A stretch of DNA of 64,000 nt from Streptomyces sp. NBC_01669. GTDB taxonomy: Bacteria > Actinomycetota > Actinomycetes > Streptomycetales > Streptomycetaceae. The stretch is from the NCBI RefSeq assembly GCF_026339735.1, contig NZ_JAPEQG010000001.1, positions 7,625,001 through 7,689,000 on the forward strand, given 5' to 3'. Made by a program: the position numbers and the translations under genes. Shown in pieces: positions 1 through 64,000 of this stretch; position 1 is the stretch's first letter, and every line of letters begins with the position of its first letter. The notes beneath the pieces are model-generated. The model had not been told where the DNA came from, made no database searches, and saw only the letters and a program-made list of their open reading frames with translations.

Positions 1-1715
<1,715 letters not shown>

Positions 1716-1792
1716 AGTTGCTCGCGTCCACTGTGTTAGTTCTGAAATAACGAACGGCCGTGTTGTTGCCCGGTGTTGGTTAATTTCATAGT

Positions 1793-1911
1793 GTTTCGGT
1801 GGTCATTGCGTTAGGGAAACGCCCGGTTACATTCCGAACCCGGAAGCTAAGCCTTTCAGCGCCGATGGTACTGCAGGGGGGACCCTGTGGGAGAGTAGGA
1901 CGCCGCCGAAC
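1793..1911 (+). rRNA. rrf: 5S ribosomal RNA
   Basis: A 119-nt 5S rRNA about 77 nt after the 23S end. It has the usual GTTTCGGTGGTCAT start, the conserved CCGAACCCGGAAGCTAAG loop and the GGGAGAGTAGGACGCCGCCGA 3' side pairing back to the start. It is the last gene of the rrn operon; no tRNA follows. Confidence 0.97.
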
Positions 1912-1925
1912 AATTTTCCGGGAAA

Positions 1926-1952
1926 GCCCCGCACCTCTGGTGCGGGGCTTTT
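1926..1952 (+). terminator. Rho-independent terminator of the rrn operon
   Basis: A GC-rich hairpin (GCCCCGCACC / GGTGCGGGGC, 3-nt loop) followed by TTTTCT, 14 nt after the 5S gene. It is the canonical end of the rRNA transcript. Confidence 0.93.
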
Positions 1953-2051
1953 CTGCGTTCACGATGCCCCTTTGTCACCCCCGTGCATGTGCCGGCGAAG
2001 GCTGAGGGTAGGGTCAGGGGCATCATCGGCACGTTCACAGGAGGCCCCCGG

Positions 2052-2660
2052 GTGGAGGTCCAGGAGACTCGGGTTCAGACGGACCGGGTCCTCACCATCC
2101 CCAACATCCTCAGCATGGCGCGCCTTGTCGGGGTACCGCTCTTCCTGTGGCTGATTCTTCGCCCGGAGTTCGGCGGGCCCAAGAGTGATGGCTGGGCGCT
2201 GCTCGTGCTGATGCTCAGCGGCATCAGCGACTACCTCGACGGTAAACTCGCCCGCCGATGGAACCAGATCAGCAGCCTCGGGCGGCTCCTGGACCCGGCC
2301 GCTGATCGCCTCTACATCCTTTCGACCCTTGTCGGACTGACCTGGCGGGAGATCCTTCCACTCTGGCTCACGGCGGCACTCCTGGCCCGTGAACTGATGC
2401 TTCTCGTGATGGTCGGAATCCTGCGACGCCACGGCTATCCACCACCCCAGGTGAACTTCCTGGGGAAGGCGGCTACGTTCAACCTGATGTACGCCTTCCC
2501 CTTGTTGCTGCTCAGCGATGCAAGTGGTTGGCTTGGATCGCTCGCCGCTGTTTTCGGATGGGCGTTCGCAGGATGGGGTACAACGCTCTATTGGTGGGCA
2601 GGGATCCTCTACGTGGTTCAGGTCCGCCGACTCGTCAAGGCGGATGCAGTAGCCGATTGA
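2052..2660 (+). CDS. CDP-alcohol phosphatidyltransferase family protein
   Basis: Integral membrane enzyme that transfers a phosphatidyl group from CDP-diacylglycerol to an alcohol, as in phosphatidylglycerol-phosphate or cardiolipin synthesis; the exact alcohol is not deducible. The family signature DG-x2-AR-x8-G-x3-D-x3-D is complete in DGKLARRWNQISSLGRLLD...D, and several hydrophobic segments follow. The GTG start at 2052 is chosen because AGGAGG (2039-2044) sits 7 nt upstream; a longer in-frame ATG at 1983 lacks such a site. The protein is 202 aa. Position matches mycobacterial pgsA2 at the head of the garA block. Confidence 0.9.
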   Translation: MEVQETRVQTDRVLTIPNILSMARLVGVPLFLWLILRPEFGGPKSDGWALLVLMLSGISDYLDGKLARRWNQISSLGRLLDPAADRLYILSTLVGLTWREILPLWLTAALLARELMLLVMVGILRRHGYPPPQVNFLGKAATFNLMYAFPLLLLSDASGWLGSLAAVFGWAFAGWGTTLYWWAGILYVVQVRRLVKADAVAD

Positions 2661-2774
2661 GCTCGTTTGATGCGGTGCCGCGCAGTGTGGCCGGTCCGCG
2701 GCTGAACTCTGAGATGTTGCCCTGACGGGCGAAGTCGGCTAAACCGTCGTCTCTTCAAGGAGGACGTTTCCGAC

Positions 2775-5270
2775 ATGAAGGCCGTCGTGATGGCTGGTGG
2801 TGAAGGCACACGCCTTCGCCCCATGACTTCCAGCATGCCCAAGCCGCTCCTGCCCGTCGCCAATCGGCCGATCATGGAGCATGTGCTGAGGCTGCTGAAA
2901 CGGCATGGGCTCAATGAGACCGTCGTGACCGTCCAGTTTCTCGCCTCCCTCGTCAAGAACTATTTCGGCGACGGCGAAGAGCTCGGGATGGAGCTCACCT
3001 ATGCCAACGAGGAAAAACCTCTCGGGACAGCCGGCAGCGTAAAGAACGCCGAGGAAGCGCTCAAGGACGACACCTTCCTCGTCATTTCCGGTGATGCGCT
3101 CACGGACTTCGACCTCACCGACCTCATCGCCTTCCACAAGGAAAAGGGCGGACTGGTCACCGTGTGCCTGACCCGAGTTCCGAATCCACTGGAATTCGGA
3201 ATCACGATTGTCGACGAGGCGGGCCAGGTCGAGCGATTCCTGGAGAAGCCCACCTGGGGCCAGGTCTTCTCGGACACCGTCAACACGGGCATCTATGTCA
3301 TGGAACCCGAGGTCTTCGACTATGTCCAAGCCGACGTCTCGGTGGACTGGTCCGGTGATGTCTTCCCGCAGCTCATGAAGGAAGGCAAGCCCATCTACGG
3401 CTATGTCGCCGAAGGCTACTGGGAGGACGTGGGCACGCATGAGAGCTATGTGAAGGCTCAGGCCGACGTCCTGGAGCGCAAGGTCGACGTCGAGATCGAC
3501 GGCTTCGAGATCTCGCCCGGTGTGTGGGTTGCGGAAGGCGCCGACGTCCATCCTGACGCGGTGCTCCGCGGACCCGTCTACATCGGGGACTACGCGAAGG
3601 TCGAGGCCGGTGTCGAGATTCGCGAGCACACGGTCGTCGGTTCGAACGTCGTCGTCAAGACCGGGGCGTTCCTGCACAGGGCCGTGATCCACGACAACGT
3701 CTACATCGGCCAGCACTGCAATCTGCGCGGCTGCGTGATCGGTAAGAACACCGACATCATGCGGGCTGCCCGCATCGAGGACGGTGCGGTCATCGGGGAC
3801 GAGTGCCTGGTCGGTGAGGAATCGATCATTCAGGGCAATGTCCGGGTCTACCCGTTCAAGACCATCGAGGCCGGCGCCTTCGTCAACACCTCGGTGATCT
3901 GGGAGTCGCGGGGCCAGGCACATCTCTTCGGCGCCCGAGGTGTCTCAGGAATCCTGAACGTGGAGATCACGCCGGAGCTCGCCGTCCGGCTCGCCGGTGC
4001 GTACGCCACCACCCTCAAGAAGGGTTCGACCGTCACCACAGCCCGTGACCACTCCCGTGGCGCCCGTGCGCTGAAGAGGGCCGTGATCTCGGCGTTGCAG
4101 GCCAGCGCCATCGACGTACGGGACCTGGAGAACGTGCCGCTTCCGGTCGCGCGTCAGCAGACCGCTCGGGGCAGCGCGGGCGGGATCATGATCCGTACGT
4201 CGCCCGGGGTGCCTGATTCGGTGGACATCATGTTCATCGACGAGCGGGGGGCAGACCTCTCCCAGGCGGGGCAGCGGAAGCTGGACCGGGTCTACGCCCG
4301 CCAGGAGTACCGCCGGGCCTTCCCGGGAGAGATCGGGGATCTGCACTTTCCGTCCAGCGTCTTCGACTCCTACACCGGGGCACTGTTGCGCAATGTGGAC
4401 ACCACAGGGATCTCTGCCGCCGGTCTCAAGGTTGTCGTCGATGCGTCCAACGGCAGTGCCGGGCTTGTTCTGCCCAGTCTGCTCGGGCGGCTCGGCGTGG
4501 ACGCGCTGACCATCAACCCCGGGCTCGACGAATCACGGCCCACCGAGTCCGCCGATACCCGGCGCTCCGGGCTCGTGCGGCTCGGGGAGATCGTGTCCTC
4601 GGCGCGGGCCGCGTTCGGCGTGCGCTTCGACCCGGTCGGGGAGCGGCTCTCCCTGGTCGACGAGCGGGGCCGGATCGTTGAGGACGATCGGGCTCTTCTG
4701 GTCCTGCTCGATCTGGTGGCCGCCGAGCGGCGCAGCGGCCGGGTGGCGTTGCCGGTGACCACGACGCGGGTCGCCGAGCAGGTCGCCGCCTACCACGGCA
4801 CACAGGTGGAATGGACGACGACGTCGCCGGACGACCTGACGCGCGTGGGACGCGAGGAAGGCACCATCTTCGGAGGCGACGGGCGGGGCGGTTTCATCGT
4901 TCCCGAATTCAGCAGCGTCTTCGACGGTTCGGCAGCCTTCGTGAGGCTTCTCGGGCTCGTTGCGCGGACGCAGCTCACGCTCAGCCAGATCGATGCCCGG
5001 ATTCCCCTGGCGCATGTGTTGCGCCGCGACCTGGCCACGCCCTGGGCCGTCAAGGGACTGGTCATGCGTCGCGTGGTGGAAGCCGCCGGGGACCGTGACG
5101 TCGACACCACCGATGGCGTGCGGGTCGTCGAGGCGGACGGGCGCTGGGTGATGGTGCTTCCCGACCCGGCCGAGGCCGTCACCCATCTGTGGGCGGAGGG
5201 CCCCGACGACGCCTCGGCGCAGGAGCTGCTCGACGAATGGTCGGCGATCGTGGACAGCGCAGGTCAGTGA
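2775..5270 (+). CDS. Mannose-1-phosphate guanylyltransferase fused to a degenerate phosphomannomutase domain
   Basis: 831 aa. Residues 1 to about 235 are a nucleotidyltransferase with the GGEGTRLRP loop and PKP motif, as in enzymes making GDP-mannose from mannose-1-phosphate and GTP. Residues about 250-375 are hexapeptide (left-handed beta-helix) repeats. The rest has the phosphoglucomutase/phosphomannomutase fold, but its catalytic motifs are eroded. The phosphoserine loop TASHNP is RTSPGVP around Ser476, the metal loop DxDxDR is DPVGER (Asp619), and the sugar loop GEXSGH is GGDGRGG. The start is supported by AAGGAGGA 10 nt upstream. GDP-mannose would feed protein mannosylation and phosphomannolipids; the mutase half is probably structural or regulatory. 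Confidence 0.88.
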
Positions 5271-5359
5271 CCTGCCGCCGGTGCGCCGGAAGGTGTCGTG
5301 CAGACGCCTCCCGGCGCACGGGTGGGGCCATTCGGCGGTAGGAGTCGCGGCGTGCGACG

Positions 5360-6289
5360 ATGTGCGGCATGTCGCAGCAGCCCCCCGATCGGAGTACCGC
5401 CTCGCCGCCCGCGCGCCCTGACGCGTCCATGTCGCTGCTGACCAATGTGATGGACCACAGCCTGGACGACGGCTACGCCGAGGCCACGGCCAAGCGCAAG
5501 GCCGACGGGAGTGCGGCCATGCCCCGCACACTGAAGGCGAAACTGGGCCTCGCGGCGGGCCTCGTACTGGCTGCTCTCGTCGTCACCCTGGGCGCCGCGG
5601 AGGCGCGTGTATCGGCGCCGGTCCTCGCCAAGGAGCGCGAGGAGCTCATCGAACGTATCGACACGGAGACGTCGGCAGCCGACAAGCTCGAGTCCCAGGT
5701 CGACAAAGCCCGTGACGACGTGGGTGAGCGGCAACGTAAAGCGTTGGAAAAGCATGGCGGGGACCAGGGGCAGCTCGTGGCGCTGCTCTCCGGGGCGACC
5801 GCCGTCAAGGGACCCGGTGTGAAACTCGTCGTCGACGATGCCAAGGACACCGACCAGGGCGGCGGCGGACCGCGTGAGACCACTGGCTTCACCGACACGG
5901 GGCGGGTGCGCGACCGGGACATGCAACGGGTCGTCAACGGCCTCTGGCAGTCCGGCGCGGAGGCCATAGCCATCAACGGCCAGCGGCTGACGGCCCTGTC
6001 GGCGATCCGCGCCGCGGGCGACGCCATACTGGTCGACAACAAACCGCTCGTGCCGCCGTACACGGTGCTTGCGGTGGGGGACGGGAAGCGGCTCAGCACC
6101 GCTTTCGAGGACAGTGCCGACGGCCAGTACCTGAGGGCGCTGAAGGACACCTTCGACATCCGGACCAGCATGTCCGTCCAGGACGAGGTGCGCCTCCCGG
6201 CTGCGCCCAGCCTCATCGTACGAACAGCAGAGCCGAAGGCCGCAGACACCGGCAGTGGTGCGGCAGACACAGGGAAGGGCACATCGTGA
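5360..6289 (+). CDS. DUF881 family membrane-anchored protein (first copy)
   Basis: 309 aa. A cytoplasmic N-terminus of about 55 residues precedes one transmembrane helix (LGLAAGLVLAALVVTLGAAE). A charged coiled-coil (KEREELIERIDTETSAADKL onward) and the DUF881 domain follow (VKGPGVKLVVDD ... LWQSGAEAIAINGQRL ... VLAVGDGKRL). Function is unknown in the family. The start at 5360 is a compromise: TAGGAG lies 15 nt upstream, and ATG 5369 is an alternative. Its stop overlaps the next start by 4 nt (GTGA), implying translational coupling with the small basic protein. Confidence 0.87.
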   Translation: MCGMSQQPPDRSTASPPARPDASMSLLTNVMDHSLDDGYAEATAKRKADGSAAMPRTLKAKLGLAAGLVLAALVVTLGAAEARVSAPVLAKEREELIERIDTETSAADKLESQVDKARDDVGERQRKALEKHGGDQGQLVALLSGATAVKGPGVKLVVDDAKDTDQGGGGPRETTGFTDTGRVRDRDMQRVVNGLWQSGAEAIAINGQRLTALSAIRAAGDAILVDNKPLVPPYTVLAVGDGKRLSTAFEDSADGQYLRALKDTFDIRTSMSVQDEVRLPAAPSLIVRTAEPKAADTGSGAADTGKGTS

Positions 6290-6618
6290 TCGCCGTACTG
6301 GGCCTCGTCGTGGGAGTCGTGGTCGGACTGTTGGTCCGGCCCGAGGTGCCGGCGGTGGTCGAGCCCTATCTCCCGATTGCTGTCGTGGCTGCTCTCGATG
6401 CAGTCTTCGGTGGTCTGCGGGCCATGCTCGACGGCATCTTCGTCGACAAGGTCTTCGTGGTGTCGTTCCTCTCGAACGTCGTCGTCGCCGCACTGATCGT
6501 GTTTCTGGGCGACAAGCTGGGTGTCGGAGCGCAGCTCTCCACCGGTGTGGTCGTCGTCTTCGGTATCCGCATCTTCTCCAACGCCGCGGCTATCCGCCGG
6601 CACGTCTTCCGGGCCTGA
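6286..6618 (+). CDS. sbp: Small basic protein (Sbp, DUF1290 family)
   Basis: 110 aa, nearly all hydrophobic, with about three membrane segments (IAVLGLVVGVVVGLLV, an amphipathic middle, and VVSFLSNVVVAALIVFL). It matches the DUF1290 small basic protein conserved between two DUF881 genes in actinobacteria (Rv1824 context). The GTG start overlaps the upstream stop (GTGA). Its role is not established. The invariant DUF881-sbp-DUF881 order suggests one membrane complex, which is inference. Confidence 0.88.
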   Translation: MIAVLGLVVGVVVGLLVRPEVPAVVEPYLPIAVVAALDAVFGGLRAMLDGIFVDKVFVVSFLSNVVVAALIVFLGDKLGVGAQLSTGVVVVFGIRIFSNAAAIRRHVFRA

Positions 6619-6623
6619 GGCCG

Positions 6624-7412
6624 ATGAGTAACGAAGAGCTTCCCCGTGACCAGGAGCGCACCGGCGAGCAGCAGGCCGACATGTCCGAGCAGCTCACGGG
6701 GCGCCAGCGGCTGATCGCCGGGCTGTGGCCGCCCCGGGTCACCCGCGCGCAACTCATCGTGGCGCTGCTGCTGTTCGTCCTGGGGCTGGGTCTGGCGATC
6801 CAGGTGCGGTCGAACAGTGACAACAGCGCACTGCGCGGTGCCCGCCAGGAGGATCTGGTCCGCATTCTCGATGAACTCGATGACCGTACGCAGCGTCTTG
6901 AGGATGAGAAGCAGCGTCTGGACGATCAGCGTACGGAGCTGGAGAACAGCTCGGACCAGGCCGAGGAGGCCCGTAAGCAGACCGTGGAGAAGGAACGGCA
7001 ACTCGGTGTCCTCGCGGGCACCGTGGCGGCACACGGGCCCGGGATCACGCTCACGATCAACGATCCGGGGGACGCGGTGCAGGCGGACATGCTGCTCGAC
7101 GCCCTCCAGGAGCTGCGTGCGGCCGGGGCGGAGGCGATCGAGGTCAACGGGGTAAGGGTGGTGGCCAATACGTACTTCTCCGGCGATGCTGGCGCCATCA
7201 AGGTCGACGACCGGTCCATCTCCGCGCCGTACGTCTTCAAAGTGATCGGCAAACCGCAGGATCTGGAGCCGGCGCTGAACATCCCCGGTGGTGTCGTGCA
7301 GACGCTGGAGAAGGAGCAGGCGACCGTGCATGTGGCGCAGGCCGACGACATCGTCGTGGACGCCTTGCGACCTGCGGAGCAGCCTGACTACGCTCGGTCG
7401 TCATCCCAGTGA
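6624..7412 (+). CDS. DUF881 family membrane-anchored protein (second copy)
   Basis: 262 aa from ATG 6624, only 5 nt after the sbp stop. A longer open frame reaching back to 6255 overlaps sbp and is rejected. Architecture mirrors the first copy: an acidic N-terminus of about 45 residues, one membrane helix (LIVALLLFVLGLGLAI), a coiled-coil (VRILDELDDRTQRLEDEKQR onward) and a DUF881 domain (HGPGITLTINDPGD ... LRAAGAEAIEVNGVRV). The two copies are clearly paralogous. Confidence 0.88.
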   Translation: MSNEELPRDQERTGEQQADMSEQLTGRQRLIAGLWPPRVTRAQLIVALLLFVLGLGLAIQVRSNSDNSALRGARQEDLVRILDELDDRTQRLEDEKQRLDDQRTELENSSDQAEEARKQTVEKERQLGVLAGTVAAHGPGITLTINDPGDAVQADMLLDALQELRAAGAEAIEVNGVRVVANTYFSGDAGAIKVDDRSISAPYVFKVIGKPQDLEPALNIPGGVVQTLEKEQATVHVAQADDIVVDALRPAEQPDYARSSSQ

Positions 7413-7602
7413 GGGCGCCGGACACGGGGCTCGAAGGACACGGGCAAGAGGTTGCGGGGGGTCGCCGCATCGTAATGGTGGCGTGTGGTGGAAACTGTCG
7501 AGTGGATACGGACGTTGTGAAGATGTCCGGGTCGGCAGGTGTGTTCAGTCAGGGTTCGTCCTGCCCCACGGGCGGGTCTGTTTCGGTCAAGGGGAATCGC
7601 CC

Positions 7603-8376
7603 GTGAAGTTGTTTGCGAAGTTGTTCGGCAAGAGCGCCCGCGATGACGCGGCCCGTCATCGCGCACCGCGCCATGGCCAGGTCGAGGAGCAGGGCACTGA
7701 TCGCCCGCTCTTCCGTGACGAGGTGTCGGGTCCGGGCGGTGACATTTCGGGTGGAACCGGCGCGTCGTCTGTTGACCCTGCCGGTCCGGGCCGCATAGGT
7801 TTCGGGGATCCATCAACCTCAAGTGCGGGTGGAGGGTTTGGGTCCATGCCGGTCTGTACGAGGTGCGGCCATCGCAACGCCGAGGCCAGTCGTTTCTGTT
7901 CCAACTGTGGTGCACCGCTGCGTGGAGGCGCGTCTGCGGAGCGTCCTTCGGAGACGACGTCGACCATCTCCATCTCCGGTCTTGAGGCGTACGAGGCGGA
8001 GGCGACGGGCCAGACGCCCGTGCCCTCCCTCTCACCGGAGGCCCAGGCCGCCGTCGACGCCCTGCCGCTCGGCTCGGCGCTCCTGGTGGTGCGTCGCGGT
8101 CCGAACTCCGGCAGCCGCTTTCTGCTGGACAGCGAGCTGACCACGGCCGGCCGCCACCCGCAGAGCGACATCTTCCTCGATGACGTGACGGTCTCCCGCC
8201 GTCACGTGGAGTTCCGCCGGAGCCCCGACGGCAGCTTCACGGTCGGGGATGTCGGCAGCCTCAACGGCACGTACGTCAATCGTGAGCGCATCGACTCCGT
8301 CGCGCTGTCCAACGGCGACGAAGTGCAGATCGGGAAGTACCGGCTGGTCTTCTACGCAAGCCAGCGGGGCATCTGA
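7603..8376 (+). CDS. garA: GarA/OdhI-type FHA-domain protein with zinc ribbon
   Basis: 257 aa. A C-terminal FHA domain (about residues 150-250) carries the conserved GRHPQSDIFLDD, VSRRHVEF and GSLNGTYVN motifs that bind phosphothreonine. A four-cysteine ribbon (CTRC ... CSNC) precedes it. ETTS at residues 117-120 matches the GarA/OdhI phosphorylation motif that folds back onto the FHA domain when modified by Ser/Thr kinases. In mycobacteria and corynebacteria such proteins inhibit 2-oxoglutarate dehydrogenase and control glutamate metabolism; the same role here is inferred. The GTG start at 7603 gives MKLFAKLFGKSARDD. The preceding 190 nt hold no gene, whereas mycobacteria have gcvH there. 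Confidence 0.9.
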   Translation: MKLFAKLFGKSARDDAARHRAPRHGQVEEQGTDRPLFRDEVSGPGGDISGGTGASSVDPAGPGRIGFGDPSTSSAGGGFGSMPVCTRCGHRNAEASRFCSNCGAPLRGGASAERPSETTSTISISGLEAYEAEATGQTPVPSLSPEAQAAVDALPLGSALLVVRRGPNSGSRFLLDSELTTAGRHPQSDIFLDDVTVSRRHVEFRRSPDGSFTVGDVGSLNGTYVNRERIDSVALSNGDEVQIGKYRLVFYASQRGI

Positions 8377-8393
8377 CCCGTCAGGGAAGGTCC

Positions 8394-9137
8394 ATGCTGA
8401 GAACACCGACGGGCGGTGCCGGTCACGGCACCGCCACCGCCGACGACCGGGCCATGAGCATCGGCACGGTGCTCCTGCAGCTGCGGGACGAATTTCCCGA
8501 AGTCACCATCTCCAAGATTCGCTTCCTGGAGACCGAGGGGCTCGTCGAGCCGCAGCGGACCCCCTCCGGCTACCGCAAATTCCGCCCCGAAGACGTCGAG
8601 CGGCTGGCGCAGGTGCTGCGGATGCAGCGGGACCACTATCTTCCGCTCAAGGTCATCCGCGAGCACCTGGACGCCCTGGCCCGCGGCGAGCAGGTGTCCC
8701 TGCCGGCCCCGGGCGGTCCGCGGGACCTGACCGACGGTTCCTGGGACGGCGAGTCCTGGCGGGCCACCGCGGCCCGGATCGGGCGTGCGGAGCTCCTGGC
8801 CGCCGCCGAGGTCACCGAGAGCGAGCTCGAGGAGTGGGAGTCGTACGGGCTCATCGCTCCGACGGCGGAGGGTGGCTACGACGCCGAGACGGTGACCGTT
8901 GCCAAACTTGTGGCGGATCTGGGTCGATTCGGTCTGGAACCGCGTCATCTGCGGGCGATGCGCGGGGCTGCGGAACGCGAGGCCGGTCTGATCGAGCAGG
9001 TGGTCGCGCCCTTGCGCCGACACCGGAATCCGCAGACCAGAGCCCATGCGGAGGCCAAGGCGAAGGAGCTCGCGGAGCTCTCCGTGCGGCTTCATTCGGC
9101 CCTTGTGCAGACCGCTCTGCGGATCCGGCTCCACTGA
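8394..9137 (+). CDS. ftsR: MerR-family regulator FtsR
   Basis: 247 aa. The N-terminal winged-helix MerR domain reads MSIGTVLLQLRDEFPEVTIS, then KIRFLETEGLVEPQRTPSGY, with a second winged-helix-like half further on (ESELEEWESYGLIAP). It matches the FtsR/Rv1828 family, immediately downstream of garA as in other actinobacteria. Corynebacterial FtsR activates ftsZ; an equivalent target here is inferred. The start has a GGGAAGG site just upstream (8384-8390). The gene is probably cotranscribed with garA (17-nt gap). Confidence 0.88.
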   Translation: MLRTPTGGAGHGTATADDRAMSIGTVLLQLRDEFPEVTISKIRFLETEGLVEPQRTPSGYRKFRPEDVERLAQVLRMQRDHYLPLKVIREHLDALARGEQVSLPAPGGPRDLTDGSWDGESWRATAARIGRAELLAAAEVTESELEEWESYGLIAPTAEGGYDAETVTVAKLVADLGRFGLEPRHLRAMRGAAEREAGLIEQVVAPLRRHRNPQTRAHAEAKAKELAELSVRLHSALVQTALRIRLH

Positions 9138-9191
9138 GTCGCGGGGGAGCCCGACTACCCAAACCTGCCGAGCACGTCCTAGGGTTGCTGT

Positions 9192-9665
9192 GTGAACGAG
9201 CTCGACGTTGTGGGTGTCCGGGTGGAAATGCCCTCCAACCAACCGATCGTTCTCCTGCGTGAAGTGGGAGGCGACCGGTACCTCCCTATTTGGATCGGTC
9301 CTGGTGAGGCGACCGCGATCGCCTTTGCCCAGCAGGGCATGGCTCCGGCCAGGCCGCTGACCCATGATCTCTTCAAGGATGTGCTCGAGGCCCTGGGCCA
9401 GGAGCTCACCGAGGTCCGCATCACGGACCTCAGGGAAGGGGTCTTCTACGCGGAGCTGGTCTTCGCCGGCGGGGTCGAGGTGAGCGCGCGGCCGTCCGAC
9501 GCCATAGCGCTCGCGCTGCGCACCGGCACGCCGATCTACGGCAGTGACGGGGTGCTCGACGACGCGGGGATCTCCATCCCCGACGAGCAGGAGGACGAGG
9601 TCGAGAAGTTCCGGGAGTTCCTGGACCAGATCTCGCCGGAGGACTTCGGTACCAACAGCCAGTGA
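9192..9665 (+). CDS. Bifunctional nuclease family protein (BFN, DUF151)
   Basis: 157 aa, the full family length. Hallmarks are LREVGGDRYLPIWIGPGEAT, LTHDLFKDVLEALG, and FYAELVF followed by RPSDAIALALRTGTPIY. Relatives were described as having RNase/DNase activity, but the bacterial function is poorly understood. GTG start at 9192. It lies between ftsR and the second MerR gene as Rv1829 does in mycobacteria. Confidence 0.88.
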   Translation: MNELDVVGVRVEMPSNQPIVLLREVGGDRYLPIWIGPGEATAIAFAQQGMAPARPLTHDLFKDVLEALGQELTEVRITDLREGVFYAELVFAGGVEVSARPSDAIALALRTGTPIYGSDGVLDDAGISIPDEQEDEVEKFREFLDQISPEDFGTNSQ

Positions 9666-9747
9666 CCGTCCAGCAGGGTCGCTGTCAGCGCATTCGACAA
9701 GCCTTTCCCGGGAACGGGACATGGCAAACCACCCTCAGGGTGATTAT

Positions 9748-9803
9748 CACTCGGCGTGCCGAGTGTGGCGATCGTTGACGCACCCCGAGCGACTGCCTAC
9801 CTT
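9748..9803 (+). promoter_or_regulatory. Promoter with upstream palindrome for the second MerR gene
   Basis: TTGACG at 9775-9780 and TACCTT at 9798-9803 are separated by exactly 17 nt, a good housekeeping-type promoter about 30 nt upstream of the MerR start. Just upstream is a perfect 7-bp inverted repeat (CACTCGG-CGTG-CCGAGTG, 9748-9765) that could be an operator or the end signal of the nuclease gene. Confidence 0.55.
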
Positions 9804-9833
9804 CGAGATGGCAGGTCAAGGACGGAGGTCGGC

Positions 9834-10451
9834 GTGAGAAGCAGCGGCGACGGTACGGCAGCGGGTGGGTCGTACCGGCAGCACGGAAGTACAGCCGACC
9901 ACACCATCAGGCAACCGGTTCAACCGGCGGCGATGGCGGGGAACGGGGCGGCTGCGGTCGGCGACATCGGCTATCGCGGGCCGACGGCGTGCGCGGCGGC
10001 GGGGATCACTTATCGGCAGCTCGACTACTGGGCGCGCACCGGGCTCGTCGAGCCGAGCGTGCGGCCGGCCTACGGATCGGGCACGCAGCGCCTCTACAGC
10101 TTCAGGGACGTCGTCCTGCTGAAGATCGTGAAGCGCTTCCTCGACACGGGCGTCGCCCTGCAGAACATCCGCACCACGGTCCAGCATCTGCGGGCCCGGG
10201 GGTTCCAGGACCTTGAGCGGATGACGCTCATGAGCGACGGCGCGACCGTCTACGAGTGCTCCTCGCCCGACGAGGTCGTGGATCTGCTCCAGGGGGGCCA
10301 GGGGGTCTTCGGTATCGCCGTCGGCGTGGTCTGGAGGGATGTCGACGCCGCCCTGTCGCAGCTGCACGGCGAGCGTGTGGACACGGGCGAGACGCTGATC
10401 GGCCATAACCCCACCGACGAGCTCGCACGGCGGCGCAACCGCGCCGTCTGA
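9834..10451 (+). CDS. MerR-family transcriptional regulator (Rv1830-type)
   Basis: 205 aa. After a poorly conserved tail of about 40 residues comes a MerR winged-helix (YRGPTACAAAGITYRQLDYW, then RTGLVEPSVRPAYGSGTQRL). A dimerisation helix and a C-terminal regulatory region follow (SPDEVVDLLQGGQGVFGIAV). The GTG at 9834 has GGAGG 5 nt upstream; a longer open frame starting at 9756 covers the promoter and is rejected. Conserved position after the bifunctional nuclease identifies the Rv1830 family. The effector is unknown. Confidence 0.87.
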   Translation: MRSSGDGTAAGGSYRQHGSTADHTIRQPVQPAAMAGNGAAAVGDIGYRGPTACAAAGITYRQLDYWARTGLVEPSVRPAYGSGTQRLYSFRDVVLLKIVKRFLDTGVALQNIRTTVQHLRARGFQDLERMTLMSDGATVYECSSPDEVVDLLQGGQGVFGIAVGVVWRDVDAALSQLHGERVDTGETLIGHNPTDELARRRNRAV

Positions 10452-10507
10452 CGGGCCGCGGAGCCGGGAGCGGCGATTGTCAGTGCCGTAGGGCAGCATC
10501 GGTTGAT

Positions 10508-11962
10508 GTGAGAGCCGCGCCCACCATCCTGCATCTGGACATGGATGCCTTCTACGCCTCGGCCGAGCAGGCGGCGAAACCGAGCCTGCGCGGCAAACCG
10601 GTCGTGGTCGGCGGGCTGGGACCCCGCGGGGTCGTCGCCACCGCGTCCTACGAGGCGCGGCGCTTCGGGGTGCACTCGGCGATGCCGACTGCGCAGGCCC
10701 GGCGGCTGGCGCCCAATGCCGCCTACCTGGTGCCCCGCTTCACCCTGTACCGGACGGTGAGCGACCAGGTGATGGGGTTGCTGGGGCAGCTGTCACCACT
10801 GGTGGAGCCGCTCAGCCTGGACGAGGCGTTCGTCGATCTGGAGGCCGGTGGGACTGCCGACGACACCGCCTCGGCGCGGGCCATCGGCGAGCAGCTGCGC
10901 GACGCCATCAGAGCCGTCACCGGACTCACCGGCTCGGTGGGCCTCGCGGGTTCCAAGATGCTGGCCAAGATCGCCTCGGAGGAGGCGAAACCGAACGGGC
11001 TGCTGGTCATCGAGCCGGGCACTGAGCGGGATCTGCTCGCCCCGATGTCCGTACGGATCCTCCCCGGCGTGGGCCCCGCCACCGGGGACCATCTGCGGCG
11101 GGCCGGGATGACCACGGTCGACGACCTGGCCACGGCCGGCGAGGCGGAGCTCGTACGACTGCTGGGGAAGGCGCACGGCGTCGCGCTGCATCGCATGGCT
11201 CTCGGGTACGACGACCGCCCCGTCGTGGCCGAGCGCGACGCCAAGTCGGTGTCGGTCGAGGACACCTTCGACATGGATCTGCACGACCGGATCCGGGTCA
11301 GGACGGAGGTCGAGCGCCTGGCGGACCGTTGTGTCCAGCGGCTGCGGGCCGCGGAGCGCTCGGGACGCACCGTGGTGCTGAAGGTGCGCAGATACGACTT
11401 CTCGACGCTCACGCGGTCCGAGACGCTCCGGGGGCCGACGGACGACCCCACAGTGGTCAGAGAGGCCGCTGCGCGGCTCCTGGAGGCTGTGGACACCACC
11501 GGAGGGGTGCGGCTGCTCGGTGTGGGCGTCACGGGGCTCGCCGACTACACGCAGGAGGATCTCTTCGCCCAGGCAGCCGGTGAGAGGGCCGCGCCCGAGG
11601 TCCCGGCCCGTGAGGAACAGGACGCGGGCGGCCACGGGGACGAGCCGGCGGACGGGGCGCAGGAGCAGGAGACCGCCGAACAGCTCGCGGCCCGGCGCTG
11701 GCCCGCCGGGCACGACGTATGCCATGACACCTACGGCCACGGCTGGGTGCAGGGCAGTGGGGTGGGCCGGGTGACCGTGCGGTTCGAGGAACCCGAGTCA
11801 CCGCCCGGCCGGGTGCGGACGTTCCGTGTCGACGATCCGGAGCTGCAGCCGGCCGATCCGCTCCCGCTGGTGCGTGATCCGGTGGATTACTCGTCCTGGC
11901 CGGCCAGGCTGCCGAAGTCCCGGTCCGGGCCCGGCTCGTCGGGCGGTGAGTCCAGGCCGTAG
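10508..11962 (+). CDS. dinB: DNA polymerase IV (Y-family, translesion synthesis)
   Basis: 484 aa. The N-terminal palm carries LHLDMDAFYASAEQ and LSLDEAFVDL, which provide the catalytic acidic residues. The helix-hairpin-helix thumb (ILPGVGPATGDHLRRAGMTT) and little-finger domain follow. QEDLF near the end of the little finger looks like a beta-clamp binding motif. An acidic linker and an extra C-terminal domain of about 110 residues (HDVCHDTYGHGWVQGSGVGR) are typical of actinobacterial DinB. GTG start. Its end overlaps the convergent PRC-barrel gene by 76 nt. Confidence 0.92.
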   Translation: MRAAPTILHLDMDAFYASAEQAAKPSLRGKPVVVGGLGPRGVVATASYEARRFGVHSAMPTAQARRLAPNAAYLVPRFTLYRTVSDQVMGLLGQLSPLVEPLSLDEAFVDLEAGGTADDTASARAIGEQLRDAIRAVTGLTGSVGLAGSKMLAKIASEEAKPNGLLVIEPGTERDLLAPMSVRILPGVGPATGDHLRRAGMTTVDDLATAGEAELVRLLGKAHGVALHRMALGYDDRPVVAERDAKSVSVEDTFDMDLHDRIRVRTEVERLADRCVQRLRAAERSGRTVVLKVRRYDFSTLTRSETLRGPTDDPTVVREAAARLLEAVDTTGGVRLLGVGVTGLADYTQEDLFAQAAGERAAPEVPAREEQDAGGHGDEPADGAQEQETAEQLAARRWPAGHDVCHDTYGHGWVQGSGVGRVTVRFEEPESPPGRVRTFRVDDPELQPADPLPLVRDPVDYSSWPARLPKSRSGPGSSGGESRP

Positions 11963-12255
11963 TGCCGGTAGAGCTGAAGCTCCTGTTCCGGCGAGAGATG
12001 GCGGCCCACGCCGAAGTCGGGTGCGTCCTTGATCAGCGCACGGTCGAAGGGGATCCGAAGCACGTCGTCGACGAATTCGCTGGGCTCAAGCGGCACGAAG
12101 GCGTCCCTGCTGAACAGTCCGGTACGCACGGCTGCCCACTCGGGTATGCCGGTCGCGTCGTCGAGATACACCTCGTCCACAGTTCCGATCTTGGTGCCCT
12201 TGCGGTCGAATGCCTTGCGCCCGATCAGGTTGCGCGGATCGATGTCGGTCTGCAC
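11887..12255 (-). CDS. PRC-barrel domain protein
   Basis: 122 aa. The N-terminal half is a PRC-barrel (LIGRKAFDRKGTKIGTVDEV, then the adjoining strand YLDD), followed by VPLEPSEFVDDVLRIPFDRA and a charged tail. Such domains occur in RNA-processing and photosynthetic proteins; the role of these free-standing actinobacterial versions is unknown. The GTG at 12255 is preferred because GGGAGG lies just upstream; an ATG four codons earlier has no ribosome site. The last 76 nt run antisense to the 3' end of dinB. Confidence 0.82.
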   Translation of the reverse strand: MQTDIDPRNLIGRKAFDRKGTKIGTVDEVYLDDATGIPEWAAVRTGLFSRDAFVPLEPSEFVDDVLRIPFDRALIKDAPDFGVGRHLSPEQELQLYRHYGLDSPPDEPGPDRDFGSLAGQDE

Positions 12256-12374
12256 GGTCCCTCCCATTGGTCGCGGCTACTCCACAGGCTCTACGAAAGT
12301 GCAGATTCGGGCTGTCGGCCACTTGAGAATTCGGTCGCGAGGCCCGCTGGTAGGCTGGTGATGGCTGCTGACCC

Positions 12375-12600
12375 CGTGCGGGAGAGTCTTCCGGAGCACA
12401 TCCGGCAGGCGCCGAAGGAGCAAATCCTCCCCGGAATCTCTCAGGCCCCCGTACCGCACGGACGAGGTCACTCTGGAAAGCAGGGCGGGTTTCGTGGCGG
12501 CAGCAGCCGGGACGGATCCCTCCCTCACCGACGGTGAAAGCTGGTATGCCTCAGGGCGCACCGGTGAAGCTCTCAGGTTGAGATGACAGAGGGGGAGGCC
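12375..12600 (+). ncRNA. Tandem glycine riboswitch upstream of gcvP
   Basis: Two consecutive glycine aptamers are recognisable. The first spans about 12378-12477 with GGGAGAG, GCGCCGAAGGAGCAA and CTCTCAGGC. The second spans about 12482-12597 and ends in CACCGGTGAAGCTCTCAGG and ATGACAGAGGGGGA, the classic glycine-riboswitch 3' block. A GGGCAC/GTGCCC hairpin (about 12605-12626) lies between the second aptamer and the gcvP ribosome site and may be the expression platform. A TAGGCT -10-like box lies at 12351-12356. Known family behaviour is activation of glycine cleavage genes by glycine. Confidence 0.88.
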
Positions 12601-12660
12601 GTCCGGGCACCCGCGCCGTGGTGCCCCTCGCAGGTCGTGACAGACCAGGAGGCCTCCACC

Positions 12661-15549
<2,889 letters not shown>

Positions 15550-15582
15550 CTCACCTGTTCGGGTGTGACGCGGACATGCGTC

Positions 15583-15617
15583 GGGGCCGGTTCGGAGATC
15601 TTCTCCGGGCCGGCCCC
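15583..15617 (+). terminator. Terminator hairpin between gcvP and the DUF5999 gene
   Basis: A stem of GGGGCCGG/CCGGCCCC with an inner CGGAG/CTCCG stem lies between two convergent genes. It could serve both strands. CGTTTCTTA follows on the plus strand. Confidence 0.75.
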
Positions 15618-15636
15618 CGTTTCTTACGGGCCGCGG

Positions 15637-15843
15637 TCAGGCGGCCTTCATCACCCGGCCGGCGTCCAGCGGCCGGTGCGGAGCGATGATCTGCCCGTCC
15701 GGGAGCAGCTCACCGGTGTCCTCGAAGAGCAGGACGCCGTTGCACAGCAGGCTCCAGCCCTGTTCCGGGTGGTGTGCCATCAGGCGTGCGGCTTCCCGGT
15801 CGGCTGAGTCGGCGGTCGGGCAGGGTGGCTTGTGCTGGCACAT
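15637..15843 (-). CDS. DUF5999 family small protein
   Basis: 68 aa beginning MCQHKPPCP with a Cys/His-rich start (CQHKPPC) and the conserved core HPEQGWSLLCNGVLLFEDTG, then LLPDGQIIAPHRPL. This is a Streptomyces-specific family of unknown function; the Cys-His cluster suggests metal binding. The internal ATG is chosen because family members start MCQH. An upstream ATG at 15899 would add 19 residues. Confidence 0.8.
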   Translation of the reverse strand: MCQHKPPCPTADSADREAARLMAHHPEQGWSLLCNGVLLFEDTGELLPDGQIIAPHRPLDAGRVMKAA

Positions 15844-16184
15844 GGCTGGGTTCTTTCGCTGCGTTGTAGTGAGTGTCCTGCGGCTTGATGAGGTGTTCAT
15901 GGCCGCCCCCCGTATCAATCGGTCCGGTTCCAGTGTTGCCCTACGGGCGCCAATCCGCAGGGATTTCGCGGCAGCGCTGCTCCTACTCTCATGACGCGTC
16001 ACCCGGCCGGACGGTTCAACACAACTGCACTGTCCCTTCGGGTGGTTCGGGGTGGCCGGACCGGACTAGTCCGGATGGGACCGGGGGCGCCCCCGCGGCC
16101 CCGCGCCGCGTGTTCCGCAGCATTGTGCCCCGCCACCGGAAACGGCGACGGGGCACAGTACGGCGTGCCGGAGGCGGGACGGGG
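15844..16184. other. Intergenic region, no gene recognised
   Basis: About 340 nt upstream of the DUF5999 gene and downstream of the next minus-strand gene. It presumably holds the DUF5999 promoter. I see no convincing ORF, RNA gene or repeat. Confidence 0.5.
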
Positions 16185-16778
16185 TCAGGCCGGTGAACCG
16201 AGCAGGGGGCCGGGGCCGGGCGTGATGCGCAGGGTCATCACAGGGAGCAGATCGGCGACCCGGTGCGGGCGGTGTGCCGCGATACCCGGTGGGGCGGGAG
16301 CCAGCGGTACCAGAAGATCGGTGGGGGCGAGGGTGCCCCCGGACGGGTCGGCCTCGACGTCCTCGTGCAGCCACAGCGTCAGCATGTAGAGCTCCGGGAT
16401 CGACAGCAGGCGGGGCTGGTAGTGGGGTGTCACCGTCTCCGTCTGGCGCAGGGCGAGTTCGGTCGAGGCGATGTAGGGACCCTCGAAGAAGTGCGAGAAG
16501 GCCCAGCCGTCCGGGGTGAGCATGGTGTCGGCCGCGGCGACGGCCCGCTCCGAGCTGCGGATCAGGAAACGCCATGCGGTCAGCCGGGTGCGTGGCGCGA
16601 GCCCGCTCGGGCCGATCCGGTCCAGTACATGGACGGGGAGCGGGAGTTCGGGGCTCAGAGGTCCCTGGACGGACCGGAGAGCCGGGGTGCGGGCCTCGAG
16701 GACTGCGGTGGGTGAACCGAGTGCCGTGAGGACGCTGCGCAGGGCAGGCGCGGGAGCCGGGGGAACATGCAGCGGCAT
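16185..16778 (-). CDS. Hypothetical protein of unknown function
   Basis: 197 aa, coding bias typical of the genome, no domain recognised. It is rich in proline and leucine, with a middle section that looks folded (RLTAWRFLIRSSERAVAAAD, FSHFFEGPYIASTELALRQT) and an acidic LHEDVEADPSGG loop. No signal peptide or membrane helix. It is transcribed away from the ligase gene, with about 480 nt of shared upstream region. Confidence 0.65.
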   Translation of the reverse strand: MPLHVPPAPAPALRSVLTALGSPTAVLEARTPALRSVQGPLSPELPLPVHVLDRIGPSGLAPRTRLTAWRFLIRSSERAVAAADTMLTPDGWAFSHFFEGPYIASTELALRQTETVTPHYQPRLLSIPELYMLTLWLHEDVEADPSGGTLAPTDLLVPLAPAPPGIAAHRPHRVADLLPVMTLRITPGPGPLLGSPA

Positions 16779-17261
16779 AGTGGGTCGCCTCTCACTTCGG
16801 AGACACGGTGATGCGTGGGCGGGTGCAGACGGCGCTGTCGGCGTGCGGGGCCAGAGGAGGCCGGTGACTGGGCCGGTGCGTCAACTCTCTGCCTCGTCCG
16901 CGGAGTTTATACGACACGTGTTCACGCGGTGTTTCCACTAGCCGTCGCAGGTATTGCCGACAAGGCGGTATCGAGACTTTATTATGCGGAGATTCTGCTG
17001 ATTCGGGGTGAGCCGCGCAGCTGCCGCCTGGTGTTTTTCCGCGGCCGCGGTAGGCCGAATCGCGTCGGCGTTTTCACCACCCGCCGGACGGCGGAAACTG
17101 CACGCTGCTACATGCCGTCGGAATGTGCCCGGGACGACCGCCATCAGATTACTGGGTCCGCGCTGTCCACGGGGGCGTTATGGATCACCTCCCCTGGGCA
17201 TTATCGATCGTGACGCGAGCGGCCTGGGCCGCGGGCTGCCCACTTGCGGAGGGACTCTTCG
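16779..17261. other. Divergent promoter region
   Basis: About 480 nt between the minus-strand hypothetical gene and the plus-strand ligase. It contains an unusually AT-rich patch for this genome (ACTTTATTATGCGG near 16976-16989), a likely promoter zone. No ORF is supported. Confidence 0.45.
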
Positions 17262-18767
17262 ATGGGGGAGAAGGTCGTGGCGGGCGCCTTTGACCTGTCC
17301 GATCGGCAGAGGTACCGGAGGAAACTCCACCTGTGCCTGGAGGGGCTGGGGAGGCTCCTGGCGGAGGAGAGGTTCGACCGCCCCCGCAACCTCATGGGCA
17401 TGGAGATCGAACTCAATCTGGCGGGTTCGGACGGCCTGCCCCGGATGATGAATGCGGAGGTGCTCGAGCGGATCGCGAGCCGTGATTTCCAGACCGAACT
17501 GGGGATGTTCAATCTGGAAGTGAACATAGTTCCGCATCACCTGGAAGATCGTGTTTTCGATCAGCTGGCCGAGGAGCTCAGGACCGGTCTCGGATATGCG
17601 CATCGGAAGGCGGGCGAGGTCGCTGCCGGGATCATGATGATCGGAATGCTGCCGACTCTCGGCCGCGCGGACCTGGTCGCGGCGAACCTCTCGGACGTGG
17701 ACCGCTACACGCTGCTCAATGATCAGATAGTGGCGGCGCGCGGCGAGGATTTTGCTCTCGATATCGAAGGTGTGGAGCGATTGGTCTGCACCTCCACCTC
17801 GATCACACCCGAAGCGGCCTGCACATCGGTCCAGCTGCATCTGCAGGTCACCCCGGCCCGTTTCGCGGACGTGTGGAACGCCGCCCAGGCCGTCGCCGCC
17901 GTTCAGATCGCCCTCGGCGCCAACTCGCCCTTTCTGTTCGGCAGGGAGCTGTGGCGGGAGTCGCGGCCCCCGCTCTTCCAGCAGGCCACCGACACCAGGC
18001 CGCCCGAACTGCAGAACCAGGGGGTGCGTCCGAGGACGTGGTTCGGCGAGCGATGGATCAGCTCGGCGTACGAGCTCTTCGAGGAGAATCTGCGCTATTT
18101 CCCGCCGCTGCTCCCGATCTGCGACGAGGAGGACCCGCTGCGGGTGCTCGACGAGGGCGGGGTGCCGGGGCTCCAGGAGCTCGTGCTGCACAACGGTACG
18201 GTCTACCGCTGGAACCGGCCGGTGTACGGCCTGGCCGACGGCGTACCCCATCTCCGTGTCGAGAACCGTGTCCTGCCCGCCGGGCCGACCGTCACCGACG
18301 TGATCGCCAACGCCGCGCTCTACTACGGCCTGGTGCGGGCGCTCGCCGAGGAGTCCCGCCCGGTGTGGACCAGGCTGCCGTTCGCCGCGGCGGCCGAGAA
18401 CTTCGACACCGCCTGCCGCCGAGGCATCGACGCCGAGCTGGTCTGGCCCCGGCCGGGGCGGTCGGGCGGGCTGACGCGGGTGGCGGCCGTCAATCTCGTA
18501 CGGGACGAACTGCTGCCGCTCGCCGCGGCGGGACTCGACGCCTGGAACATCGAGCCCGCAGACCGCGACCACTACCTCGGGGTCATCGAGGAACGCTGCA
18601 AACGGCGGGTGAACGGGGCGTCCTGGCAGGTGGACACGTACCACCGGGGGCTGGACGCCGGGCTCGGCCGGGACGCGGCGCTCGCGGCCACCACCCGCCG
18701 GTACGCCGAGTTGATGCACGCCGGCGAACCGGTGCACAGCTGGCCGGTGGGTCTCCCTGTGCCGTAG
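17262..18767 (+). CDS. Glutamate-cysteine ligase, GCS2 family
   Basis: 501 aa. It belongs to the carboxylate-amine ligase (GCS2) fold with GMEIELNL (metal/ATP site), TELGMFNLEVN, and TSVQLHLQVTP (ligand-contact strands). FLFGRELWRESRPPLFQQAT and RVENRVLPAGPT follow. The annotated reaction is ATP-dependent gamma-glutamylcysteine formation. Actinobacteria make mycothiol rather than glutathione, so the true amine substrate is uncertain. The ATG at 17262 has GGAGGG 8 nt upstream; an in-frame TTG at 17244 would overlap that site. Confidence 0.85.
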   Translation: MGEKVVAGAFDLSDRQRYRRKLHLCLEGLGRLLAEERFDRPRNLMGMEIELNLAGSDGLPRMMNAEVLERIASRDFQTELGMFNLEVNIVPHHLEDRVFDQLAEELRTGLGYAHRKAGEVAAGIMMIGMLPTLGRADLVAANLSDVDRYTLLNDQIVAARGEDFALDIEGVERLVCTSTSITPEAACTSVQLHLQVTPARFADVWNAAQAVAAVQIALGANSPFLFGRELWRESRPPLFQQATDTRPPELQNQGVRPRTWFGERWISSAYELFEENLRYFPPLLPICDEEDPLRVLDEGGVPGLQELVLHNGTVYRWNRPVYGLADGVPHLRVENRVLPAGPTVTDVIANAALYYGLVRALAEESRPVWTRLPFAAAAENFDTACRRGIDAELVWPRPGRSGGLTRVAAVNLVRDELLPLAAAGLDAWNIEPADRDHYLGVIEERCKRRVNGASWQVDTYHRGLDAGLGRDAALAATTRRYAELMHAGEPVHSWPVGLPVP

Positions 18768-18832
18768 CCCGGTGGGTGTGCCTCAGCGCGCCCGGTGTCT
18801 GCCGTCCCCGGCCGGCGCCCGCCCGGGCACGG

Positions 18833-20623
18833 CTATTCCTGGGCCGCGCGGCCGGCCTGCCCGGCCGTCATCACCGCCTGCAGAATGACCGCCTGGATCT
18901 CGGCAGGGTCGTTGACCTGGTACCCGCCGCCACCGGTCACCTTGGCTATCTCCTCCACCTCCTCGCGGTCGGCATCGGGGCCGACCGCGATGGCGAGGAG
19001 CGGTACCGGGCGCTCGGGGTCGGCGATCCGCTTGAGTTCCGCGATCAGCCCGCTGCGGGAAATGGAGTTGTCGTCCTGGTTCGAACCGTCGGTAAGGATC
19101 ACGACGGCGTTGAACTTGCCCTTCACATACGTCGACTGCGCCTCCTTGTAGGCGGCCAGCGTGGTGTCGTACAGACCCGTCGCACCGTCCGGTACCGGTT
19201 GCAGTGCGGCGAACGCCGCGGCGAGCTTCTCGCGGTGGGTGCCGCCGCCCTTCGCCGGGTCGCCGAGGCGGGCGGTCGGCACCAGCCGGCGGTAGTCCTT
19301 GGTGCCGTCGAGCGTGGTGGCGAACTCCCAGAGACCGATCTCGTCGTTCGGGGTGAACTGTCCGAGGGCCTGGATCAGCGAGGCCTTGGTGACATCCATC
19401 CGCGACTGGTTGCGCCCGGGGACGACGGTGGCCATGGAACCGGAGGCATCGACGACCGTCGTCAGCCGTGCGCTCTGCACCGTGATCGTCCACATGCCGA
19501 GCGTCTCCTGAAGCTCGGCGGCCGACGGTGCAGTGGCAGGTGACGTCGCGTACGGCTGCGGCTTCCTGCCGCCCGCCGATGAGACCAGCGATTCACCGGC
19601 CGTTCCGTCGGTGGTCCTGAAGCCATGCTTCGCCAGGGTGCGCTGCGCGCTCTCCTCGCCCAGCAGCGTCATGAACCGCAGGGCGGCCCGGCTCTCGCCT
19701 GTGCTCAGCTCCTTCTCGTCGACCAGTGTGTACGGGTAGTTGAGCAGCGGGGTGCCGTCCTTCGGGTAGAAGAGTGCGAGCTTTCCGCCGCCGGTCGCGC
19801 CCGCGTTGTGGGCAAAAGCGGCCTGCTCGGAGAGCAGCACCGCCTGGTTGCGCTGCGGGTTGCCCTCTTCGGCGCCCGAGCTGTCCTGCGCCAGGGTTTC
19901 GAGTACCTGGGCGTCGCCGTCGGACATGCGCTGAGCAAGCAGTTTGGCGGTGGCCGCGACCCTGGTGTCGCTGTCGCCGCCCTGCTTGTCGGACGACGCG
20001 GCGATGCTGGTGAGGGCCAGCAGGCCGGTGGCGCTGCGGCCGGGGTCGGCAGCGCCGAGGCGCACTTTGTCCGACTCCATGGATGAGGCCATCAACTCCG
20101 CCCAGGAGTACTTCTTCTTCGGCCAGCCGAGGGCCTTCGCCGCCGACGGGACCAGGGCGAGGGTCACCGGGGACGAGGCGATGGAGTCGCCCGGCGTGAT
20201 CGGGATGCCGTCGCCGGAGCGCTTGGCGCGGTCCAGCCAGAGGTCGGAGTCGGGCAGCCAGATCTGATAGTCCGGGGTACGGGTGCCTGCGGAGAGTGCG
20301 TCGGCGACCTTGTAGGAATCACGGGCGACGACCTGGATGTGGAGGCAATGCCCGTCGGACTGTGTTTCGTCCGTGCGTGCCTTGTCGGCGACGGTACGCA
20401 CGGAGGGGGCGATGTCGGGCGAGGCCATCACCGTGAGCCGTACCGCAGAGTCCTCGCACGACTTCGAGAACGACAGCACGCCATCCTGCACCGCGACTGC
20501 CGTACCTGCCGCCACGGCGAGGACGAGCATGGTGGCGATGACCACGGTGCGGCGGCGGCGCGGCGGAGAACCGTCCCCGCTGCCATCCGTCGCGTAGTCG
20601 TCGGGCAAGCTGTGACGTCCCAT
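18833..20623 (-). CDS. Membrane-anchored von Willebrand factor A protein with solute-binding-like domain
   Basis: 596 aa. After a cytoplasmic arginine-rich start comes one transmembrane helix (TVVIATMLVLAVAAGTAVAV). A periplasmic-binding-protein-like region spans about 60-370 (PDYQIWLPDSDLWLDRAKRS, GWPKKKYSWAEL), followed by a C-terminal vWA domain with the MIDAS motif DASGSM and ILTDGSNQDDN. Probably extracellular and metal-dependent in adhesion or assembly; the ligand is unknown. AGGAGG lies about 12 nt before the ATG. Divergent from the CPBP gene. Confidence 0.82.
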   Translation of the reverse strand: MGRHSLPDDYATDGSGDGSPPRRRRTVVIATMLVLAVAAGTAVAVQDGVLSFSKSCEDSAVRLTVMASPDIAPSVRTVADKARTDETQSDGHCLHIQVVARDSYKVADALSAGTRTPDYQIWLPDSDLWLDRAKRSGDGIPITPGDSIASSPVTLALVPSAAKALGWPKKKYSWAELMASSMESDKVRLGAADPGRSATGLLALTSIAASSDKQGGDSDTRVAATAKLLAQRMSDGDAQVLETLAQDSSGAEEGNPQRNQAVLLSEQAAFAHNAGATGGGKLALFYPKDGTPLLNYPYTLVDEKELSTGESRAALRFMTLLGEESAQRTLAKHGFRTTDGTAGESLVSSAGGRKPQPYATSPATAPSAAELQETLGMWTITVQSARLTTVVDASGSMATVVPGRNQSRMDVTKASLIQALGQFTPNDEIGLWEFATTLDGTKDYRRLVPTARLGDPAKGGGTHREKLAAAFAALQPVPDGATGLYDTTLAAYKEAQSTYVKGKFNAVVILTDGSNQDDNSISRSGLIAELKRIADPERPVPLLAIAVGPDADREEVEEIAKVTGGGGYQVNDPAEIQAVILQAVMTAGQAGRAAQE

Positions 20624-20807
20624 GTCGATGGTGCCCCTCCTTGAGGATGAACAAGGAAAAAGGGGACCACACCATCACCAATGGTGGTCGTCCCCCGGCC
20701 GGTCGCGCATGATCTTCGTACCTGCATTCGAGACCCTAGCGGGACGGGGAGCGGGATGAGATGCGAATGCACAACTGAAGGCAGGTGTACAGGTGACGGA
20801 GGGGCGC

Positions 20808-21587
20808 GTGGCTGATTCTTGTCCCCAAGAGGCCGTGTCACGGCGGATTCTGCGGTCCGAAACGGTGCTGGTACTGGCTCTCTCGCTGGGCGCAAGCGGA
20901 GTGTCTGCCCTGATCAGTTTTGTCGGATCACTGACGAAACCAGGGGGTTTGAAGGATCAGGCCGCGACGCTCAACAGTTCATACGCCCCAGGGCGGCCAT
21001 GGCTGGATCTTGCCTGGCAGCTCTTCGGCATCGCCACGGCCCTGGTCCCCGTGGCGCTGGTGGCGCATCTGCTGATCAGGGAGGGCGTGGGCCTCCGGGC
21101 CATCGGCTTCGACCGGACCCGACCCGGGTCGGACGTGGGGCGCGGCACCGTGATCGCGGCGGGCATCGGCAGCGCCGGGCTGGCCTTCTATCTGGTGGCG
21201 CGGGCCGCCGGTTTCAATCTCACGGTGGTTCCGGAGTCGCTGCCCGATGTGTGGTGGAAGTTCCCGGTGCTAATCCTCTCCGCACTTCAGAACGCCGTGC
21301 TGGAGGAAGTGATCGTCGTCGGGTATCTGCTGCGCAGACTCGGGCAGTTGGGGTGGACGCCCATGGCCGCCCTGGTGGCGAGTTCGGTGCTGCGCGGCTC
21401 GTACCACCTGTATCAGGGGATCGGCGGGTTCATCGGCAACATGGTGATGGGTGTCGTCTTCGTGCTGCTGTACCGGCGGTGGGGGCGCGTCGGGCCCCTG
21501 GTCGCGGCGCATGCGCTGCTCGACATCGGAGCCTTCGTCGGATACGCGCTGCTGGCCGGAAAGGTGGGGTGGCTGCCCACTTTGTGA
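20808..21587 (+). CDS. CPBP-family intramembrane metalloprotease-like protein
   Basis: 259 aa with about eight hydrophobic segments. The three CPBP motifs are partly present: EEVIVVGYL (the usual EExxFR arginine is Val), SYHLYQG, and HALLD. Bacterial members process or protect peptides and take part in envelope or bacteriocin functions; the substrate here is unknown. The GTG at 20808 is preferred because GGAGGGG is directly upstream; GTG 20793 is an alternative adding five residues. Confidence 0.8.
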   Translation: MADSCPQEAVSRRILRSETVLVLALSLGASGVSALISFVGSLTKPGGLKDQAATLNSSYAPGRPWLDLAWQLFGIATALVPVALVAHLLIREGVGLRAIGFDRTRPGSDVGRGTVIAAGIGSAGLAFYLVARAAGFNLTVVPESLPDVWWKFPVLILSALQNAVLEEVIVVGYLLRRLGQLGWTPMAALVASSVLRGSYHLYQGIGGFIGNMVMGVVFVLLYRRWGRVGPLVAAHALLDIGAFVGYALLAGKVGWLPTL

Positions 21588-21600
21588 GGGGGCGGGAGAG

Positions 21601-21641
21601 GGGCGTACGGATCCCTCGCGTGCGCGGCAGCCCGTACGCCC
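21601..21641. terminator. Hairpin between convergent CPBP and PhzF genes
   Basis: A perfect 10-bp inverted repeat, GGGCGTACGG ... CCGTACGCCC, with a 21-nt loop in the 64-nt gap between two convergent genes. Probable bidirectional terminator. Confidence 0.6.
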
Positions 21642-21651
21642 ATCCCGTCTG

Positions 21652-22473
21652 TCAGAACCTGGTCAGCAGTTCGCCGTCGAGGACCGTCACCGCGTTGCCC
21701 GTCAGCAGGGTGCGGTCGCCGCGCAGCGAGGTGTGGACCAGGCCGGTCCGCGCGGAGACCTGCAGCCCGGTCAGTTCATCACGGCCGAGCCGGGCGGACC
21801 AGAAGGGGGCCAGTGCCGTGTGGGCGCTGCCGGTGACCGGGTCCTCGTCGATGCCGACCCGGGGGAAGAAGCCGCGGGAGACGAAGTCGTAGCCGCGGGC
21901 CGGGTCCTCGGCGGGGGCCGTGGCGATGATGCCGCGCCGCGAGCATGAGGCCAGCGCGGCGAAATCCGGCGTCAGTGTGCGTACGGAGGTCTCGTCGGCC
22001 AGTTCCACGAGGAGGTCGCCGATGTGTTCGCCGGTGTCCAGCACGGACAGGGGCTCGGCGCCCAGGGCGGCGGCCAGCCCGGACGGGGCGGTGGCAGGGG
22101 TCAGTGGGGCCGTGGGGAAGTCGAGCGTGAGCGAGCCGTCGGGTTGGGCGGTGGCCGTGAGGATCCCGCAGCGCGCCGCGAAGCGCACCGTGCCGCTCGC
22201 CGTGCCGGTGGTGTGCAGGACGTGGGCGGTGGCGAGCGTGGCGTGCCCGCACATGTCGACCTCGGTGGCCGGGGTGAACCAGCGCAGCGCCCAGTCGGCC
22301 GCACCGCCCGGCGGCAGGGGATGGGCGAAGGCGGTCTCAGAAAGGTTCATCTCCAGGGCGATCTCCTGGAGGCGGTCGGCTTCGGGGAATGCTTCGGAGT
22401 CCAGGAGCAGGACGGCTGCGGGGTTGCCGGTGAAGGCGCGGTCGGTGAACGCGTCGACGATGCGAATCCTCAT
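21652..22473 (-). CDS. PhzF-family isomerase/epimerase
   Basis: 273 aa. It has the two-lobed PhzF fold with N-terminal IRIVDAFTDRAFTGNPAAVL, the catalytic glutamate in EMNLSETAFA, DMCGHATLATAHVL and the C-terminal DEDPVTGSAHTALAPFW. Family members isomerise small metabolites (PhzF acts on dihydro-hydroxyanthranilate). No phenazine genes surround it, so a general metabolic role is likelier. Open frame upstream of ATG 22473 is non-conserved and rejected. Confidence 0.88.
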   Translation of the reverse strand: MRIRIVDAFTDRAFTGNPAAVLLLDSEAFPEADRLQEIALEMNLSETAFAHPLPPGGAADWALRWFTPATEVDMCGHATLATAHVLHTTGTASGTVRFAARCGILTATAQPDGSLTLDFPTAPLTPATAPSGLAAALGAEPLSVLDTGEHIGDLLVELADETSVRTLTPDFAALASCSRRGIIATAPAEDPARGYDFVSRGFFPRVGIDEDPVTGSAHTALAPFWSARLGRDELTGLQVSARTGLVHTSLRGDRTLLTGNAVTVLDGELLTRF

Positions 22474-22559
22474 GGGACGACCGTAGAGGTTCTGCAGAGC
22501 GGCGGACCAAGGCCAATTCCAGGCCGCCGGCCCGGGATTCCGAGAGCCTCCCCGGGGCG

Positions 22560-23363
22560 TTACGGCCGGCGTCCCCACGCGGAGACGAGCGGAGCGGTGG
22601 CCAGATCGAGGCGTCCGGTGGCGACGTTCTCCAGGTGCCGGTCGATCTCCTCGTCGGTGGCGAGCCCCGACGTCACGAGCCGGTCGCGGATCTGGCGCAC
22701 GGTGGCGGCCTCGAGGACGGTGCACGCCGGTGAGGTGATCGGGAAGTACGCATCGGCCTGCACATCGTTCAGACCAGCCTCGCGCAGCAGTCGGGGCAAG
22801 GTCCGGCCGTAGGCGAGGTCTGCACCGCGGGCCGCCATGAGTTCACGGAAGCCTGACCGGAGGCGATTGGCGAGGCGCTGTTCGGGGCCCGACTCGTCCG
22901 GGCACAGCAGCGGCTGCAATTGGGGGTCGGCGTCCTCCAGGAGGAGTGCACCGCCGGGCCGCAGCGCCTGAATCATGCGGCGCAGTGCCTCGGCACGGTC
23001 GGTGACGTGCACCAGGACCAGCCGGGCATGGACCAGGTCGAAGCCGCCGGGAGGCGGGGGATCGGCGGCGACATCGTGGCGCAGTACCTCGACGACGTCG
23101 TCCGCGGCGCCCTGCGCCCACGACACATCGATGTCCGTCGCGACCACCGCGCCGGTCGGACCGACTCGCGCGGCCAGGCCGGCGGGAACGGAGGGGCCGC
23201 CGGCTCCGACCTCCCAGCAACGCATGCCCGTGGTGATGCCGAGCCGGTCGACATGCCGGAAGGTCACCGGGTCGAAGAGTTCGGCGAGGGCGCCGAAGCG
23301 GATGCCCGCCTCGGACTGCCGGTTGTCGAGCAGGTAGCCGTGCTCCGGGCCGGGTGCAGTCAT
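22560..23363 (-). CDS. SAM-dependent class I methyltransferase
   Basis: 267 aa. Rossmann-fold motifs are motif I CWEVGAGGPSVPAGLA, the acidic end of strand 2 in VVATDID, LRHDVAADPPPP, FDLVHARLVLVHV and the post-motif ALRPGGALLLEDADPQL. The substrate is not evident. It ends 87 nt downstream of the PhzF start on the same strand and could be cotranscribed with it. Confidence 0.85.
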   Translation of the reverse strand: MTAPGPEHGYLLDNRQSEAGIRFGALAELFDPVTFRHVDRLGITTGMRCWEVGAGGPSVPAGLAARVGPTGAVVATDIDVSWAQGAADDVVEVLRHDVAADPPPPGGFDLVHARLVLVHVTDRAEALRRMIQALRPGGALLLEDADPQLQPLLCPDESGPEQRLANRLRSGFRELMAARGADLAYGRTLPRLLREAGLNDVQADAYFPITSPACTVLEAATVRQIRDRLVTSGLATDEEIDRHLENVATGRLDLATAPLVSAWGRRP

Positions 23364-23477
23364 GTCGCATCGCCTTCGTCCTGTGCGTCTCGGGGCAAGT
23401 ATGCAAGCTGACCTGTCTCAACGAAGATTCCGCGAATCTCGGCGAAGGTGAACGGTGCCCGTAGGTCTCACCGAAGG

Positions 23478-24359
23478 ATGAGCGCCTGCTCGGCCTTCGG
23501 GCCGGGGACGCAACCCCGCACCGCCTACCTCCAGCGCCAGCGTGGTGGAACCGCCCCCACGGCTTCCAGCACCGATGACGGCCCGGCCGTCCAAGAAGAC
23601 CGTCGCTGCATAGCCTGTGAGAAACCCCTACCCCCAGGCTCACGCTCGCACCGCCGGACGTGCTCGGCGGCCTACCGACAGGACGCTCGCCGCTGGAGCC
23701 GCCTCGCCTCACCAGACCAGTTCCTCCAACCACCTGCTGATACCTGCGAGTTCTGTCAGGGCCCCTTCCCAACAGCCAAGTCCTGGACGGGCTTGCGTCA
23801 CTGGTGCTCGTATCTCTGCGGGCAACGAGCCCGCCGCGGACTCGACCCAACCCAATACAGGCTCCTGACCTGCGAACACTGCCAGGAACCCATCGAGAGA
23901 GCCCTGTCGGGGCAGGCTCGCCGTTGGTGTTCGAGAAGCTGTCGCGAAAAGGCGCAGCGGCGCCGCCGCAAGTCTGCCAACGACACCTCGTCGGGCTGGC
24001 CTGCGAACAATGCACGTGTCCCGTCTGATGCGAATTGGCACCTGTCTCAGGTGATCTGGCCCGATTCGCTCGTCGTCTCACAGGATTCAGCGTTCGTCTG
24101 CATTGATCCCTCAGGTGTGGGCCCGCGACTGTTCTTCCAGCGCGTTCCCGAAGGCAAGGTCGTCAAGAATCGGCTGCATCTTGACGTGCGGGTCGGCACC
24201 GGGCTCGTGGGTGAAGAGCGCCTCGCCGCACTTGAGGCCGAGTGCGCACGACTGGTCGCGCTCGGCGCGGTACGCGTGCGACTACTGCTTGCCGATGGAG
24301 TCAACGAGTCGTGCCTCGTGATGCAGGACATCGAGGGCAACGAGTTCTGTCTCGACTGA
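23478..24359 (+). CDS. Chimeric ORF: three cysteine-ribbon repeats joined to a truncated VOC (glyoxalase-like) domain
   Basis: 293 aa. The first part has three similar CxxC ... CS modules: CIACEKPLPPGS...RRTCS, CEFCQGPF...WCSYLCGQRARR and CEHCQEPI...WCSRSCREKAQRRRR. These look like zinc ribbons on a basic, probably nucleic-acid-binding protein. From about 24056 the frame becomes the C-terminal two thirds of a glyoxalase-like VOC domain (GPRLFFQRVPEGKVVKNRLH, LDVRVG ... MQDIEGNEFCLD); the first VOC beta-alpha unit is missing. It is either a real fusion or an insertion-generated chimera. The start is uncertain (GTG 23448 possible). It lies next to an insertion sequence. Confidence 0.5.
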   Translation: MSACSAFGPGTQPRTAYLQRQRGGTAPTASSTDDGPAVQEDRRCIACEKPLPPGSRSHRRTCSAAYRQDARRWSRLASPDQFLQPPADTCEFCQGPFPTAKSWTGLRHWCSYLCGQRARRGLDPTQYRLLTCEHCQEPIERALSGQARRWCSRSCREKAQRRRRKSANDTSSGWPANNARVPSDANWHLSQVIWPDSLVVSQDSAFVCIDPSGVGPRLFFQRVPEGKVVKNRLHLDVRVGTGLVGEERLAALEAECARLVALGAVRVRLLLADGVNESCLVMQDIEGNEFCLD

Positions 24360-24519
24360 GAGCCTGTCGGGCCGCGAACGTGTCCTCGTTCTGTCCCCAT
24401 GGGCCAAGACGAAGAACCGCCCCCGACCTGCCGGGGCGCTGCCCTCTCTGTCAAAGTAGATCGAGTCAGGCATACTGGATGATTCATTGAGTCGAGGGCG
24501 GAGAAGGAGTAGTGCCCGG

Positions 24520-24933
24520 GTGGCCAGCACGAATGACCACGGGACCCCTGATCCGCAGGTAGAAGCCCGTTCGACCGGTCCGCGCCGGTATACCGCGGAG
24601 TACAAGGCGAGGATCCTCGCGGAGTACGAGACGTTGGACAAGAAGGGCAAGGGCGCTCTGCTGCGGCGGGAGGGTCTGTACTCGTCGTTGATCACGACGT
24701 GGCGGCAGCAGCGGGACAAGGGCGCCCTGGACGGGCTCGCCGCGTCGGCCGGACGGCCGAAGGCGGACCCGAGGGACAAGGAGATCGCGAAGCTGAAGGC
24801 GGAGAAGGCCCGCCTGGAAGCCGACCTCGCGAAGGCCCGCACCGTCATCGAGGTCCAGGGAAAACTCTCCGCGCTGCTCGACCAGTTCGCCACGGACAGC
24901 GCCCCGAACAGGAACGGCGAGAAGAACCAGTGA
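24520..24933 (+). CDS. IS3-type transposase OrfA
   Basis: 137 aa. It has a helix-turn-helix DNA-binding domain ([20 protein letters not shown] ... [14 protein letters not shown]) followed by a leucine-zipper-like coiled-coil ([20 protein letters not shown]) that pairs OrfA and OrfB. The GTG at 24520 is taken with GGAG about 10 nt upstream. Its stop overlaps the orfB GTG start (GTGA), so OrfB would be translated by reinitiation rather than only by frameshifting. Confidence 0.82.
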
Positions 24934-25658
24934 CCGGGGCCCAGTTCGCGGCCGTGGCGTTCAACACCGCCCGCAACCAGGCCCTTGAAGAGCTCACCGG
25001 GCTGGTCGGACGCGTCCAGGCATGCGCCGCGCTCGGCGTGAGCCGTGCCACCTACTACCGCCAACACCGCCGAAGCCCCGCCCCGGCCAAGCCGCGGCGG
25101 GAACGGCGCCGACACCCCCGCGCTCTCGCACCCGAGGAGGAGATACGGGTCCTCGATGTGCTCCATTCCCCGGAGTTCGCTGACATGGCGCCCGCCGAGA
25201 TCTACGCGGTCCTCCTGGACCGGGGTGTCTACCTGTGCTCGGAGTCGACGATGTACCGGCTCCTGCGACGACATGGCGAGGTCCGTGAACGCCGCCGTCA
25301 GGCCGTCCACCCACCCCGGACCGTTCCCGAGCTGGTCGCCGAGGGCCCGAACCGGGTCTGGAGCTGGGACATCACGAAGCTGAAGGGGCCGGTCAAGGGC
25401 GTCTACTACTGCCTCTACACGATCATCGACATCTTCAGCCGCTACACGGTCGGCTGGATGATCGCCGCCCACGAGAACAAGGACCTCGCCGAGCGGTTCC
25501 TGTCCGAGACGATCGCCAAGTACGGCATCGAACCCGGGCAGTTGACGATCCACTCGGACCGCGGGTCCCCGATGGTCGCGCAGAACGTCGCCCAGATGAT
25601 GGCCGGTCTCGGCGTCACCAAGTCGCATTCGCGGCCGAAGACGTCGAACGACAACCCG
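24930..25658 (+). pseudogene. IS3-type transposase OrfB, 5' part
   Basis: First 243 codons of the DDE integrase subunit. Present are the HTH-like start, the rve core beginning PNRVWSWDITKLKGPVKGVY (first catalytic Asp) and TIHSDRGSPM (second Asp). The frame runs to KTSNDNP and then enters foreign sequence at 25659. The third catalytic residue, Glu, lies in the separated 3' part at 29.1 kb, so OrfB cannot be made unless the insert excises. Confidence 0.88.
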
Positions 25659-25659
25659 T
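25652..25659 (+). repeat. Left junction core of the nested element (att-like)
   Basis: CAACCCGT, identical to the right junction. It is the shared core from which the orfB reading frame is restored. Confidence 0.75.
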
Positions 25660-25664
25660 TGCCA

Positions 25665-27763
25665 TCACACTGCGCTCCTTCGGGATTCTGCGGACAGAGC
25701 GGCCTGTTGGGCCGCGATGCGGTCGCTGAGCCTGATGCCCTGGGCGACCTCGGGTGCGGGGTGGTCGGGGCCGGGTGGGTGGAAGAGGTAGCAGTTCTTG
25801 TCGTTGTAGGCGATGCCGTGGATGAGGCCGGTGCGCCGCCAGATCTTGACGGTGGTTTCGCTGACGCCGATCGCGTCGGCGTACTCGGTGAAGCTGAGCA
25901 GGCCGCGTGCCCGCAGACGGTCGTAGCGGTGGGTGAGGTGGTAGACGTCGCGGATGTTGCGGACCAGCAGGGCGGTGAAGGGCTGGCCCTTGCCGCTGGC
26001 GTGACCACGCGCGTTGAGAATCGCGGCGATCTCGCGGTGGGTGTGGTCCTCCAGGAGCTGGTCGATCAGGTCGACGGTGGCCGCGGGGTCTTCCAGACCT
26101 TCCCGCCGGCCAGCGGCATGGGGAGGTTCAGGGTGTGGTGCTGCCCGGCGGACAGCCGGATCTGCGCGGTGATCTGGTCGGTGCGAGTGAGGGTGACATC
26201 GGTGATCAGGAGGCGGGCGATGCGTTTGCGTTCCCGCATCGGGGTGTCGGCATCGGCCCACAGGCGGTGGACGTCGGCGGCCAGGGTGCCCAGCCGGTCG
26301 CGGACGGCTGCCTCGAGCGGGGCGGCCTCGCTCTTGGCGCGTTCGTAGGTGTCCTTGGCCTCGGTGACCTCGCGCAGGGCGCGGTTCCAGTCGGCTTCCA
26401 GGGCGTCGGCGACCAGGCGGTTGTCGGGGTCGACGGCGAGGTAGCGGCGCCGGGCGAGGTCGGCGTGGTGCTGGGCCCGTTTCACGTGGCTGGCCCTGAG
26501 CTGGTCGGCCTCGGCGGCGCGGGCGGTGAGCTGGTCGGTGACTTTCAGGGCGGCGTCGATGGCCAGCGGGGTGAGAGCGCCCAGGACGAGGCGGGCGACG
26601 GCGGCGTCCAGGGCCTTGCCGGGCAGGCGTTCGCAGATCCGGGCGCCGTCCTGGATGGCATGGGTCATGCACCGGTAGTCGGGCAGGAGTTCGCCGCGGT
26701 GCAAGCGGTAGCCGACCGTCATCCGCCGGCCGCACTTCCCGCAGATCACCAGCCCCTGCAGCAGCGCCGGCCCTTCCCGCGGCGGCCCGGCCTTGCTCCC
26801 CTCGCCCCGGCCGGTCGCGTTGGACAGGAGCAGTCGGCCGTTGTCCTCCCACTGCTCGAAGGAGAGGTAGCCCTCGTGGTGGTCCTCGATCAACGCGGTC
26901 CACTGCTCGCGCGGGACGTCGGACAGCGTGGTCTTCCCCTCCGGGGTGCGGCCGGAACGTTTCCGTCCGTAGACGAACGCGCCCGCATAGCAGGGGTTGT
27001 GCAGCATGTTCAGTACCCGCCAGTGCTTCAGCGGGCCCCAGACCAGCTCACCCTTGTGGGCGCCGGTGCGGATCCGGGCGGGGAAGGACAGCTGGTCGGC
27101 GGCGAAGGCGATGACGACCTGGCGGGCCGAGCCACTCGCCGCGAACAGGGTGAAGACCCGCTCGACAGCGCCGCGGACCGCGGCATCAGGGTCCTTGACG
27201 ATCCGGTCCAGTGGATCATGGACATAGCCGATCGGCAGGCACTGCTTCAGCTCCCCGCGCCGGGCCTTGGACAGCTGACCGCCCCGAAGACGCGCCTTGA
27301 GCAGGTGCAACTCCGCTTCGGACATGGTGCCTTTGAGCCCAAGGACGAGACGGTCGTTGAACGAGCGGGGATCGTAGAGACCGTCCTCGTCCAGGATCAG
27401 CGTCCCGGTCATCGCGCAGATCTCCAGGAGCCGATGCCAGTCGGTGTTGTTCCGCGCGAGGCGGGACACCTCCAGGCCGAGCACGATCCCGGCCCGCCCG
27501 AGCGAGACCTCGGAGACCAGCAGCTGGAAGCCGTCCCGGCCCGCCGCGGAAGCCCCGGACTGTCCCTGATCGGTGTCGATCACGGTGATCTGGCCCTCGC
27601 CCCAACCCAGCGCGATGGCCCGGCCCCGCAGCGCGTACTGCCGCTGGGTGGACTCGGTGTTGTTGACGACCTGCTTCAGCGAGGACTGACGGACATAGAG
27701 ATACGCCCCTCGCCGGAGTTGATCAGCGGTGACCTTCCCCGCTCCGGACGGCTGATCCTGCAT
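25665..27763 (-). pseudogene. Large serine recombinase, frameshifted
   Basis: About 700 codons in two frames. The N-terminal resolvase domain has the nucleophile region YLYVRQSSLKQV, then TDQGQSGAS and GLEVSRLARN. A recombinase domain (IGYVHDPLDRIVKDPDAAVR) and a zinc-ribbon (CGKCGRRMTVGYR) follow, then a coiled-coil. At about 26081-26088 one base is missing: the first frame ends KVWKTPRPPST, while a neighbouring frame continues AATVDLIDQLLEDHTHREIA and an HTH tail (SFTEYADAIGVSETTVKIWR, then YLFHPPGPDHP). The ATG at 27763 has GGGAG about 7 nt upstream. The break may disable it or be a sequencing error. Confidence 0.82.
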
Positions 27764-27793
27764 GACGGACTCCCTTACGAGCGCAACACTCCC

Positions 27794-27853
27794 GGTGACG
27801 GTGACGGTGACGGTGACGGTGACGGTGACGGTGACGGTGACGGTGACGGTGAC
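27794..27853 (+). repeat. Hexanucleotide microsatellite (GGTGAC)10
   Basis: Ten perfect tandem copies of GGTGAC, 30 nt upstream of the recombinase start on the opposite strand (GTCACC read in the gene direction). Perfect identity suggests recent slippage. Changing copy number could alter promoter spacing or coupling to the upstream genes. Confidence 0.95.
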
Positions 27854-27857
27854 GGGA

Positions 27858-28154
27858 TCAGGGTGGCTGGAGGCGTCCCAGGACCAGCGAGGCCAGGGCG
27901 TCGACGAGTTCGGCTGCGACATCAGCGGTGACATCGCCCCCGGCCGCCGGGGCCGCAGGCCCCGGCGGCTTGTCACGGACGGCGACCAGAGCGAGGATCG
28001 CGCGACTCCAGGCGGCCATGCCCGAGCGGGCCAGCACCGCGAAACCGTGCCGCCATCCACCGCCGTGACCGTGAACGACCGCGGACCGCAGCCGCTCGTA
28101 CTCCTCCGAGGTCCTTGTCCCGCCGTCCGCCTCAGCGGTCGGCGCCTCGTATGT
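27858..28154 (-). other. Small ORF without a standard start codon, between HTH gene and recombinase
   Basis: Reads TYEAPTAEADGGTRTSEEYE, RLRSAVVHGHGGGWRHGFAV, LARSGMAAWSRAILALVAVR and so on for up to 98 codons, with plausible protein composition. GGAGGAG lies just upstream of its first codons, but the expected start position reads ACA rather than ATG or GTG. It overlaps the 3' end of the HTH gene. It could be a third accessory gene whose start was mutated, or could start internally (GTG or ATG within FAVLARSGM). Confidence 0.4.
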
Positions 28155-28635
28155 TCTCCTCCTGGCCGTGGGCCCGGGCCTCGCGCCTGCGGGCCAGGGC
28201 CCGCTCGACGGACCGCGGGTGCACGGTGATCCCGAACGACTCGGCCACCACGACCGCCAAGGCCGGCGCCTTCAGCCCGGGGTTGGTCTCCAGCAGGGCC
28301 TCGAGGTGTTCCATGACCGGCCCGGTCAGCTTGCTGGGGCCCTTCGGGCCGGGCTTGCCCGGCGCCAGAGCCGCCGGGCCGCCCGCGTCCAGCGCGGCGG
28401 CGATCGCATAGAAAGACTGCCGGCAGAACCCGAACGCGGGCGCCGCCCGCGCCACGGGCACCTTGTCCACCCGCACCCGGCGCACCATCTCGTACTTGAC
28501 CTGCACCAGATCGTACGGATCCAGGAACGGCGAGTTGATGAACGCCTCGTCCACCACCTGCTCGGGCCGCGGGTTGAGCGTCCGGGACTCCTCCAGGGCC
28601 CGCACCTTCGCCGGATCGACCACTCTCGTCGCCAT
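28132..28635 (-). CDS. Helix-turn-helix protein of the serine-recombinase element
   Basis: 167 aa. An N-terminal segment (NPRPEQVVDEAFINSPFLDP, then YDLVQVKYEMVRRV) precedes an HTH (VPVARAAPAFGFCRQSFYAI) and a basic C-terminal region. This resembles N-terminal domains of transposases and is probably an accessory DNA-binding factor or directionality protein, which is inference. The ATG has AGGAGG 6 nt upstream. Confidence 0.75.
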   Translation of the reverse strand: MATRVVDPAKVRALEESRTLNPRPEQVVDEAFINSPFLDPYDLVQVKYEMVRRVRVDKVPVARAAPAFGFCRQSFYAIAAALDAGGPAALAPGKPGPKGPSKLTGPVMEHLEALLETNPGLKAPALAVVVAESFGITVHPRSVERALARRREARAHGQEENIRGADR

Positions 28636-28809
28636 GCCCGCCTCCTCTCCCGATGCCTGTCACCAGGATTCCGGCGCCACCGGGCCCGGCCAACCCCCAG
28701 GCCGATACCACGAGGAGTGAAAGAAGCAGGCCAGCGCATACCCCGGCGAAGAACGCGCCCCCATCCGGACCGGCGAGCTCCCCGAGCCACGGCACGAACA
28801 CCACGACGC

Positions 28810-29073
28810 TCACGACGTGATCTCCCCGACACCCCGCAGCCGGTCGATCAACCCGGCCAGCTCCACCAGATCCTGCGTCCGGAACGGACACGAACCCTCG
28901 GCGGCGACCACGAACGCGTCCACCGGCGCCACCGACGTCCACTCCGTCGGGATCTTCGACCGGCCGCCCACCTCGTCGAAGTAGTACACCCGGTCCCCAC
29001 GCCAGCACTGCCGACGCTCGATGAACTCCAACTCCAGCCCCGCCAGGGGATGGAACGGATGCGTCACCCGCAC
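28810..29073 (-). CDS. DUF5372 family protein
   Basis: 87 aa starting VRVTHPFHPLAGLELEFIER with WRGDRVYYFDEVGGRSKIPT and a conserved VDAFVVAAEGSCPFR strand. It matches DUF5372, small proteins typically encoded in mobile elements; function unknown. GTG start at 29073, 56 nt from the right junction, making it the first gene of the element's transcript. A GTG overlapping its stop opens a hydrophobic frame that has no stop before the recombinase, which I do not annotate. Confidence 0.75.
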   Translation of the reverse strand: MRVTHPFHPLAGLELEFIERRQCWRGDRVYYFDEVGGRSKIPTEWTSVAPVDAFVVAAEGSCPFRTQDLVELAGLIDRLRGVGEITS

Positions 29074-29128
29074 CCGCCCCTGACCTCCGTCTCCAGAGTC
29101 GGGATCACTTGCAGTTGACGGATCACGC

Positions 29129-29136
29129 CAACCCGT
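29129..29136 (+). repeat. Right junction core of the nested element (att-like)
   Basis: CAACCCGT, the second copy of the junction core. orfB resumes immediately after it (TACAGCGAG = YSE). Confidence 0.75.
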
Positions 29137-29468
29137 ACAGCGAGAGCCAGTACAAGACCCTGAAATACCGGCACGACTTTCCCGAGCGTTTCGGATCTCT
29201 CGAGGACGCCCGGGCGTGGTGCACCCAGTTCTTCACCTGGTACAACGAGGAGCATCGGCACTCCGGGATCGGCCTGCACACGCCCTACGACGTGCACTTC
29301 GGTCTCGCCGAGCAGCTCCGCGAGATGCGTGCCGACGTCCTCCAGGCGGTCTACGCGAAGCACCCTGAACGCTTCGTCCGCAAGCCACCAGAGCCCCCGA
29401 AGGTCCCCGCAGCGGCCTGGATCAACCAGCCGGCACCAGACGGCCCACTGATCCCAGCACAGCGTTAG
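29129..29468 (+). pseudogene. IS3-type transposase OrfB, 3' part
   Basis: Continues OrfB with NPYSESQYKTLKYRHDFPER, containing the third catalytic residue Glu, then FFTWYNEEHRHSGIGLHTPY and a proline-rich tail. It has no start of its own. Joined to 24930-25658 it gives a full-length OrfB of about 350 residues. Confidence 0.88.
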
Positions 29469-29710
29469 AACGATCTACCTGCCTTGATCGCTTTGACAGG
29501 TTCCGCTGTGGCGCAGATCGCCGGATCAGGCGCTCGGGGCGGGCGAGCCGTCCGGCCGGTTCGACCGGTTACGACAAGCTTGATGAGACGGACCCGGTGG
29601 TCTGCGTCTCACCGAATCTGGCGCACCGCAGCCCAGCGGCGACGCTCTGCGCCAGGTCGGATGCGAGAGGACAGTTGTCGGTGAGGGGTGGCAGGCTGCG
29701 CCCATGAGCC

Positions 29711-30064
29711 ATGACCCTGCTGGTGTGGGAGGGCAAGCGGCCGGCGGATGACGCCTCTGCGGCCCGGTATTTCACCGATCTGTACGACTGGTACATCGAT
29801 ACAGAGGAGCCTGCGGTTCCTCCGGTGGAGCCAATAGCGGCCTGTGTAGCCGCGCTCTTGGAACGATGGCCGGATCTCACTGAAGACGAAGGCGATAGTT
29901 CGCCGTGGTCAACCGGCCCGCTGATCGGGGAAGCCGGCGGCCCGCTGATCTACTTCCCCATGCGCTGGAGCATGGCCGAGGAAGCGTCTGCCTATGCGGC
30001 GGAGGTTGCTGCGTCGATGGGCCTCCACTGCTTCGACCCGCAGGCACGGAAGCTCCGGCCCTAA
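29711..30064 (+). CDS. Small conserved actinobacterial protein (immunity-like)
   Basis: 117 aa: LLVWEGKRPADDASAARYFT, WSTGPLIGEAGGPLIYFPMR, WSMAEEASAYAAEVAASMGL, HCFDPQARKL. It is a widespread acidic Streptomyces family that I associate with predicted immunity-like proteins; function unproven. An ATG at 29704 reads MSHDP and is out of frame by one base. Relatives usually begin MSHDLLVWEG or similar, so a single inserted C (about 29714-29716) may have moved the start to ATG 29711. Confidence 0.65.
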   Translation: MTLLVWEGKRPADDASAARYFTDLYDWYIDTEEPAVPPVEPIAACVAALLERWPDLTEDEGDSSPWSTGPLIGEAGGPLIYFPMRWSMAEEASAYAAEVAASMGLHCFDPQARKLRP

Positions 30065-30080
30065 CCGGAACAGCAGCGAC

Positions 30081-30216
30081 GGACCAGATCAACTGAGACG
30101 GCGCCGGGCAACCGTGCGTCCGGGACCAGATCCACTGAGATTTCCAGCGTCACAGCGTCTCAGTACTTCTGGTCGCTGCAGGTCACAGGCATCACCAGGG
30201 ACCAGATCACCTGAGA
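30081..30216. repeat. Cluster of four 19-bp repeats (GGACCAGATCAMCTGAGAC)
   Basis: Three direct copies at 30081-30099, 30122-30140 and 30198-30216 and one inverted, shorter copy at 30156-30173 (GTCTCAGTACTTCTGGTC). Spacing is irregular. The cluster fills most of the 350-nt gap before the PadR gene; no ORF is supported there. It could be a binding-site array for a regulator or the multi-repeat end of a lost transposon. Confidence 0.8.
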
Positions 30217-30369
30217 CGGGACAGCAGGGATGCCTCCGCCTCTGAGGTCCCTTCATCCCTGGCACAGAACGCCAGGCATCAATCTTCGGTGGCGACAGAT
30301 CAAGGTTCGCTGTCACAGGTCAGCAAGCAAGTCCCTCCAAAGCGATTGTCGTCAGACCGGTTCCGATAT

Positions 30370-30399
30370 ATCGTTGACGCATCGCGACAGATCAACGAT
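30370..30399 (+). promoter_or_regulatory. Probable PadR operator
   Basis: Inverted repeat ATCGTTGA (30370-30377) / TCAACGAT (30392-30399) with a 14-nt spacer, ending 15 nt before the PadR start. A TTGACG box overlaps the left arm and AT-rich GATATAT lies just upstream. Autorepression by PadR is the likely use. Confidence 0.6.
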
Positions 30400-30414
30400 G
30401 GAAGGAGCGTAGCG

Positions 30415-31035
30415 ATGCGTTCACATGGACACGAGCATGAGCACGGACATGGGCACTGCGGGCCCGGTCATCACGGTCGGGGCGACTTCGAGGGCCGCCG
30501 GGCCGCATTCGGACAGTTCGGTCCGCCGTTCGGTGGTGGCCCGTTCGGTGGTGGCCCCTTCGGCGGGGGGCGCGGTCGCGGCGGCGGCCGGGGGAGGGCG
30601 CGGCGCGGTGACGTACGCGCTTCGATCCTGGCGCTGCTGAAGGACCGGCCGATGCATGGGTACGAGATGATCCAGGAGATCGGCGAGCGCAGTGGCGGGG
30701 CCTGGCGGCCCAGCCCCGGCTCGGTCTACCCGACCCTCCAGCTGCTGGAGGACGAGGGGCTGATCGTCAGCGCGAGCGAGGGCGGCAAGAAGCTGTTCAC
30801 GCTCACCGACGCCGGCCGTACCGAGGCGGAATCCGGGCCCGACGCGCCCTGGGAAGAGGTCGGCCGCGGGGTCGACTGGGAGAGCGTCAACGAGATCCGG
30901 CAGGCCGGCTTCGGTCTGATGGAGGCGTTCGGTCAGGTCTGGAAGACCGGCTCGGCCGATCAGCGACAGAAGGCGCTGTCGGTGATCAATGACGCGCGGA
31001 AGAAGCTCTATCTGATCCTTGCCGACGAGCACTGA
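30415..31035 (+). CDS. PadR-family transcriptional regulator with His/Gly-rich N-terminus
   Basis: 206 aa. The first 70 residues are unusual: a histidine-rich stretch (SHGHEHEHGHGHCGPGHHGR), possibly metal-binding, then glycine/phenylalanine repeats (FGGGPFGGGPFGGG). A PadR winged-helix follows (VRASILALLKDRPMHGYEMI ... PSPGSVYPTLQLLEDEGLI) and then a helical dimerisation tail. The ATG 30415 has GAAGGAG 7 nt upstream; open frame further upstream covers the operator and is rejected. PadR proteins commonly repress efflux genes, but no adjacent target is obvious. Confidence 0.87.
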   Translation: MRSHGHEHEHGHGHCGPGHHGRGDFEGRRAAFGQFGPPFGGGPFGGGPFGGGRGRGGGRGRARRGDVRASILALLKDRPMHGYEMIQEIGERSGGAWRPSPGSVYPTLQLLEDEGLIVSASEGGKKLFTLTDAGRTEAESGPDAPWEEVGRGVDWESVNEIRQAGFGLMEAFGQVWKTGSADQRQKALSVINDARKKLYLILADEH

Positions 31036-31064
31036 CCCGAGGGGTGGTCCCGACGGGTGTGGTG

Positions 31065-31099
31065 CGAAGGGCCCTGTGGCTGAGCCGCGGGGCCCTTCG
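31065..31099. terminator. Terminator between padR-like and SRPBCC genes
   Basis: Stem CGAAGGGCCC / GGGCCCTTCG with an inner GGC/GCC pairing, in the gap between two convergent genes. Confidence 0.75.
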
Positions 31100-31114
31100 T
31101 TCGTCCAGTGGTGG

Positions 31115-31546
31115 TCAGGCGGCGACCAGGCCGCCCAGTTTGCGCAGCGACTCGACGAGTGCCGCGGTCGCCGAGTCCTTGAGTTTGCCCGCCATCAGAG
31201 AGACCGCGGCTCCGGTGAACTCTCCGTCGATCCGGACCGTGGTGGCATCGCCGTCGGGTGTCAGTGAGTAGCGCATCGCCAGATTGACGCCCATCGGCCC
31301 CTTGCCCCGGGTGGTCAGCAGCCGGGTGGTCTCCAGTTCCGCCACGGTCCAGGTCACCTCGGCGGGAAAGCCCATGAGCTTCATGTTCTCCTCGTAGGTG
31401 GCCGCGAGTTCGAGTGTGGCCGGGCCGCCCTTGGGGAAGCTGGTGTGGGTGGCGTTCCACTGGCCGTACGCGGTGAAGTCCGTCAGCTGGGCCCAGACCT
31501 TCTCGGCCGGCGCTTCGATACGCGCTTCGGCACTGACTTCGGCCAT
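31115..31546 (-). CDS. SRPBCC-family protein (polyketide cyclase/dehydrase-like)
   Basis: 143 aa with the START/Bet-v1-like pattern: AEARIEAPAEKVWAQLTDFT at the start, central beta strands, and a long C-terminal helix (GKLKDSATAALVESLRKLGG). Such proteins bind hydrophobic ligands. Homologues of this type are widespread in Streptomyces outside biosynthetic clusters. GAAGGGG lies 7 nt before the ATG. Confidence 0.84.
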   Translation of the reverse strand: MAEVSAEARIEAPAEKVWAQLTDFTAYGQWNATHTSFPKGGPATLELAATYEENMKLMGFPAEVTWTVAELETTRLLTTRGKGPMGVNLAMRYSLTPDGDATTVRIDGEFTGAAVSLMAGKLKDSATAALVESLRKLGGLVAA

Positions 31547-32064
31547 GCGACCACCCCTTCTCGTCGGGTTACGGTGTCGCGGAACGTAGCCGCAGTGGCG
31601 AGAACATTCAATACTGATGACCCGTCAGATTTGATCGGTCGGTGCTGTGCGCCAGATCGGTGCCGCGTCGAACCGGTCGCAGGCGCGGGGGTGCGGGCCG
31701 TCGTCGTGGCAGTGGAACGCCGCCCGGAACAGGTCGGCGGGCAGGGGGCACGGAGAGCGAGGGCCCGGTGGACGTGCTCACGTCCGTCGATCGCCGGCAG
31801 GGCGGCCGACCGGCTCACCTCTGCTGCTTCCTTCCGGCCGCCCTGCACGTGGTGTGGCGTGGGGGATGTGTGCGGGACGGCTCGCGGTTCTTCGGGCAGA
31901 GCAGGGCAAGGCGGCGCGCGCCGTTTCCGGCAATCGGATCCGCGAATGGCGGGATCTCATCCGTAAGGAGGAGGAACCGCTCTGGTGTCCCCAACTTCGG
32001 TGGGATGCGTAAATGGGCCCCTCCGGGGATGCTCGGGCGCCCCGGGACTGATGGGGTGAGAGGT

Positions 32065-32616
32065 GTGCAAAACCGGACGCCGCGGATTCCTCAGCAGCCC
32101 GCACCGAACCGTGCTGAACTCGGAGCCAGACTCACCGATGAGCTGGCCTCGGTGGTGACGGGTGCCCGCAGGCGCGCTCTGCGCGACGGCGACCGGCAGA
32201 TCGACACGGCTCATCTGCTGCATTCCCTCATCGAGTCGGATCCCGAGGTCCGCACTGCCTTCGAGGGCGGACCGGAGCTCGCGAAGGTGCTCGGCTACCT
32301 CGTGCAGCGCTCCATCGGTTACGGGCTTCGCTGGCAGGGCACCGTGGAGGACTCCGGCGCGATTCCGGTGGTCACTGGGGTGGTTGCCGAGGCAGGGGAC
32401 GCGAGGGTGGAGGGCTGGTCGCCCTCGGCTCTGTCGGCGATGGCCGGTGCCAGGGAGCGCGCGGAGCTGCGCGGGGACGTGCGGGCCGGAGGACTCGATC
32501 TGCTCGCGGCACTGGCCGCCGACCCGGAGTGCAGGGCTGTCGAGGTGCTGGAGCGGGCGGGTGTCGACGCGGTGCAGCTCGCCGGTCGGATCATCAATCT
32601 GCCGGGCGGGGACTGA
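32065..32616 (+). CDS. Clp N-terminal (double-repeat) domain protein
   Basis: 183 aa: QNRTPRIPQQPAPNRAELGA, then two Clp-N repeats (LTDELASVVTGARRRALRDG...TAHLLHSLIESDP and LSAMAGARERAELRGDVRAG...LLAALAADPECRA). There is no ATPase domain, so it may act as a stand-alone substrate or adaptor module; this is inference. The GTG start follows the conserved N-terminus of relatives. The frame is open back to 31642, but the upstream part is not conserved and lies in a promoter region. Confidence 0.78.
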   Translation: MQNRTPRIPQQPAPNRAELGARLTDELASVVTGARRRALRDGDRQIDTAHLLHSLIESDPEVRTAFEGGPELAKVLGYLVQRSIGYGLRWQGTVEDSGAIPVVTGVVAEAGDARVEGWSPSALSAMAGARERAELRGDVRAGGLDLLAALAADPECRAVEVLERAGVDAVQLAGRIINLPGGD

Positions 32617-32639
32617 CGGCTTCTCGTCGCGCGGGCGCC

Positions 32640-32815
32640 TCGGCGCGGCGGATGCATGACCAGAGCCGGGTCGACGCCCGCCGAAGCCGCCACGGCCCGG
32701 ATGGTCGTGCGCTCGAAGCCTTTCTCCGCGAACAGCTCCCGGGCGTCGGTGAGGATGCGCGTCTCGATGGCTCGGCGACGGTCGGCACGCGAGGTGCGAG
32801 GGGCGGGTCACGGCG
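32640..32815 (-). pseudogene. TetR-family regulator remnant (N-terminal HTH only)
   Basis: Translates as RRRAIETRILTDARELFAEK, GFERTTIRAVAASAGVDPAL, VMH, a clear TetR DNA-binding segment. A stop lies upstream with no start codon between, and the ligand-binding C-terminal domain is missing, replaced by the neighbouring Clp-N gene. Decayed gene. Confidence 0.7.
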
Positions 32816-32901
32816 GTCAGGGGCCAAGGTGGTATCGGAGTGTTACGTGCGACAGTGGTCACCGGGGTGACGCTCATGACGGCAGCTGTCATGATGTGCC
32901 G

Positions 32902-33909
32902 ATGCACGCGTCTCAGGGGAGAAGCGCCGGCCTGGGACTAGCCCTGGCCTCGGCGTTCGCATTCGGTGGTTCCGGGGTGGCGGCCAAGCCGCTGATCGAG
33001 GCAGGGCTCGACCCGCTTCATGTGGTGTGGCTACGGGTGACGGGTGCCGCCCTCGTCATGCTTCCCGTGGCGTGGCGCCACCGGGATCTCGTACGCAGCC
33101 GTCCCGTGCTGCTCCTGGGCTTCGGGCTGCTCGCCGTCGCGGGCGTCCAGGCCTGCTATTTCGCCGCGATCTCCCGCATCCCTGTCGGTGTCGCGCTGCT
33201 CGTCGAATATCTGGCGCCCGCGCTCGTCCTCGGCTGGGTCCGGTTCGTGCAGCGCCGTCCCGTCACCCGGGCCGCCGCGGTCGGCGTCGTTCTCGCGGTC
33301 GGCGGTCTCGCCTGCGTGGTCGAGGTGTGGTCCGGGCTGAGCTTCGATGCCGTCGGGCTGCTGCTTGCCCTCGGTGCCGCCTGCTGCCAGGTCGGCTACT
33401 TCGTCCTCTCCGACCCGGGGAGCGGGGACACGGCGGGCGTGGAGCCTCCGCATCCGGTCGGCGTCATCGCGTACGGACTGCTGATCGGTGCGGCCGTCCT
33501 CACGGTGGTGGCGCGGCCCTGGGGGATGGACTGGTCGGTCCTCGGAGGCCGCACCGGCATGAACGGCACGGAGGTTCCCGCCTGGTTGCTGCTCGGCTGG
33601 ATCGTGCTGCTCGCCACCGTGATCGCCTATGTCACCGGCGTGATCTCGGTGCGGCTGCTGTCTCCTGCGGTGGCGGGTGTCGTCGCCTGTCTGGAGGCGG
33701 TCATCGCCACCGTGCTCGCCTGGGTGCTGCTCGGGGAACATCTCGCAGCGCCGCAGCTCATCGGCGGCGCCATGGTGCTGATCGGTGCGTTCATCGCCCA
33801 GTCGTCGACGCCCAAGGCCCCCTCCGGGCCCGTCGCGTCGGGGCTGGGCGGGGGTGGCGGCCGGGATGCCGTCGAGGGCGAGTTGTCCGCCCGCGGCGCG
33901 GCCACGTAA
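32902..33909 (+). CDS. EamA-family (DMT) transporter
   Basis: 335 aa with ten predicted membrane helices in two EamA halves (LGLALASAFAFGGSGVAAKP, then VVWLRVTGAALVMLPVAW, and LLGWIVLLATVIAYVTGVIS ... CLEAVIATVLAWVLLGEH). It is an exporter of amino acids or metabolites by family. The ATG 32902 begins MHASQGRSAGLGL; upstream frame is rejected. A proline/glycine-rich hydrophilic tail follows the last helix. Confidence 0.87.
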   Translation: MHASQGRSAGLGLALASAFAFGGSGVAAKPLIEAGLDPLHVVWLRVTGAALVMLPVAWRHRDLVRSRPVLLLGFGLLAVAGVQACYFAAISRIPVGVALLVEYLAPALVLGWVRFVQRRPVTRAAAVGVVLAVGGLACVVEVWSGLSFDAVGLLLALGAACCQVGYFVLSDPGSGDTAGVEPPHPVGVIAYGLLIGAAVLTVVARPWGMDWSVLGGRTGMNGTEVPAWLLLGWIVLLATVIAYVTGVISVRLLSPAVAGVVACLEAVIATVLAWVLLGEHLAAPQLIGGAMVLIGAFIAQSSTPKAPSGPVASGLGGGGGRDAVEGELSARGAAT

Positions 33910-33974
33910 TGTGCCGATCATGCATCTCACCGTGCTTCCGCCGCCTGCCGCCTAGCGCGGGCGGCCACTCCTGA
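33909..33974 (+). CDS. Possible leader peptide, Cys-rich short ORF
   Basis: A 21-codon ORF, MCRSCISPCFRRLPPSAGGH plus Ser, starts at the end of the first EamA gene. A second short frame (MHLTVLPPPAA, ATG 33920) overlaps it. They lie about 90 nt before the next EamA gene, where an attenuator would be. No ribosome site is convincing. Listed only as a candidate leader. Confidence 0.25.
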   Translation: MCRSCISPCFRRLPPSAGGHS

Positions 33975-34067
33975 CGAAGGCCGGGCTCGGGAAGTCCCCG
34001 AGCGGATCGTCGCTGCCCGCGTGCCGAGCCGAGCGACCACCATCTGTCTTCCTCAGGAGAAGTGCAC

Positions 34068-35024
34068 GTGTCGAATCCTGCTTCCCGCCTGCCCGTCGGG
34101 CGGAGCCTGTTCTATCTGATCGTCGCCGGGGTGGCCTGGGGGACCGCAGGGGCTGCCGCCTCGCTGATCTTCCGGGTCAGCGATCTCGGTCCTCTCGCCC
34201 TCTCGTTCTGGCGCTGCGTCGGTGGTCTCGTGCTGCTGCTCGCCGCGCTCGTGCTGCGGCCGCGACGCGCAGCCGTCCCCGCCGAGTCGCGGCGGCGCCG
34301 CCTGCTGCGCATCCTCGGGACCGGCGTCGGCCTCACCGTGTTCCAGAGCGCGTACTTCGCGGCCGTCGAGGCGACCGGTCTCGCGGTCGGCACCGTCGTC
34401 ACGCTCGGGGCCGGGCCCGTGCTCATCGCCGTCGGCGCGCGGCTGGCCATGGGGGAGCGCCTCGGCGGCGGAGGGCTCGCCGCGGTGCTGGGCGCGCTCG
34501 CCGGGCTCGCCGTGCTGGTGCTCGGTGGCGAGGGCGCCGCGGTGCGTCCTGCCGGGGTCGCGCTGGCGCTGCTCTCCGCCTCCGGATATGCCGCCATCAC
34601 CCTGCTGACCCGGTGGCTCGGCCGCGACGGCGGCGGCTCGGACCCGCTCGCCACCAGCGCGTGGGCCTTCGGGATCGGGGCGCTCGGGCTGCTGCCGATG
34701 GCGGCTGCGGAAGGACTTGTGCCGCACACCGCGGACGCCGCCCAAGTGGTGTGGCTGCTGGTGTACGTGGCGGCCGTCCCCACCGCGCTCGCCTACGCGC
34801 TCTACTTCGCGGGCGCCGCGGTGGTGCGGGCCACTACGGTGTCCGTGATCATGCTGCTGGAACCGGTGAGTGCCGCGGTCATCGCCGTCGTCGTGCTCGG
34901 GGAGCAGCTCACCACGGCCACGGTGGTCGGCACACTGCTGCTCCTCACGGCGGTGGCGGGGCTCGCCGTCGCCGAGACGCGCAGTGCGGCGAGCACCCGC
35001 CGCCGGGCGGCCGTTCCCGCCTGA
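34068..35024 (+). CDS. EamA-family (DMT) transporter
   Basis: 318 aa, ten membrane helices, two EamA repeats ([20 protein letters not shown] ... [37 protein letters not shown] ... [20 protein letters not shown]). GTG 34068 has AGGAGA 7 nt upstream, so it is preferred to GTG 34062. It is the second of two tandem EamA genes, which are not close paralogues. Confidence 0.87.
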
Positions 35025-35031
35025 CTGTGCC

Positions 35032-35062
35032 GGGGGGCGGCCACCGGTGGTGGCCGCCCCCC
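35032..35062. terminator. Terminator between EamA and FMN-oxidase-like genes
   Basis: A perfect 14-bp stem (GGGGGGCGGCCACC / GGTGGCCGCCCCCC) with a 3-nt loop between convergent genes. Confidence 0.82.
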
Positions 35063-35069
35063 GGGGGCA

Positions 35070-35765
35070 TCAGAGAACGGTCAGATAGTCGGGCACGGCG
35101 ATGACCGGATCGAGGTCGTCCGACGGCTGGGGCGCACGGTAGCCGCGGGCCAGCGGAACCACGCCCGCCCAGTGCGGCAGCGCGAGATCGTCCGGATCGT
35201 CGTTCGGGCCGCCGGTGCGCACCTTCGCGGAGACCTCGTCGAGGTCCAGCCGGATCACGGCCGTCGCGGCGAGTTCCTTGGCGTTCGCCGGGCGGGAGTC
35301 CGCGGTCCGGCCCGGGACGACGTGGTCGACGATCGCGTCGAGCGCGGTACGCCGCTCCTCCGGATCGGTCACCGTGCGGGCGATGCCGTGCACCACCACG
35401 GAGCGGTAGTTGATCGAGTGGTGGAAGGCGGAGCGGGCCAGTACCAGCCCGTCGACATGCGTCACCGTGAGGCAGACGGACAGGCCGGGGTCCGTCTCGC
35501 CGGCCTGCCGAAGCGGCCGCGAGCCGGTCGAGCCGTGTACGTACAGCCGCTCGCCGATCCGGCCGAAGAGTGTGGGCAGGACGACCGGTGCGCCGTCGCG
35601 GACGAAGCCGAGATGGCAGAGGTAGGCCTCGTCGAGTATCGAGTGGACCAGCTCCCGGTCGTACGAGGCCCGCTCCCGGGAGCGGGTCGGGACGGTCCGC
35701 TCGGTCGGTTCGTACGGGGCTGCCGCCTCCGGGCCCGTGGTCTGCGGCGGTGCGGTGTCCGGCAT
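35070..35765 (-). CDS. Pyridoxamine 5'-phosphate oxidase-like FMN-binding protein
   Basis: 231 aa. It has the split-barrel flavin fold with HLGFVRDGAPVVLPTLFGRI, GERLYVHGSTGSRPLR, SVCLTVTHVDGLVLARSAFH and HSINYRSVVVHGIA. The C-terminal extension is typical of the actinobacterial nitroimidazole-resistance-like group. The ATG at 35765 has GGAG 6 nt upstream; ATG 35777 is the alternative. It is divergent from the MocR-type gene, a pairing that suggests vitamin B6-linked metabolism. Confidence 0.84.
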   Translation of the reverse strand: MPDTAPPQTTGPEAAAPYEPTERTVPTRSRERASYDRELVHSILDEAYLCHLGFVRDGAPVVLPTLFGRIGERLYVHGSTGSRPLRQAGETDPGLSVCLTVTHVDGLVLARSAFHHSINYRSVVVHGIARTVTDPEERRTALDAIVDHVVPGRTADSRPANAKELAATAVIRLDLDEVSAKVRTGGPNDDPDDLALPHWAGVVPLARGYRAPQPSDDLDPVIAVPDYLTVL

Positions 35766-35777
35766 GGCCAACTCCAT

Positions 35778-35789
35778 TGCACTAGTGCA
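35778..35789. promoter_or_regulatory. Divergent operator, 12-bp palindrome
   Basis: The perfect palindrome TGCACTAGTGCA lies between the two divergent genes, followed by CATAAT (a -10-like box for the plus strand) and a half-site-like GTGCTAG inside the first MocR codons. Probably bound by the MocR-type regulator. Confidence 0.6.
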
Positions 35790-35794
35790 TAATC

Positions 35795-37132
35795 ATGTTT
35801 GTGCTAGAAGAGTATCGGATCGTCGGGCGGCGTGCATCGGAGATTGCCGCGAGTGTCGAGCGAGCGGTCGGGTCGGGCGAGCTCGCGCCCGGGCAAGTGC
35901 TGCCGCCCATGCGGGAGTTGGCGGCCCGGCTGGAGGTCAATCCGAATACGGTCGCGGCCGCCTACCGCACCCTTCGCGAGCGCGGGGTGATCGAGACGGC
36001 CGGCCGCCGGGGGAGCCGGGTGCGTCCGCGCCCCGCCAGTACGGCGCGTGGCTCGCTCCGGGTCGAGGCGCCGCCCGGGGCGCGTGATCTGGGAGAGGGG
36101 AACCCTGATCCGGCGTTGCTGCCACCACTGGACGAGGCGTTCGCGGCGGCCACGCGGGCGTATGCGGAGCGGCCGGGGATGTACGGAGAAGTGCCGGTGG
36201 ACCCGGAGTTCGCCGCTCTGGCGCGCGCCGCCCTCGACGCAGACGGGGTGCCGGCCGGGCCTGTGGCCGTCGCCTCCGGATCCCTGGACGCGATCGAGCG
36301 GGTGCTGGTCGCCCATCTCAAGCCCGGTGACGCGGTCGCCGTCGAGGACCCCGGCTGGGGCTCCCTGCTCGATCTCGTACCGGCGCTGGGTCTGCGTCCC
36401 GTGCCGATCCCCGTGGACGACGAGGGGCCACTGCCCGACGCCGTCGACGAGGCGCTGAGCGCCGGTGCCCGTGCGCTTGTGGTGACCGACCGTGCGCAGA
36501 ACCCGACAGGTGCCGCTGTCGGGGCGGCGCGCGCCGCGGACTTGCGCCGCGTTCTCGCCGGTCACCGCGGAGTGCTGCTGATCGAGGACGATCACGGACA
36601 CGCCATCGTCGATCTGCCGCTGCACCCGCTGGCGGGTGTCACGGACCGGTGGGCGTTCGTGCGGTCGGTCGCCAAGGCGTACGGGCCCGATCTGCGGGTT
36701 GCCGTGCTGACCGGGGACCCGGTCACGGTCGACCGGGTCCTGGGGCGGCAGGGGCTGGGGCCCGGCTGGGTCAGCAGGCTGCTGCAGCGGGCGGTGGCGC
36801 ACCTGCTGACCTCGGGCGCCGTCGACACCGGCGCGGTCGCCCGGTCGTACGGGGAGCGGCGGGACGCGCTCGTCCGGGCGCTGAAGGAGCGCGGTGTCGA
36901 GGCGCACGGCCGCAGCGGTATGAATGTGTGGGTGCCGGTGAGCGACGAGACCGGGACCGTCGCCAGGCTGCTGGGCGCGGGCTGGGCGGTGGCGCCCGGG
37001 GCGCGGTTCCGGGTCGCCGCACCCCAGGGGGTCCGGCTCACCGTGTCACCGCTCACCGCGGCCGACATCGAGCCGCTGGCGGATGCGGTGGCGGCAGCGG
37101 CCGGACCGCTACGCCCGTTGAATTACGGCTGA
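35795..37132 (+). CDS. MocR/PdxR-type GntR regulator with aminotransferase domain
   Basis: 445 aa. The N-terminal GntR winged-helix (SVERAVGSGELAPGQVLPPM, RELAARLEVNPNTVAAAYRT) is joined by a linker to a fold-type I aminotransferase domain with the PLP region VVTDRAQNPTGA and the lysine in RSVAKAYGPDLR. Such hybrids sense PLP or PLP-bound amines. The start has almost no 5' leader, and CATAAT sits 1 nt before it, so the mRNA may be leaderless or start at GTG 35801. Its end overlaps the EamA gene by 10 nt, tail to tail. Confidence 0.88.
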   Translation: MFVLEEYRIVGRRASEIAASVERAVGSGELAPGQVLPPMRELAARLEVNPNTVAAAYRTLRERGVIETAGRRGSRVRPRPASTARGSLRVEAPPGARDLGEGNPDPALLPPLDEAFAAATRAYAERPGMYGEVPVDPEFAALARAALDADGVPAGPVAVASGSLDAIERVLVAHLKPGDAVAVEDPGWGSLLDLVPALGLRPVPIPVDDEGPLPDAVDEALSAGARALVVTDRAQNPTGAAVGAARAADLRRVLAGHRGVLLIEDDHGHAIVDLPLHPLAGVTDRWAFVRSVAKAYGPDLRVAVLTGDPVTVDRVLGRQGLGPGWVSRLLQRAVAHLLTSGAVDTGAVARSYGERRDALVRALKERGVEAHGRSGMNVWVPVSDETGTVARLLGAGWAVAPGARFRVAAPQGVRLTVSPLTAADIEPLADAVAAAAGPLRPLNYG

Positions 37133-38130
37133 GCCGGGTGGCGTTCGGTGGTCCGACGGGACGGGGCGAGCGGTCCGGGCTTGGGCTTACGGGCTCTGCT
37201 CTGGGTCAGGGCGGCGCCCGCCAGGACGATCAGGGCGCCGACCGGGGTGTTCCAGGTCAGCTGTTCGCCGAGCAGGGCGACCCCGGCTGCGGTGGCGATG
37301 ACCGGAATGAAGTACGTGACCATCTGTGCGGTCGTCGGTCCGACCTCCTGGACCAGGCCGTACTGCATCAGCACCGCAAGGCCCGTACCGAGCGCCCCCA
37401 GCGCGACGACGGCGAGCGTCGGCAGCAGGGGGAAGCCGTCCGGGGCCGACGTGAACAGAGGGGTGACCAGGGCGATCTGCACGGTGCCGAGGAAGAGCTG
37501 GCTGCCGGTCAGGGCGAGGGTGGACGACCCGCTGCCCGACAGGGTCCTGCGGACGTAGATCCAGCCGACCGGGTAGCTGAGGGAGGCGAGGAGCGCCATC
37601 GCCGTGCCGCTGAAGTCCAGCCCGGAGAAGCCCTGCCAGGCGCCCAGCACCGTCAGCACACCGAGGAAGCCGAGACCGAGTCCCGCCACGCGGCGACGGG
37701 TCGGCCGGTCCTCGGACAGCGCGACGAGGGACAGTGCCATGCCCCACAGCGGCGAGGTGGCGTTGCAGATGCCGGCCAGCGTCGACGGGATGGTCAGTTC
37801 GGAGTAGGCGAAGAGCGAGAACGGCAGCGCGTTGAGGAAGAACGCGGCGACGGCGAGATGGCCCCAGGTGCGGGCGGTGCGCGGCAGCCGCTCACGGCGC
37901 ACCACCATGGCGACGGCCAGCACCGCCGTCCCCGACAGCAGTCGGCCGAGCGTCACCTGGAACGGGGCGTACCCCTCGGTGCCCACCTTGATCAGGAGAA
38001 AGCTGAAGCCCCAGATGAGCGAGAGCGCCGCGAAGCGGATCCGCCAGTCCAGTGCGGGGCGGCGTGCGGAGGAGGGAGCGGGGACACCGGTCGCCCGGGT
38101 GGGGGCGGCGGTCGCGGTGGGGGCGGTCAT
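37123..38130 (-). CDS. EamA-family (DMT) transporter
   Basis: 335 aa: a threonine/alanine-rich start, then ten helices (IRFAALSLIWGFSFLLIKVG ... LGRLLSGTAVLAVAMVV; VGPTTAQMVTYFIPVIATAA ... VALLGEQL). By family an exporter. The ATG at 38130 is preferred; the longer frame to 38166 enters the divergent promoter. It faces a LysR gene across a 74-nt gap, so that LysR may control it. Confidence 0.87.
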   Translation of the reverse strand: MTAPTATAAPTRATGVPAPSSARRPALDWRIRFAALSLIWGFSFLLIKVGTEGYAPFQVTLGRLLSGTAVLAVAMVVRRERLPRTARTWGHLAVAAFFLNALPFSLFAYSELTIPSTLAGICNATSPLWGMALSLVALSEDRPTRRRVAGLGLGFLGVLTVLGAWQGFSGLDFSGTAMALLASLSYPVGWIYVRRTLSGSGSSTLALTGSQLFLGTVQIALVTPLFTSAPDGFPLLPTLAVVALGALGTGLAVLMQYGLVQEVGPTTAQMVTYFIPVIATAAGVALLGEQLTWNTPVGALIVLAGAALTQSRARKPKPGPLAPSRRTTERHPAQP

Positions 38131-38204
38131 GAGGACAACGATGACAACTTCAACCGCGTAGGACAAGTGAGACTTTGTGGGGCCCTTCGCGTAGCATTGC
38201 TTAC

Positions 38205-39134
38205 ATGTTGAACCTGGAGCGTCTGCGCACCCTGGACGCCCTCGCCCGCTTCGGTTCGGTGAGCGGCGCGGCCGAGGGCCTGCATGTCACCACGTCGGCG
38301 GTCTCCCAGCAGCTGGCCAAACTGGAGCGCGAAGTGGGGCAGCAGCTGCTCGCCAGGAACGGCCGCGGGGTCCGGCTCACCGACGCGGGCCGGCTGCTCG
38401 CCGATCATGCCGCGAGGATCCTGTCCCAGGTCGAGCTGGCCCAGTCCGACATCGAGGCCCAGCGCGGAGAGGTGGTGGGCGAGGTCCGGCTCGGCGCGTT
38501 TCCGACCGCCGCGCGCGGACTGTTCCCGGCGACGCTTGCCGCGCTGCGCGCGGACCACCCCGAACTGAAGGTGCGCACCGCCGAGTTGGAGCCGGAAGAC
38601 TGCATCCGTGCCGTGATGCGGGGCGATATCGATCTGGCGGTGGTGCTCGACTGGAGCAACAAGAGGCTGCCGGTCCCCGGCGGTCTGGCCATGGCCGAAC
38701 TGCTCGACGACGCACCGGACATCGCGATGCCGGCCGGTCACCCGCTCGCGGACCGGACGGAGGTGGATCTGGAGGACTTCGCCGACGACGACTGGATCTC
38801 CTGGCCGGAGGGCGAGTTCTGTCACGACTGGCTGATGTTCACGCTGCGCTCCAAAGGCATCGAGCCGCGCATCGCTCATCTCGCGGGCGAACACCACACC
38901 CAGCTCGCGCTGATCGCCGCCGGCGTGGGCGTCTGCGTGGCGCCCCGGCTGGGGCGGGGGGCGGTGCCGGACGGGGTGCGGCTCGTGCCCGTGCGGCAGA
39001 AGATGAGGCGGCACGTCCACGCCGTGTGGCGGGCGGACGCGGACCGCCGCCCGTCGATCAGGGCGGCGGTTGCGGCTCTGCGTGCGGCGGGCCGGGAGTT
39101 CGACGCTCCGTTGAACGGGGACGGCGCGGCCTGA
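38205..39134 (+). CDS. LysR-family transcriptional regulator
   Basis: 309 aa. The N-terminal HTH reads LERLRTLDALARFGSVSGAA and VTTSAVSQQLAKLEREVGQQ. The effector domain begins GEVRLGAFPTAARGLFPATL, with LAVVLDWSNKRLPVPGGL. The ATG 38205 follows a TAGCAT -10-like box by 7 nt, so translation is probably leaderless. ACAA-N7-TTTGT in the gap could be its operator. The likely target is the divergent EamA gene. Confidence 0.9.
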   Translation: MLNLERLRTLDALARFGSVSGAAEGLHVTTSAVSQQLAKLEREVGQQLLARNGRGVRLTDAGRLLADHAARILSQVELAQSDIEAQRGEVVGEVRLGAFPTAARGLFPATLAALRADHPELKVRTAELEPEDCIRAVMRGDIDLAVVLDWSNKRLPVPGGLAMAELLDDAPDIAMPAGHPLADRTEVDLEDFADDDWISWPEGEFCHDWLMFTLRSKGIEPRIAHLAGEHHTQLALIAAGVGVCVAPRLGRGAVPDGVRLVPVRQKMRRHVHAVWRADADRRPSIRAAVAALRAAGREFDAPLNGDGAA

Positions 39135-39158
39135 CCTCGTGACGGTGGGGCGGTGGAA

Positions 39159-39629
39159 TCAGGCCGGGTTTGCCAGTTTCCGGAAGTCCCAGGAGGTGAT
39201 CGCCTCCGGGGTGAGCCGCAGCCACGCGTGCCGCCCGTCGTGCGGCATCACGTCCATCCCGAAGTACTTCGCCGCGAACAGCCGCTCCGGAAAGTCCAGT
39301 TCGGGACAGTCCTCGCCGGTACGAGGGGCCTCGCCGACGAAGGCTGCCTCGCCCGAGAGCTCGACGCCACGCAGTTCTCCGTACTCCACCCCGTCGTCGA
39401 CGACCACCGCGATCTTCGGGTCCTGGCGCAGCTGTGACCAGCGCAGGGACCGGGTGATCGAGTACAGCCAGAGCGAGGTGCCGTCCCAGGCGAACCAGAG
39501 TGCGCCGATGTGCGGGCGGCCGTCGGCGGAGACGGTGGCGACCCGGCAGGTGCGCTGCTCCGTGAGGTACGTGTCGCGTTCCGCGTCCGTCATCATGATC
39601 CGACGGCCCCGTCGCTGAATGACGGCCAT
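39159..39629 (-). CDS. PPOX-class FMN/F420-binding protein
   Basis: 156 aa beginning MAVIQRRGRRIMMTDAERDT. The split-barrel core is CRVATVSADGRPHIGALWFA, WDGTSLWLYSITRSLRWSQL, DPKIAVVVDDG, and the end is WLRLTPEAITSWDFRKLANP. By family an F420- or flavin-dependent reductase, or a cofactor-binding protein; the substrate is unknown. GGAAGGGG precedes the ATG. Convergent with the LysR gene. Confidence 0.84.
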   Translation of the reverse strand: MAVIQRRGRRIMMTDAERDTYLTEQRTCRVATVSADGRPHIGALWFAWDGTSLWLYSITRSLRWSQLRQDPKIAVVVDDGVEYGELRGVELSGEAAFVGEAPRTGEDCPELDFPERLFAAKYFGMDVMPHDGRHAWLRLTPEAITSWDFRKLANPA

Positions 39630-39772
39630 GGGGCGCCCCTTCCAAGTAGCTGACCAAGTGTCAGAAATCATGGGTCCTCTTCCCTCCCGGCGCAATGGCC
39701 GTTAGCCTCGCGCGCCCGGCTGTCGGCAGAAGGGCCGCCGGCAGACACCAGGAGCCACCGAGAGGGGCAGCC

Positions 39773-40420
39773 GTGCCGTCCAGGGAACAGCTCGCCGAGC
39801 AACTCGATCCGGCCACCACCGCTCTCCTGACGGTCGAGTGTCAGCAGGGAGTCGTGGGCCCCGACAGCGCACTGCCCGAACTCGCCGACGCGGCGCGCGG
39901 ATCCGGCGCCCTCCAGCATGTCGCCCGGCTGGTCGCAGCCGCCCACGAGGCCGGTGTCCAGGTGCTGCACGCGGTCGCCGAACGGCGCCCCGACGGGCGC
40001 GGTGCCAACCACAACGCCCGCCTCTTCCGGGCCGCCGGGCGCCTGCCCGTGCAGCAGCACTCCGGCACCACGGCGGTCCGGATTGCCGCGCCCATCGAGG
40101 TGGCCGACGAGGACATCGTCGTACGCAGGCTGCACGGCCTCTCGCCCATCGCCGGCACCGATGTGGACGCGCTGCTCCGCAATCTCGGCTGCCGAACCCT
40201 CGTCGTCGCCGGTGTCTCGGCCAATGTCGCCATCCCCAACGCCGTCTTCGACGCGGTGAATCTCGGGTACACGGCGGTCGTGCCGTCCGACGCCATCGCG
40301 GGGGTGCCCGCCGACTACACCCCCGCGATGATCCGTAACACGCTCGCCCTCGTCGCCACCGTCACCACCACGCAGGACGTGCTGGGCTGCTGGCAGAGCC
40401 CCCGGAGGGCCAGGCCCTGA
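39773..40420 (+). CDS. Isochorismatase-fold protein lacking the cysteine-hydrolase triad
   Basis: 215 aa with the isochorismatase fold (TTALLTVECQQGVV ... GTDVDALLRNLGCRTLVVAG, VSANVAIPNAVFDAVNLGYT). The family triad Asp-Lys-Cys is not conserved. Asp is Glu in LTVECQQG, Lys falls in VVRRLHG (Arg or Leu), and the nucleophilic Cys (GVxTNVCV) is Ala in SANVAIP. Probably a non-catalytic or altered enzyme. GTG start at 39773 with GAGGGG close upstream. Confidence 0.8.
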   Translation: MPSREQLAEQLDPATTALLTVECQQGVVGPDSALPELADAARGSGALQHVARLVAAAHEAGVQVLHAVAERRPDGRGANHNARLFRAAGRLPVQQHSGTTAVRIAAPIEVADEDIVVRRLHGLSPIAGTDVDALLRNLGCRTLVVAGVSANVAIPNAVFDAVNLGYTAVVPSDAIAGVPADYTPAMIRNTLALVATVTTTQDVLGCWQSPRRARP

Positions 40421-40421
40421 C

Positions 40422-40868
40422 CTACGAGGCGAGCGTGATCGAGTCGCCCTCGACCTTGATCGACGCGGCGGGCAGCGGTTCGGTGGCCGGGCCCGCCGAC
40501 ACACTGCCCGTCGCGGCGTCGAACTTGCTGCCGTGACACGGGCAGTTGATCGTGCCGTCCGAGACGCTCGATACCGCGCACCCCTGATGTGTGCACTTCG
40601 ACGAGAACGCCTTGAACTCCCCGGCCTTCGGCTGCGTGACGACGACACCCTTGTCGGCGAAGACCTTCCCGCCGCCCTCGGGGATGTCGGTGGTCTTCGC
40701 CAGGACGCCCGCAGCACCGCCGGCACCGGCCTGTTCGACGGCAGCCGAGCCGCCCGAGCCCTTCGAGCCGCCGCACGCGGTGAGTACGGCGGCCACTCCG
40801 ACGGCACCGGCGGCTGCGACGACGGTGCGACGCCCGGGACGGACCTCGTGCTCCTGCGATGCGCTCAT
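40422..40868 (-). CDS. Rieske [2Fe-2S] lipoprotein
   Basis: 148 aa. A twin-arginine signal (GRRTVVAAAGAVGVAAVL) with lipobox LTAC indicates Tat export and lipid anchoring. The Rieske ligands are CTHQGC and CPCHGS. A small surface electron-transfer protein of the kind annotated as cytochrome bc1 Rieske-like in Streptomyces; partner unknown. The ATG 40868 has GGAAGGG upstream; an in-frame ATG 23 codons earlier would disturb the signal peptide. It starts 1 nt beyond the isochorismatase-like gene, convergent. Confidence 0.88.
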   Translation of the reverse strand: MSASQEHEVRPGRRTVVAAAGAVGVAAVLTACGGSKGSGGSAAVEQAGAGGAAGVLAKTTDIPEGGGKVFADKGVVVTQPKAGEFKAFSSKCTHQGCAVSSVSDGTINCPCHGSKFDAATGSVSAGPATEPLPAASIKVEGDSITLAS

Positions 40869-40933
40869 GCTGGCATTCCCTTCCGCGGTGTTCATGGCTT
40901 CGACCAGGGATACGTGCGGTCGATGTCCCATGT

Positions 40934-41107
40934 TCAACGACCGAGGGATTTCCTCAGGAAGTCCCGCTCCAGGACCAACGGATGGGCCGCCGTCTCCTCC
41001 TGGGTGACTAGGTGGGTCGACCCGGAGAGCGGCAGCACCGTGTGCGGTTCTCCGCCGCCAGCAGCGCGGCGGAGAACCGCAGCATGTGGGCGACGGTCAC
41101 ATGTCTT
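40934..41107 (-). pseudogene. S9-family peptidase remnant (C-terminus)
   Basis: Two overlapping frames give VTVAHMLRFSAALLAA and then EPHTVLPLSGSTHLVTQEET, AAHPLVLERDFLRKSLGR, the C-terminal end of prolyl-oligopeptidase-type S9 peptidases. A frameshift separates them and the catalytic Ser/Asp region is absent. Decayed. Confidence 0.65.
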
Positions 41108-41453
41108 GCAGGTCCGGACGCGCAACTTGACGCCGAGGAGGGGGACGGCCGAGGGGGCGAGCAGACGGTCCGGGGCGGCGGCGCGGCCGAGGTGGTCGCC
41201 CCATCCGGCCTTTTCGGGTGGTGCCGCCGCCCACCGGCCGACGATGCCCTCCTTCGGGCTGCTGCGGTTCCTGGGCGGATGAGGCGATCACGGCGCCTAC
41301 GCTGGTGGTGGGAGCCCGCCGATGGTTGTGGGGGCGTCTCTCGGCTGACACTCCGCAGATTCTCCCCAGGCCTCCAGTCTGCTGAGTCAGGGGACGGATG
41401 CGAGGGTCATGTCCCTTTGATGGCAAGGCTGAATGAACGGATAGCCTGGTAAA
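41108..41453. other. Intergenic region, no gene recognised
   Basis: About 345 nt between two gene remnants. Nothing convincing on either strand; probably decayed sequence plus the former promoter of the HipA-like gene. Confidence 0.4.
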
Positions 41454-41579
41454 ATGCTCACCGAAGTCACAGCGACCCGCTATGTCACGCCCCTGCGTGA
41501 GGGCGGCTCACTCCCCGGGATCGTCGAGGCCGACGATCTCGGTACCTACGTCATGAAGTCGCCCAGTCAGGGGCGCTGA
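41454..41579 (+). pseudogene. HipA-like kinase remnant (N-terminus)
   Basis: 41 codons: MLTEVTATRYVTPLREGGSL, PGIVEADDLGTYVMK, then SPSQGR and stop. The first 35 residues match the N-terminus of actinobacterial HipA-family kinases, and the frame is then cut off. The kinase core is missing. Confidence 0.7.
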
Positions 41580-42162
41580 CCTGCGGAGATGCCGACATGG
41601 CCGCGGCTGATCTGCAGGGATGCATCTTTCAGGGCGATTCACGTTCGTGCTGGTTTACACAGCCGATTCTCCCCACGCGCTCCCCCGGAGGGGTGGAAAC
41701 TCCCCAGATCCTCCCCAGCAAAAGGCGACGCTACCAACGGAGACGAGGCGAAAACCCCTGTCTGTTGTCAGCACGGTGGGTGATCGCCAGGCGGATACGA
41801 CGCCGCCATCCTTGGTTCTCCGGGGCGCGGGTTCCCATGCGGTTGGGAGCTGGATGCCATACACGGATGGTCCGTCCTGAACGAAGCCACCGGCAGCGCG
41901 GGCTTATCGAGCGTCCATGGTCCGTTAGCTGACTGGAAGGAAACGGCTGGCCCCGGGCTCTCGCCGAAGGCCCGGCCGACGCTGGGCGGCGAAAAGGGTG
42001 GTGTGCGGGGCCGACGGAACCGGGTAACGTCTTTGTCATGTTCTTCCAGACGCCGATTTACGAGTGAGAGCGTGATGGGCCCCTGCTGACGTCCTTCGAC
42101 GTCGCCGCCCGTCCCCCACCGATGAATCCGTAGATCACTTCACATCATTACCGGGAGAACCC
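41580..42162. other. Intergenic region, no gene recognised
   Basis: About 580 nt. It contains CTCCCCA-type repeats near 41673-41716 and a 9-codon ORF (MFFQTPIYE, 42039-42068) followed by the DUF6243 upstream region. No protein family recognised. Composition is less coding-like than its surroundings. Confidence 0.4.
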
Positions 42163-42378
42163 GTGACCGTGAGCAAGAACATCAACAACCCCGTGGGCAT
42201 GGGCGGCGGCCAGCGCAAGAAGCTGTCCCGTACCGAACGGCAGAACAACGGTCCGCACCGCAACCTCGACCGCCAGGGTGCAGCCGACAAGAAGGCGGAG
42301 CTGGTGCGCAAGATGCGCGAGAAGGCAGGCGCAGCTGAGGGCGCCGGGCAGACGGGCGACGACACCGCACAGAGCTGA
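42163..42378 (+). CDS. DUF6243 family small basic protein
   Basis: 71 aa: TVSKNINNPVGMGGGQRKKL, SRTERQNNGPHRNLDRQGAA, DKKAELVRKMREKAG. It is strongly basic and polar, a Streptomyces family of unknown function. GTG start with GGGAG upstream. It is the only intact gene in a run of remnants and is followed by a very strong hairpin. Confidence 0.8.
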   Translation: MTVSKNINNPVGMGGGQRKKLSRTERQNNGPHRNLDRQGAADKKAELVRKMREKAGAAEGAGQTGDDTAQS

Positions 42379-42403
42379 CGCACCGCCGCCGCAGGGCGGC
42401 ACC

Positions 42404-42456
42404 GTACGGCAGCAGGGCCCGGACCGCGACGCGCGGTCCGGGCCCTGCTGCCGTAC
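42404..42456 (+). terminator. 25-bp perfect hairpin terminator
   Basis: Arms 42404-42428 and 42432-42456 are perfectly complementary (GTACGGCAGCAGGGCCCGGA...) with a 3-nt loop ACG. It ends the DUF6243 transcript. There is no T-tract, as is common in Streptomyces. Confidence 0.85.
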
Positions 42457-42725
42457 AGGGCGCGGCCGGTACCGCTCAGCTCTCGGCCGAGCATCCGCGT
42501 CTCAGCCGACCACCCGCTACCGTCGCCTCAACCAGACAGCTACAGCCAGGACCCCGCTCATAGGGGCCTGCCGATTGTTGTGGCGTCCTCACGATTCTGA
42601 CCGTTCGACGCGGCCTGGTTCCGGCAACGCGACGCGTCATCGGACCGGAAGGAGGACGGGCATGCCCATATCGACCGTGCCCAGTACGGTGCCTGCTCCG
42701 CGCGTCCGCCATCGCCGCCCTGCGG

Positions 42726-43924
<1,199 letters not shown>

Positions 43925-44089
43925 TCATCCTCCAGTCGGAACTGGTGGTGCGACAGTCGAGTCTCGCCCGCCCTTGAGTTCTCCGGGCGCAGGCGGCGTG
44001 CGCAGAAGGAGCCAGCCCGGCCGCGGTCTTGGAGAGCCCGGCATCGAGGATTGCTCGATGCAGGGCATGAACTGCCGTAAATAGATATT

Positions 44090-44119
44090 TTGACATAGCT
44101 ATATGCCCGTACCTAGAGT
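44090..44119 (+). promoter_or_regulatory. Promoter and probable operator of the MarR gene
   Basis: TTGACA (44090-44095), 18-nt spacer, TAGAGT (44114-44119). The expected transcript start coincides with ATG 44127, giving a leaderless mRNA. The palindrome ATAGCTAT (44095-44102) in the spacer and ATAGATA upstream could be MarR sites. Confidence 0.65.
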
Positions 44120-44126
44120 GTGGGTC

Positions 44127-44600
44127 ATGCCCCAGCCGAGCGTGTCCGTTCAGGACATCGAGCACGTAGCCGCCGAGCTCGTGGCGTGTCTGCCTACGCT
44201 GGCTCGGGCCGTGGAACGGCAGATCGGCCCGGAGTACAAGCACCCCAAGCCGTCCGAGGCGCAGATCGCGCTGCTCCGTCATGTGGAAGCGAACGACGGG
44301 GCGACGGTGCGCAGGGCGGCCGAGGCTCTGCTGATGAAGCCGAACAATGTGAGCGCGCTGGTCACCCAGCTCACCGAGCAGGGTCTGCTGGTCCGCCGGC
44401 AGGACCCTGCCGACAAGCGGGTCGCGCATCTGCACCTCACGCCGACCGCGCGGCAGCAGCTCGCCGAGGTCCAGCACCTGATGAGCGGTCTGGTCGCCCG
44501 GGAACTCCGGGCCATGACCGAGGGCGAACTGGATGCCCTCGGCTCGGCGCTGGGCGCGCTGAACGCGCTGAACGCGCGCCTTCACTCCGTCACTCGCTGA
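44127..44600 (+). CDS. MarR-family transcriptional regulator
   Basis: 157 aa. The winged-helix reads PSEAQIALLRHVEANDGATV, RRAAEALLMKPNNVSALVTQ, LTEQGLLVRRQDPADKRVAH, with flanking dimerisation helices. ATG 44127 is chosen over ATG 44103 because it sits at the predicted transcription start. It precedes an MFS exporter by about 230 nt and probably regulates it. Confidence 0.88.
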   Translation: MPQPSVSVQDIEHVAAELVACLPTLARAVERQIGPEYKHPKPSEAQIALLRHVEANDGATVRRAAEALLMKPNNVSALVTQLTEQGLLVRRQDPADKRVAHLHLTPTARQQLAEVQHLMSGLVARELRAMTEGELDALGSALGALNALNARLHSVTR

Positions 44601-44826
44601 CACGCGTACAAGGCTGTCCTCAGGGCCTTTCCCGGCGTGCGGCGCTCGTCCTTGTGCGAGCCGTACGGACCTTGCCGTGTATGTCGTCGGCGGGATGACG
44701 CCTCCTTCCGGCGCTTCCTGCCTCCCTCATGTCCCCGATCCCCGCTTCGTCATGCGCGGACGTGCGCGGACGTGCGCTTCCGTCCGCGCACCTCCACCCG
44801 ATGCCTTGCAAAGGACAGACACCTTC

Positions 44827-46419
44827 ATGCTCTCCGACGTCTTGAACTCGCCTGCTCCGCCTGCCCCTTCGCGCCGTGCGGAGCAGCCGCGCGGCCGACG
44901 CGCCAACCCGTGGCTGACGCTGATCGCCGTCGCCTTCGGCCTCTTCATGGTCGGCCTCGACGGCTCGGTCGTCTCGATCGCCAACCCGGAGATCGGCAGG
45001 GACCTGCATGCCTCCACGGCCGACCTCCAATGGGTCACCAACAGCTACTTGCTTGCCCTCGCCGCCGCTCTGATCCTCGGCGGCAAACTCGGTGACCGCT
45101 TCGGCCGCCGCACCGTCTACCTGGTGGGCGTCGCAGGTTTCACCCTCTCCTCGGTGGCCATCGGCCTGTGCGGATCCATCGAAGGGGTCATCGCCTTCCG
45201 TGCACTCCAGGGTTTCTTCGGTGCGCTGCTGATGCCCAACACGCTGGGCTTGCTCCGTGCTGTCTTCCCGCCGAAGAAGTTCGGCATGGCGGTCGGCATC
45301 TGGGCCATGGTGTCCTCCGTGTCCTCCGCGCTCGGTCCGATCGTGGGCGGCCTGCTCGTCGAGCACGTCAACTGGGAATCGGTCTTCTACATCAACGCGC
45401 CCATCGGCGTCATCGCGCTCGCCTTCAGCATGGCCGTACTGCCGCAGAGCAAGAACGCCGCTGCCGCACACGAGAAGTTCGATGTCCCCGGCGTCGTGCT
45501 GCTCGCGCTCGGCCTCCTCGCCGTTGTCTTCGGTGTCGTCAAGGGCGAGACCTGGGGCTGGACTTCGGGCGGCACGCTGGGCACCATCGCTGCCGGCCTG
45601 GTGATTCTGCTGCTGTTCGGCTGGTACGAAACCCGGGTGGCACACCCGCTGCTGCCGATGCGTCTCTTCCGTAACCCGACGCTGACCATAGGCGCCGTCA
45701 TCACCGCGCTGAACTTCTTCACCCTGCTCGGTGTGATCTTCTTCGTGATGCTGTACCTGCAGAATGTGCACGGCTTCACCCCGGTGCAGGCCGGCGTACG
45801 CACCTTGCCGCTGAGCCTTGCTTCGATCGTGGCGTCGCCGCTGGGTGCGGCGCTCACCGAGAGGTTCGGCCCCAGGCTCACGATGCCGCTGGGCATGGTG
45901 CTCCAGGCGGTCGCTTGCTTCGCGATGCTCGGGTGGGGCGCGGACTCCTCGTACACCGCGATGTGGCCCCCGTTCATCGCGCTCGGACTGGGGGTCGGCA
46001 TGGTGATGGCGTCGTCCTCCGACGCGATCGTCGGGAACGCACCGGTCAAGGACGGCGGTGTGGCCGGCGGCCTTCAGGCAACCGCGCTGCAGGTCGGTGG
46101 CGCACTGGGCACCTCCGTCCTGGTGTCGCTGATCAGCAGCCGGGTCGGCTCGACTCTGGTGGGTGAGCTGAACTCGGCCGGCGTGCCTGCCGGTGCGACC
46201 CACGGGCTGAGCGAGGCGAAGGACGCGGTCGCGATGGGCGTCGCGCCGGTCTCCGACACCATGCCGGCCCAGCTCAGGTCCGCAGTCGTCGAGGGAAGCC
46301 ACCAGGCATTCATGAACGGAGTACACACCGCCGTGCTCATCTCCGGCGTGCTGTGTGTGCTGGGCGCCCTGCTCGCAGTGGCCGGTATACGGCGCAACCC
46401 CGACGCGGCCAGCCACTGA
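44827..46419 (+). CDS. MFS exporter, DHA2 (EmrB/QacA, 14-TM) family
   Basis: 530 aa with 14 membrane helices. Signature pieces are FGLFMVGLDGSVVSIANPEI (the motif D1-like start), GGKLGDRFGRRTVYLVG (motif A), LIPNTLG-like LLMPNTLGLL and a C-terminal helix VLISGVLCVLGALLAVAG. By family a proton-driven drug or metabolite exporter. The ATG 44827 (MLSDVLNSPAPP) follows AAAGGA by about 14 nt; the frame open to 44677 has no support. Confidence 0.9.
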   Translation: MLSDVLNSPAPPAPSRRAEQPRGRRANPWLTLIAVAFGLFMVGLDGSVVSIANPEIGRDLHASTADLQWVTNSYLLALAAALILGGKLGDRFGRRTVYLVGVAGFTLSSVAIGLCGSIEGVIAFRALQGFFGALLMPNTLGLLRAVFPPKKFGMAVGIWAMVSSVSSALGPIVGGLLVEHVNWESVFYINAPIGVIALAFSMAVLPQSKNAAAAHEKFDVPGVVLLALGLLAVVFGVVKGETWGWTSGGTLGTIAAGLVILLLFGWYETRVAHPLLPMRLFRNPTLTIGAVITALNFFTLLGVIFFVMLYLQNVHGFTPVQAGVRTLPLSLASIVASPLGAALTERFGPRLTMPLGMVLQAVACFAMLGWGADSSYTAMWPPFIALGLGVGMVMASSSDAIVGNAPVKDGGVAGGLQATALQVGGALGTSVLVSLISSRVGSTLVGELNSAGVPAGATHGLSEAKDAVAMGVAPVSDTMPAQLRSAVVEGSHQAFMNGVHTAVLISGVLCVLGALLAVAGIRRNPDAASH

Positions 46420-46815
46420 GGGACATGACGGGCATGACAGCGGGTCCCGCGATGCGAACAGGCATCGCGGGACCCGCGTCTCGTACGTCGGGGCAAGGCC
46501 GGACGACGCGTGCACCGGCCCGACTTCACCGCCGGCATTGCGGACGATGGCGACGGAATCGCCAAGGTGTTGGACTACAGGGCCGCTGCGAAATTCGGTT
46601 CTGCTCAATGGCCGGCACGGCGAATACCTCGCTCATCTCGAACAGGTCGATGTCCCCGATGCCCCCCGGTTCGAAAGGCCATTCCACCGTCATCGACCCG
46701 GACAGCGACCGAGCACCGCTCGGTGGGGGCAGTGCCGAGACGTCGGCTTACGGACCTGGGCCTGAGGGTCCGTCAGTTCGCTGCGGGCCCGTGCACGCGG
46801 AGCGGCGCTGCCCTC
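46420..46815. other. Intergenic region with unidentified ORF remnant
   Basis: It contains the MFS terminator, then about 300 nt in which a minus-strand frame reads TVEWPFEPGGIGDIDLFEMS, EVFAVPAIEQNRI before breaking up. Probably a gene fragment; I cannot assign the family. Confidence 0.35.
46441..46476 (+). terminator. Terminator of the MFS gene
   Basis: A 15-bp stem (CGGGTCCCGCGATGC / GCATCGCGGGACCCG) with a 6-nt loop, 22 nt after the MFS stop. Confidence 0.8.
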
Positions 46816-46853
46816 TGGCATCCAATCCAGGCGTTTGACATCGAACCCAGTCG
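46816..46853 (-). repeat. Two units of the 20-nt dispersed repeat
   Basis: Read on the minus strand: CGACTGGGTTCGATGTCAAA (46853-46834), then the diverged CGCCTGGATTGGATGCCA. They match the A2 and A3 units of the composite arrays at 56-63 kb. Confidence 0.7.
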
Positions 46854-46891
46854 TCCAGGGCGGGCGGAGCCGGCCCGCGTCCGCGGCCTGG

Positions 46892-47476
46892 TCAGGCCGC
46901 GGACGCGGGCCCGGGTGGCAGATGGACGGTCATGATCAGATGGCAGGGCTCGTCGCCCGCCCCGCGATAGGTATGGGGGGCGTCACCGTCGAACGTGGCG
47001 GTCTGCCCGGCTTCGACGGAGTGCTCCGTACCGTCGACGACCAGGACCATGCGTCCCGCGGTGACGCTGACGGTCTCCACGACGCCGGCCTGATGAGGGT
47101 GGCTGGGGTACTCCTCGCCAGGCTCGAGACGCCATCGCCACACCTCGACCGGAGCGGGGCCCGAGGTCGTCAGCATGAGCCGGGCCTCGCTGCCGCGCTC
47201 GCCCGCCCACAGCGGCATCACAGTGCTGGCCGAGACCACACGGACGCGCCCTTCGGTCGGACCGTCCATCAGCGCGGAGACCGAGACACCCAGCGTGTCG
47301 GCAAGCCGGACCAGGGTCGCGAAGTTCGGATTTCCCTGCGCCTTCTCCAGCCCGACCAAGGCCCCCTTGCTGACCTTGGCCCGGCGGCCGAGCTCGTCCA
47401 GGGAGAGGCCGGCGCGAGTGCGAGCTGAACGGACATTGTGCGCGAGCGTGCGCAGGGCCGCCTCTGTCTCGGTCAC
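46892..47476 (-). CDS. XRE-family regulator with C-terminal cupin
   Basis: 194 aa. The HTH (NVRSARTRAGLSLDELGRRA, KVSKGALVGLEKAQGNPNFA) is followed by a cupin (WRWRLEPGEEYPSHPHQAGV, VETVSVTAGRMVLVVDGTEH, FDGDAPHTYRGAGDEPCHL). These are ligand-sensing regulators, often of amino-acid metabolism. The GTG at 47476 is chosen; GTG 47518 is possible. Divergent from the EamA-PaiB-B3/B4 genes, which it probably controls through the repeats at 47522-47571. Confidence 0.86.
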   Translation of the reverse strand: MTETEAALRTLAHNVRSARTRAGLSLDELGRRAKVSKGALVGLEKAQGNPNFATLVRLADTLGVSVSALMDGPTEGRVRVVSASTVMPLWAGERGSEARLMLTTSGPAPVEVWRWRLEPGEEYPSHPHQAGVVETVSVTAGRMVLVVDGTEHSVEAGQTATFDGDAPHTYRGAGDEPCHLIMTVHLPPGPASAA

Positions 47477-47521
47477 TTGGTCACCATCCCCATCGGATCG
47501 GTCGGTGGAATGCACCACTCG

Positions 47522-47571
47522 GTCGTTCGGTTGACAGAGGGCGGTCGTTCTGTTGTACGGTTTAGTCGTTC
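47522..47571 (+). promoter_or_regulatory. Three phased direct repeats over a divergent promoter
   Basis: GTCGTTC occurs at 47522, 47544 and 47565, spaced 22 and 21 nt, two helical turns apart and so on one DNA face. TTGACA lies at 47531-47536, between the first two copies, with TACGGT 19 nt downstream. A strong candidate for XRE-cupin binding. Confidence 0.65.
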
Positions 47572-47596
47572 TGCTGCAATCGTAAGGGATCGTCTC

Positions 47597-48433
47597 GTGA
47601 TAGCTCTACTGCTGGCCCTGGGCAGCTCACTGGCCTACGGATGCGCCGACTTCCTCGGCGGTCTGGGCGCCCGCAAGGCCCACGTGCTCCGCACTGTGAT
47701 GGTCGCCGCGCCGGCCAGCCTGGCGGTCGAGCTGCTGTTGTGGCCCGTGCTTGGGGCCTCATTCAGCCCCGCCGCGCTCGGCTGGGGCGCCGCCTCCGGG
47801 GTGGCCTCGGCCGCCGCGTTCGCCCTGCTCTACAAGACCCTCGCCATCGGCCCGATGAACGTGCTGTCCCCGGTCACCGCGCTGGTGTCCGCCGCGCTCC
47901 CGGTCGCGGTGGGCCTCCTGCAGGGCGAGCACCTGGGGGCGGCCGGACTTTTGGGTCTGCCGCTGGCGCTGGTCGCGGTCGTGCTGGTCAGTGCCGGGCA
48001 CGGGACAGGCTCGTCCCGGCCGTCGCGTACGGCGCTGCTGCTGGCCCTCGGCGCGGGCGCGGCCATCGCGCTGCAGCTGATCTTCCTGCACCAGGCGCCG
48101 TCCGACAGCGGCGTGGCGCCGTTGATCATCGGCAGAGCGGTCTCCTCGGCCGTCACGCTGACCGCGGCCGGGCTCCTGCACCGCAGGCTCGGCACCGAGA
48201 AGCCCGCCTATGCCCTGTCGGCCACCGCCGGTGTGCTGGACTCGCTGGCGAACCTGCTGTTCCTGTTCGCCGCACGCAGCGGCGACCTCACCGTCGTCGC
48301 TGTGATCACCGCCCTCTACCCGGCCGGTACGGTCCTGCTCGCCCGCAGCGTGCTCGCCGAACGCATCCACAAGGGACAGGTCGTCGGGCTGGGGGTAGCC
48401 GCGGTCGCCGTCAGCCTCCTCGCCCTCACCTGA
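47597..48433 (+). CDS. EamA-family (DMT) transporter
   Basis: 278 aa, ten helices (IALLLALGSSLAYGCADFLG at the start; LTVVAVITALYPAGTVLLAR, SVLAERIHKGQVVGLGVAAV at the end), typical of the YdcZ/RhaT-like EamA group. GTG start at 47597 with AAGGGA upstream. First gene of a three-gene unit with the PaiB and B3/B4 genes (28- and 40-nt gaps). Confidence 0.87.
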   Translation: MIALLLALGSSLAYGCADFLGGLGARKAHVLRTVMVAAPASLAVELLLWPVLGASFSPAALGWGAASGVASAAAFALLYKTLAIGPMNVLSPVTALVSAALPVAVGLLQGEHLGAAGLLGLPLALVAVVLVSAGHGTGSSRPSRTALLLALGAGAAIALQLIFLHQAPSDSGVAPLIIGRAVSSAVTLTAAGLLHRRLGTEKPAYALSATAGVLDSLANLLFLFAARSGDLTVVAVITALYPAGTVLLARSVLAERIHKGQVVGLGVAAVAVSLLALT

Positions 48434-48461
48434 CCGCCCTGCGCACTTCAAGGAGCCCCGC

Positions 48462-49109
48462 ATGTTCATCCAGCCCTGGGACGCCGCCCTGGACGAGGCC
48501 GAATGGCAGACCTGGATCGTCGAAGGCCACGACTTCGGACTGCTCAGCGTCAACGGCCTGCCCGGTCGCGCACCCACCACCGTGCCCACCCACTTCGTCC
48601 CCGACGGCAGTCAGCTGCTGATCCATCTGGCCCGCCCGAACCCGGTCTGGGAGTCGATCGAGTACGACCCGAACGTCACCTTCACTGTGATCGGCGACTA
48701 CGCCTTCGTCCCCGGCCCGTGGCGCGCCAAGCCGGGCACGCGTCCCATCGAGGGCGTGCCCACCAGCTACTACGCCGCCGTCCAGTTCATCTGCGGGGCG
48801 CACATCGTCGACGAGCCGGTAGCCAAGGCTGAGCTACTGCGCCGACAGATGGCCCACTTCCAGCCCGACGGCGATCACGCCCCCATCGAGGTCGACCAGG
48901 CGCCGTACGGGCGGATGCTGCCCGGCATCCGCGGCCTGACGCTGGAAGTGACGGAGGTCCGGGCCAAATTCAAGTACGACGACCACAAGCCCGTAGAGCA
49001 CCGTGCCACCGTCGCCGACCACCTCACCGACCGCAGCCAGGCCCTTGACGAGCCCACGGCTCGCCAGCAGCGGTGCCGCCTGGACCGCATCGGCCCCTGG
49101 AAGCTCTGA
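48462..49109 (+). CDS. PaiB-family FMN-binding protein
   Basis: 215 aa. Hallmarks are MFIQPWDAALDEAEWQTWIV, VPTHFVPDGSQLLIHLARPN, YAFVPGPWRAKPGTRPIEGV, PTSYYAAVQF and IRGLTLEVTEVRAKFKYDDH. PaiB-type proteins are split-barrel flavin binders first described as negative regulators of sporulation and protease genes; DNA binding is not evident here. Second gene of the EamA operon. Confidence 0.87.
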   Translation: MFIQPWDAALDEAEWQTWIVEGHDFGLLSVNGLPGRAPTTVPTHFVPDGSQLLIHLARPNPVWESIEYDPNVTFTVIGDYAFVPGPWRAKPGTRPIEGVPTSYYAAVQFICGAHIVDEPVAKAELLRRQMAHFQPDGDHAPIEVDQAPYGRMLPGIRGLTLEVTEVRAKFKYDDHKPVEHRATVADHLTDRSQALDEPTARQQRCRLDRIGPWKL

Positions 49110-49149
49110 CCCCGCCCACCCCGCACCACCTCGGAACGGAGCCCTGCCC

Positions 49150-49857
49150 ATGACCGCCTTCCGCATCACCTCCGCCGTCGCCAACGCCTTCCCCGACACT
49201 CTCATCGCCGTGGTCACCGCCAGCGGACTGCGCGGCCGCGAACCCTGGCCCGACACCGCCGCCGCCCTCGACGACCTCGAACAGCAGCTGGCCGCCGGCA
49301 CCTGGACCCCGGCCGACGAGAGCGACCCGCGGATCGAGGCGTGGCACACCGCCTACCGCTCTTTCGGCACCAACCCCCGCCGCATCCGCCCCAGTGTCGA
49401 CGCCCTGGGACGCCGCATGGCCAAGAAGGGCACCCTGCCGCGCATCAACCCGGCCGTCGACTCCTACAACGCTGTCTCCGTCCACCACGGCCTGCCCGCA
49501 GGAGCCTTCGACCTCGACCACGTCACCGGCACCGTCGAGATCCGGTACGCGGACGGCACCGAGGAGTTCACCCCACTCGGCGAACCCGACACCACCGAGA
49601 ATCCCAAGCCCGGCGAGATCATCTACACCGACGCCACCAGTGTGCTGACCCGGCACTGGAACCACCGCGACGCCCACCGCACTCGCGTCACCGAGGACTC
49701 CACCCGCGTCGCCTTCGTCCTCGAAACCCTCCACGCCACCCGCGACGGCCACCTGCTCAAGACCGCCGCCGAGGAGCTGCACGGCCTGCTGATGCTCCAC
49801 GCCGACCAGACGCGCGTGCACTACCTCAGCCCGGAACGACCGGAAGTCACAGTGTGA
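49150..49857 (+). CDS. B3/B4 domain protein (tRNA-synthetase editing-like)
   Basis: 235 aa. The B3/B4 fold, homologous to the editing domain of phenylalanyl-tRNA synthetase beta, is visible: WHTAYRSFGTNPRRIRPSVD, ALGRRMAKKGTLPRINPAVD, SYNAVSVHHGLPAGAFDLDH, and GEIIYTDATSVLTRHWNHRD. Possibly a trans-editing factor or amino-acid-binding protein. With an XRE-cupin regulator and an exporter it suggests handling of a toxic or non-standard amino acid, which is inference. Confidence 0.85.
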   Translation: MTAFRITSAVANAFPDTLIAVVTASGLRGREPWPDTAAALDDLEQQLAAGTWTPADESDPRIEAWHTAYRSFGTNPRRIRPSVDALGRRMAKKGTLPRINPAVDSYNAVSVHHGLPAGAFDLDHVTGTVEIRYADGTEEFTPLGEPDTTENPKPGEIIYTDATSVLTRHWNHRDAHRTRVTEDSTRVAFVLETLHATRDGHLLKTAAEELHGLLMLHADQTRVHYLSPERPEVTV

Positions 49858-49914
49858 GCCCGCTAGCCGACCGAGGTGCCACGGAGCGCGGGGGCTCAGG
49901 GCGCAGGAGGTCTA

Positions 49915-49983
49915 CCAGTCTGCTCACCCCTCACGACTAGATTCTCTGACAGAGAATCTAGTCGTGAGGGGTGAGCAGACTGG
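49915..49983. repeat. 69-nt perfect palindrome containing the 20-nt repeat core
   Basis: Arms 49915-49948 and 49950-49983 are perfectly complementary (34 bp) around a single A at 49949. Each arm begins CCAGTCTGCTCACCCCTCAC and continues CGACTAGATTCTCTG, a diverged form of the dispersed unit CGACTAGGTTCGCTGTCAAA with its flank. It lies 57 nt after the B3/B4 gene. It could act as a terminator but has no T-tract and is much longer than usual. Confidence 0.95.
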
Positions 49984-50498
49984 CGGAGTCGTATGTCGGT
50001 ATCGGCTGGGTCGGAAGGGGCGGCGCCGTACGTCGAGGTGTCGTGCGTGGTGGGCAGGCGCGGGCGTCGACGGCGTCTTGAACGCGCCAGTCGAGCACGC
50101 CCCCGTCCTGCGCATGCCCCGTCTTGCCAGCGCAACGGCCAGCCCTCGTTGGTGCGCTGGGCAACGATTGCCCGTTCGCCGAGCTCTACGAACGCCGGGG
50201 CCACGTCTGCCTTCGCAGGCATCGGCCACAACTGGGTCGCGGTGCCGGATGTCGGCGACGCCAATAGGGTCCACTTTCCCCGGGTCGGCGAGGAGGCGTA
50301 CGCGGCTGGTCTGAACCGCCGCCGCACCATCCGCTCTGCCGTGTGCCGGCTGATGGACGCGCTTCCCTTCGTCGAATTCGCCGCAGCCAGCCCTGGAGGG
50401 CAGGGCGAAGGGCAGCTCGGAGGGGGTGCGGCCGCACCTCACCCCGGCCGGTGGCGGCGTTGCGATACCGCACGACGAGCCCAGGCGAGGGAGGGGAG
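49984..50498. other. Intergenic region, no gene recognised
   Basis: About 515 nt between convergent genes. Several long frames are open on both strands, but none has a recognisable domain or consistent start. The first 50 nt resemble the flank of array D (minus strand near 57.72-57.77 kb), so it may be part of a decayed mobile element. Confidence 0.4.
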
Positions 50499-51869
50499 CT
50501 ATGCGGTGACTGTGTCCGTGGCCGCGGTGTCGTCGTCGAAGGTCATCTCCGGTGCGGGCCGGCGGAAGCCCTTGGTCAGGACGGCCAGGTAAACGACGCC
50601 GATCGCCAGCCAGACGCCGCCGATCTGGAGTGCGACGTCACCGAGCTTCGTGAGCAGGTAGAGAGAAACGCCGGCGCCGATGGCCGGCATCACCAGGTAC
50701 GAGAAGAGGTTGGGGGTGCGGCCGTGTCTGCGCTCTCGGACCAGGTGGGCGATCACGCAGACGTTCACCAGGGTGAAGCCGAGGAAGGCGCCGAAGTTGA
50801 TGAACGAGGTGGCTGTGGTCAGGTCGAGTTTCATGGCGATGACACCGGCGGCCGCGGTCAGCAGCAGGTTCAGGACGGGCGTGCCGGTCTTCTTCGACAG
50901 GTTGCCGAAGACGGCCTTGGGCAGTGCGCCGTCGCGTCCCATGACGTACATGAGGCGGGCGGCGGAGGCTTGCAGGGCGATACAGGATGCAATGGATCCG
51001 GCGATGGTGACGAAGTTGATGATCTCGGCGTACGTCTCGCCGCCGACCTGCACCTTCAGGTGGTAGGCGGCCGCGTCGACGTCGGCGAACTTCGCGCCGG
51101 GGTGGACCAGTTGCATCACGAAGGACAGCACGATGAAGATCGCTCCGGCGGCGATGACGCAGCCGATGATGCCGCGGCCGATCGTCCTCGCCCCGCCCCT
51201 GGCCTCCTCGCCGAGCGTGGAGACGGCGTCGAAGCCGAGGAAGGAGTACGCGGCGATGGCTGCGGCCGCAGTGACCGCGCCGATCGAAGTGCCGGAGTTC
51301 CACAGGGCGTCCGTGGCAGGCGCGGAGGAGCCGTGCTTGCCGAGGAAGACGACACACAGGGTGGCGAAGAGGACCAGCGACCCCAGAGCGATGAACATCA
51401 GGACCTTGTTGACGCGGTCCGCGAGCTTCATGCCGAAGACGTTGATGGCGGTGGTGATGCCCACCGAGACGATCAGCCAGACCCACTTGGGTATCTCAGG
51501 GAACTGGGCGTTGAAGTAGATCGCCGTGATCAGCCAGCCGACCATCGGGATGAAGAAGTAGTCGAGCAGCATCGCCCAGCCGGACAGGAAACCGATGCGG
51601 CTGTCGAGCATCTTGCGGGCGTAGGTGTAGACCGATCCCGCGCCGGGCACGGCGCCCGCCATCTTCGCGTAACTCAGCCCGGTGAGCAGCATCGCGAGGG
51701 TGGCGATGGCGAACGCGGTCGGGGCCGCGCCGCCGCTGGTGGCGGCGACCACGCCGAAGATCGTGACGACGATGCCGGGGGAGATGTAGGCCAGGCCGAA
51801 CAGGACGACGGAGAAGAGGCTCAGGTCGCCCTTCAGTCTCATGGTGTTCTCAGTTGTCTCGCTGTTCAT
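50499..51869 (-). CDS. APC-superfamily amino-acid permease
   Basis: 456 aa with about twelve helices: MRLKGDLSLFSVVLFGLAYI, SPGIVVTIFGVVAATSGGAA, AYSFLGFDAVSTLGEEARGG, SYAKMAGAVPGAGSVYTYAR. These are motifs of the amino acid-polyamine-organocation family. The start overlaps the end of the nitrilase gene by 4 nt (ATGA), so the two are translationally coupled and presumably work together: import of an amide or amino compound and its hydrolysis. Confidence 0.9.
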   Translation of the reverse strand: MNSETTENTMRLKGDLSLFSVVLFGLAYISPGIVVTIFGVVAATSGGAAPTAFAIATLAMLLTGLSYAKMAGAVPGAGSVYTYARKMLDSRIGFLSGWAMLLDYFFIPMVGWLITAIYFNAQFPEIPKWVWLIVSVGITTAINVFGMKLADRVNKVLMFIALGSLVLFATLCVVFLGKHGSSAPATDALWNSGTSIGAVTAAAAIAAYSFLGFDAVSTLGEEARGGARTIGRGIIGCVIAAGAIFIVLSFVMQLVHPGAKFADVDAAAYHLKVQVGGETYAEIINFVTIAGSIASCIALQASAARLMYVMGRDGALPKAVFGNLSKKTGTPVLNLLLTAAAGVIAMKLDLTTATSFINFGAFLGFTLVNVCVIAHLVRERRHGRTPNLFSYLVMPAIGAGVSLYLLTKLGDVALQIGGVWLAIGVVYLAVLTKGFRRPAPEMTFDDDTAATDTVTA

Positions 51870-52744
51870 CGTGGTGGCTCCTCGGTGGTGTGGGCGGGGT
51901 TCCAGGTGGCGGGGTCGATGCGGCCCCCGTACAGCGGGAGGTCGAGGGCTGGGTCGCCGGGGCGGAATTGGTCCCAGATCCGGTTGAGACCGGCGGTGCC
52001 GTAGCGGCGGACGTTGCTGACCTCGTCGAGGTCGATCACGTCGGTGAGGGTGGAGTCGCCGGCGTCGACGGTTTCGGCGCGCACCGTGCCCTGTGGATCG
52101 ATGACGAGGCTGCGGCCGACCCCGGAGGGGGCAGCGGCATTGACGCTGGCGACGAAGACCTGATTGGTGATGGCGTTGGCGCGGCTGAGGACGACTTCCT
52201 GCGCGCGGTCGCTCGTCGCCGTGCGGACCACATTGACGATCAGCTCTGCGCCCATCCAGGCCAGATGGCGGGAGATCTCCGGGAACCAGGTGTCGTAGCA
52301 GATGGACAGTCCGATGCGGCCGACCCCGGGGAGGTCGACGACCTCGAACCGGTTGCCGGGTGTGGTCGTCTCGTACGGGCGCCACGGGCAGATCTTGCGG
52401 TACGCGGCGAGGCGCTCACCCCGTGGTGAATAGACCGGTGCCGTGTTGTGGACGCGGTCGCCGGTGCCTCGCTCGTAGACGCTGCCGGGTACCAGCCAGA
52501 TGCCCAGATCCCCCGCGAGCTCGGCGAAGGCCGCATCGCGTTTGCCGTCGAGCGGCTCGGCGGCCTCCTCCGGGGCGGCGGGGACGCCGGGGGCGCTCTC
52601 GCCGAGGTGCAGTTCGGGGTAGACGACGAGGGCGCCGGGTGCGCGCAGTTTCACGCGCCGCTCCACGTCGGCGGCAAAGCCTGCGAGGTCGTCTGCCGGG
52701 CGGCCGGGCGCCTGGGCGAGGATCAGGGGCAGGGGGCGGGCCAT
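51866..52744 (-). CDS. Nitrilase-superfamily carbon-nitrogen hydrolase
   Basis: 292 aa. The Glu-Lys-Cys triad is complete: Glu in VVYPELHLGE, Lys in YRKICPWRPYE, Cys in GLSICYDTWFPEISR. An N-acyl/amide or nitrile hydrolase by family; the coupled permease suggests an imported substrate. ATG 52744 (MARPLPLILAQAPG) is chosen on conservation, since no strong ribosome site is seen. The divergent LysR gene is the likely regulator. Confidence 0.9.
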   Translation of the reverse strand: MARPLPLILAQAPGRPADDLAGFAADVERRVKLRAPGALVVYPELHLGESAPGVPAAPEEAAEPLDGKRDAAFAELAGDLGIWLVPGSVYERGTGDRVHNTAPVYSPRGERLAAYRKICPWRPYETTTPGNRFEVVDLPGVGRIGLSICYDTWFPEISRHLAWMGAELIVNVVRTATSDRAQEVVLSRANAITNQVFVASVNAAAPSGVGRSLVIDPQGTVRAETVDAGDSTLTDVIDLDEVSNVRRYGTAGLNRIWDQFRPGDPALDLPLYGGRIDPATWNPAHTTEEPPR

Positions 52745-52854
52745 GCGGGAACACCAGCCAATCGAAGGAACTATTCGAGGAGAAGTCGACGGAGATTCGG
52801 GCGCCGATAACCAGAAATTCCGGTGGGACAAGAATGCGGCTAGTCAGCCATAGC

Positions 52855-52911
52855 CTCAAATACTTGAGAGGGGTGATTACCATGCCTTTGAGGCATGAAG
52901 GTGTCATGCCT
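52855..52911 (+). promoter_or_regulatory. Divergent regulatory region with two palindromes
   Basis: CTCAA-ATAC-TTGAG at 52855-52868 and CATGCCT-TTG-AGGCATG at 52881-52897, plus a third CATGCCT at 52905-52911, between the nitrilase-permease unit and the LysR gene. Probable LysR binding and activation sites. Confidence 0.6.
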
Positions 52912-52937
52912 CCTCCGTCTCCCGAGGGGCCACCGCC

Positions 52938-53834
52938 ATGGAACTCCGAGTGCTGCGCTACTTCCTGACCATCGTGGAGACCGGTTCGGTCACCAAGGCT
53001 GCCGAGGTGGTCCGCGTCGCCCAGCCCTCGCTGTCGCGCCAACTGCGCGGCCTGGAAGGGACCTTGGGGATGACACTCTTCGACCGCGGCGGCAAGCAGA
53101 TGGTCCTGACGGCGGCCGGCCGGCGCTTCCTTCCTCTGGCCCGCGACCTGGTCGCCCGCGCGGACACCGCCGAGGCCGCAGTCGGTGCGCTGGCTGCCGG
53201 TCGTGCCATGCGGATCACCGTGGCGGCGCCGCCCACCACCATCACCGACGTGATCGCGCCGTTCCTGGCCACCTGGGGGCCGGAGGATCCGCTCGTCACC
53301 GTGCAGGCGGAGAGTCCGGCACATGCGTACCAGGCCCTTGCGAGGGGCGCCGATGTAGCCATCTCCTCGGCACCTCCGAGGAGCCGTTTCGCCGGGCTCC
53401 CGGTGGCCCGCCTGCCGCTGTGGGCCTACGTCCGTGCCGACCACGCCTGGGCGGACCGGGACCGCGTCACCATCAGGGAACTTGCCGCGGAGCCCCTCAT
53501 CGTCCTCACCCCGGCGCACGGCACCCGCCGCATCCTGGACCATGCCGTGCAGGATGCGGACGCCTCGTACGACATCGTGCTCGAATGCGACACCCCGCAC
53601 GTCGCACAGGCCATGGCGGCTTCGGGCCATGGTGTCGCGGTGGTCTCCGACGATCCCCGCTTCGACCTGCACCCGCTGCTGATCCTCGACAGCACGGGCG
53701 AACCGCTGCAGATCCACCTGCACGCGGCGTGGGACGCCGGCCACTATGCGCTGCGCAGCATCGAGGCATTCGCGGCCGGTTTGTCACGTTTTTGTGTCGA
53801 GCGGTACGGGCCACAGGTCGCCGCCCGCCTATGA
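52938..53834 (+). CDS. LysR-family transcriptional regulator
   Basis: 298 aa. HTH: MELRVLRYFLTIVETGSVTK, AAEVVRVAQPSLSRQLRGLE. The effector domain starts RITVAAPPTTITDVIAPFLA. The ATG 52938 is preceded by GAGGGGCC. Divergent from the nitrilase-permease pair, its likely target. Confidence 0.9.
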   Translation: MELRVLRYFLTIVETGSVTKAAEVVRVAQPSLSRQLRGLEGTLGMTLFDRGGKQMVLTAAGRRFLPLARDLVARADTAEAAVGALAAGRAMRITVAAPPTTITDVIAPFLATWGPEDPLVTVQAESPAHAYQALARGADVAISSAPPRSRFAGLPVARLPLWAYVRADHAWADRDRVTIRELAAEPLIVLTPAHGTRRILDHAVQDADASYDIVLECDTPHVAQAMAASGHGVAVVSDDPRFDLHPLLILDSTGEPLQIHLHAAWDAGHYALRSIEAFAAGLSRFCVERYGPQVAARL

Positions 53835-54041
53835 ACTGCAGCGACGACTACAGACCACGGCCCTCACCACGACACGAGGCGTGACCGCACGCCGACCCGA
53901 CGGCCGACAGGCCAAGGAGAGCTGGAGGTATGCCTGGCGGGCAGCCTGACCAGATCGGGCAGGCATTGGACGGCGGCCCCGGCGCGCCCCACCATGCGGC
54001 GATATCCCGCATCAGCTGCCAGCCCGAGAGGACCTCGGACC

Positions 54042-55874
54042 ATGCCGAGACCGTTCCATGCCCGACGGCTACGCCGTGCCGCCGCCACTGCCGCCGTGCT
54101 CGCGGGGCTGTTCGCCGTCCCGCCACCGACGATGGCGGCGCCCGCCGCAACCGCACCCGTACCGGGTGATCCGCTCACCGGAAGCGGTGCGGTGAACCGG
54201 ACCGAACTCACCGCCGGCCAACTCGCCGGGGGGACCGCCGAGGACACCGTGCCCGACAGTGCCTTCGCTCTGCCGGCGCAAGCGGCGCCACCCACCCACA
54301 GCTTCGAAGGCACCCTCACTTTCGAGGGCCTCTCCACCGCCGGCGAATTCCGCGCGTTGAAGGACCCGAACGGATACGGAGACGCAGCAGCGACCCGGCA
54401 CCTGCCGCCGGTCGACATCGCGCTCGTGCAGAACGGCAGCCATCTCGTCCCGGCGAAGCGCGGGTTGCAGTACACGGGGAACCCGGCGTGGAACCTGGCG
54501 GTGGGACCCGGCCGCGCGTGGAACGAGGACGGCGACGGCGAACGCACCCGTGCCTCCCTGCCGTTCGCGCTCGTCGAGCGCAACGCCAACTGCGTGCACA
54601 ACGGCGCCCTGACGTTCCTCTTCGACAACACATCGATCTCCGAAGTCCGCTACCAGATCACCACGGAGACCTGCGAGTACTTCCAGTTCGACATGTGGGG
54701 CCAGGTGCCGGCCGACTACCGGCCCGGCCCCGTCGACGGCGCCGAGAACCTGCGCGACGCGTACGCCTCCGAGATCAAGGATCGGCTCCCGACCAAGCCC
54801 ATCTCGGCGCTGGCCACCGACTACCCGGACAGTGGGGTGGACGTGGCGAAGTTCGGCTCCGGCATCACGCCGTCCGCGCTGAGTACCTTCGGCTTCTACT
54901 TCGGCGGAGTCCACTACGTGGGCAACTGTCGGACCCGGCAAGGGGAGTACCCGTTCTGCGGCCAGATGCTGCTGCCCTCGTACTCGACGGCGAAGTCGGC
55001 GTTCGCGGGAACAGCCATGCTGCGTCTGGCACAGCGCTACGGCCCGGCCGTGGCCCAGGAGAAACTCTCCGACCGAATCTCCGAGACCGCCGGCAAGACT
55101 GCCTGGAGCGGCGTCACCCTCGACCACACCCTCGACATGGCCACCGGGAACTACACCTCGCCCGGCTACGAGACCGACGAATCGGGCCGCACCATGGCGA
55201 ACTTCTTCGCAGCCGAGCCCTACGCCGACAAGATGCGACTCGCCCTGTCCTTCCCACGTAAGGCCAGCCCCGGCAACAAGTGGGTCTACCACACCTCGGA
55301 CACCTTCCTCGCCGCCCGCGCGATGAACAACTACCTGCAGGACAAGACCGGTTCGGACGCCGACATCTTCGACATGCTCCGCGACGACGTGCTCGAACCC
55401 ATCGGTGTCGGGCCCGACTCCCTCGTCTCCTCCCGCACCGACAACAACCCCGGCGGGGTGCCCTTCGGCGGCTACGGCATGTTCTGGACGCAGGATTCCG
55501 TCGCCCGGTTCGCGAAATTCCTCAACAACGACCACGGCGCCGTCAACGGCACGCAGATACTCGACCCGACACTGCTCGCGGCCACCATGCAACGCACACC
55601 GCAGGACCGGGGCATGACCACCACCGGCACCAAGCCCATGAAGTACCAGAACGGCTTCTGGGGCCGCGAGTTCACCTCCGCTGACAACCCCGCCTACACC
55701 AGCCCCTTCTACGTACCATTCATGTCGGGATACGGCGGCATCACCGTCGCGATGATGCCGAACGGCGCCACCTACTACTACTTCAGCGACAACAACGAGT
55801 TCAGTTGGAACGCCGCCGTCGCCGAAGCCGACAAGCTAGCGCCCATGCCCGGCGCGGCAGTCACTGCGAGGTAG
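54042..55874 (+). CDS. Secreted serine hydrolase (beta-lactamase/PBP-like)
   Basis: 610 aa. Signal peptide: MPRPFHARRLRRAAATAAVL, AGLFAVPPPTMAA. The catalytic SxxK motif of class C-type hydrolases is at residues 315-318 (YSTAK; Ser315, Lys318), with YHTSD and a C-terminal SGYGGITVAMMPNGATYYYF. The long N-terminal domain (about 270 residues) before SxxK is unusual and not assigned. The ATG 54042 gives a clean signal peptide; ATG 53994 would add a hydrophilic prefix. Substrate unknown (peptide, ester or peptidoglycan). Confidence 0.84.
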   Translation: MPRPFHARRLRRAAATAAVLAGLFAVPPPTMAAPAATAPVPGDPLTGSGAVNRTELTAGQLAGGTAEDTVPDSAFALPAQAAPPTHSFEGTLTFEGLSTAGEFRALKDPNGYGDAAATRHLPPVDIALVQNGSHLVPAKRGLQYTGNPAWNLAVGPGRAWNEDGDGERTRASLPFALVERNANCVHNGALTFLFDNTSISEVRYQITTETCEYFQFDMWGQVPADYRPGPVDGAENLRDAYASEIKDRLPTKPISALATDYPDSGVDVAKFGSGITPSALSTFGFYFGGVHYVGNCRTRQGEYPFCGQMLLPSYSTAKSAFAGTAMLRLAQRYGPAVAQEKLSDRISETAGKTAWSGVTLDHTLDMATGNYTSPGYETDESGRTMANFFAAEPYADKMRLALSFPRKASPGNKWVYHTSDTFLAARAMNNYLQDKTGSDADIFDMLRDDVLEPIGVGPDSLVSSRTDNNPGGVPFGGYGMFWTQDSVARFAKFLNNDHGAVNGTQILDPTLLAATMQRTPQDRGMTTTGTKPMKYQNGFWGREFTSADNPAYTSPFYVPFMSGYGGITVAMMPNGATYYYFSDNNEFSWNAAVAEADKLAPMPGAAVTAR

Positions 55875-56030
55875 ACCCCATCGAACGCACCCTTATCGGC
55901 CTGGGATGCGCTTCGCCTGACTATGACCGTTGCCGGGGTGTCCCACCCGAACCCTTCCAGGTTCGATAGGAGACTCCGGCCAGCCGACAGTCGCTGAGGG
56001 GTGGACAGTTCAGCCTCCTTCGTGTGGTCA

Positions 56031-56123
56031 CGCTCCTGCCCGTCGGGTACTACAACCGACGGGCAGGAGCGTGCCTGGGTGCGTCACCGGGGCGGGATCG
56101 ATCAAGCAATGACGCACCCAGGC
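56031..56123 (+). repeat. Two consecutive long hairpins
   Basis: First: a 16-bp stem (CGCTCCTGCCCGTCGG / CCGACGGGCAGGAGCG, loop 9 nt, 56031-56071). Second: GCCTGGGTGCGTCA (56073-56086) with TGACGCACCCAGGC (56110-56123), 14 bp with a 23-nt loop. They sit in the 670-nt gap after the serine hydrolase and may be its terminator or a structured RNA. The rest of the gap up to 56338 shows nothing recognisable. Confidence 0.75.
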
Positions 56124-56338
56124 TCAACTGACAGCTTCCACGCTAGGGGCCCATCAGAATCTGCGACCGCTGCTGGCGAAGACCTATTCAGCCGCGCCAT
56201 CCGGTCGACCCATGAGGCGGAAGCCTCGCCTGCTAGCGGAGCCCGTGACCAGCGCTAATTGCCATGCAAGCATCCTCATATACGGCCTTCACTCTCAACC
56301 ACTGTCGGACATCTCCTGAGTGAATGGCCAGCCTCCCC

Positions 56339-56458
56339 CTTGACATCCAACTCAGTCGCCCCAGGTCAGCGCACTCCACCCGACTAACTTCGCTGTCAAA
56401 GGACAACAGTTCGTGTCCTCTGACGTCCAATCGAGTCGTTTGACAGCGAACCTAGTCG
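56339..56458 (-). repeat. Composite 20-nt-unit array, copy C (inverted)
   Basis: Read on the minus strand from 56458. A1 is CGACTAGGTTCGCTGTCAAA (56458-56439) and A3 is CGACTCGATTGGACGTCAGA (56438-56419). Then come the hairpin GGACA...TGTCC (56418-56401), the inverted unit A4 (56400-56381, plus strand CGACTAACTTCGCTGTCAAA), and A5 CGACTGAGTTGGATGTCAAG (56358-56339). It has the same order and orientation as copies D and E but lacks A2. Confidence 0.88.
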
Positions 56459-56541
56459 TGCGAGGTGAGCACGGGTCTGCTGCGCGATCGGGCGACATCT
56501 GAACTGGCTTGCCCTGTGGGGCGGGTGGGAAGAATGTCGTT

Positions 56542-56631
56542 GTGCCCAAGCCCGATCCGAAAGAGTTCCGCGAGGACGTCGTGCGGGTTGCGAGGAAGCG
56601 CGTGGCGTGCTTGACCAGCAGCAGAGGATGA
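56542..56631 (+). pseudogene. IS3-type OrfA remnant
   Basis: GTG start, then PKPDPKEFREDVVRVARKRV, and a stop after 29 codons. The first 20 residues match the N-terminus of IS3-group OrfA proteins and the rest is lost. It lies just inside repeat array C. Confidence 0.65.
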
Positions 56632-56727
56632 GGCGGCAGGTCGGTGACCTAGGAACGGGTGACGGCCCTGCTGCGCTCTCTGTCCACGGCTGTCCATGGC
56701 GCGGCAGGTGAGCGAGACGCTCCTTGC

Positions 56728-57549
56728 ATGAGCCTCACTGAGAACCTGAGCGACGGGGCCGTGGCCGTGCTTGCAGGCGTTGTCATCGAGCTGATTCTGT
56801 GGGGCGGCCGCCAGTTACGCCGCCGCTTGCCGATAGACCCGCCGGAGCTGCCAGGACCAGATACGAAGGAGCACATGCGCATGGGACGCCCCGGTCAGCT
56901 CACCAAGCCGAATCTGCCGCCAGGCTCGCACCGGGATCTCATCAGCCTGCTGCATCACCTGCACTTGCTGGCCGGACTGCTGTCCGTACGGACGATCGCC
57001 GAGCTCGCCCGGCGGTCGCCCAGCACCGTACACAAGGCCCTCACCGGCACCGAACTCCCTGATCTGCACGTGGTGATGGCCATCGCTCTCGTCCTGGCAG
57101 ACGCGGCCCGCAGTGACGATCGTGACCGCATCCTCGACGACGTCGACTCCCGCGTCGAAGCTATGTGGCTGGAGGCACAGCGCGAGGGGCGCCCGCCCGC
57201 TCCCAAAACCGTGCAGAGCGTCGTCGAGGAGACCTGGGCCGAGTTCTCCCGAGGCGAGAACCCCTGGGCCAACGTGATCCTCAACCCGGTGGATTACTCC
57301 CAGCTCGCACGGTGTCCCATCCTGTCCGTGAGCCTGCGTTCCGGTCTCGTCACGGTCCTCGTCTCCACCCCGGACTGGGACGCCTTGGGAACCGTGGAGG
57401 ACCCCCAGGAATGGCATCTACTGTTCCAGACTGCAGTGATCAAGAAGCTCGACTACTTCCTGCACGTCTGGATCAAGTTGGTTCCCGGGTTCGACACCGT
57501 CGCGAATCCGTGTCCCAGGCTGACCCCCGTCGCGCCTCGTACGGCCTGA
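56728..57549 (+). CDS. HTH protein with N-terminal membrane segment, unknown function
   Basis: 273 aa. A hydrophobic helix (GAVAVLAGVVIELILWGG) is followed by a basic patch RQLRRRLP. An HTH-like region follows (SVRTIAELARRSPSTVHKAL), resembling XRE domains that also occur in short actinobacterial regulators. The C-terminal half has no recognised family (EDPQEWHLLFQTAVIKKLDY, FLHVWIKLVPG). The start is uncertain (ATG 56659 possible). It is the only gene between the inverted arrays C and D and may be their cargo. Confidence 0.6.
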   Translation: MSLTENLSDGAVAVLAGVVIELILWGGRQLRRRLPIDPPELPGPDTKEHMRMGRPGQLTKPNLPPGSHRDLISLLHHLHLLAGLLSVRTIAELARRSPSTVHKALTGTELPDLHVVMAIALVLADAARSDDRDRILDDVDSRVEAMWLEAQREGRPPAPKTVQSVVEETWAEFSRGENPWANVILNPVDYSQLARCPILSVSLRSGLVTVLVSTPDWDALGTVEDPQEWHLLFQTAVIKKLDYFLHVWIKLVPGFDTVANPCPRLTPVAPRTA

Positions 57550-57772
57550 CTGACGCGGCAGATCAACGGCCCTGGATCCGCGTGCGGGTTCGGGGCTTTG
57601 CCGCGAGGGCCGTGGTCAGCAGCTGTGTCAGATCCTGGGTGGCGGTGAGGGTGCGGTGCGGTCCTGTTTCTTGATGTGACCTTGCCTCCCCGTACGGCGT
57701 GCCGTTGCAGTCCGTGACGTGTGAGTGCCGACCGGTACAGCCACACAACACCCCCAGCCGGCGCACTCCTCA

Positions 57773-57919
57773 CGACTAGGTTCGCTGTCAAAGAAGCCGA
57801 AACGACTGGATTGGCTGTCGAACGACTCGATTGGATGGCAAGGGACAGCAGTTGTCCTTCGACAGCGAAGTTAGTCGTGCGCAGCTCGCTGACCTGCGTC
57901 GACTAGGTTGGATGTCAAC
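57773..57919 (+). repeat. Composite 20-nt-unit array, copy D
   Basis: Units of exactly 20 nt are A1 57773-57792, A2 57803-57822, and A3 57823-57842 (directly abutting A2). The hairpin GGACA...TGTCC spans 57843-57857. Inverted A4 is at 57858-57877, then a GCTGACCTGCG spacer and A5 57900-57919. Consensus CGACTRGRTTSGMTGTCAAA. It occupies the gap (57550-58023) between the HTH gene and rarA, which otherwise holds nothing recognisable. Confidence 0.9.
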
Positions 57920-58023
57920 ACGGCGGTCGCTAGCGTGGATCATTGGGTCGGAGGGGATGCTGGATGCGGATGGTGCATGACATCTGCCGTGGGTTGGCTC
58001 TGGACGCTGCCCACGTGTCCGCG

Positions 58024-59337
58024 TCAGCCGCTGCGTCGGCGGGCGCGCAGGGCGTTCCAGTGGCGTAGCCGTTCGCTGATCTGGGCTTCGTAGCCGTTGC
58101 GGGTGGGCTGGTAGTACGTCTCGTGGTCCATGCCGTCGGGGAGGTAGTCGGCGCCGGAGAAGCCGTCGGCGGTGTCGGGGTCGTACTGGTAATCCTTGCC
58201 GTAGCCGAGGTCCTTCATCAGTCGGGTCGGCGCGTTGAGGATGTGGGCGGGCGGCATGAGCGAACCAGTGCGGCGGGCAGCGCGGTGTGCGGCGTTGAAG
58301 CCGCGGTAGACGGCGATGGACTTGGGTGCGGTGGCGAGGTAGACGACGGCCTGGGCGATCGCCAACTCGCCCTCGGGGGAGCCGAGTCGCTCGTACACGT
58401 CCCAGGCGGCGAGGGCCTGCTGGACGGCGTGCGGGTCGGCCATGCCGATGTCCTCGTTCGCGAAGCGGGCCAGGCGGCGGGCTACGAACAGGGGGTCCTC
58501 GCCGCCGTCGAGCATGCGGGCGAGCCAGTACAGGGCCGCGTCCGGGTCGGAGCCGCGCATGGACTTGTGCAGCGCGGAGATCAGGTTGTAGTGGCCCTCC
58601 TGCGCCTTGTCGTACAGCGGGGCCCGCTGCTGGATGTGGTGGGCAAGCCCAGCGGTGTCCAGGGGAGTCTCGGTGTCCGGGAGGGCCTGGAGCTGTTCGG
58701 CCATGTTGAGGAGGTAGCGGCCGTCGCCGTCCGCCATGGCGATCAGGGCGCGGCGGGTGTCGTCCTCCAGCGGCAGCCGGTGGCCGGTGAGCTGCTCGGC
58801 GCGGTCGAGGAGCGTGGACAGTGCGGCTTCGTCGAGGCGTTTGAGGACGAGGACCTGGGTGCGGGAGAGGAGGGCGCCGTTGAGTTCGAAGCTCGGGTTC
58901 TCCGTGGTGGCGCCGATCAGGGTGATCGTGCCGTCCTCGACGTAGGGAAGGAAGCTGTCCTGCTGGGCACGGTTGAAGCGGTGGATCTCGTCGACGAACA
59001 GCAGGGTCCCCTGGCCGATGCCCCGCCGGCTGCGTGCGGCGGCGAACACTTTCCGCAGCTCGGCCACGCCGGAGAAGGTGGCCGACACCGGTTCGAAGGC
59101 CAGGTTGCTGCCGTCGGCGAGGAGCCGGGCGATGGTGGTCTTCCCGACGCCGGGCGGCCCCCACAGGATGGCGGAGCTGAGGCGCTGCTGGGCGACCATG
59201 CGGCCCAGTGGAGCGTCCGGGGCAAGGAGGTGGTCCTGCCCGACGACCTCTTCCAGCCGGGTGGGGCGCAGGCGGTAGGCGAGGGGCCGGGCGGGCTCCT
59301 CGCCGAAGAGCGGCAGAGTCGCTTCGGTCGGTTCCAT
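58024..59337 (-). CDS. rarA: Replication-associated recombination protein A (RarA/MgsA AAA+ ATPase)
   Basis: 437 aa, full length. It has the AAA+ core with Walker A GPPGVGKTT, Walker B LLFVDEIHRFNRAQQD, sensor GATTENPSFELN, and the RarA C-terminal domain (LYWLARMLDGGEDPLFVARR, LARFANEDIGMADP ... GYEAQISERLRHW). It acts at stalled replication forks. ATG 59337 (MEPTEATLPLFGE) matches family starts; the open frame to 59397 has no support. Confidence 0.93.
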   Translation of the reverse strand: MEPTEATLPLFGEEPARPLAYRLRPTRLEEVVGQDHLLAPDAPLGRMVAQQRLSSAILWGPPGVGKTTIARLLADGSNLAFEPVSATFSGVAELRKVFAAARSRRGIGQGTLLFVDEIHRFNRAQQDSFLPYVEDGTITLIGATTENPSFELNGALLSRTQVLVLKRLDEAALSTLLDRAEQLTGHRLPLEDDTRRALIAMADGDGRYLLNMAEQLQALPDTETPLDTAGLAHHIQQRAPLYDKAQEGHYNLISALHKSMRGSDPDAALYWLARMLDGGEDPLFVARRLARFANEDIGMADPHAVQQALAAWDVYERLGSPEGELAIAQAVVYLATAPKSIAVYRGFNAAHRAARRTGSLMPPAHILNAPTRLMKDLGYGKDYQYDPDTADGFSGADYLPDGMDHETYYQPTRNGYEAQISERLRHWNALRARRRSG

Positions 59338-59439
59338 CGGTCTCTCGGGTGGTGGGAGGCGGGCGTCTGCGGATGTGACGAGCCTTGCACGGGACACTGA
59401 CAGGCGGGGCTCAGCCGCTCGCGGGGAAGCTCGCGGCGC

Positions 59440-59808
59440 TCATCGGGCACCGGGGCGGTCGCGTCGCGGCAGCCGCTTGGTGACCAGGTCGTAGGAGTTC
59501 TCGACCGCGTCGGTGACCAGCCGCTCGGTGATGCCGGGACCCGCCCCGAGCGAGATCCAGTGCCGTTTGTCGAGGTAGTGGCCCGGGGTGATCGAGGCGT
59601 AGCCGCGTTCTTGCGCGCGGGCGTGTTCGGGTTCGCACTTGACCGTGATGATCTGGTCGTCCGGGTCGTCGGTGACGATCAGGAACACCTTGCCCGCGAC
59701 CTTGTACACGTCGAGTCCGGGAGTGAAGGGATATCCGTGGCTGACGTCGGGCAGGGTGCGGGCCGCCCGGCGGGCGGTGTCTTGGAGCCGGTCACCGGCC
59801 GCGCTCAC
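59440..59808 (-). CDS. MmcQ/YjbR-family protein
   Basis: 122 aa, CyaY-like alpha-beta fold: GLDVYKVAGKVFLIVTDDPD, QIITVKCEPEHARAQERGYA, SITPGHYLDKRHWISLGAGP, ITERLVTDAVENSYDLVTKR. Often annotated as DNA-binding; the true role is unknown. Its GTG start overlaps the stop of the upstream paralogue (GTGA), so the pair is translationally coupled. Confidence 0.87.
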   Translation of the reverse strand: MSAAGDRLQDTARRAARTLPDVSHGYPFTPGLDVYKVAGKVFLIVTDDPDDQIITVKCEPEHARAQERGYASITPGHYLDKRHWISLGAGPGITERLVTDAVENSYDLVTKRLPRRDRPGAR

Positions 59809-60200
59809 CAGGACGCCCGCCTTCCGCTGCCGTAGGTGTGCGGGTCGACGGGCTGCTCGGCCTTGGGCAGGTGAGCGACGACGAGCCGGTATGACTCGGT
59901 GACGAGCTCCCCGACGAGCTCCTTGTCGACGCCTTCCCCGCCCTCCAGTGTGATCCAGTGCTTCTTGTTCATGTGGTAGCCCGGGGTGATGTGGCTGTAC
60001 TGCTCCCGCAGGGCTTGGGCCTCACCGGGGTCCGCCTTGAGGATCACGACGGGACGCCCCGGGACCTCGGTCATCAGCATGAACACCTTGCCGCGCACCT
60101 TGAAGACCTCCCAGTCGGGGCCGAAGGGATGCTCCAGCGCTGCTCCGGGAAGTCCCTCGGCGCAGTCGACGGCGGTCTTGTGCAGGTCCGTTCCGTTCAT
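59805..60200 (-). CDS. MmcQ/YjbR-family protein (paralogue)
   Basis: 131 aa, clearly related to its downstream neighbour (DWEVFKVRGKVFMLMTEVPG, SHITPGYHMNKKHWITLEGG, LVGELVTESYRLVVAHLPK). The two arose by tandem duplication and then diverged. GAGGAAGG precedes the ATG. First gene of the coupled pair; divergent from the AraC gene. Confidence 0.87.
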   Translation of the reverse strand: MNGTDLHKTAVDCAEGLPGAALEHPFGPDWEVFKVRGKVFMLMTEVPGRPVVILKADPGEAQALREQYSHITPGYHMNKKHWITLEGGEGVDKELVGELVTESYRLVVAHLPKAEQPVDPHTYGSGRRASW

Positions 60201-60288
60201 GGGGCGGTGCCTTCCTCAAGAGGTGGTCGCGGCGGCACGTCCCATCCTTCCCTCGAACCCGACAAGGAGGGCGGTAGGCTGCGGACAC

Positions 60289-61218
60289 GTGATGGTCGAG
60301 AAGCGACACCCCAGCCCGAGCGGCCAGGCCGGGCCGGCCGCGGTTCCGCTGTACGGTTTCCAGCCCCCGGTCGGCACCCCGTACGGCCTTGAGGTGAGTA
60401 CAGTCGAGGATTTCTTCGTCCAGCACGACGACTGGCCGTGGAACCCGCCCCGTCCGGGCCGCGCCACCTTCCACTACCTCATCGCGGTCACCGAGGGTGA
60501 GTTGCGGCACGACGTCGACCACGTCACGCGGACCGTCGCCCCCGGCCAGTGGCTGTGGGTGCGTCCCGGGCATGCGCAGTGCTGGCACCCGCTCGGCGCG
60601 GCCCGCGGACCGTTCATCCTGTTCGAACCGGACGTGCTGCGGCCCGACATCGCCCGCCTGCTGGCCCCGCTGACCGCGCACGAGGCCCCTGCCGTGCTGA
60701 GCCCGCGCCCCGACGACGCAGCCTGGCTCCAGCAGACGGCACTCCAGCTTCTGGACGAACACCGCGCACTCGGACGCCGACCCCTCGACGTCCACCACGC
60801 CCTGCGGCGCAGCCTGCTCGAATCGCTGCTGCTGCGCCTCGCCAACGCCCCCGGGGTCACCCCCGCCGACACGAGTGCCGGGAAAAGCCGTGGTGACTCC
60901 TACGGACGGTTTGCGGACGCCCTGGAGCTGCACTTCCGCGAACTGCACCGGGCCGCGGACTACGCCGAGTTGCTCGGCTGTTCGGTCCGTACTCTCAGCC
61001 GTGCCGCCCGGGAGGCCACCGGTAAGGGGGTGCGTGAGCTCATCGACGAGCGGCGCCTCCTTGAAGCCCGGCGTCTGCTGGGAGACGCCCGGTGGGACGC
61101 CCGGTCCGTGGCCGTCCACCTCGGCTTCACCGATCCCTCGAACTTCGGCCGCTTCTTCCGCGACCGCACCGGTCTCACCCCGGCCGCTTTCGCGGCCCGG
61201 GACGCAACGCGCGGGTAG
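60289..61218 (+). CDS. AraC-family transcriptional regulator
   Basis: 309 aa. The N-terminal cupin-like sensor (FHYLIAVTEGELRHDVDHVT, APGQWLWVRPGHAQCWHPLG) is followed by a C-terminal double HTH (DYAELLGCSVRTLSRAAREA, RRLLEARRLLGDARWDARSV, AVHLGFTDPSNFGRFFRDRT). The GTG 60289 lies 8 nt after a TAGGCT -10-like box, suggesting a leaderless mRNA; ATG 60292 is equivalent. Target unknown. Confidence 0.88.
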   Translation: MMVEKRHPSPSGQAGPAAVPLYGFQPPVGTPYGLEVSTVEDFFVQHDDWPWNPPRPGRATFHYLIAVTEGELRHDVDHVTRTVAPGQWLWVRPGHAQCWHPLGAARGPFILFEPDVLRPDIARLLAPLTAHEAPAVLSPRPDDAAWLQQTALQLLDEHRALGRRPLDVHHALRRSLLESLLLRLANAPGVTPADTSAGKSRGDSYGRFADALELHFRELHRAADYAELLGCSVRTLSRAAREATGKGVRELIDERRLLEARRLLGDARWDARSVAVHLGFTDPSNFGRFFRDRTGLTPAAFAARDATRG

Positions 61219-61238
61219 GTCTACCAACTGGGCTGGGG

Positions 61239-62225
<987 letters not shown>

Positions 62226-62234
62226 CTATGTCAA

Positions 62235-62296
62235 ACCAAACAGTTCGGTTTTAGCCTACGCCGACCGCCGCCCAGCGGCAAACCAAACGGTTTGGT
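62235..62296. promoter_or_regulatory. Two TetR operators in the AKR-tetR divergent promoter
   Basis: The site at 62282-62296 is the perfect palindrome ACCAAAC-G-GTTTGGT. The site at 62235-62249 is a one-mismatch version, ACCAAACAGTTCGGT. Centres are 47 nt apart, one next to each divergent gene. A TAGCGT -10-like box (62301-62306) sits 6 nt before tetR. Confidence 0.78.
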
Positions 62297-62312
62297 CGGG
62301 TAGCGTGGAAGT

Positions 62313-62906
62313 ATGAGTGCCTCAACCCGCGCAGACTCGGTCCGCGACCGCATCGTGAGTGCCGCCAAGGCCGAGTTCTCCCAGCACGGGATCGCCGGGG
62401 CGCGGATCGACCGGATCGCCAAGGCCGCCAGGACCAGCAAGGAACGCGTCTACGCCTACTTCTCCAGCAAGGTGGCCCTCTACCGGTTCGTCTCCGCGCA
62501 GGAGCTGGCGGCCGTGACCGAAGCGACCCGCATGGACCCCACCGATCTGCCCGGTTACGCCGGCCGCCTCCATGACTACTTCACCGGCCACCCCGACCGC
62601 TTCCGGCTCATGAGCTGGGGGCAACTGGAACTCGACGCCGGCGACTCCCTCCCCTACGACTCCTTCCGGGAATCAGTGGCCCGCAAGGTCGAGCAACTCC
62701 GCGAGGCCCAGGAAGCCGGCCGGCTGGACGCCCACTGGGACCCGGTCGACATCCTGGTCTTCGTCCACCAGATCGCCACCGCCTGGGCTGCACAGCCTGA
62801 CCTGCTGCCCCCAAACGACGAGGGTCGCGCCACGTTCCTGGCGGCACGCCGAGCCGCCATCATCACGGCCGTGGAGCGCCTGTTTCCCGCGACCACGAAG
62901 CACTGA
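62313..62906 (+). CDS. TetR-family transcriptional regulator
   Basis: 197 aa. HTH: VRDRIVSAAKAEFSQHGIAG, ARIDRIAKAARTSKERVYAY, FSSKVALYRF; a helical ligand domain follows (QIATAWAAQPDLLPP near the C-terminus). The ATG lies 6 nt after a -10-like box, so translation is probably leaderless. Likely represses itself and the divergent aldo/keto reductase through the two operators. Confidence 0.9.
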   Translation: MSASTRADSVRDRIVSAAKAEFSQHGIAGARIDRIAKAARTSKERVYAYFSSKVALYRFVSAQELAAVTEATRMDPTDLPGYAGRLHDYFTGHPDRFRLMSWGQLELDAGDSLPYDSFRESVARKVEQLREAQEAGRLDAHWDPVDILVFVHQIATAWAAQPDLLPPNDEGRATFLAARRAAIITAVERLFPATTKH

Positions 62907-63018
62907 CCGCGCCCCGAGCCCTCGAAGTGGCGCCTTGCTTCATTGGCGCCCGGGAGACTCGGGCGAGCGACCGAGCACTGTCGCATCTCGTGCATATTCG
63001 AGCAGCAGGTGACGGTGT

Positions 63019-63066
63019 CGCCTCCTCGAAGCCCGGCGCCTGCTCGCAGATGCCCGGTGGGACGCG
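63019..63066 (+). pseudogene. Short AraC-gene remnant
   Basis: About 48 nt reading RLLEARRLLADARWDA, nearly the same as 61051-61101 inside the AraC gene (RLLEARRLLGDARWDA). It ends 10 nt before array E. It is either a duplicated scrap of that gene or the remains of a relative. Confidence 0.65.
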
Positions 63067-63075
63067 TCGAAGTCA

Positions 63076-63288
63076 CGACTAGGTTCGCTGTCAAAAAAGC
63101 CGAAACGACTGGGTTGGCTGTCAAACGAATCGATTGGATGACAAGGGACAAGTTCGTGTCCTTTGACAGCGAAGTTAGTCCGGCTGAAGTCGCTGACCTG
63201 CGCGGACTAACTTCGCTGTCAACGCAGTCGAGTGACGCTTCCTTCGGCCCGGGCGCTCTGGCCTGCGTCGGCTGGGTTGGATGGCAAG
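63076..63288 (+). repeat. Composite 20-nt-unit array, copy E
   Basis: A1 63076-63095, A2 63106-63125, A3 63126-63145 (abutting), hairpin GGACA...TGTCC 63146-63161, inverted A4 63162-63181, and A5 63204-63223 after a GCTGACCTG spacer. A further unit lies at 63269-63288 (CGGCTGGGTTGGATGGCAAG). A1, the 10-nt A1-A2 gap, A2 and A4 are nearly identical to copy D. The remainder of the gap to 63434 shows no supported gene. Confidence 0.9.
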
Positions 63289-63434
63289 GAACTCATATGG
63301 AAGACCAACCTCTTGCGGTGACCGGCGTCGGCCTCCCGCACCACGGTGTGGGCCTTCGCTCTCGGCCACCGCGCCGGCCCCCTGCTGGCAGCAGCAATCC
63401 CGCGCGGCAGAAGGCTCACTCGGCGCTACGAGGT

Positions 63435-63854
63435 TTACGGCGCCGGTACGGCACCGATCTGCTGCATCACCCCGAGGAGGTCGGGCTGGCCCCGTTCGCC
63501 GACGATCCGGCCGTCGGCCAGGTAGTAGAAGTTCATGGCCTGCACCGAGATCTTGTTGCCGCTCGCCGGGATCCCGAAGAATTCACCGTCGTGAGTTCCC
63601 CGCATGGTGAACCGCGCGGCCACGGTGTCGCCTTCGGTGACCTTCTCCTCCAGCGTCCACTGGACGTCGGGGAAGGCACTGCGCATCATCCCGATGACTT
63701 CCATGTACCCATGGGGCCCCCGCAGTGGTTCCGGGTGGCTTGGCGCGTGGAACACCGCGTCCGGAGAAATGACCTCGCGGGCGAGATCCTCGTTGCCCGT
63801 GTTGATGAACTCGACGAAGCGGTTCATCACTGACTCGGTGGACTGCGATGGCAT
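63435..63854 (-). CDS. SnoaL-like polyketide cyclase-fold protein
   Basis: 139 aa. Cone-shaped alpha-beta barrel: SVMNRFVEFINTGNEDLARE, VISPDAVFHAPSHPEPLRGP, TVAARFTMRGTHDGEFFGIP, ASGNKISVQAMNFYYLADGR. A small-molecule hydrolase/isomerase fold; the ligand is unknown. ATG 63854 has GGAGAGG about 9 nt upstream. Divergent from a PadR gene with an operator between. Confidence 0.86.
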   Translation of the reverse strand: MPSQSTESVMNRFVEFINTGNEDLAREVISPDAVFHAPSHPEPLRGPHGYMEVIGMMRSAFPDVQWTLEEKVTEGDTVAARFTMRGTHDGEFFGIPASGNKISVQAMNFYYLADGRIVGERGQPDLLGVMQQIGAVPAP

Positions 63855-63901
63855 CTTGCTGTGCCTCTCCAGAGACGTTCGGGCGGGTACCTGTGAGCCT
63901 A

Positions 63902-63933
63902 ACATCGAATCGATGTTCACATCGATTCGATGT
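63902..63933. promoter_or_regulatory. PadR operator, double palindrome
   Basis: ACATCGAATCGATGT, 2 nt, then ACATCGATTCGATGT. The two 15-mers are exact reverse complements and each is itself almost palindromic. Located between the divergent SnoaL-like and PadR genes. Confidence 0.8.
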
Positions 63934-63953
63934 TTGCGTGCGAAGATGGACTC

Positions 63954-64000
63954 ATGCTGGAACTCGCGATACTCGGCTTCCTGGCCGAGGCCCTCTTGCC
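63954..64000 (+). CDS. PadR-family regulator, 5' end only
   Basis: Starts MLELAILGFLAEALL and is cut by the window edge. The sequence is typical of PadR N-termini. With the operator just upstream it probably regulates itself and the divergent SnoaL-like gene. Confidence 0.7.
   Translation, partial: MLELAILGFLAEALL

Follow-up and report, generated by a model that had tools for sequence, protein, structure and literature searches.

In the window, by which we mean the whole 64,000-nucleotide stretch of Streptomyces sp. NBC_01669 DNA analysed here, a serine-recombinase element interrupts the transposase gene of an insertion sequence (IS). The locus raises the question of where exactly this element begins and ends, and of how it would come to lie in such a gene. 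The features of the locus are the following:

24439-24441 and 29506-29508: CTG, 3-bp duplications around the loaded IS
24442..29505, + strand: IS3-family insertion sequence that hosts the element (loaded IS); seven copies of the IS in the genome, with their own 3-bp duplications
24487..24933, + strand: orfA of the host IS (Pfam HTH_Tnp_1)
24930..25654, + strand: interrupted orfB, 5' part, up to the core AA (Pfam rve, 9.2e-22; NCBIfam IS3, 2.1e-37)
25653..25654, + strand (transposase strand): core AA, left junction, within 25652-25659
25655..29131, - strand: serine-recombinase element, 3,477 bp including one core; three genome copies plus locus L072, with exact empty sites
25665..26099, - strand: HTH-like tail at the recombinase C-terminus, not in frame in the window copy but in frame in L006 and L072
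26066..27763, - strand: large serine recombinase (LSR), cut to 565 aa by a 1-bp deletion (Pfam Resolvase, Recombinase, Zn_ribbon_recom)
27794..27853, no strand assigned: ten GGTGAC units between the small ORF and the recombinase
27858..28136, - strand: small ORF, first part without ATG, GTG or TTG; YE-LR motif at the same place in 12 of the 32 loci examined
28132..28635, - strand: HTH protein (Pfam HTH_28), predicted double HTH; present in 87 of 89 loci (L072-L160)
28810..29073, - strand: DUF5372 protein (Pfam PF17342, 1.4e-28)
29130..29131, + strand: core AA, right junction
29132..29468, + strand: interrupted orfB, 3' part, starting C CCG TAC AGC GAG (Glu at the catalytic position)

Deletion of 25655-29131, that is, one AA and the intervening DNA, leaves a 1,587-bp IS3-family element. 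The host IS is found in seven copies in the genome, each flanked by a 3-bp duplication of its own, and five of them are empty and flanked by perfect target duplications. Compared with these natural empty copies, the predicted empty IS shows no mismatch to four and a single mismatch to the fifth. The orfB gene is split at ...SND^NPYSE..., with the Glu of the catalytic position four codons downstream, and the fragment of the second copy (L006) equivalent to the orfB 3' part matches Pfam rve_3 (4.7e-13). The sequence-only reading had placed the element here, as a seamless insertion across the third catalytic residue of a transposase, and both points are borne out by the empty copies, four of which agree exactly with the prediction.

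That reading had also taken the 8-bp CAACCCGT (25652-25659) as core and boundary, which we rejected. The ends share only CAAC in L007, the third genome copy, and only AAC in L072 (Streptomyces sp. NBC_00841), so that CCGT is element sequence at one junction and, coincidentally, IS sequence at the other; the constant core across copies is AA (TT on the recombinase strand). In the copies compared the ends are constant and do not extend beyond the 8-bp sequence, the true core being smaller. AA/TT is present at every junction compared and would be the central dinucleotide that an LSR needs to be shared between unlike attP and attB; the end search itself demanded TT, and the independent support for AA/TT comes from the pairwise comparison of copies. 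Furthermore, ACTGCACC-like blocks, read by eye, lie at about the same distance from the core at both ends.

The recombinase shows the domain order PF00239, PF07508 and PF13408, each above its cut-off, which identifies it as an LSR, with the catalytic domain at residues 20-171 and the Y-R-Q-S residues invariant across nine relatives. These three Pfam families are the only ones matched by the window LSR at E up to 1, DUF4368 being absent. The frameshift of the window copy is the loss of one G from a G5 run, and L006 encodes the intact protein of 699 aa. The HTH-like tail in the window matches Pfam HTH families weakly, at scores under the cut-off. The GGTGAC array is one unit shorter in L007. The small ORF apparently encodes a conserved small protein, as judged from the recurrence of its YE-LR motif, which was counted in a reading frame picked by script. 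The model of the HTH protein weakly resembles the DNA-binding parts of TnsB, IstA and Mos1, with a best E of 0.019 (Pax5), and a sequence search of the PDB found no relative. DUF5372 membership is clear (99.2 bits against a curated cut-off of 25); for this protein a PDB sequence search gave nothing under E 0.2, the best fold match had E 0.38, and no paper on DUF5372 was found in the open-licence PMC literature. The functions predicted for the DUF5372, HTH and small proteins are probably those of directionality or targeting helpers. The proposal of a compact element type was upheld, with a constant set of DUF5372, HTH, small ORF and LSR with HTH-like tail. Between the ends no phage structural or conjugation genes were found, the five protein pieces giving convincing matches to DUF5372, HTH/transposase-HTH and LSR families only, and no TnpB family was matched among the element proteins scanned.

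Among the best 80 of at least 522 confirmed relatives many bacterial phyla are represented, together with one contig that carries an archaeal label. From these 80 loci we read 58 junctions, keeping to the transposase's own phase and strand, after leaving out 19 without an acceptable left end (among them L127 and L145, whose ends were too poor) and three whose left end lacked host DNA; L103 was read as L056 (same contig), and L152, L154 and L156 have one common host sequence, which makes 56 distinct junctions. Glu is the fourth codon past the left junction in 56 of the 58. At the other codons from 0 to 12, and at 14 and 15, it occurs 0-3 times in the same set, and in the two shifted frames it is found at codon 4 in 0 and 8 cases; codon 13 shows Glu in 31 of 55, a second Glu frequent in these transposases. 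The Glu at a fixed distance from the junction, in the transposase frame, is what we take, from known DDE transposase families, to be the third catalytic residue. In addition, a sample found through DUF5372 contains eight loci outside this genome, and the left end was located in three, all with the motif (NAYAE, NALAE and NAVAE).

The targets include members of the IS3, IS21, IS481-like, ISNCY-like and ISL3 families. Among 67 N-side fragments (from 69) Pfam assigned 40 to rve and one to DDE_Tnp_ISL3, and the overlapping NCBIfam matches were IS481 (32), IS3 (28), IS21 (18), ISNCY_2 (6), IS630 (4), IS6 (2) and ISL3 (1); no Pfam rve or ISL3 match was obtained for at least 26 of the 67, a group with many short or IS21-like fragments. 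The 57 C-side fragments (from 59) gave, also with overlaps, rve_3 (35), rve_2 (24), Mu-transpos_C_2 (8), and ISL3, Mu-transpos_C and a weak IS66 once each. L154 and L156 were dropped from both sets as copies of L152, and fragments that were too short had been excluded earlier. IS3 orfB is a recurrent target, a point that the sequence-only reading had put up for checking, within a range far broader than IS3 orfB. As a target core, the 8-bp CAACCCGT was not supported. As for exceptions, L159 lies in a gene of no recognised family and lacks the Glu, L160 shows Lys in its place, the target of L149 is a tyrosine recombinase gene, and the flanks of L095, L122 and L126 are mismatched.

In the tree, the motif-bearing elements fall within one clade of 101 rows (SH-aLRT 99). 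The N or K type of the target changed 12 times among the 73 rows of known type, at least 10 times via supported branches, with the position constant; this count was made without L159, L160, the sister clades and the rows lacking a known target. Around the more distant sister recombinases, 13 of 14 flank fragments match genes of mobile elements (IS4, IS5, IS701, IS1380, IS256, IS110, IS3, istB and group II intron reverse transcriptase), several of them below the whole-protein cut-off, as is the case for fragments. Outside these 14 are L059, L066 and L068, which end at the contig, L071, the partial L180, L182-L184, L186, L188 and L190, and also L065, of which just the opposite flank was compared, with a match to Transposase_mut. 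In two sister groups (IS256, and IS3 at FYN) the target motif is conserved but presumably not catalytic. A phage origin of the element was rejected: at E 1e-20 no relative turned up among 50,697 phage records, and a viral-contig search gave two matches, one of which (L161) is a sister element inside istB.

The genome carries three copies of the element, two within copies of the IS described above and the third (L007) in a different IS3-type orfB, which was read by eye, with its 5' side rearranged and an IS110-like remnant on one side. L006 and L072 are 99.94% identical over 3,486 bp and are inserted in two different IS3-type genes, and the same element in different targets is also seen in L163/L168, L167/L171/L174, L082/L083 and L114/L120. 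The window copy and L007 have a common frameshift and different targets; therefore movement after the G deletion seems to have occurred, by the element itself or with help in trans. These cases bear on the improbable reading that the loaded IS spreads by IS transposition, with intact copies helping in trans, while the LSR is mostly dead and the insertions are old. This would fit the separate 3-bp duplications around the two loaded IS copies found here, a single Polaromonas scaffold holding three loaded IS3 copies, and the frameshifted LSR of the window; however, elements at least 99.9% identical occupy different target genes, as do the two copies with the same frameshift. Spread of this kind may contribute to dispersal, but leaves the choice of target unexplained.

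That choice could be explained by loose insertion anywhere, followed by selection that purges insertions in host genes and lets those in mobile elements persist. The target DNA is indeed diverse and genes of mobile elements are dispensable, but dispensability cannot yield a constant codon, phase and strand, and among the 58 junctions L159 is the sole left junction noted that lacks the motif as well as a recognisable mobile-element gene, which makes this explanation highly unlikely. Steering of the LSR to transposase genes or transpososomes by a helper, either the HTH protein with its paired-domain-like fold or DUF5372, is a somewhat better candidate, yet still a doubtful one. It draws on the HTH gene kept alongside the LSR in nearly all loci, on the resemblance of its model to transposase DNA-binding parts, and on short DUF5372-like matches near the LSR in sister loci L059, L060, L061, L065 and L161, with one in L066. 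Against it, the HTH gene was not detected by tblastn with one query in sister loci L059-L071, and those of these loci whose flanks are readable also lie in mobile-element genes; DUF5372 would still be a candidate helper. Furthermore, LSRs normally integrate without a helper, and excision requires a directionality factor.

Alongside the observed ends, empty sites, target position, recurrence and clade structure, we consider it very probable that these elements form an LSR transposon family for which codons of other mobile elements, conserved and for the most part catalytic, serve as attB. The element would be an autonomous transposon of about 3.3-3.5 kb that circularises and moves by its LSR, which would recombine attP, the product of joining the two ends, with attB. 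In the window clade attB would be the stretch coding for [N/K]-x-x-x-E, whose E corresponds to the third catalytic residue of DDE transposases. Crossover within the N/K codon, at its AA (TT as read on the LSR strand), would always give the same phase and an antisense orientation, with the catalytic Glu four codons further on, and the transposase should be inactivated as a result. Plain sequence specificity of the LSR is not obvious, because identical or near-identical LSRs use weakly similar sites: in eight of nine pairs the N sides are 27-57% identical and the C sides 37-63%. We infer that the LSR alone picks the site through a degenerate DNA signature of about 40 bp. In a leave-one-out test with a 42-bp matrix, 46 of 52 sites outscored all of about 128,000 background positions, with related sites kept in the training set and enzyme preference confounded with transposase conservation. 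The benefit would be a harmless, abundant and widely conserved target, able also to carry the element along, and it is plausible that insertion into a mobile element spares the host a cost, as had been proposed. The chances seem even that a wider superfamily of such transposons are hyperparasites of mobile DNA and natural IS suppressors, with clade-specific coding motifs, conserved and usually catalytic (DDE Glu or Asp, istB Walker A, group II intron RT, tyrosine recombinase), as attachment sites, and switching between IS families at the homologous position.

Group II introns, inteins and homing elements also enter conserved active-site codons of conserved genes, but they splice out and spare the gene, whereas no sign of splicing was seen in the window element and the transposase should break. 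TndX/TnpX-like transposons (Tn5397 and Tn4451) are likewise LSR-driven and use many different target genes; the TndX core is GA, in contrast to AA/TT, and DUF4368, a domain that marks this group, is missing from the Pfam matches of the window LSR. Phage and ICE large serine integrases (phiC31, SPbeta YokA) have the same catalytic, recombinase and zinc-ribbon domains, and the LSR profile search matched the YokA structures 9dxh/9dxd, but the window element has no phage or conjugation genes and its target is another mobile element. In the multi-targeting LSR clade of Durrant et al. 2022, 63% of the LSRs carry DUF4368 (PMC10083194), unlike the window LSR, and the available passages of that paper draw no tie between targets and transposase motifs. 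IS607 is also a small autonomous serine-recombinase element, with its DNA-binding domain first and, in the parts of the sources available, minimal target specificity (PMC4058570, PMC6188088); the window element has the catalytic domain first, a narrow target and no TnpB match among its scanned proteins, which places it outside that family. In the open-licence PMC literature searched (including passages of PMC10083194 and PMC13137831) no description of LSR elements aimed at transposase active sites was recognised.

If correct, our reading describes a mobile element that has found its niche in the active sites of other mobile elements and occurs across many bacterial phyla. It would explain one class of broken transposase genes, and insertion sequences may be naturally held in check by the element. 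One enzyme and a few plasmids would suffice for a direct test of the targeting claim, and the many natural attB sites would be material for learning how serine recombinases read DNA. In this genome, a search with the site pattern gave 10 matches, five of which were judged to be IS3 orfB from their translation.

The genome of Streptomyces sp. NBC_01669 (10.8 Mb, five contigs) contains three near-identical copies of the element: the window copy (25655-29131, minus strand), one at C3:259274 (L006) and one at C4:647162 (L007). The window copy and L006 each lie within a copy of one IS3-family insertion sequence (IS), which is found in seven copies, five of them empty. Removal of 25655-29131 from the window leaves 1,587 bp identical to four of the five empty IS copies and one base different from the fifth. 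All seven IS copies show their own 3-bp target duplication, so the two loaded copies are separate IS insertions. In L007, read by eye, an IS110-like remnant fills the stretch between the 5' part of an IS3-type orfB and the element; just upstream of this orfB there is a group II intron reverse transcriptase-like gene (L007:4595-6035, also by eye).

The sequence-only reading had proposed an 8-bp core, CAACCCGT, which was not borne out: the ends of L007 have only CAAC in common, and those of L072, a copy in Streptomyces sp. NBC_00841 with 99.94% identity, only AAC. Ends are similar across relatives. On the strand of the large serine recombinase (LSR), the left end resembles TT-N10-GTCAACTGCACCCGAT and the right end GGAGGTGCAGTATGAA-N9-TT, and both share the dinucleotide TT, which reads AA on the transposase strand. 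TT was a requirement of the end search, but pairwise copy comparisons agree with a TT core. Blocks similar to ACTGCACC, read from the consensus, lie about equally far from the core on either side, a pattern that we would expect of an attP with inverted arms. Six contigs of 3.35-3.51 kb (L087, L088, L131, L138, L147 and L151) consist almost wholly of the element, with their ends at its cores or close to them, as collapsed multi-copy repeats would.

Relatives were scanned in one genome per species (84,980 species), and the best 80 of at least 522 confirmed relatives were kept, 58 of which gave left junctions with host DNA. On the strand opposite to the LSR gene, the codon beginning with AA encodes Asn or Lys in 58/58 junctions because the AA core itself dictates it; the informative part is a Glu further on, which is the fourth codon past the AA codon in 56/58. 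In the same junctions, Glu appears 0-3 times at each of the other codons from 0 to 12, 14 and 15, and in 31/55 at codon 13, which we read as a second Glu frequent in IS3-type transposases (LK-E). In the two shifted frames, Glu was found at codon 4 in 0 and 8 junctions. According to a family search of the flanks, the reading frame at the junctions is that of the transposase. On the DDE_Tnp_ISL3 profile, the fragment before the insertion (N side) stops at 209 in L113, and the fragment after it (C side) starts at 210 in L112. Target families are IS3, IS21, IS481-like, ISNCY-like, ISL3 and, weakly, IS66 (17.5 bits, cut-off 23.1), with overlapping counts because the profiles cross-match; Pfam gave neither rve nor ISL3 for at least 26 of the 67 N-side fragments. 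Exceptions are L159, with no Glu and in a gene without family assignment; L160, with Lys instead of Glu; and L149 (contig labelled Candidatus Argoarchaeum), inserted in sense orientation in a tyrosine recombinase gene (Pfam Phage_integrase, 2.2e-17), close to its conserved C-terminal motif by eye. L095, L122 and L126 show hybrid flanks, left and right seemingly of different transposase types, suggesting that element copies may have recombined. L007, with its IS110-like remnant next to the element, is a further exception.

Elements that are identical or nearly so occupy different genes (L006/L072, L163/L168, L167/L171/L174, L082/L083 and L114/L120). Eight of nine site pairs have 27-57% (N side) and 37-63% (C side) identical bases, and the ninth 70 and 97%; three of the nine come from L090/L094/L095, which are close but not identical, L095 being hybrid. 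All nine pairs agree at the core AA, at GA in the Glu codon and at positions -2 and +31. With a leave-one-out matrix (-20 to +21), whose training set retains related sites, 46 of 52 sites scored higher than any of some 128,000 background positions of the window; therefore a degenerate signature exists, for which protein conservation accounts in part. In a 128-row LSR tree (quick method, midpoint root), one clade of 101 rows (SH-aLRT 99) takes in every element labelled [N/K]xxxE, E being the third catalytic position of DDE transposases; 32 of its rows have no assigned target. A careful tree restricted to the 73 rows whose type is known shows 12 N/K changes, at least 10 on supported branches, against a shuffled mean of about 22; target types therefore cluster, yet switch repeatedly with the position constant.

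The best reading is that the LSR integrates site-specifically, with conserved active-site codons as attB. The element would pass through a circular intermediate, integrated by the LSR alone and excised with a helper. Sites of this kind occur in large numbers, are widely conserved and cost little to lose; an insertion would be expected to inactivate the transposase. The two loaded IS copies of this genome and three in Polaromonas suggest that the host IS may also carry the element, with intact copies helping; independent insertion into each IS would give the same picture. Loss of one G from a run of five puts the LSR tail out of frame in the window copy and in L007, and the LSR is intact in L006 and L072. 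Because the window and L007 have the same loss in different targets, the element would seem to have moved after it, with help in trans or by the truncated enzyme; the common loss may also stem from repeated slippage or from an assembly error. LSRs with many targets are already known (PMC10083194). In the open-licence PMC literature searched, no paper was found describing an LSR family aimed at mobile-element catalytic motifs, and within it a family targeting the catalytic motifs of other mobile elements appears to be new.

The element genes are transcribed in the order DUF5372, HTH protein, small protein and LSR. The LSR combines Resolvase, Recombinase and Zn-ribbon domains with an HTH-like tail at its C terminus. 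Among the loci L072-L160, the HTH gene is present in 87/89 loci and DUF5372, by the criteria used and with several contigs stopping inside the element, in 75/89. The HTH protein (window 28132-28635) has a predicted double HTH, with weak likeness to paired domains and the DNA-binding parts of TnsB, IstA and Mos1. In L080 its frame is about 100 codons longer and reaches the LSR start, perhaps as a fusion. The small ORF seems to encode a conserved small protein, with a YE-LR motif in 12 of 32 loci examined. Ten GGTGAC units lie upstream of the LSR (window 27794-27853), one more than in L007. An additional ORF between the LSR stop and the likely right end of L142 (L142:3291-3874) is possibly cargo. 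In the window's family, 12/394 genomes match at E 1e-60, and in the phylum DUF5372 was found in 8/396, own genome counted in both. Matches were found in 464 of 72,556 plasmid records, many rhizobial, with up to 13 places per record among the matches listed; none was found in the phage records searched.

Sister LSRs, 38-48% identical to the window LSR, likewise lie within mobile-element genes. These loci are a non-random sample, with 14 flank fragments tested, and several matches fall under the whole-protein cut-off, as expected since the queries are fragments.

Families of the sister-locus flanks
IS256: L060
IS4: L062
IS5: L067
IS701: L069, L070
IS1380: L172
IS110: L176
IstB: L161, L178, L179
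Group II intron reverse transcriptase: L061, L175
IS3, at another motif: L187

No family was found for the L177 flank, which shows the PRRW-VE motif as in L067. In our reading, IS4, IS5 and IS701 are entered at the glutamate of RW--E, IS1380 at the aspartate of VLDIDDT, and istB within its Walker A loop, where the N side runs to 101 and the C side starts at 100 of the IstB profile; the motifs at the IS256 and L187 junctions are conserved but are not known to be catalytic. Insertion is antisense to the target, the exceptions being those in the group II intron, IS110 and tyrosine recombinase genes. Next to L059-L071 no HTH gene was detected; L059, L060, L061, L065 and L161 have short DUF5372-like matches a little upstream of the LSR. 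L062, L063 and L064 are three places in one genome where a sister element sits in a repeated unit of about 4.05 kb whose ends are inverted.
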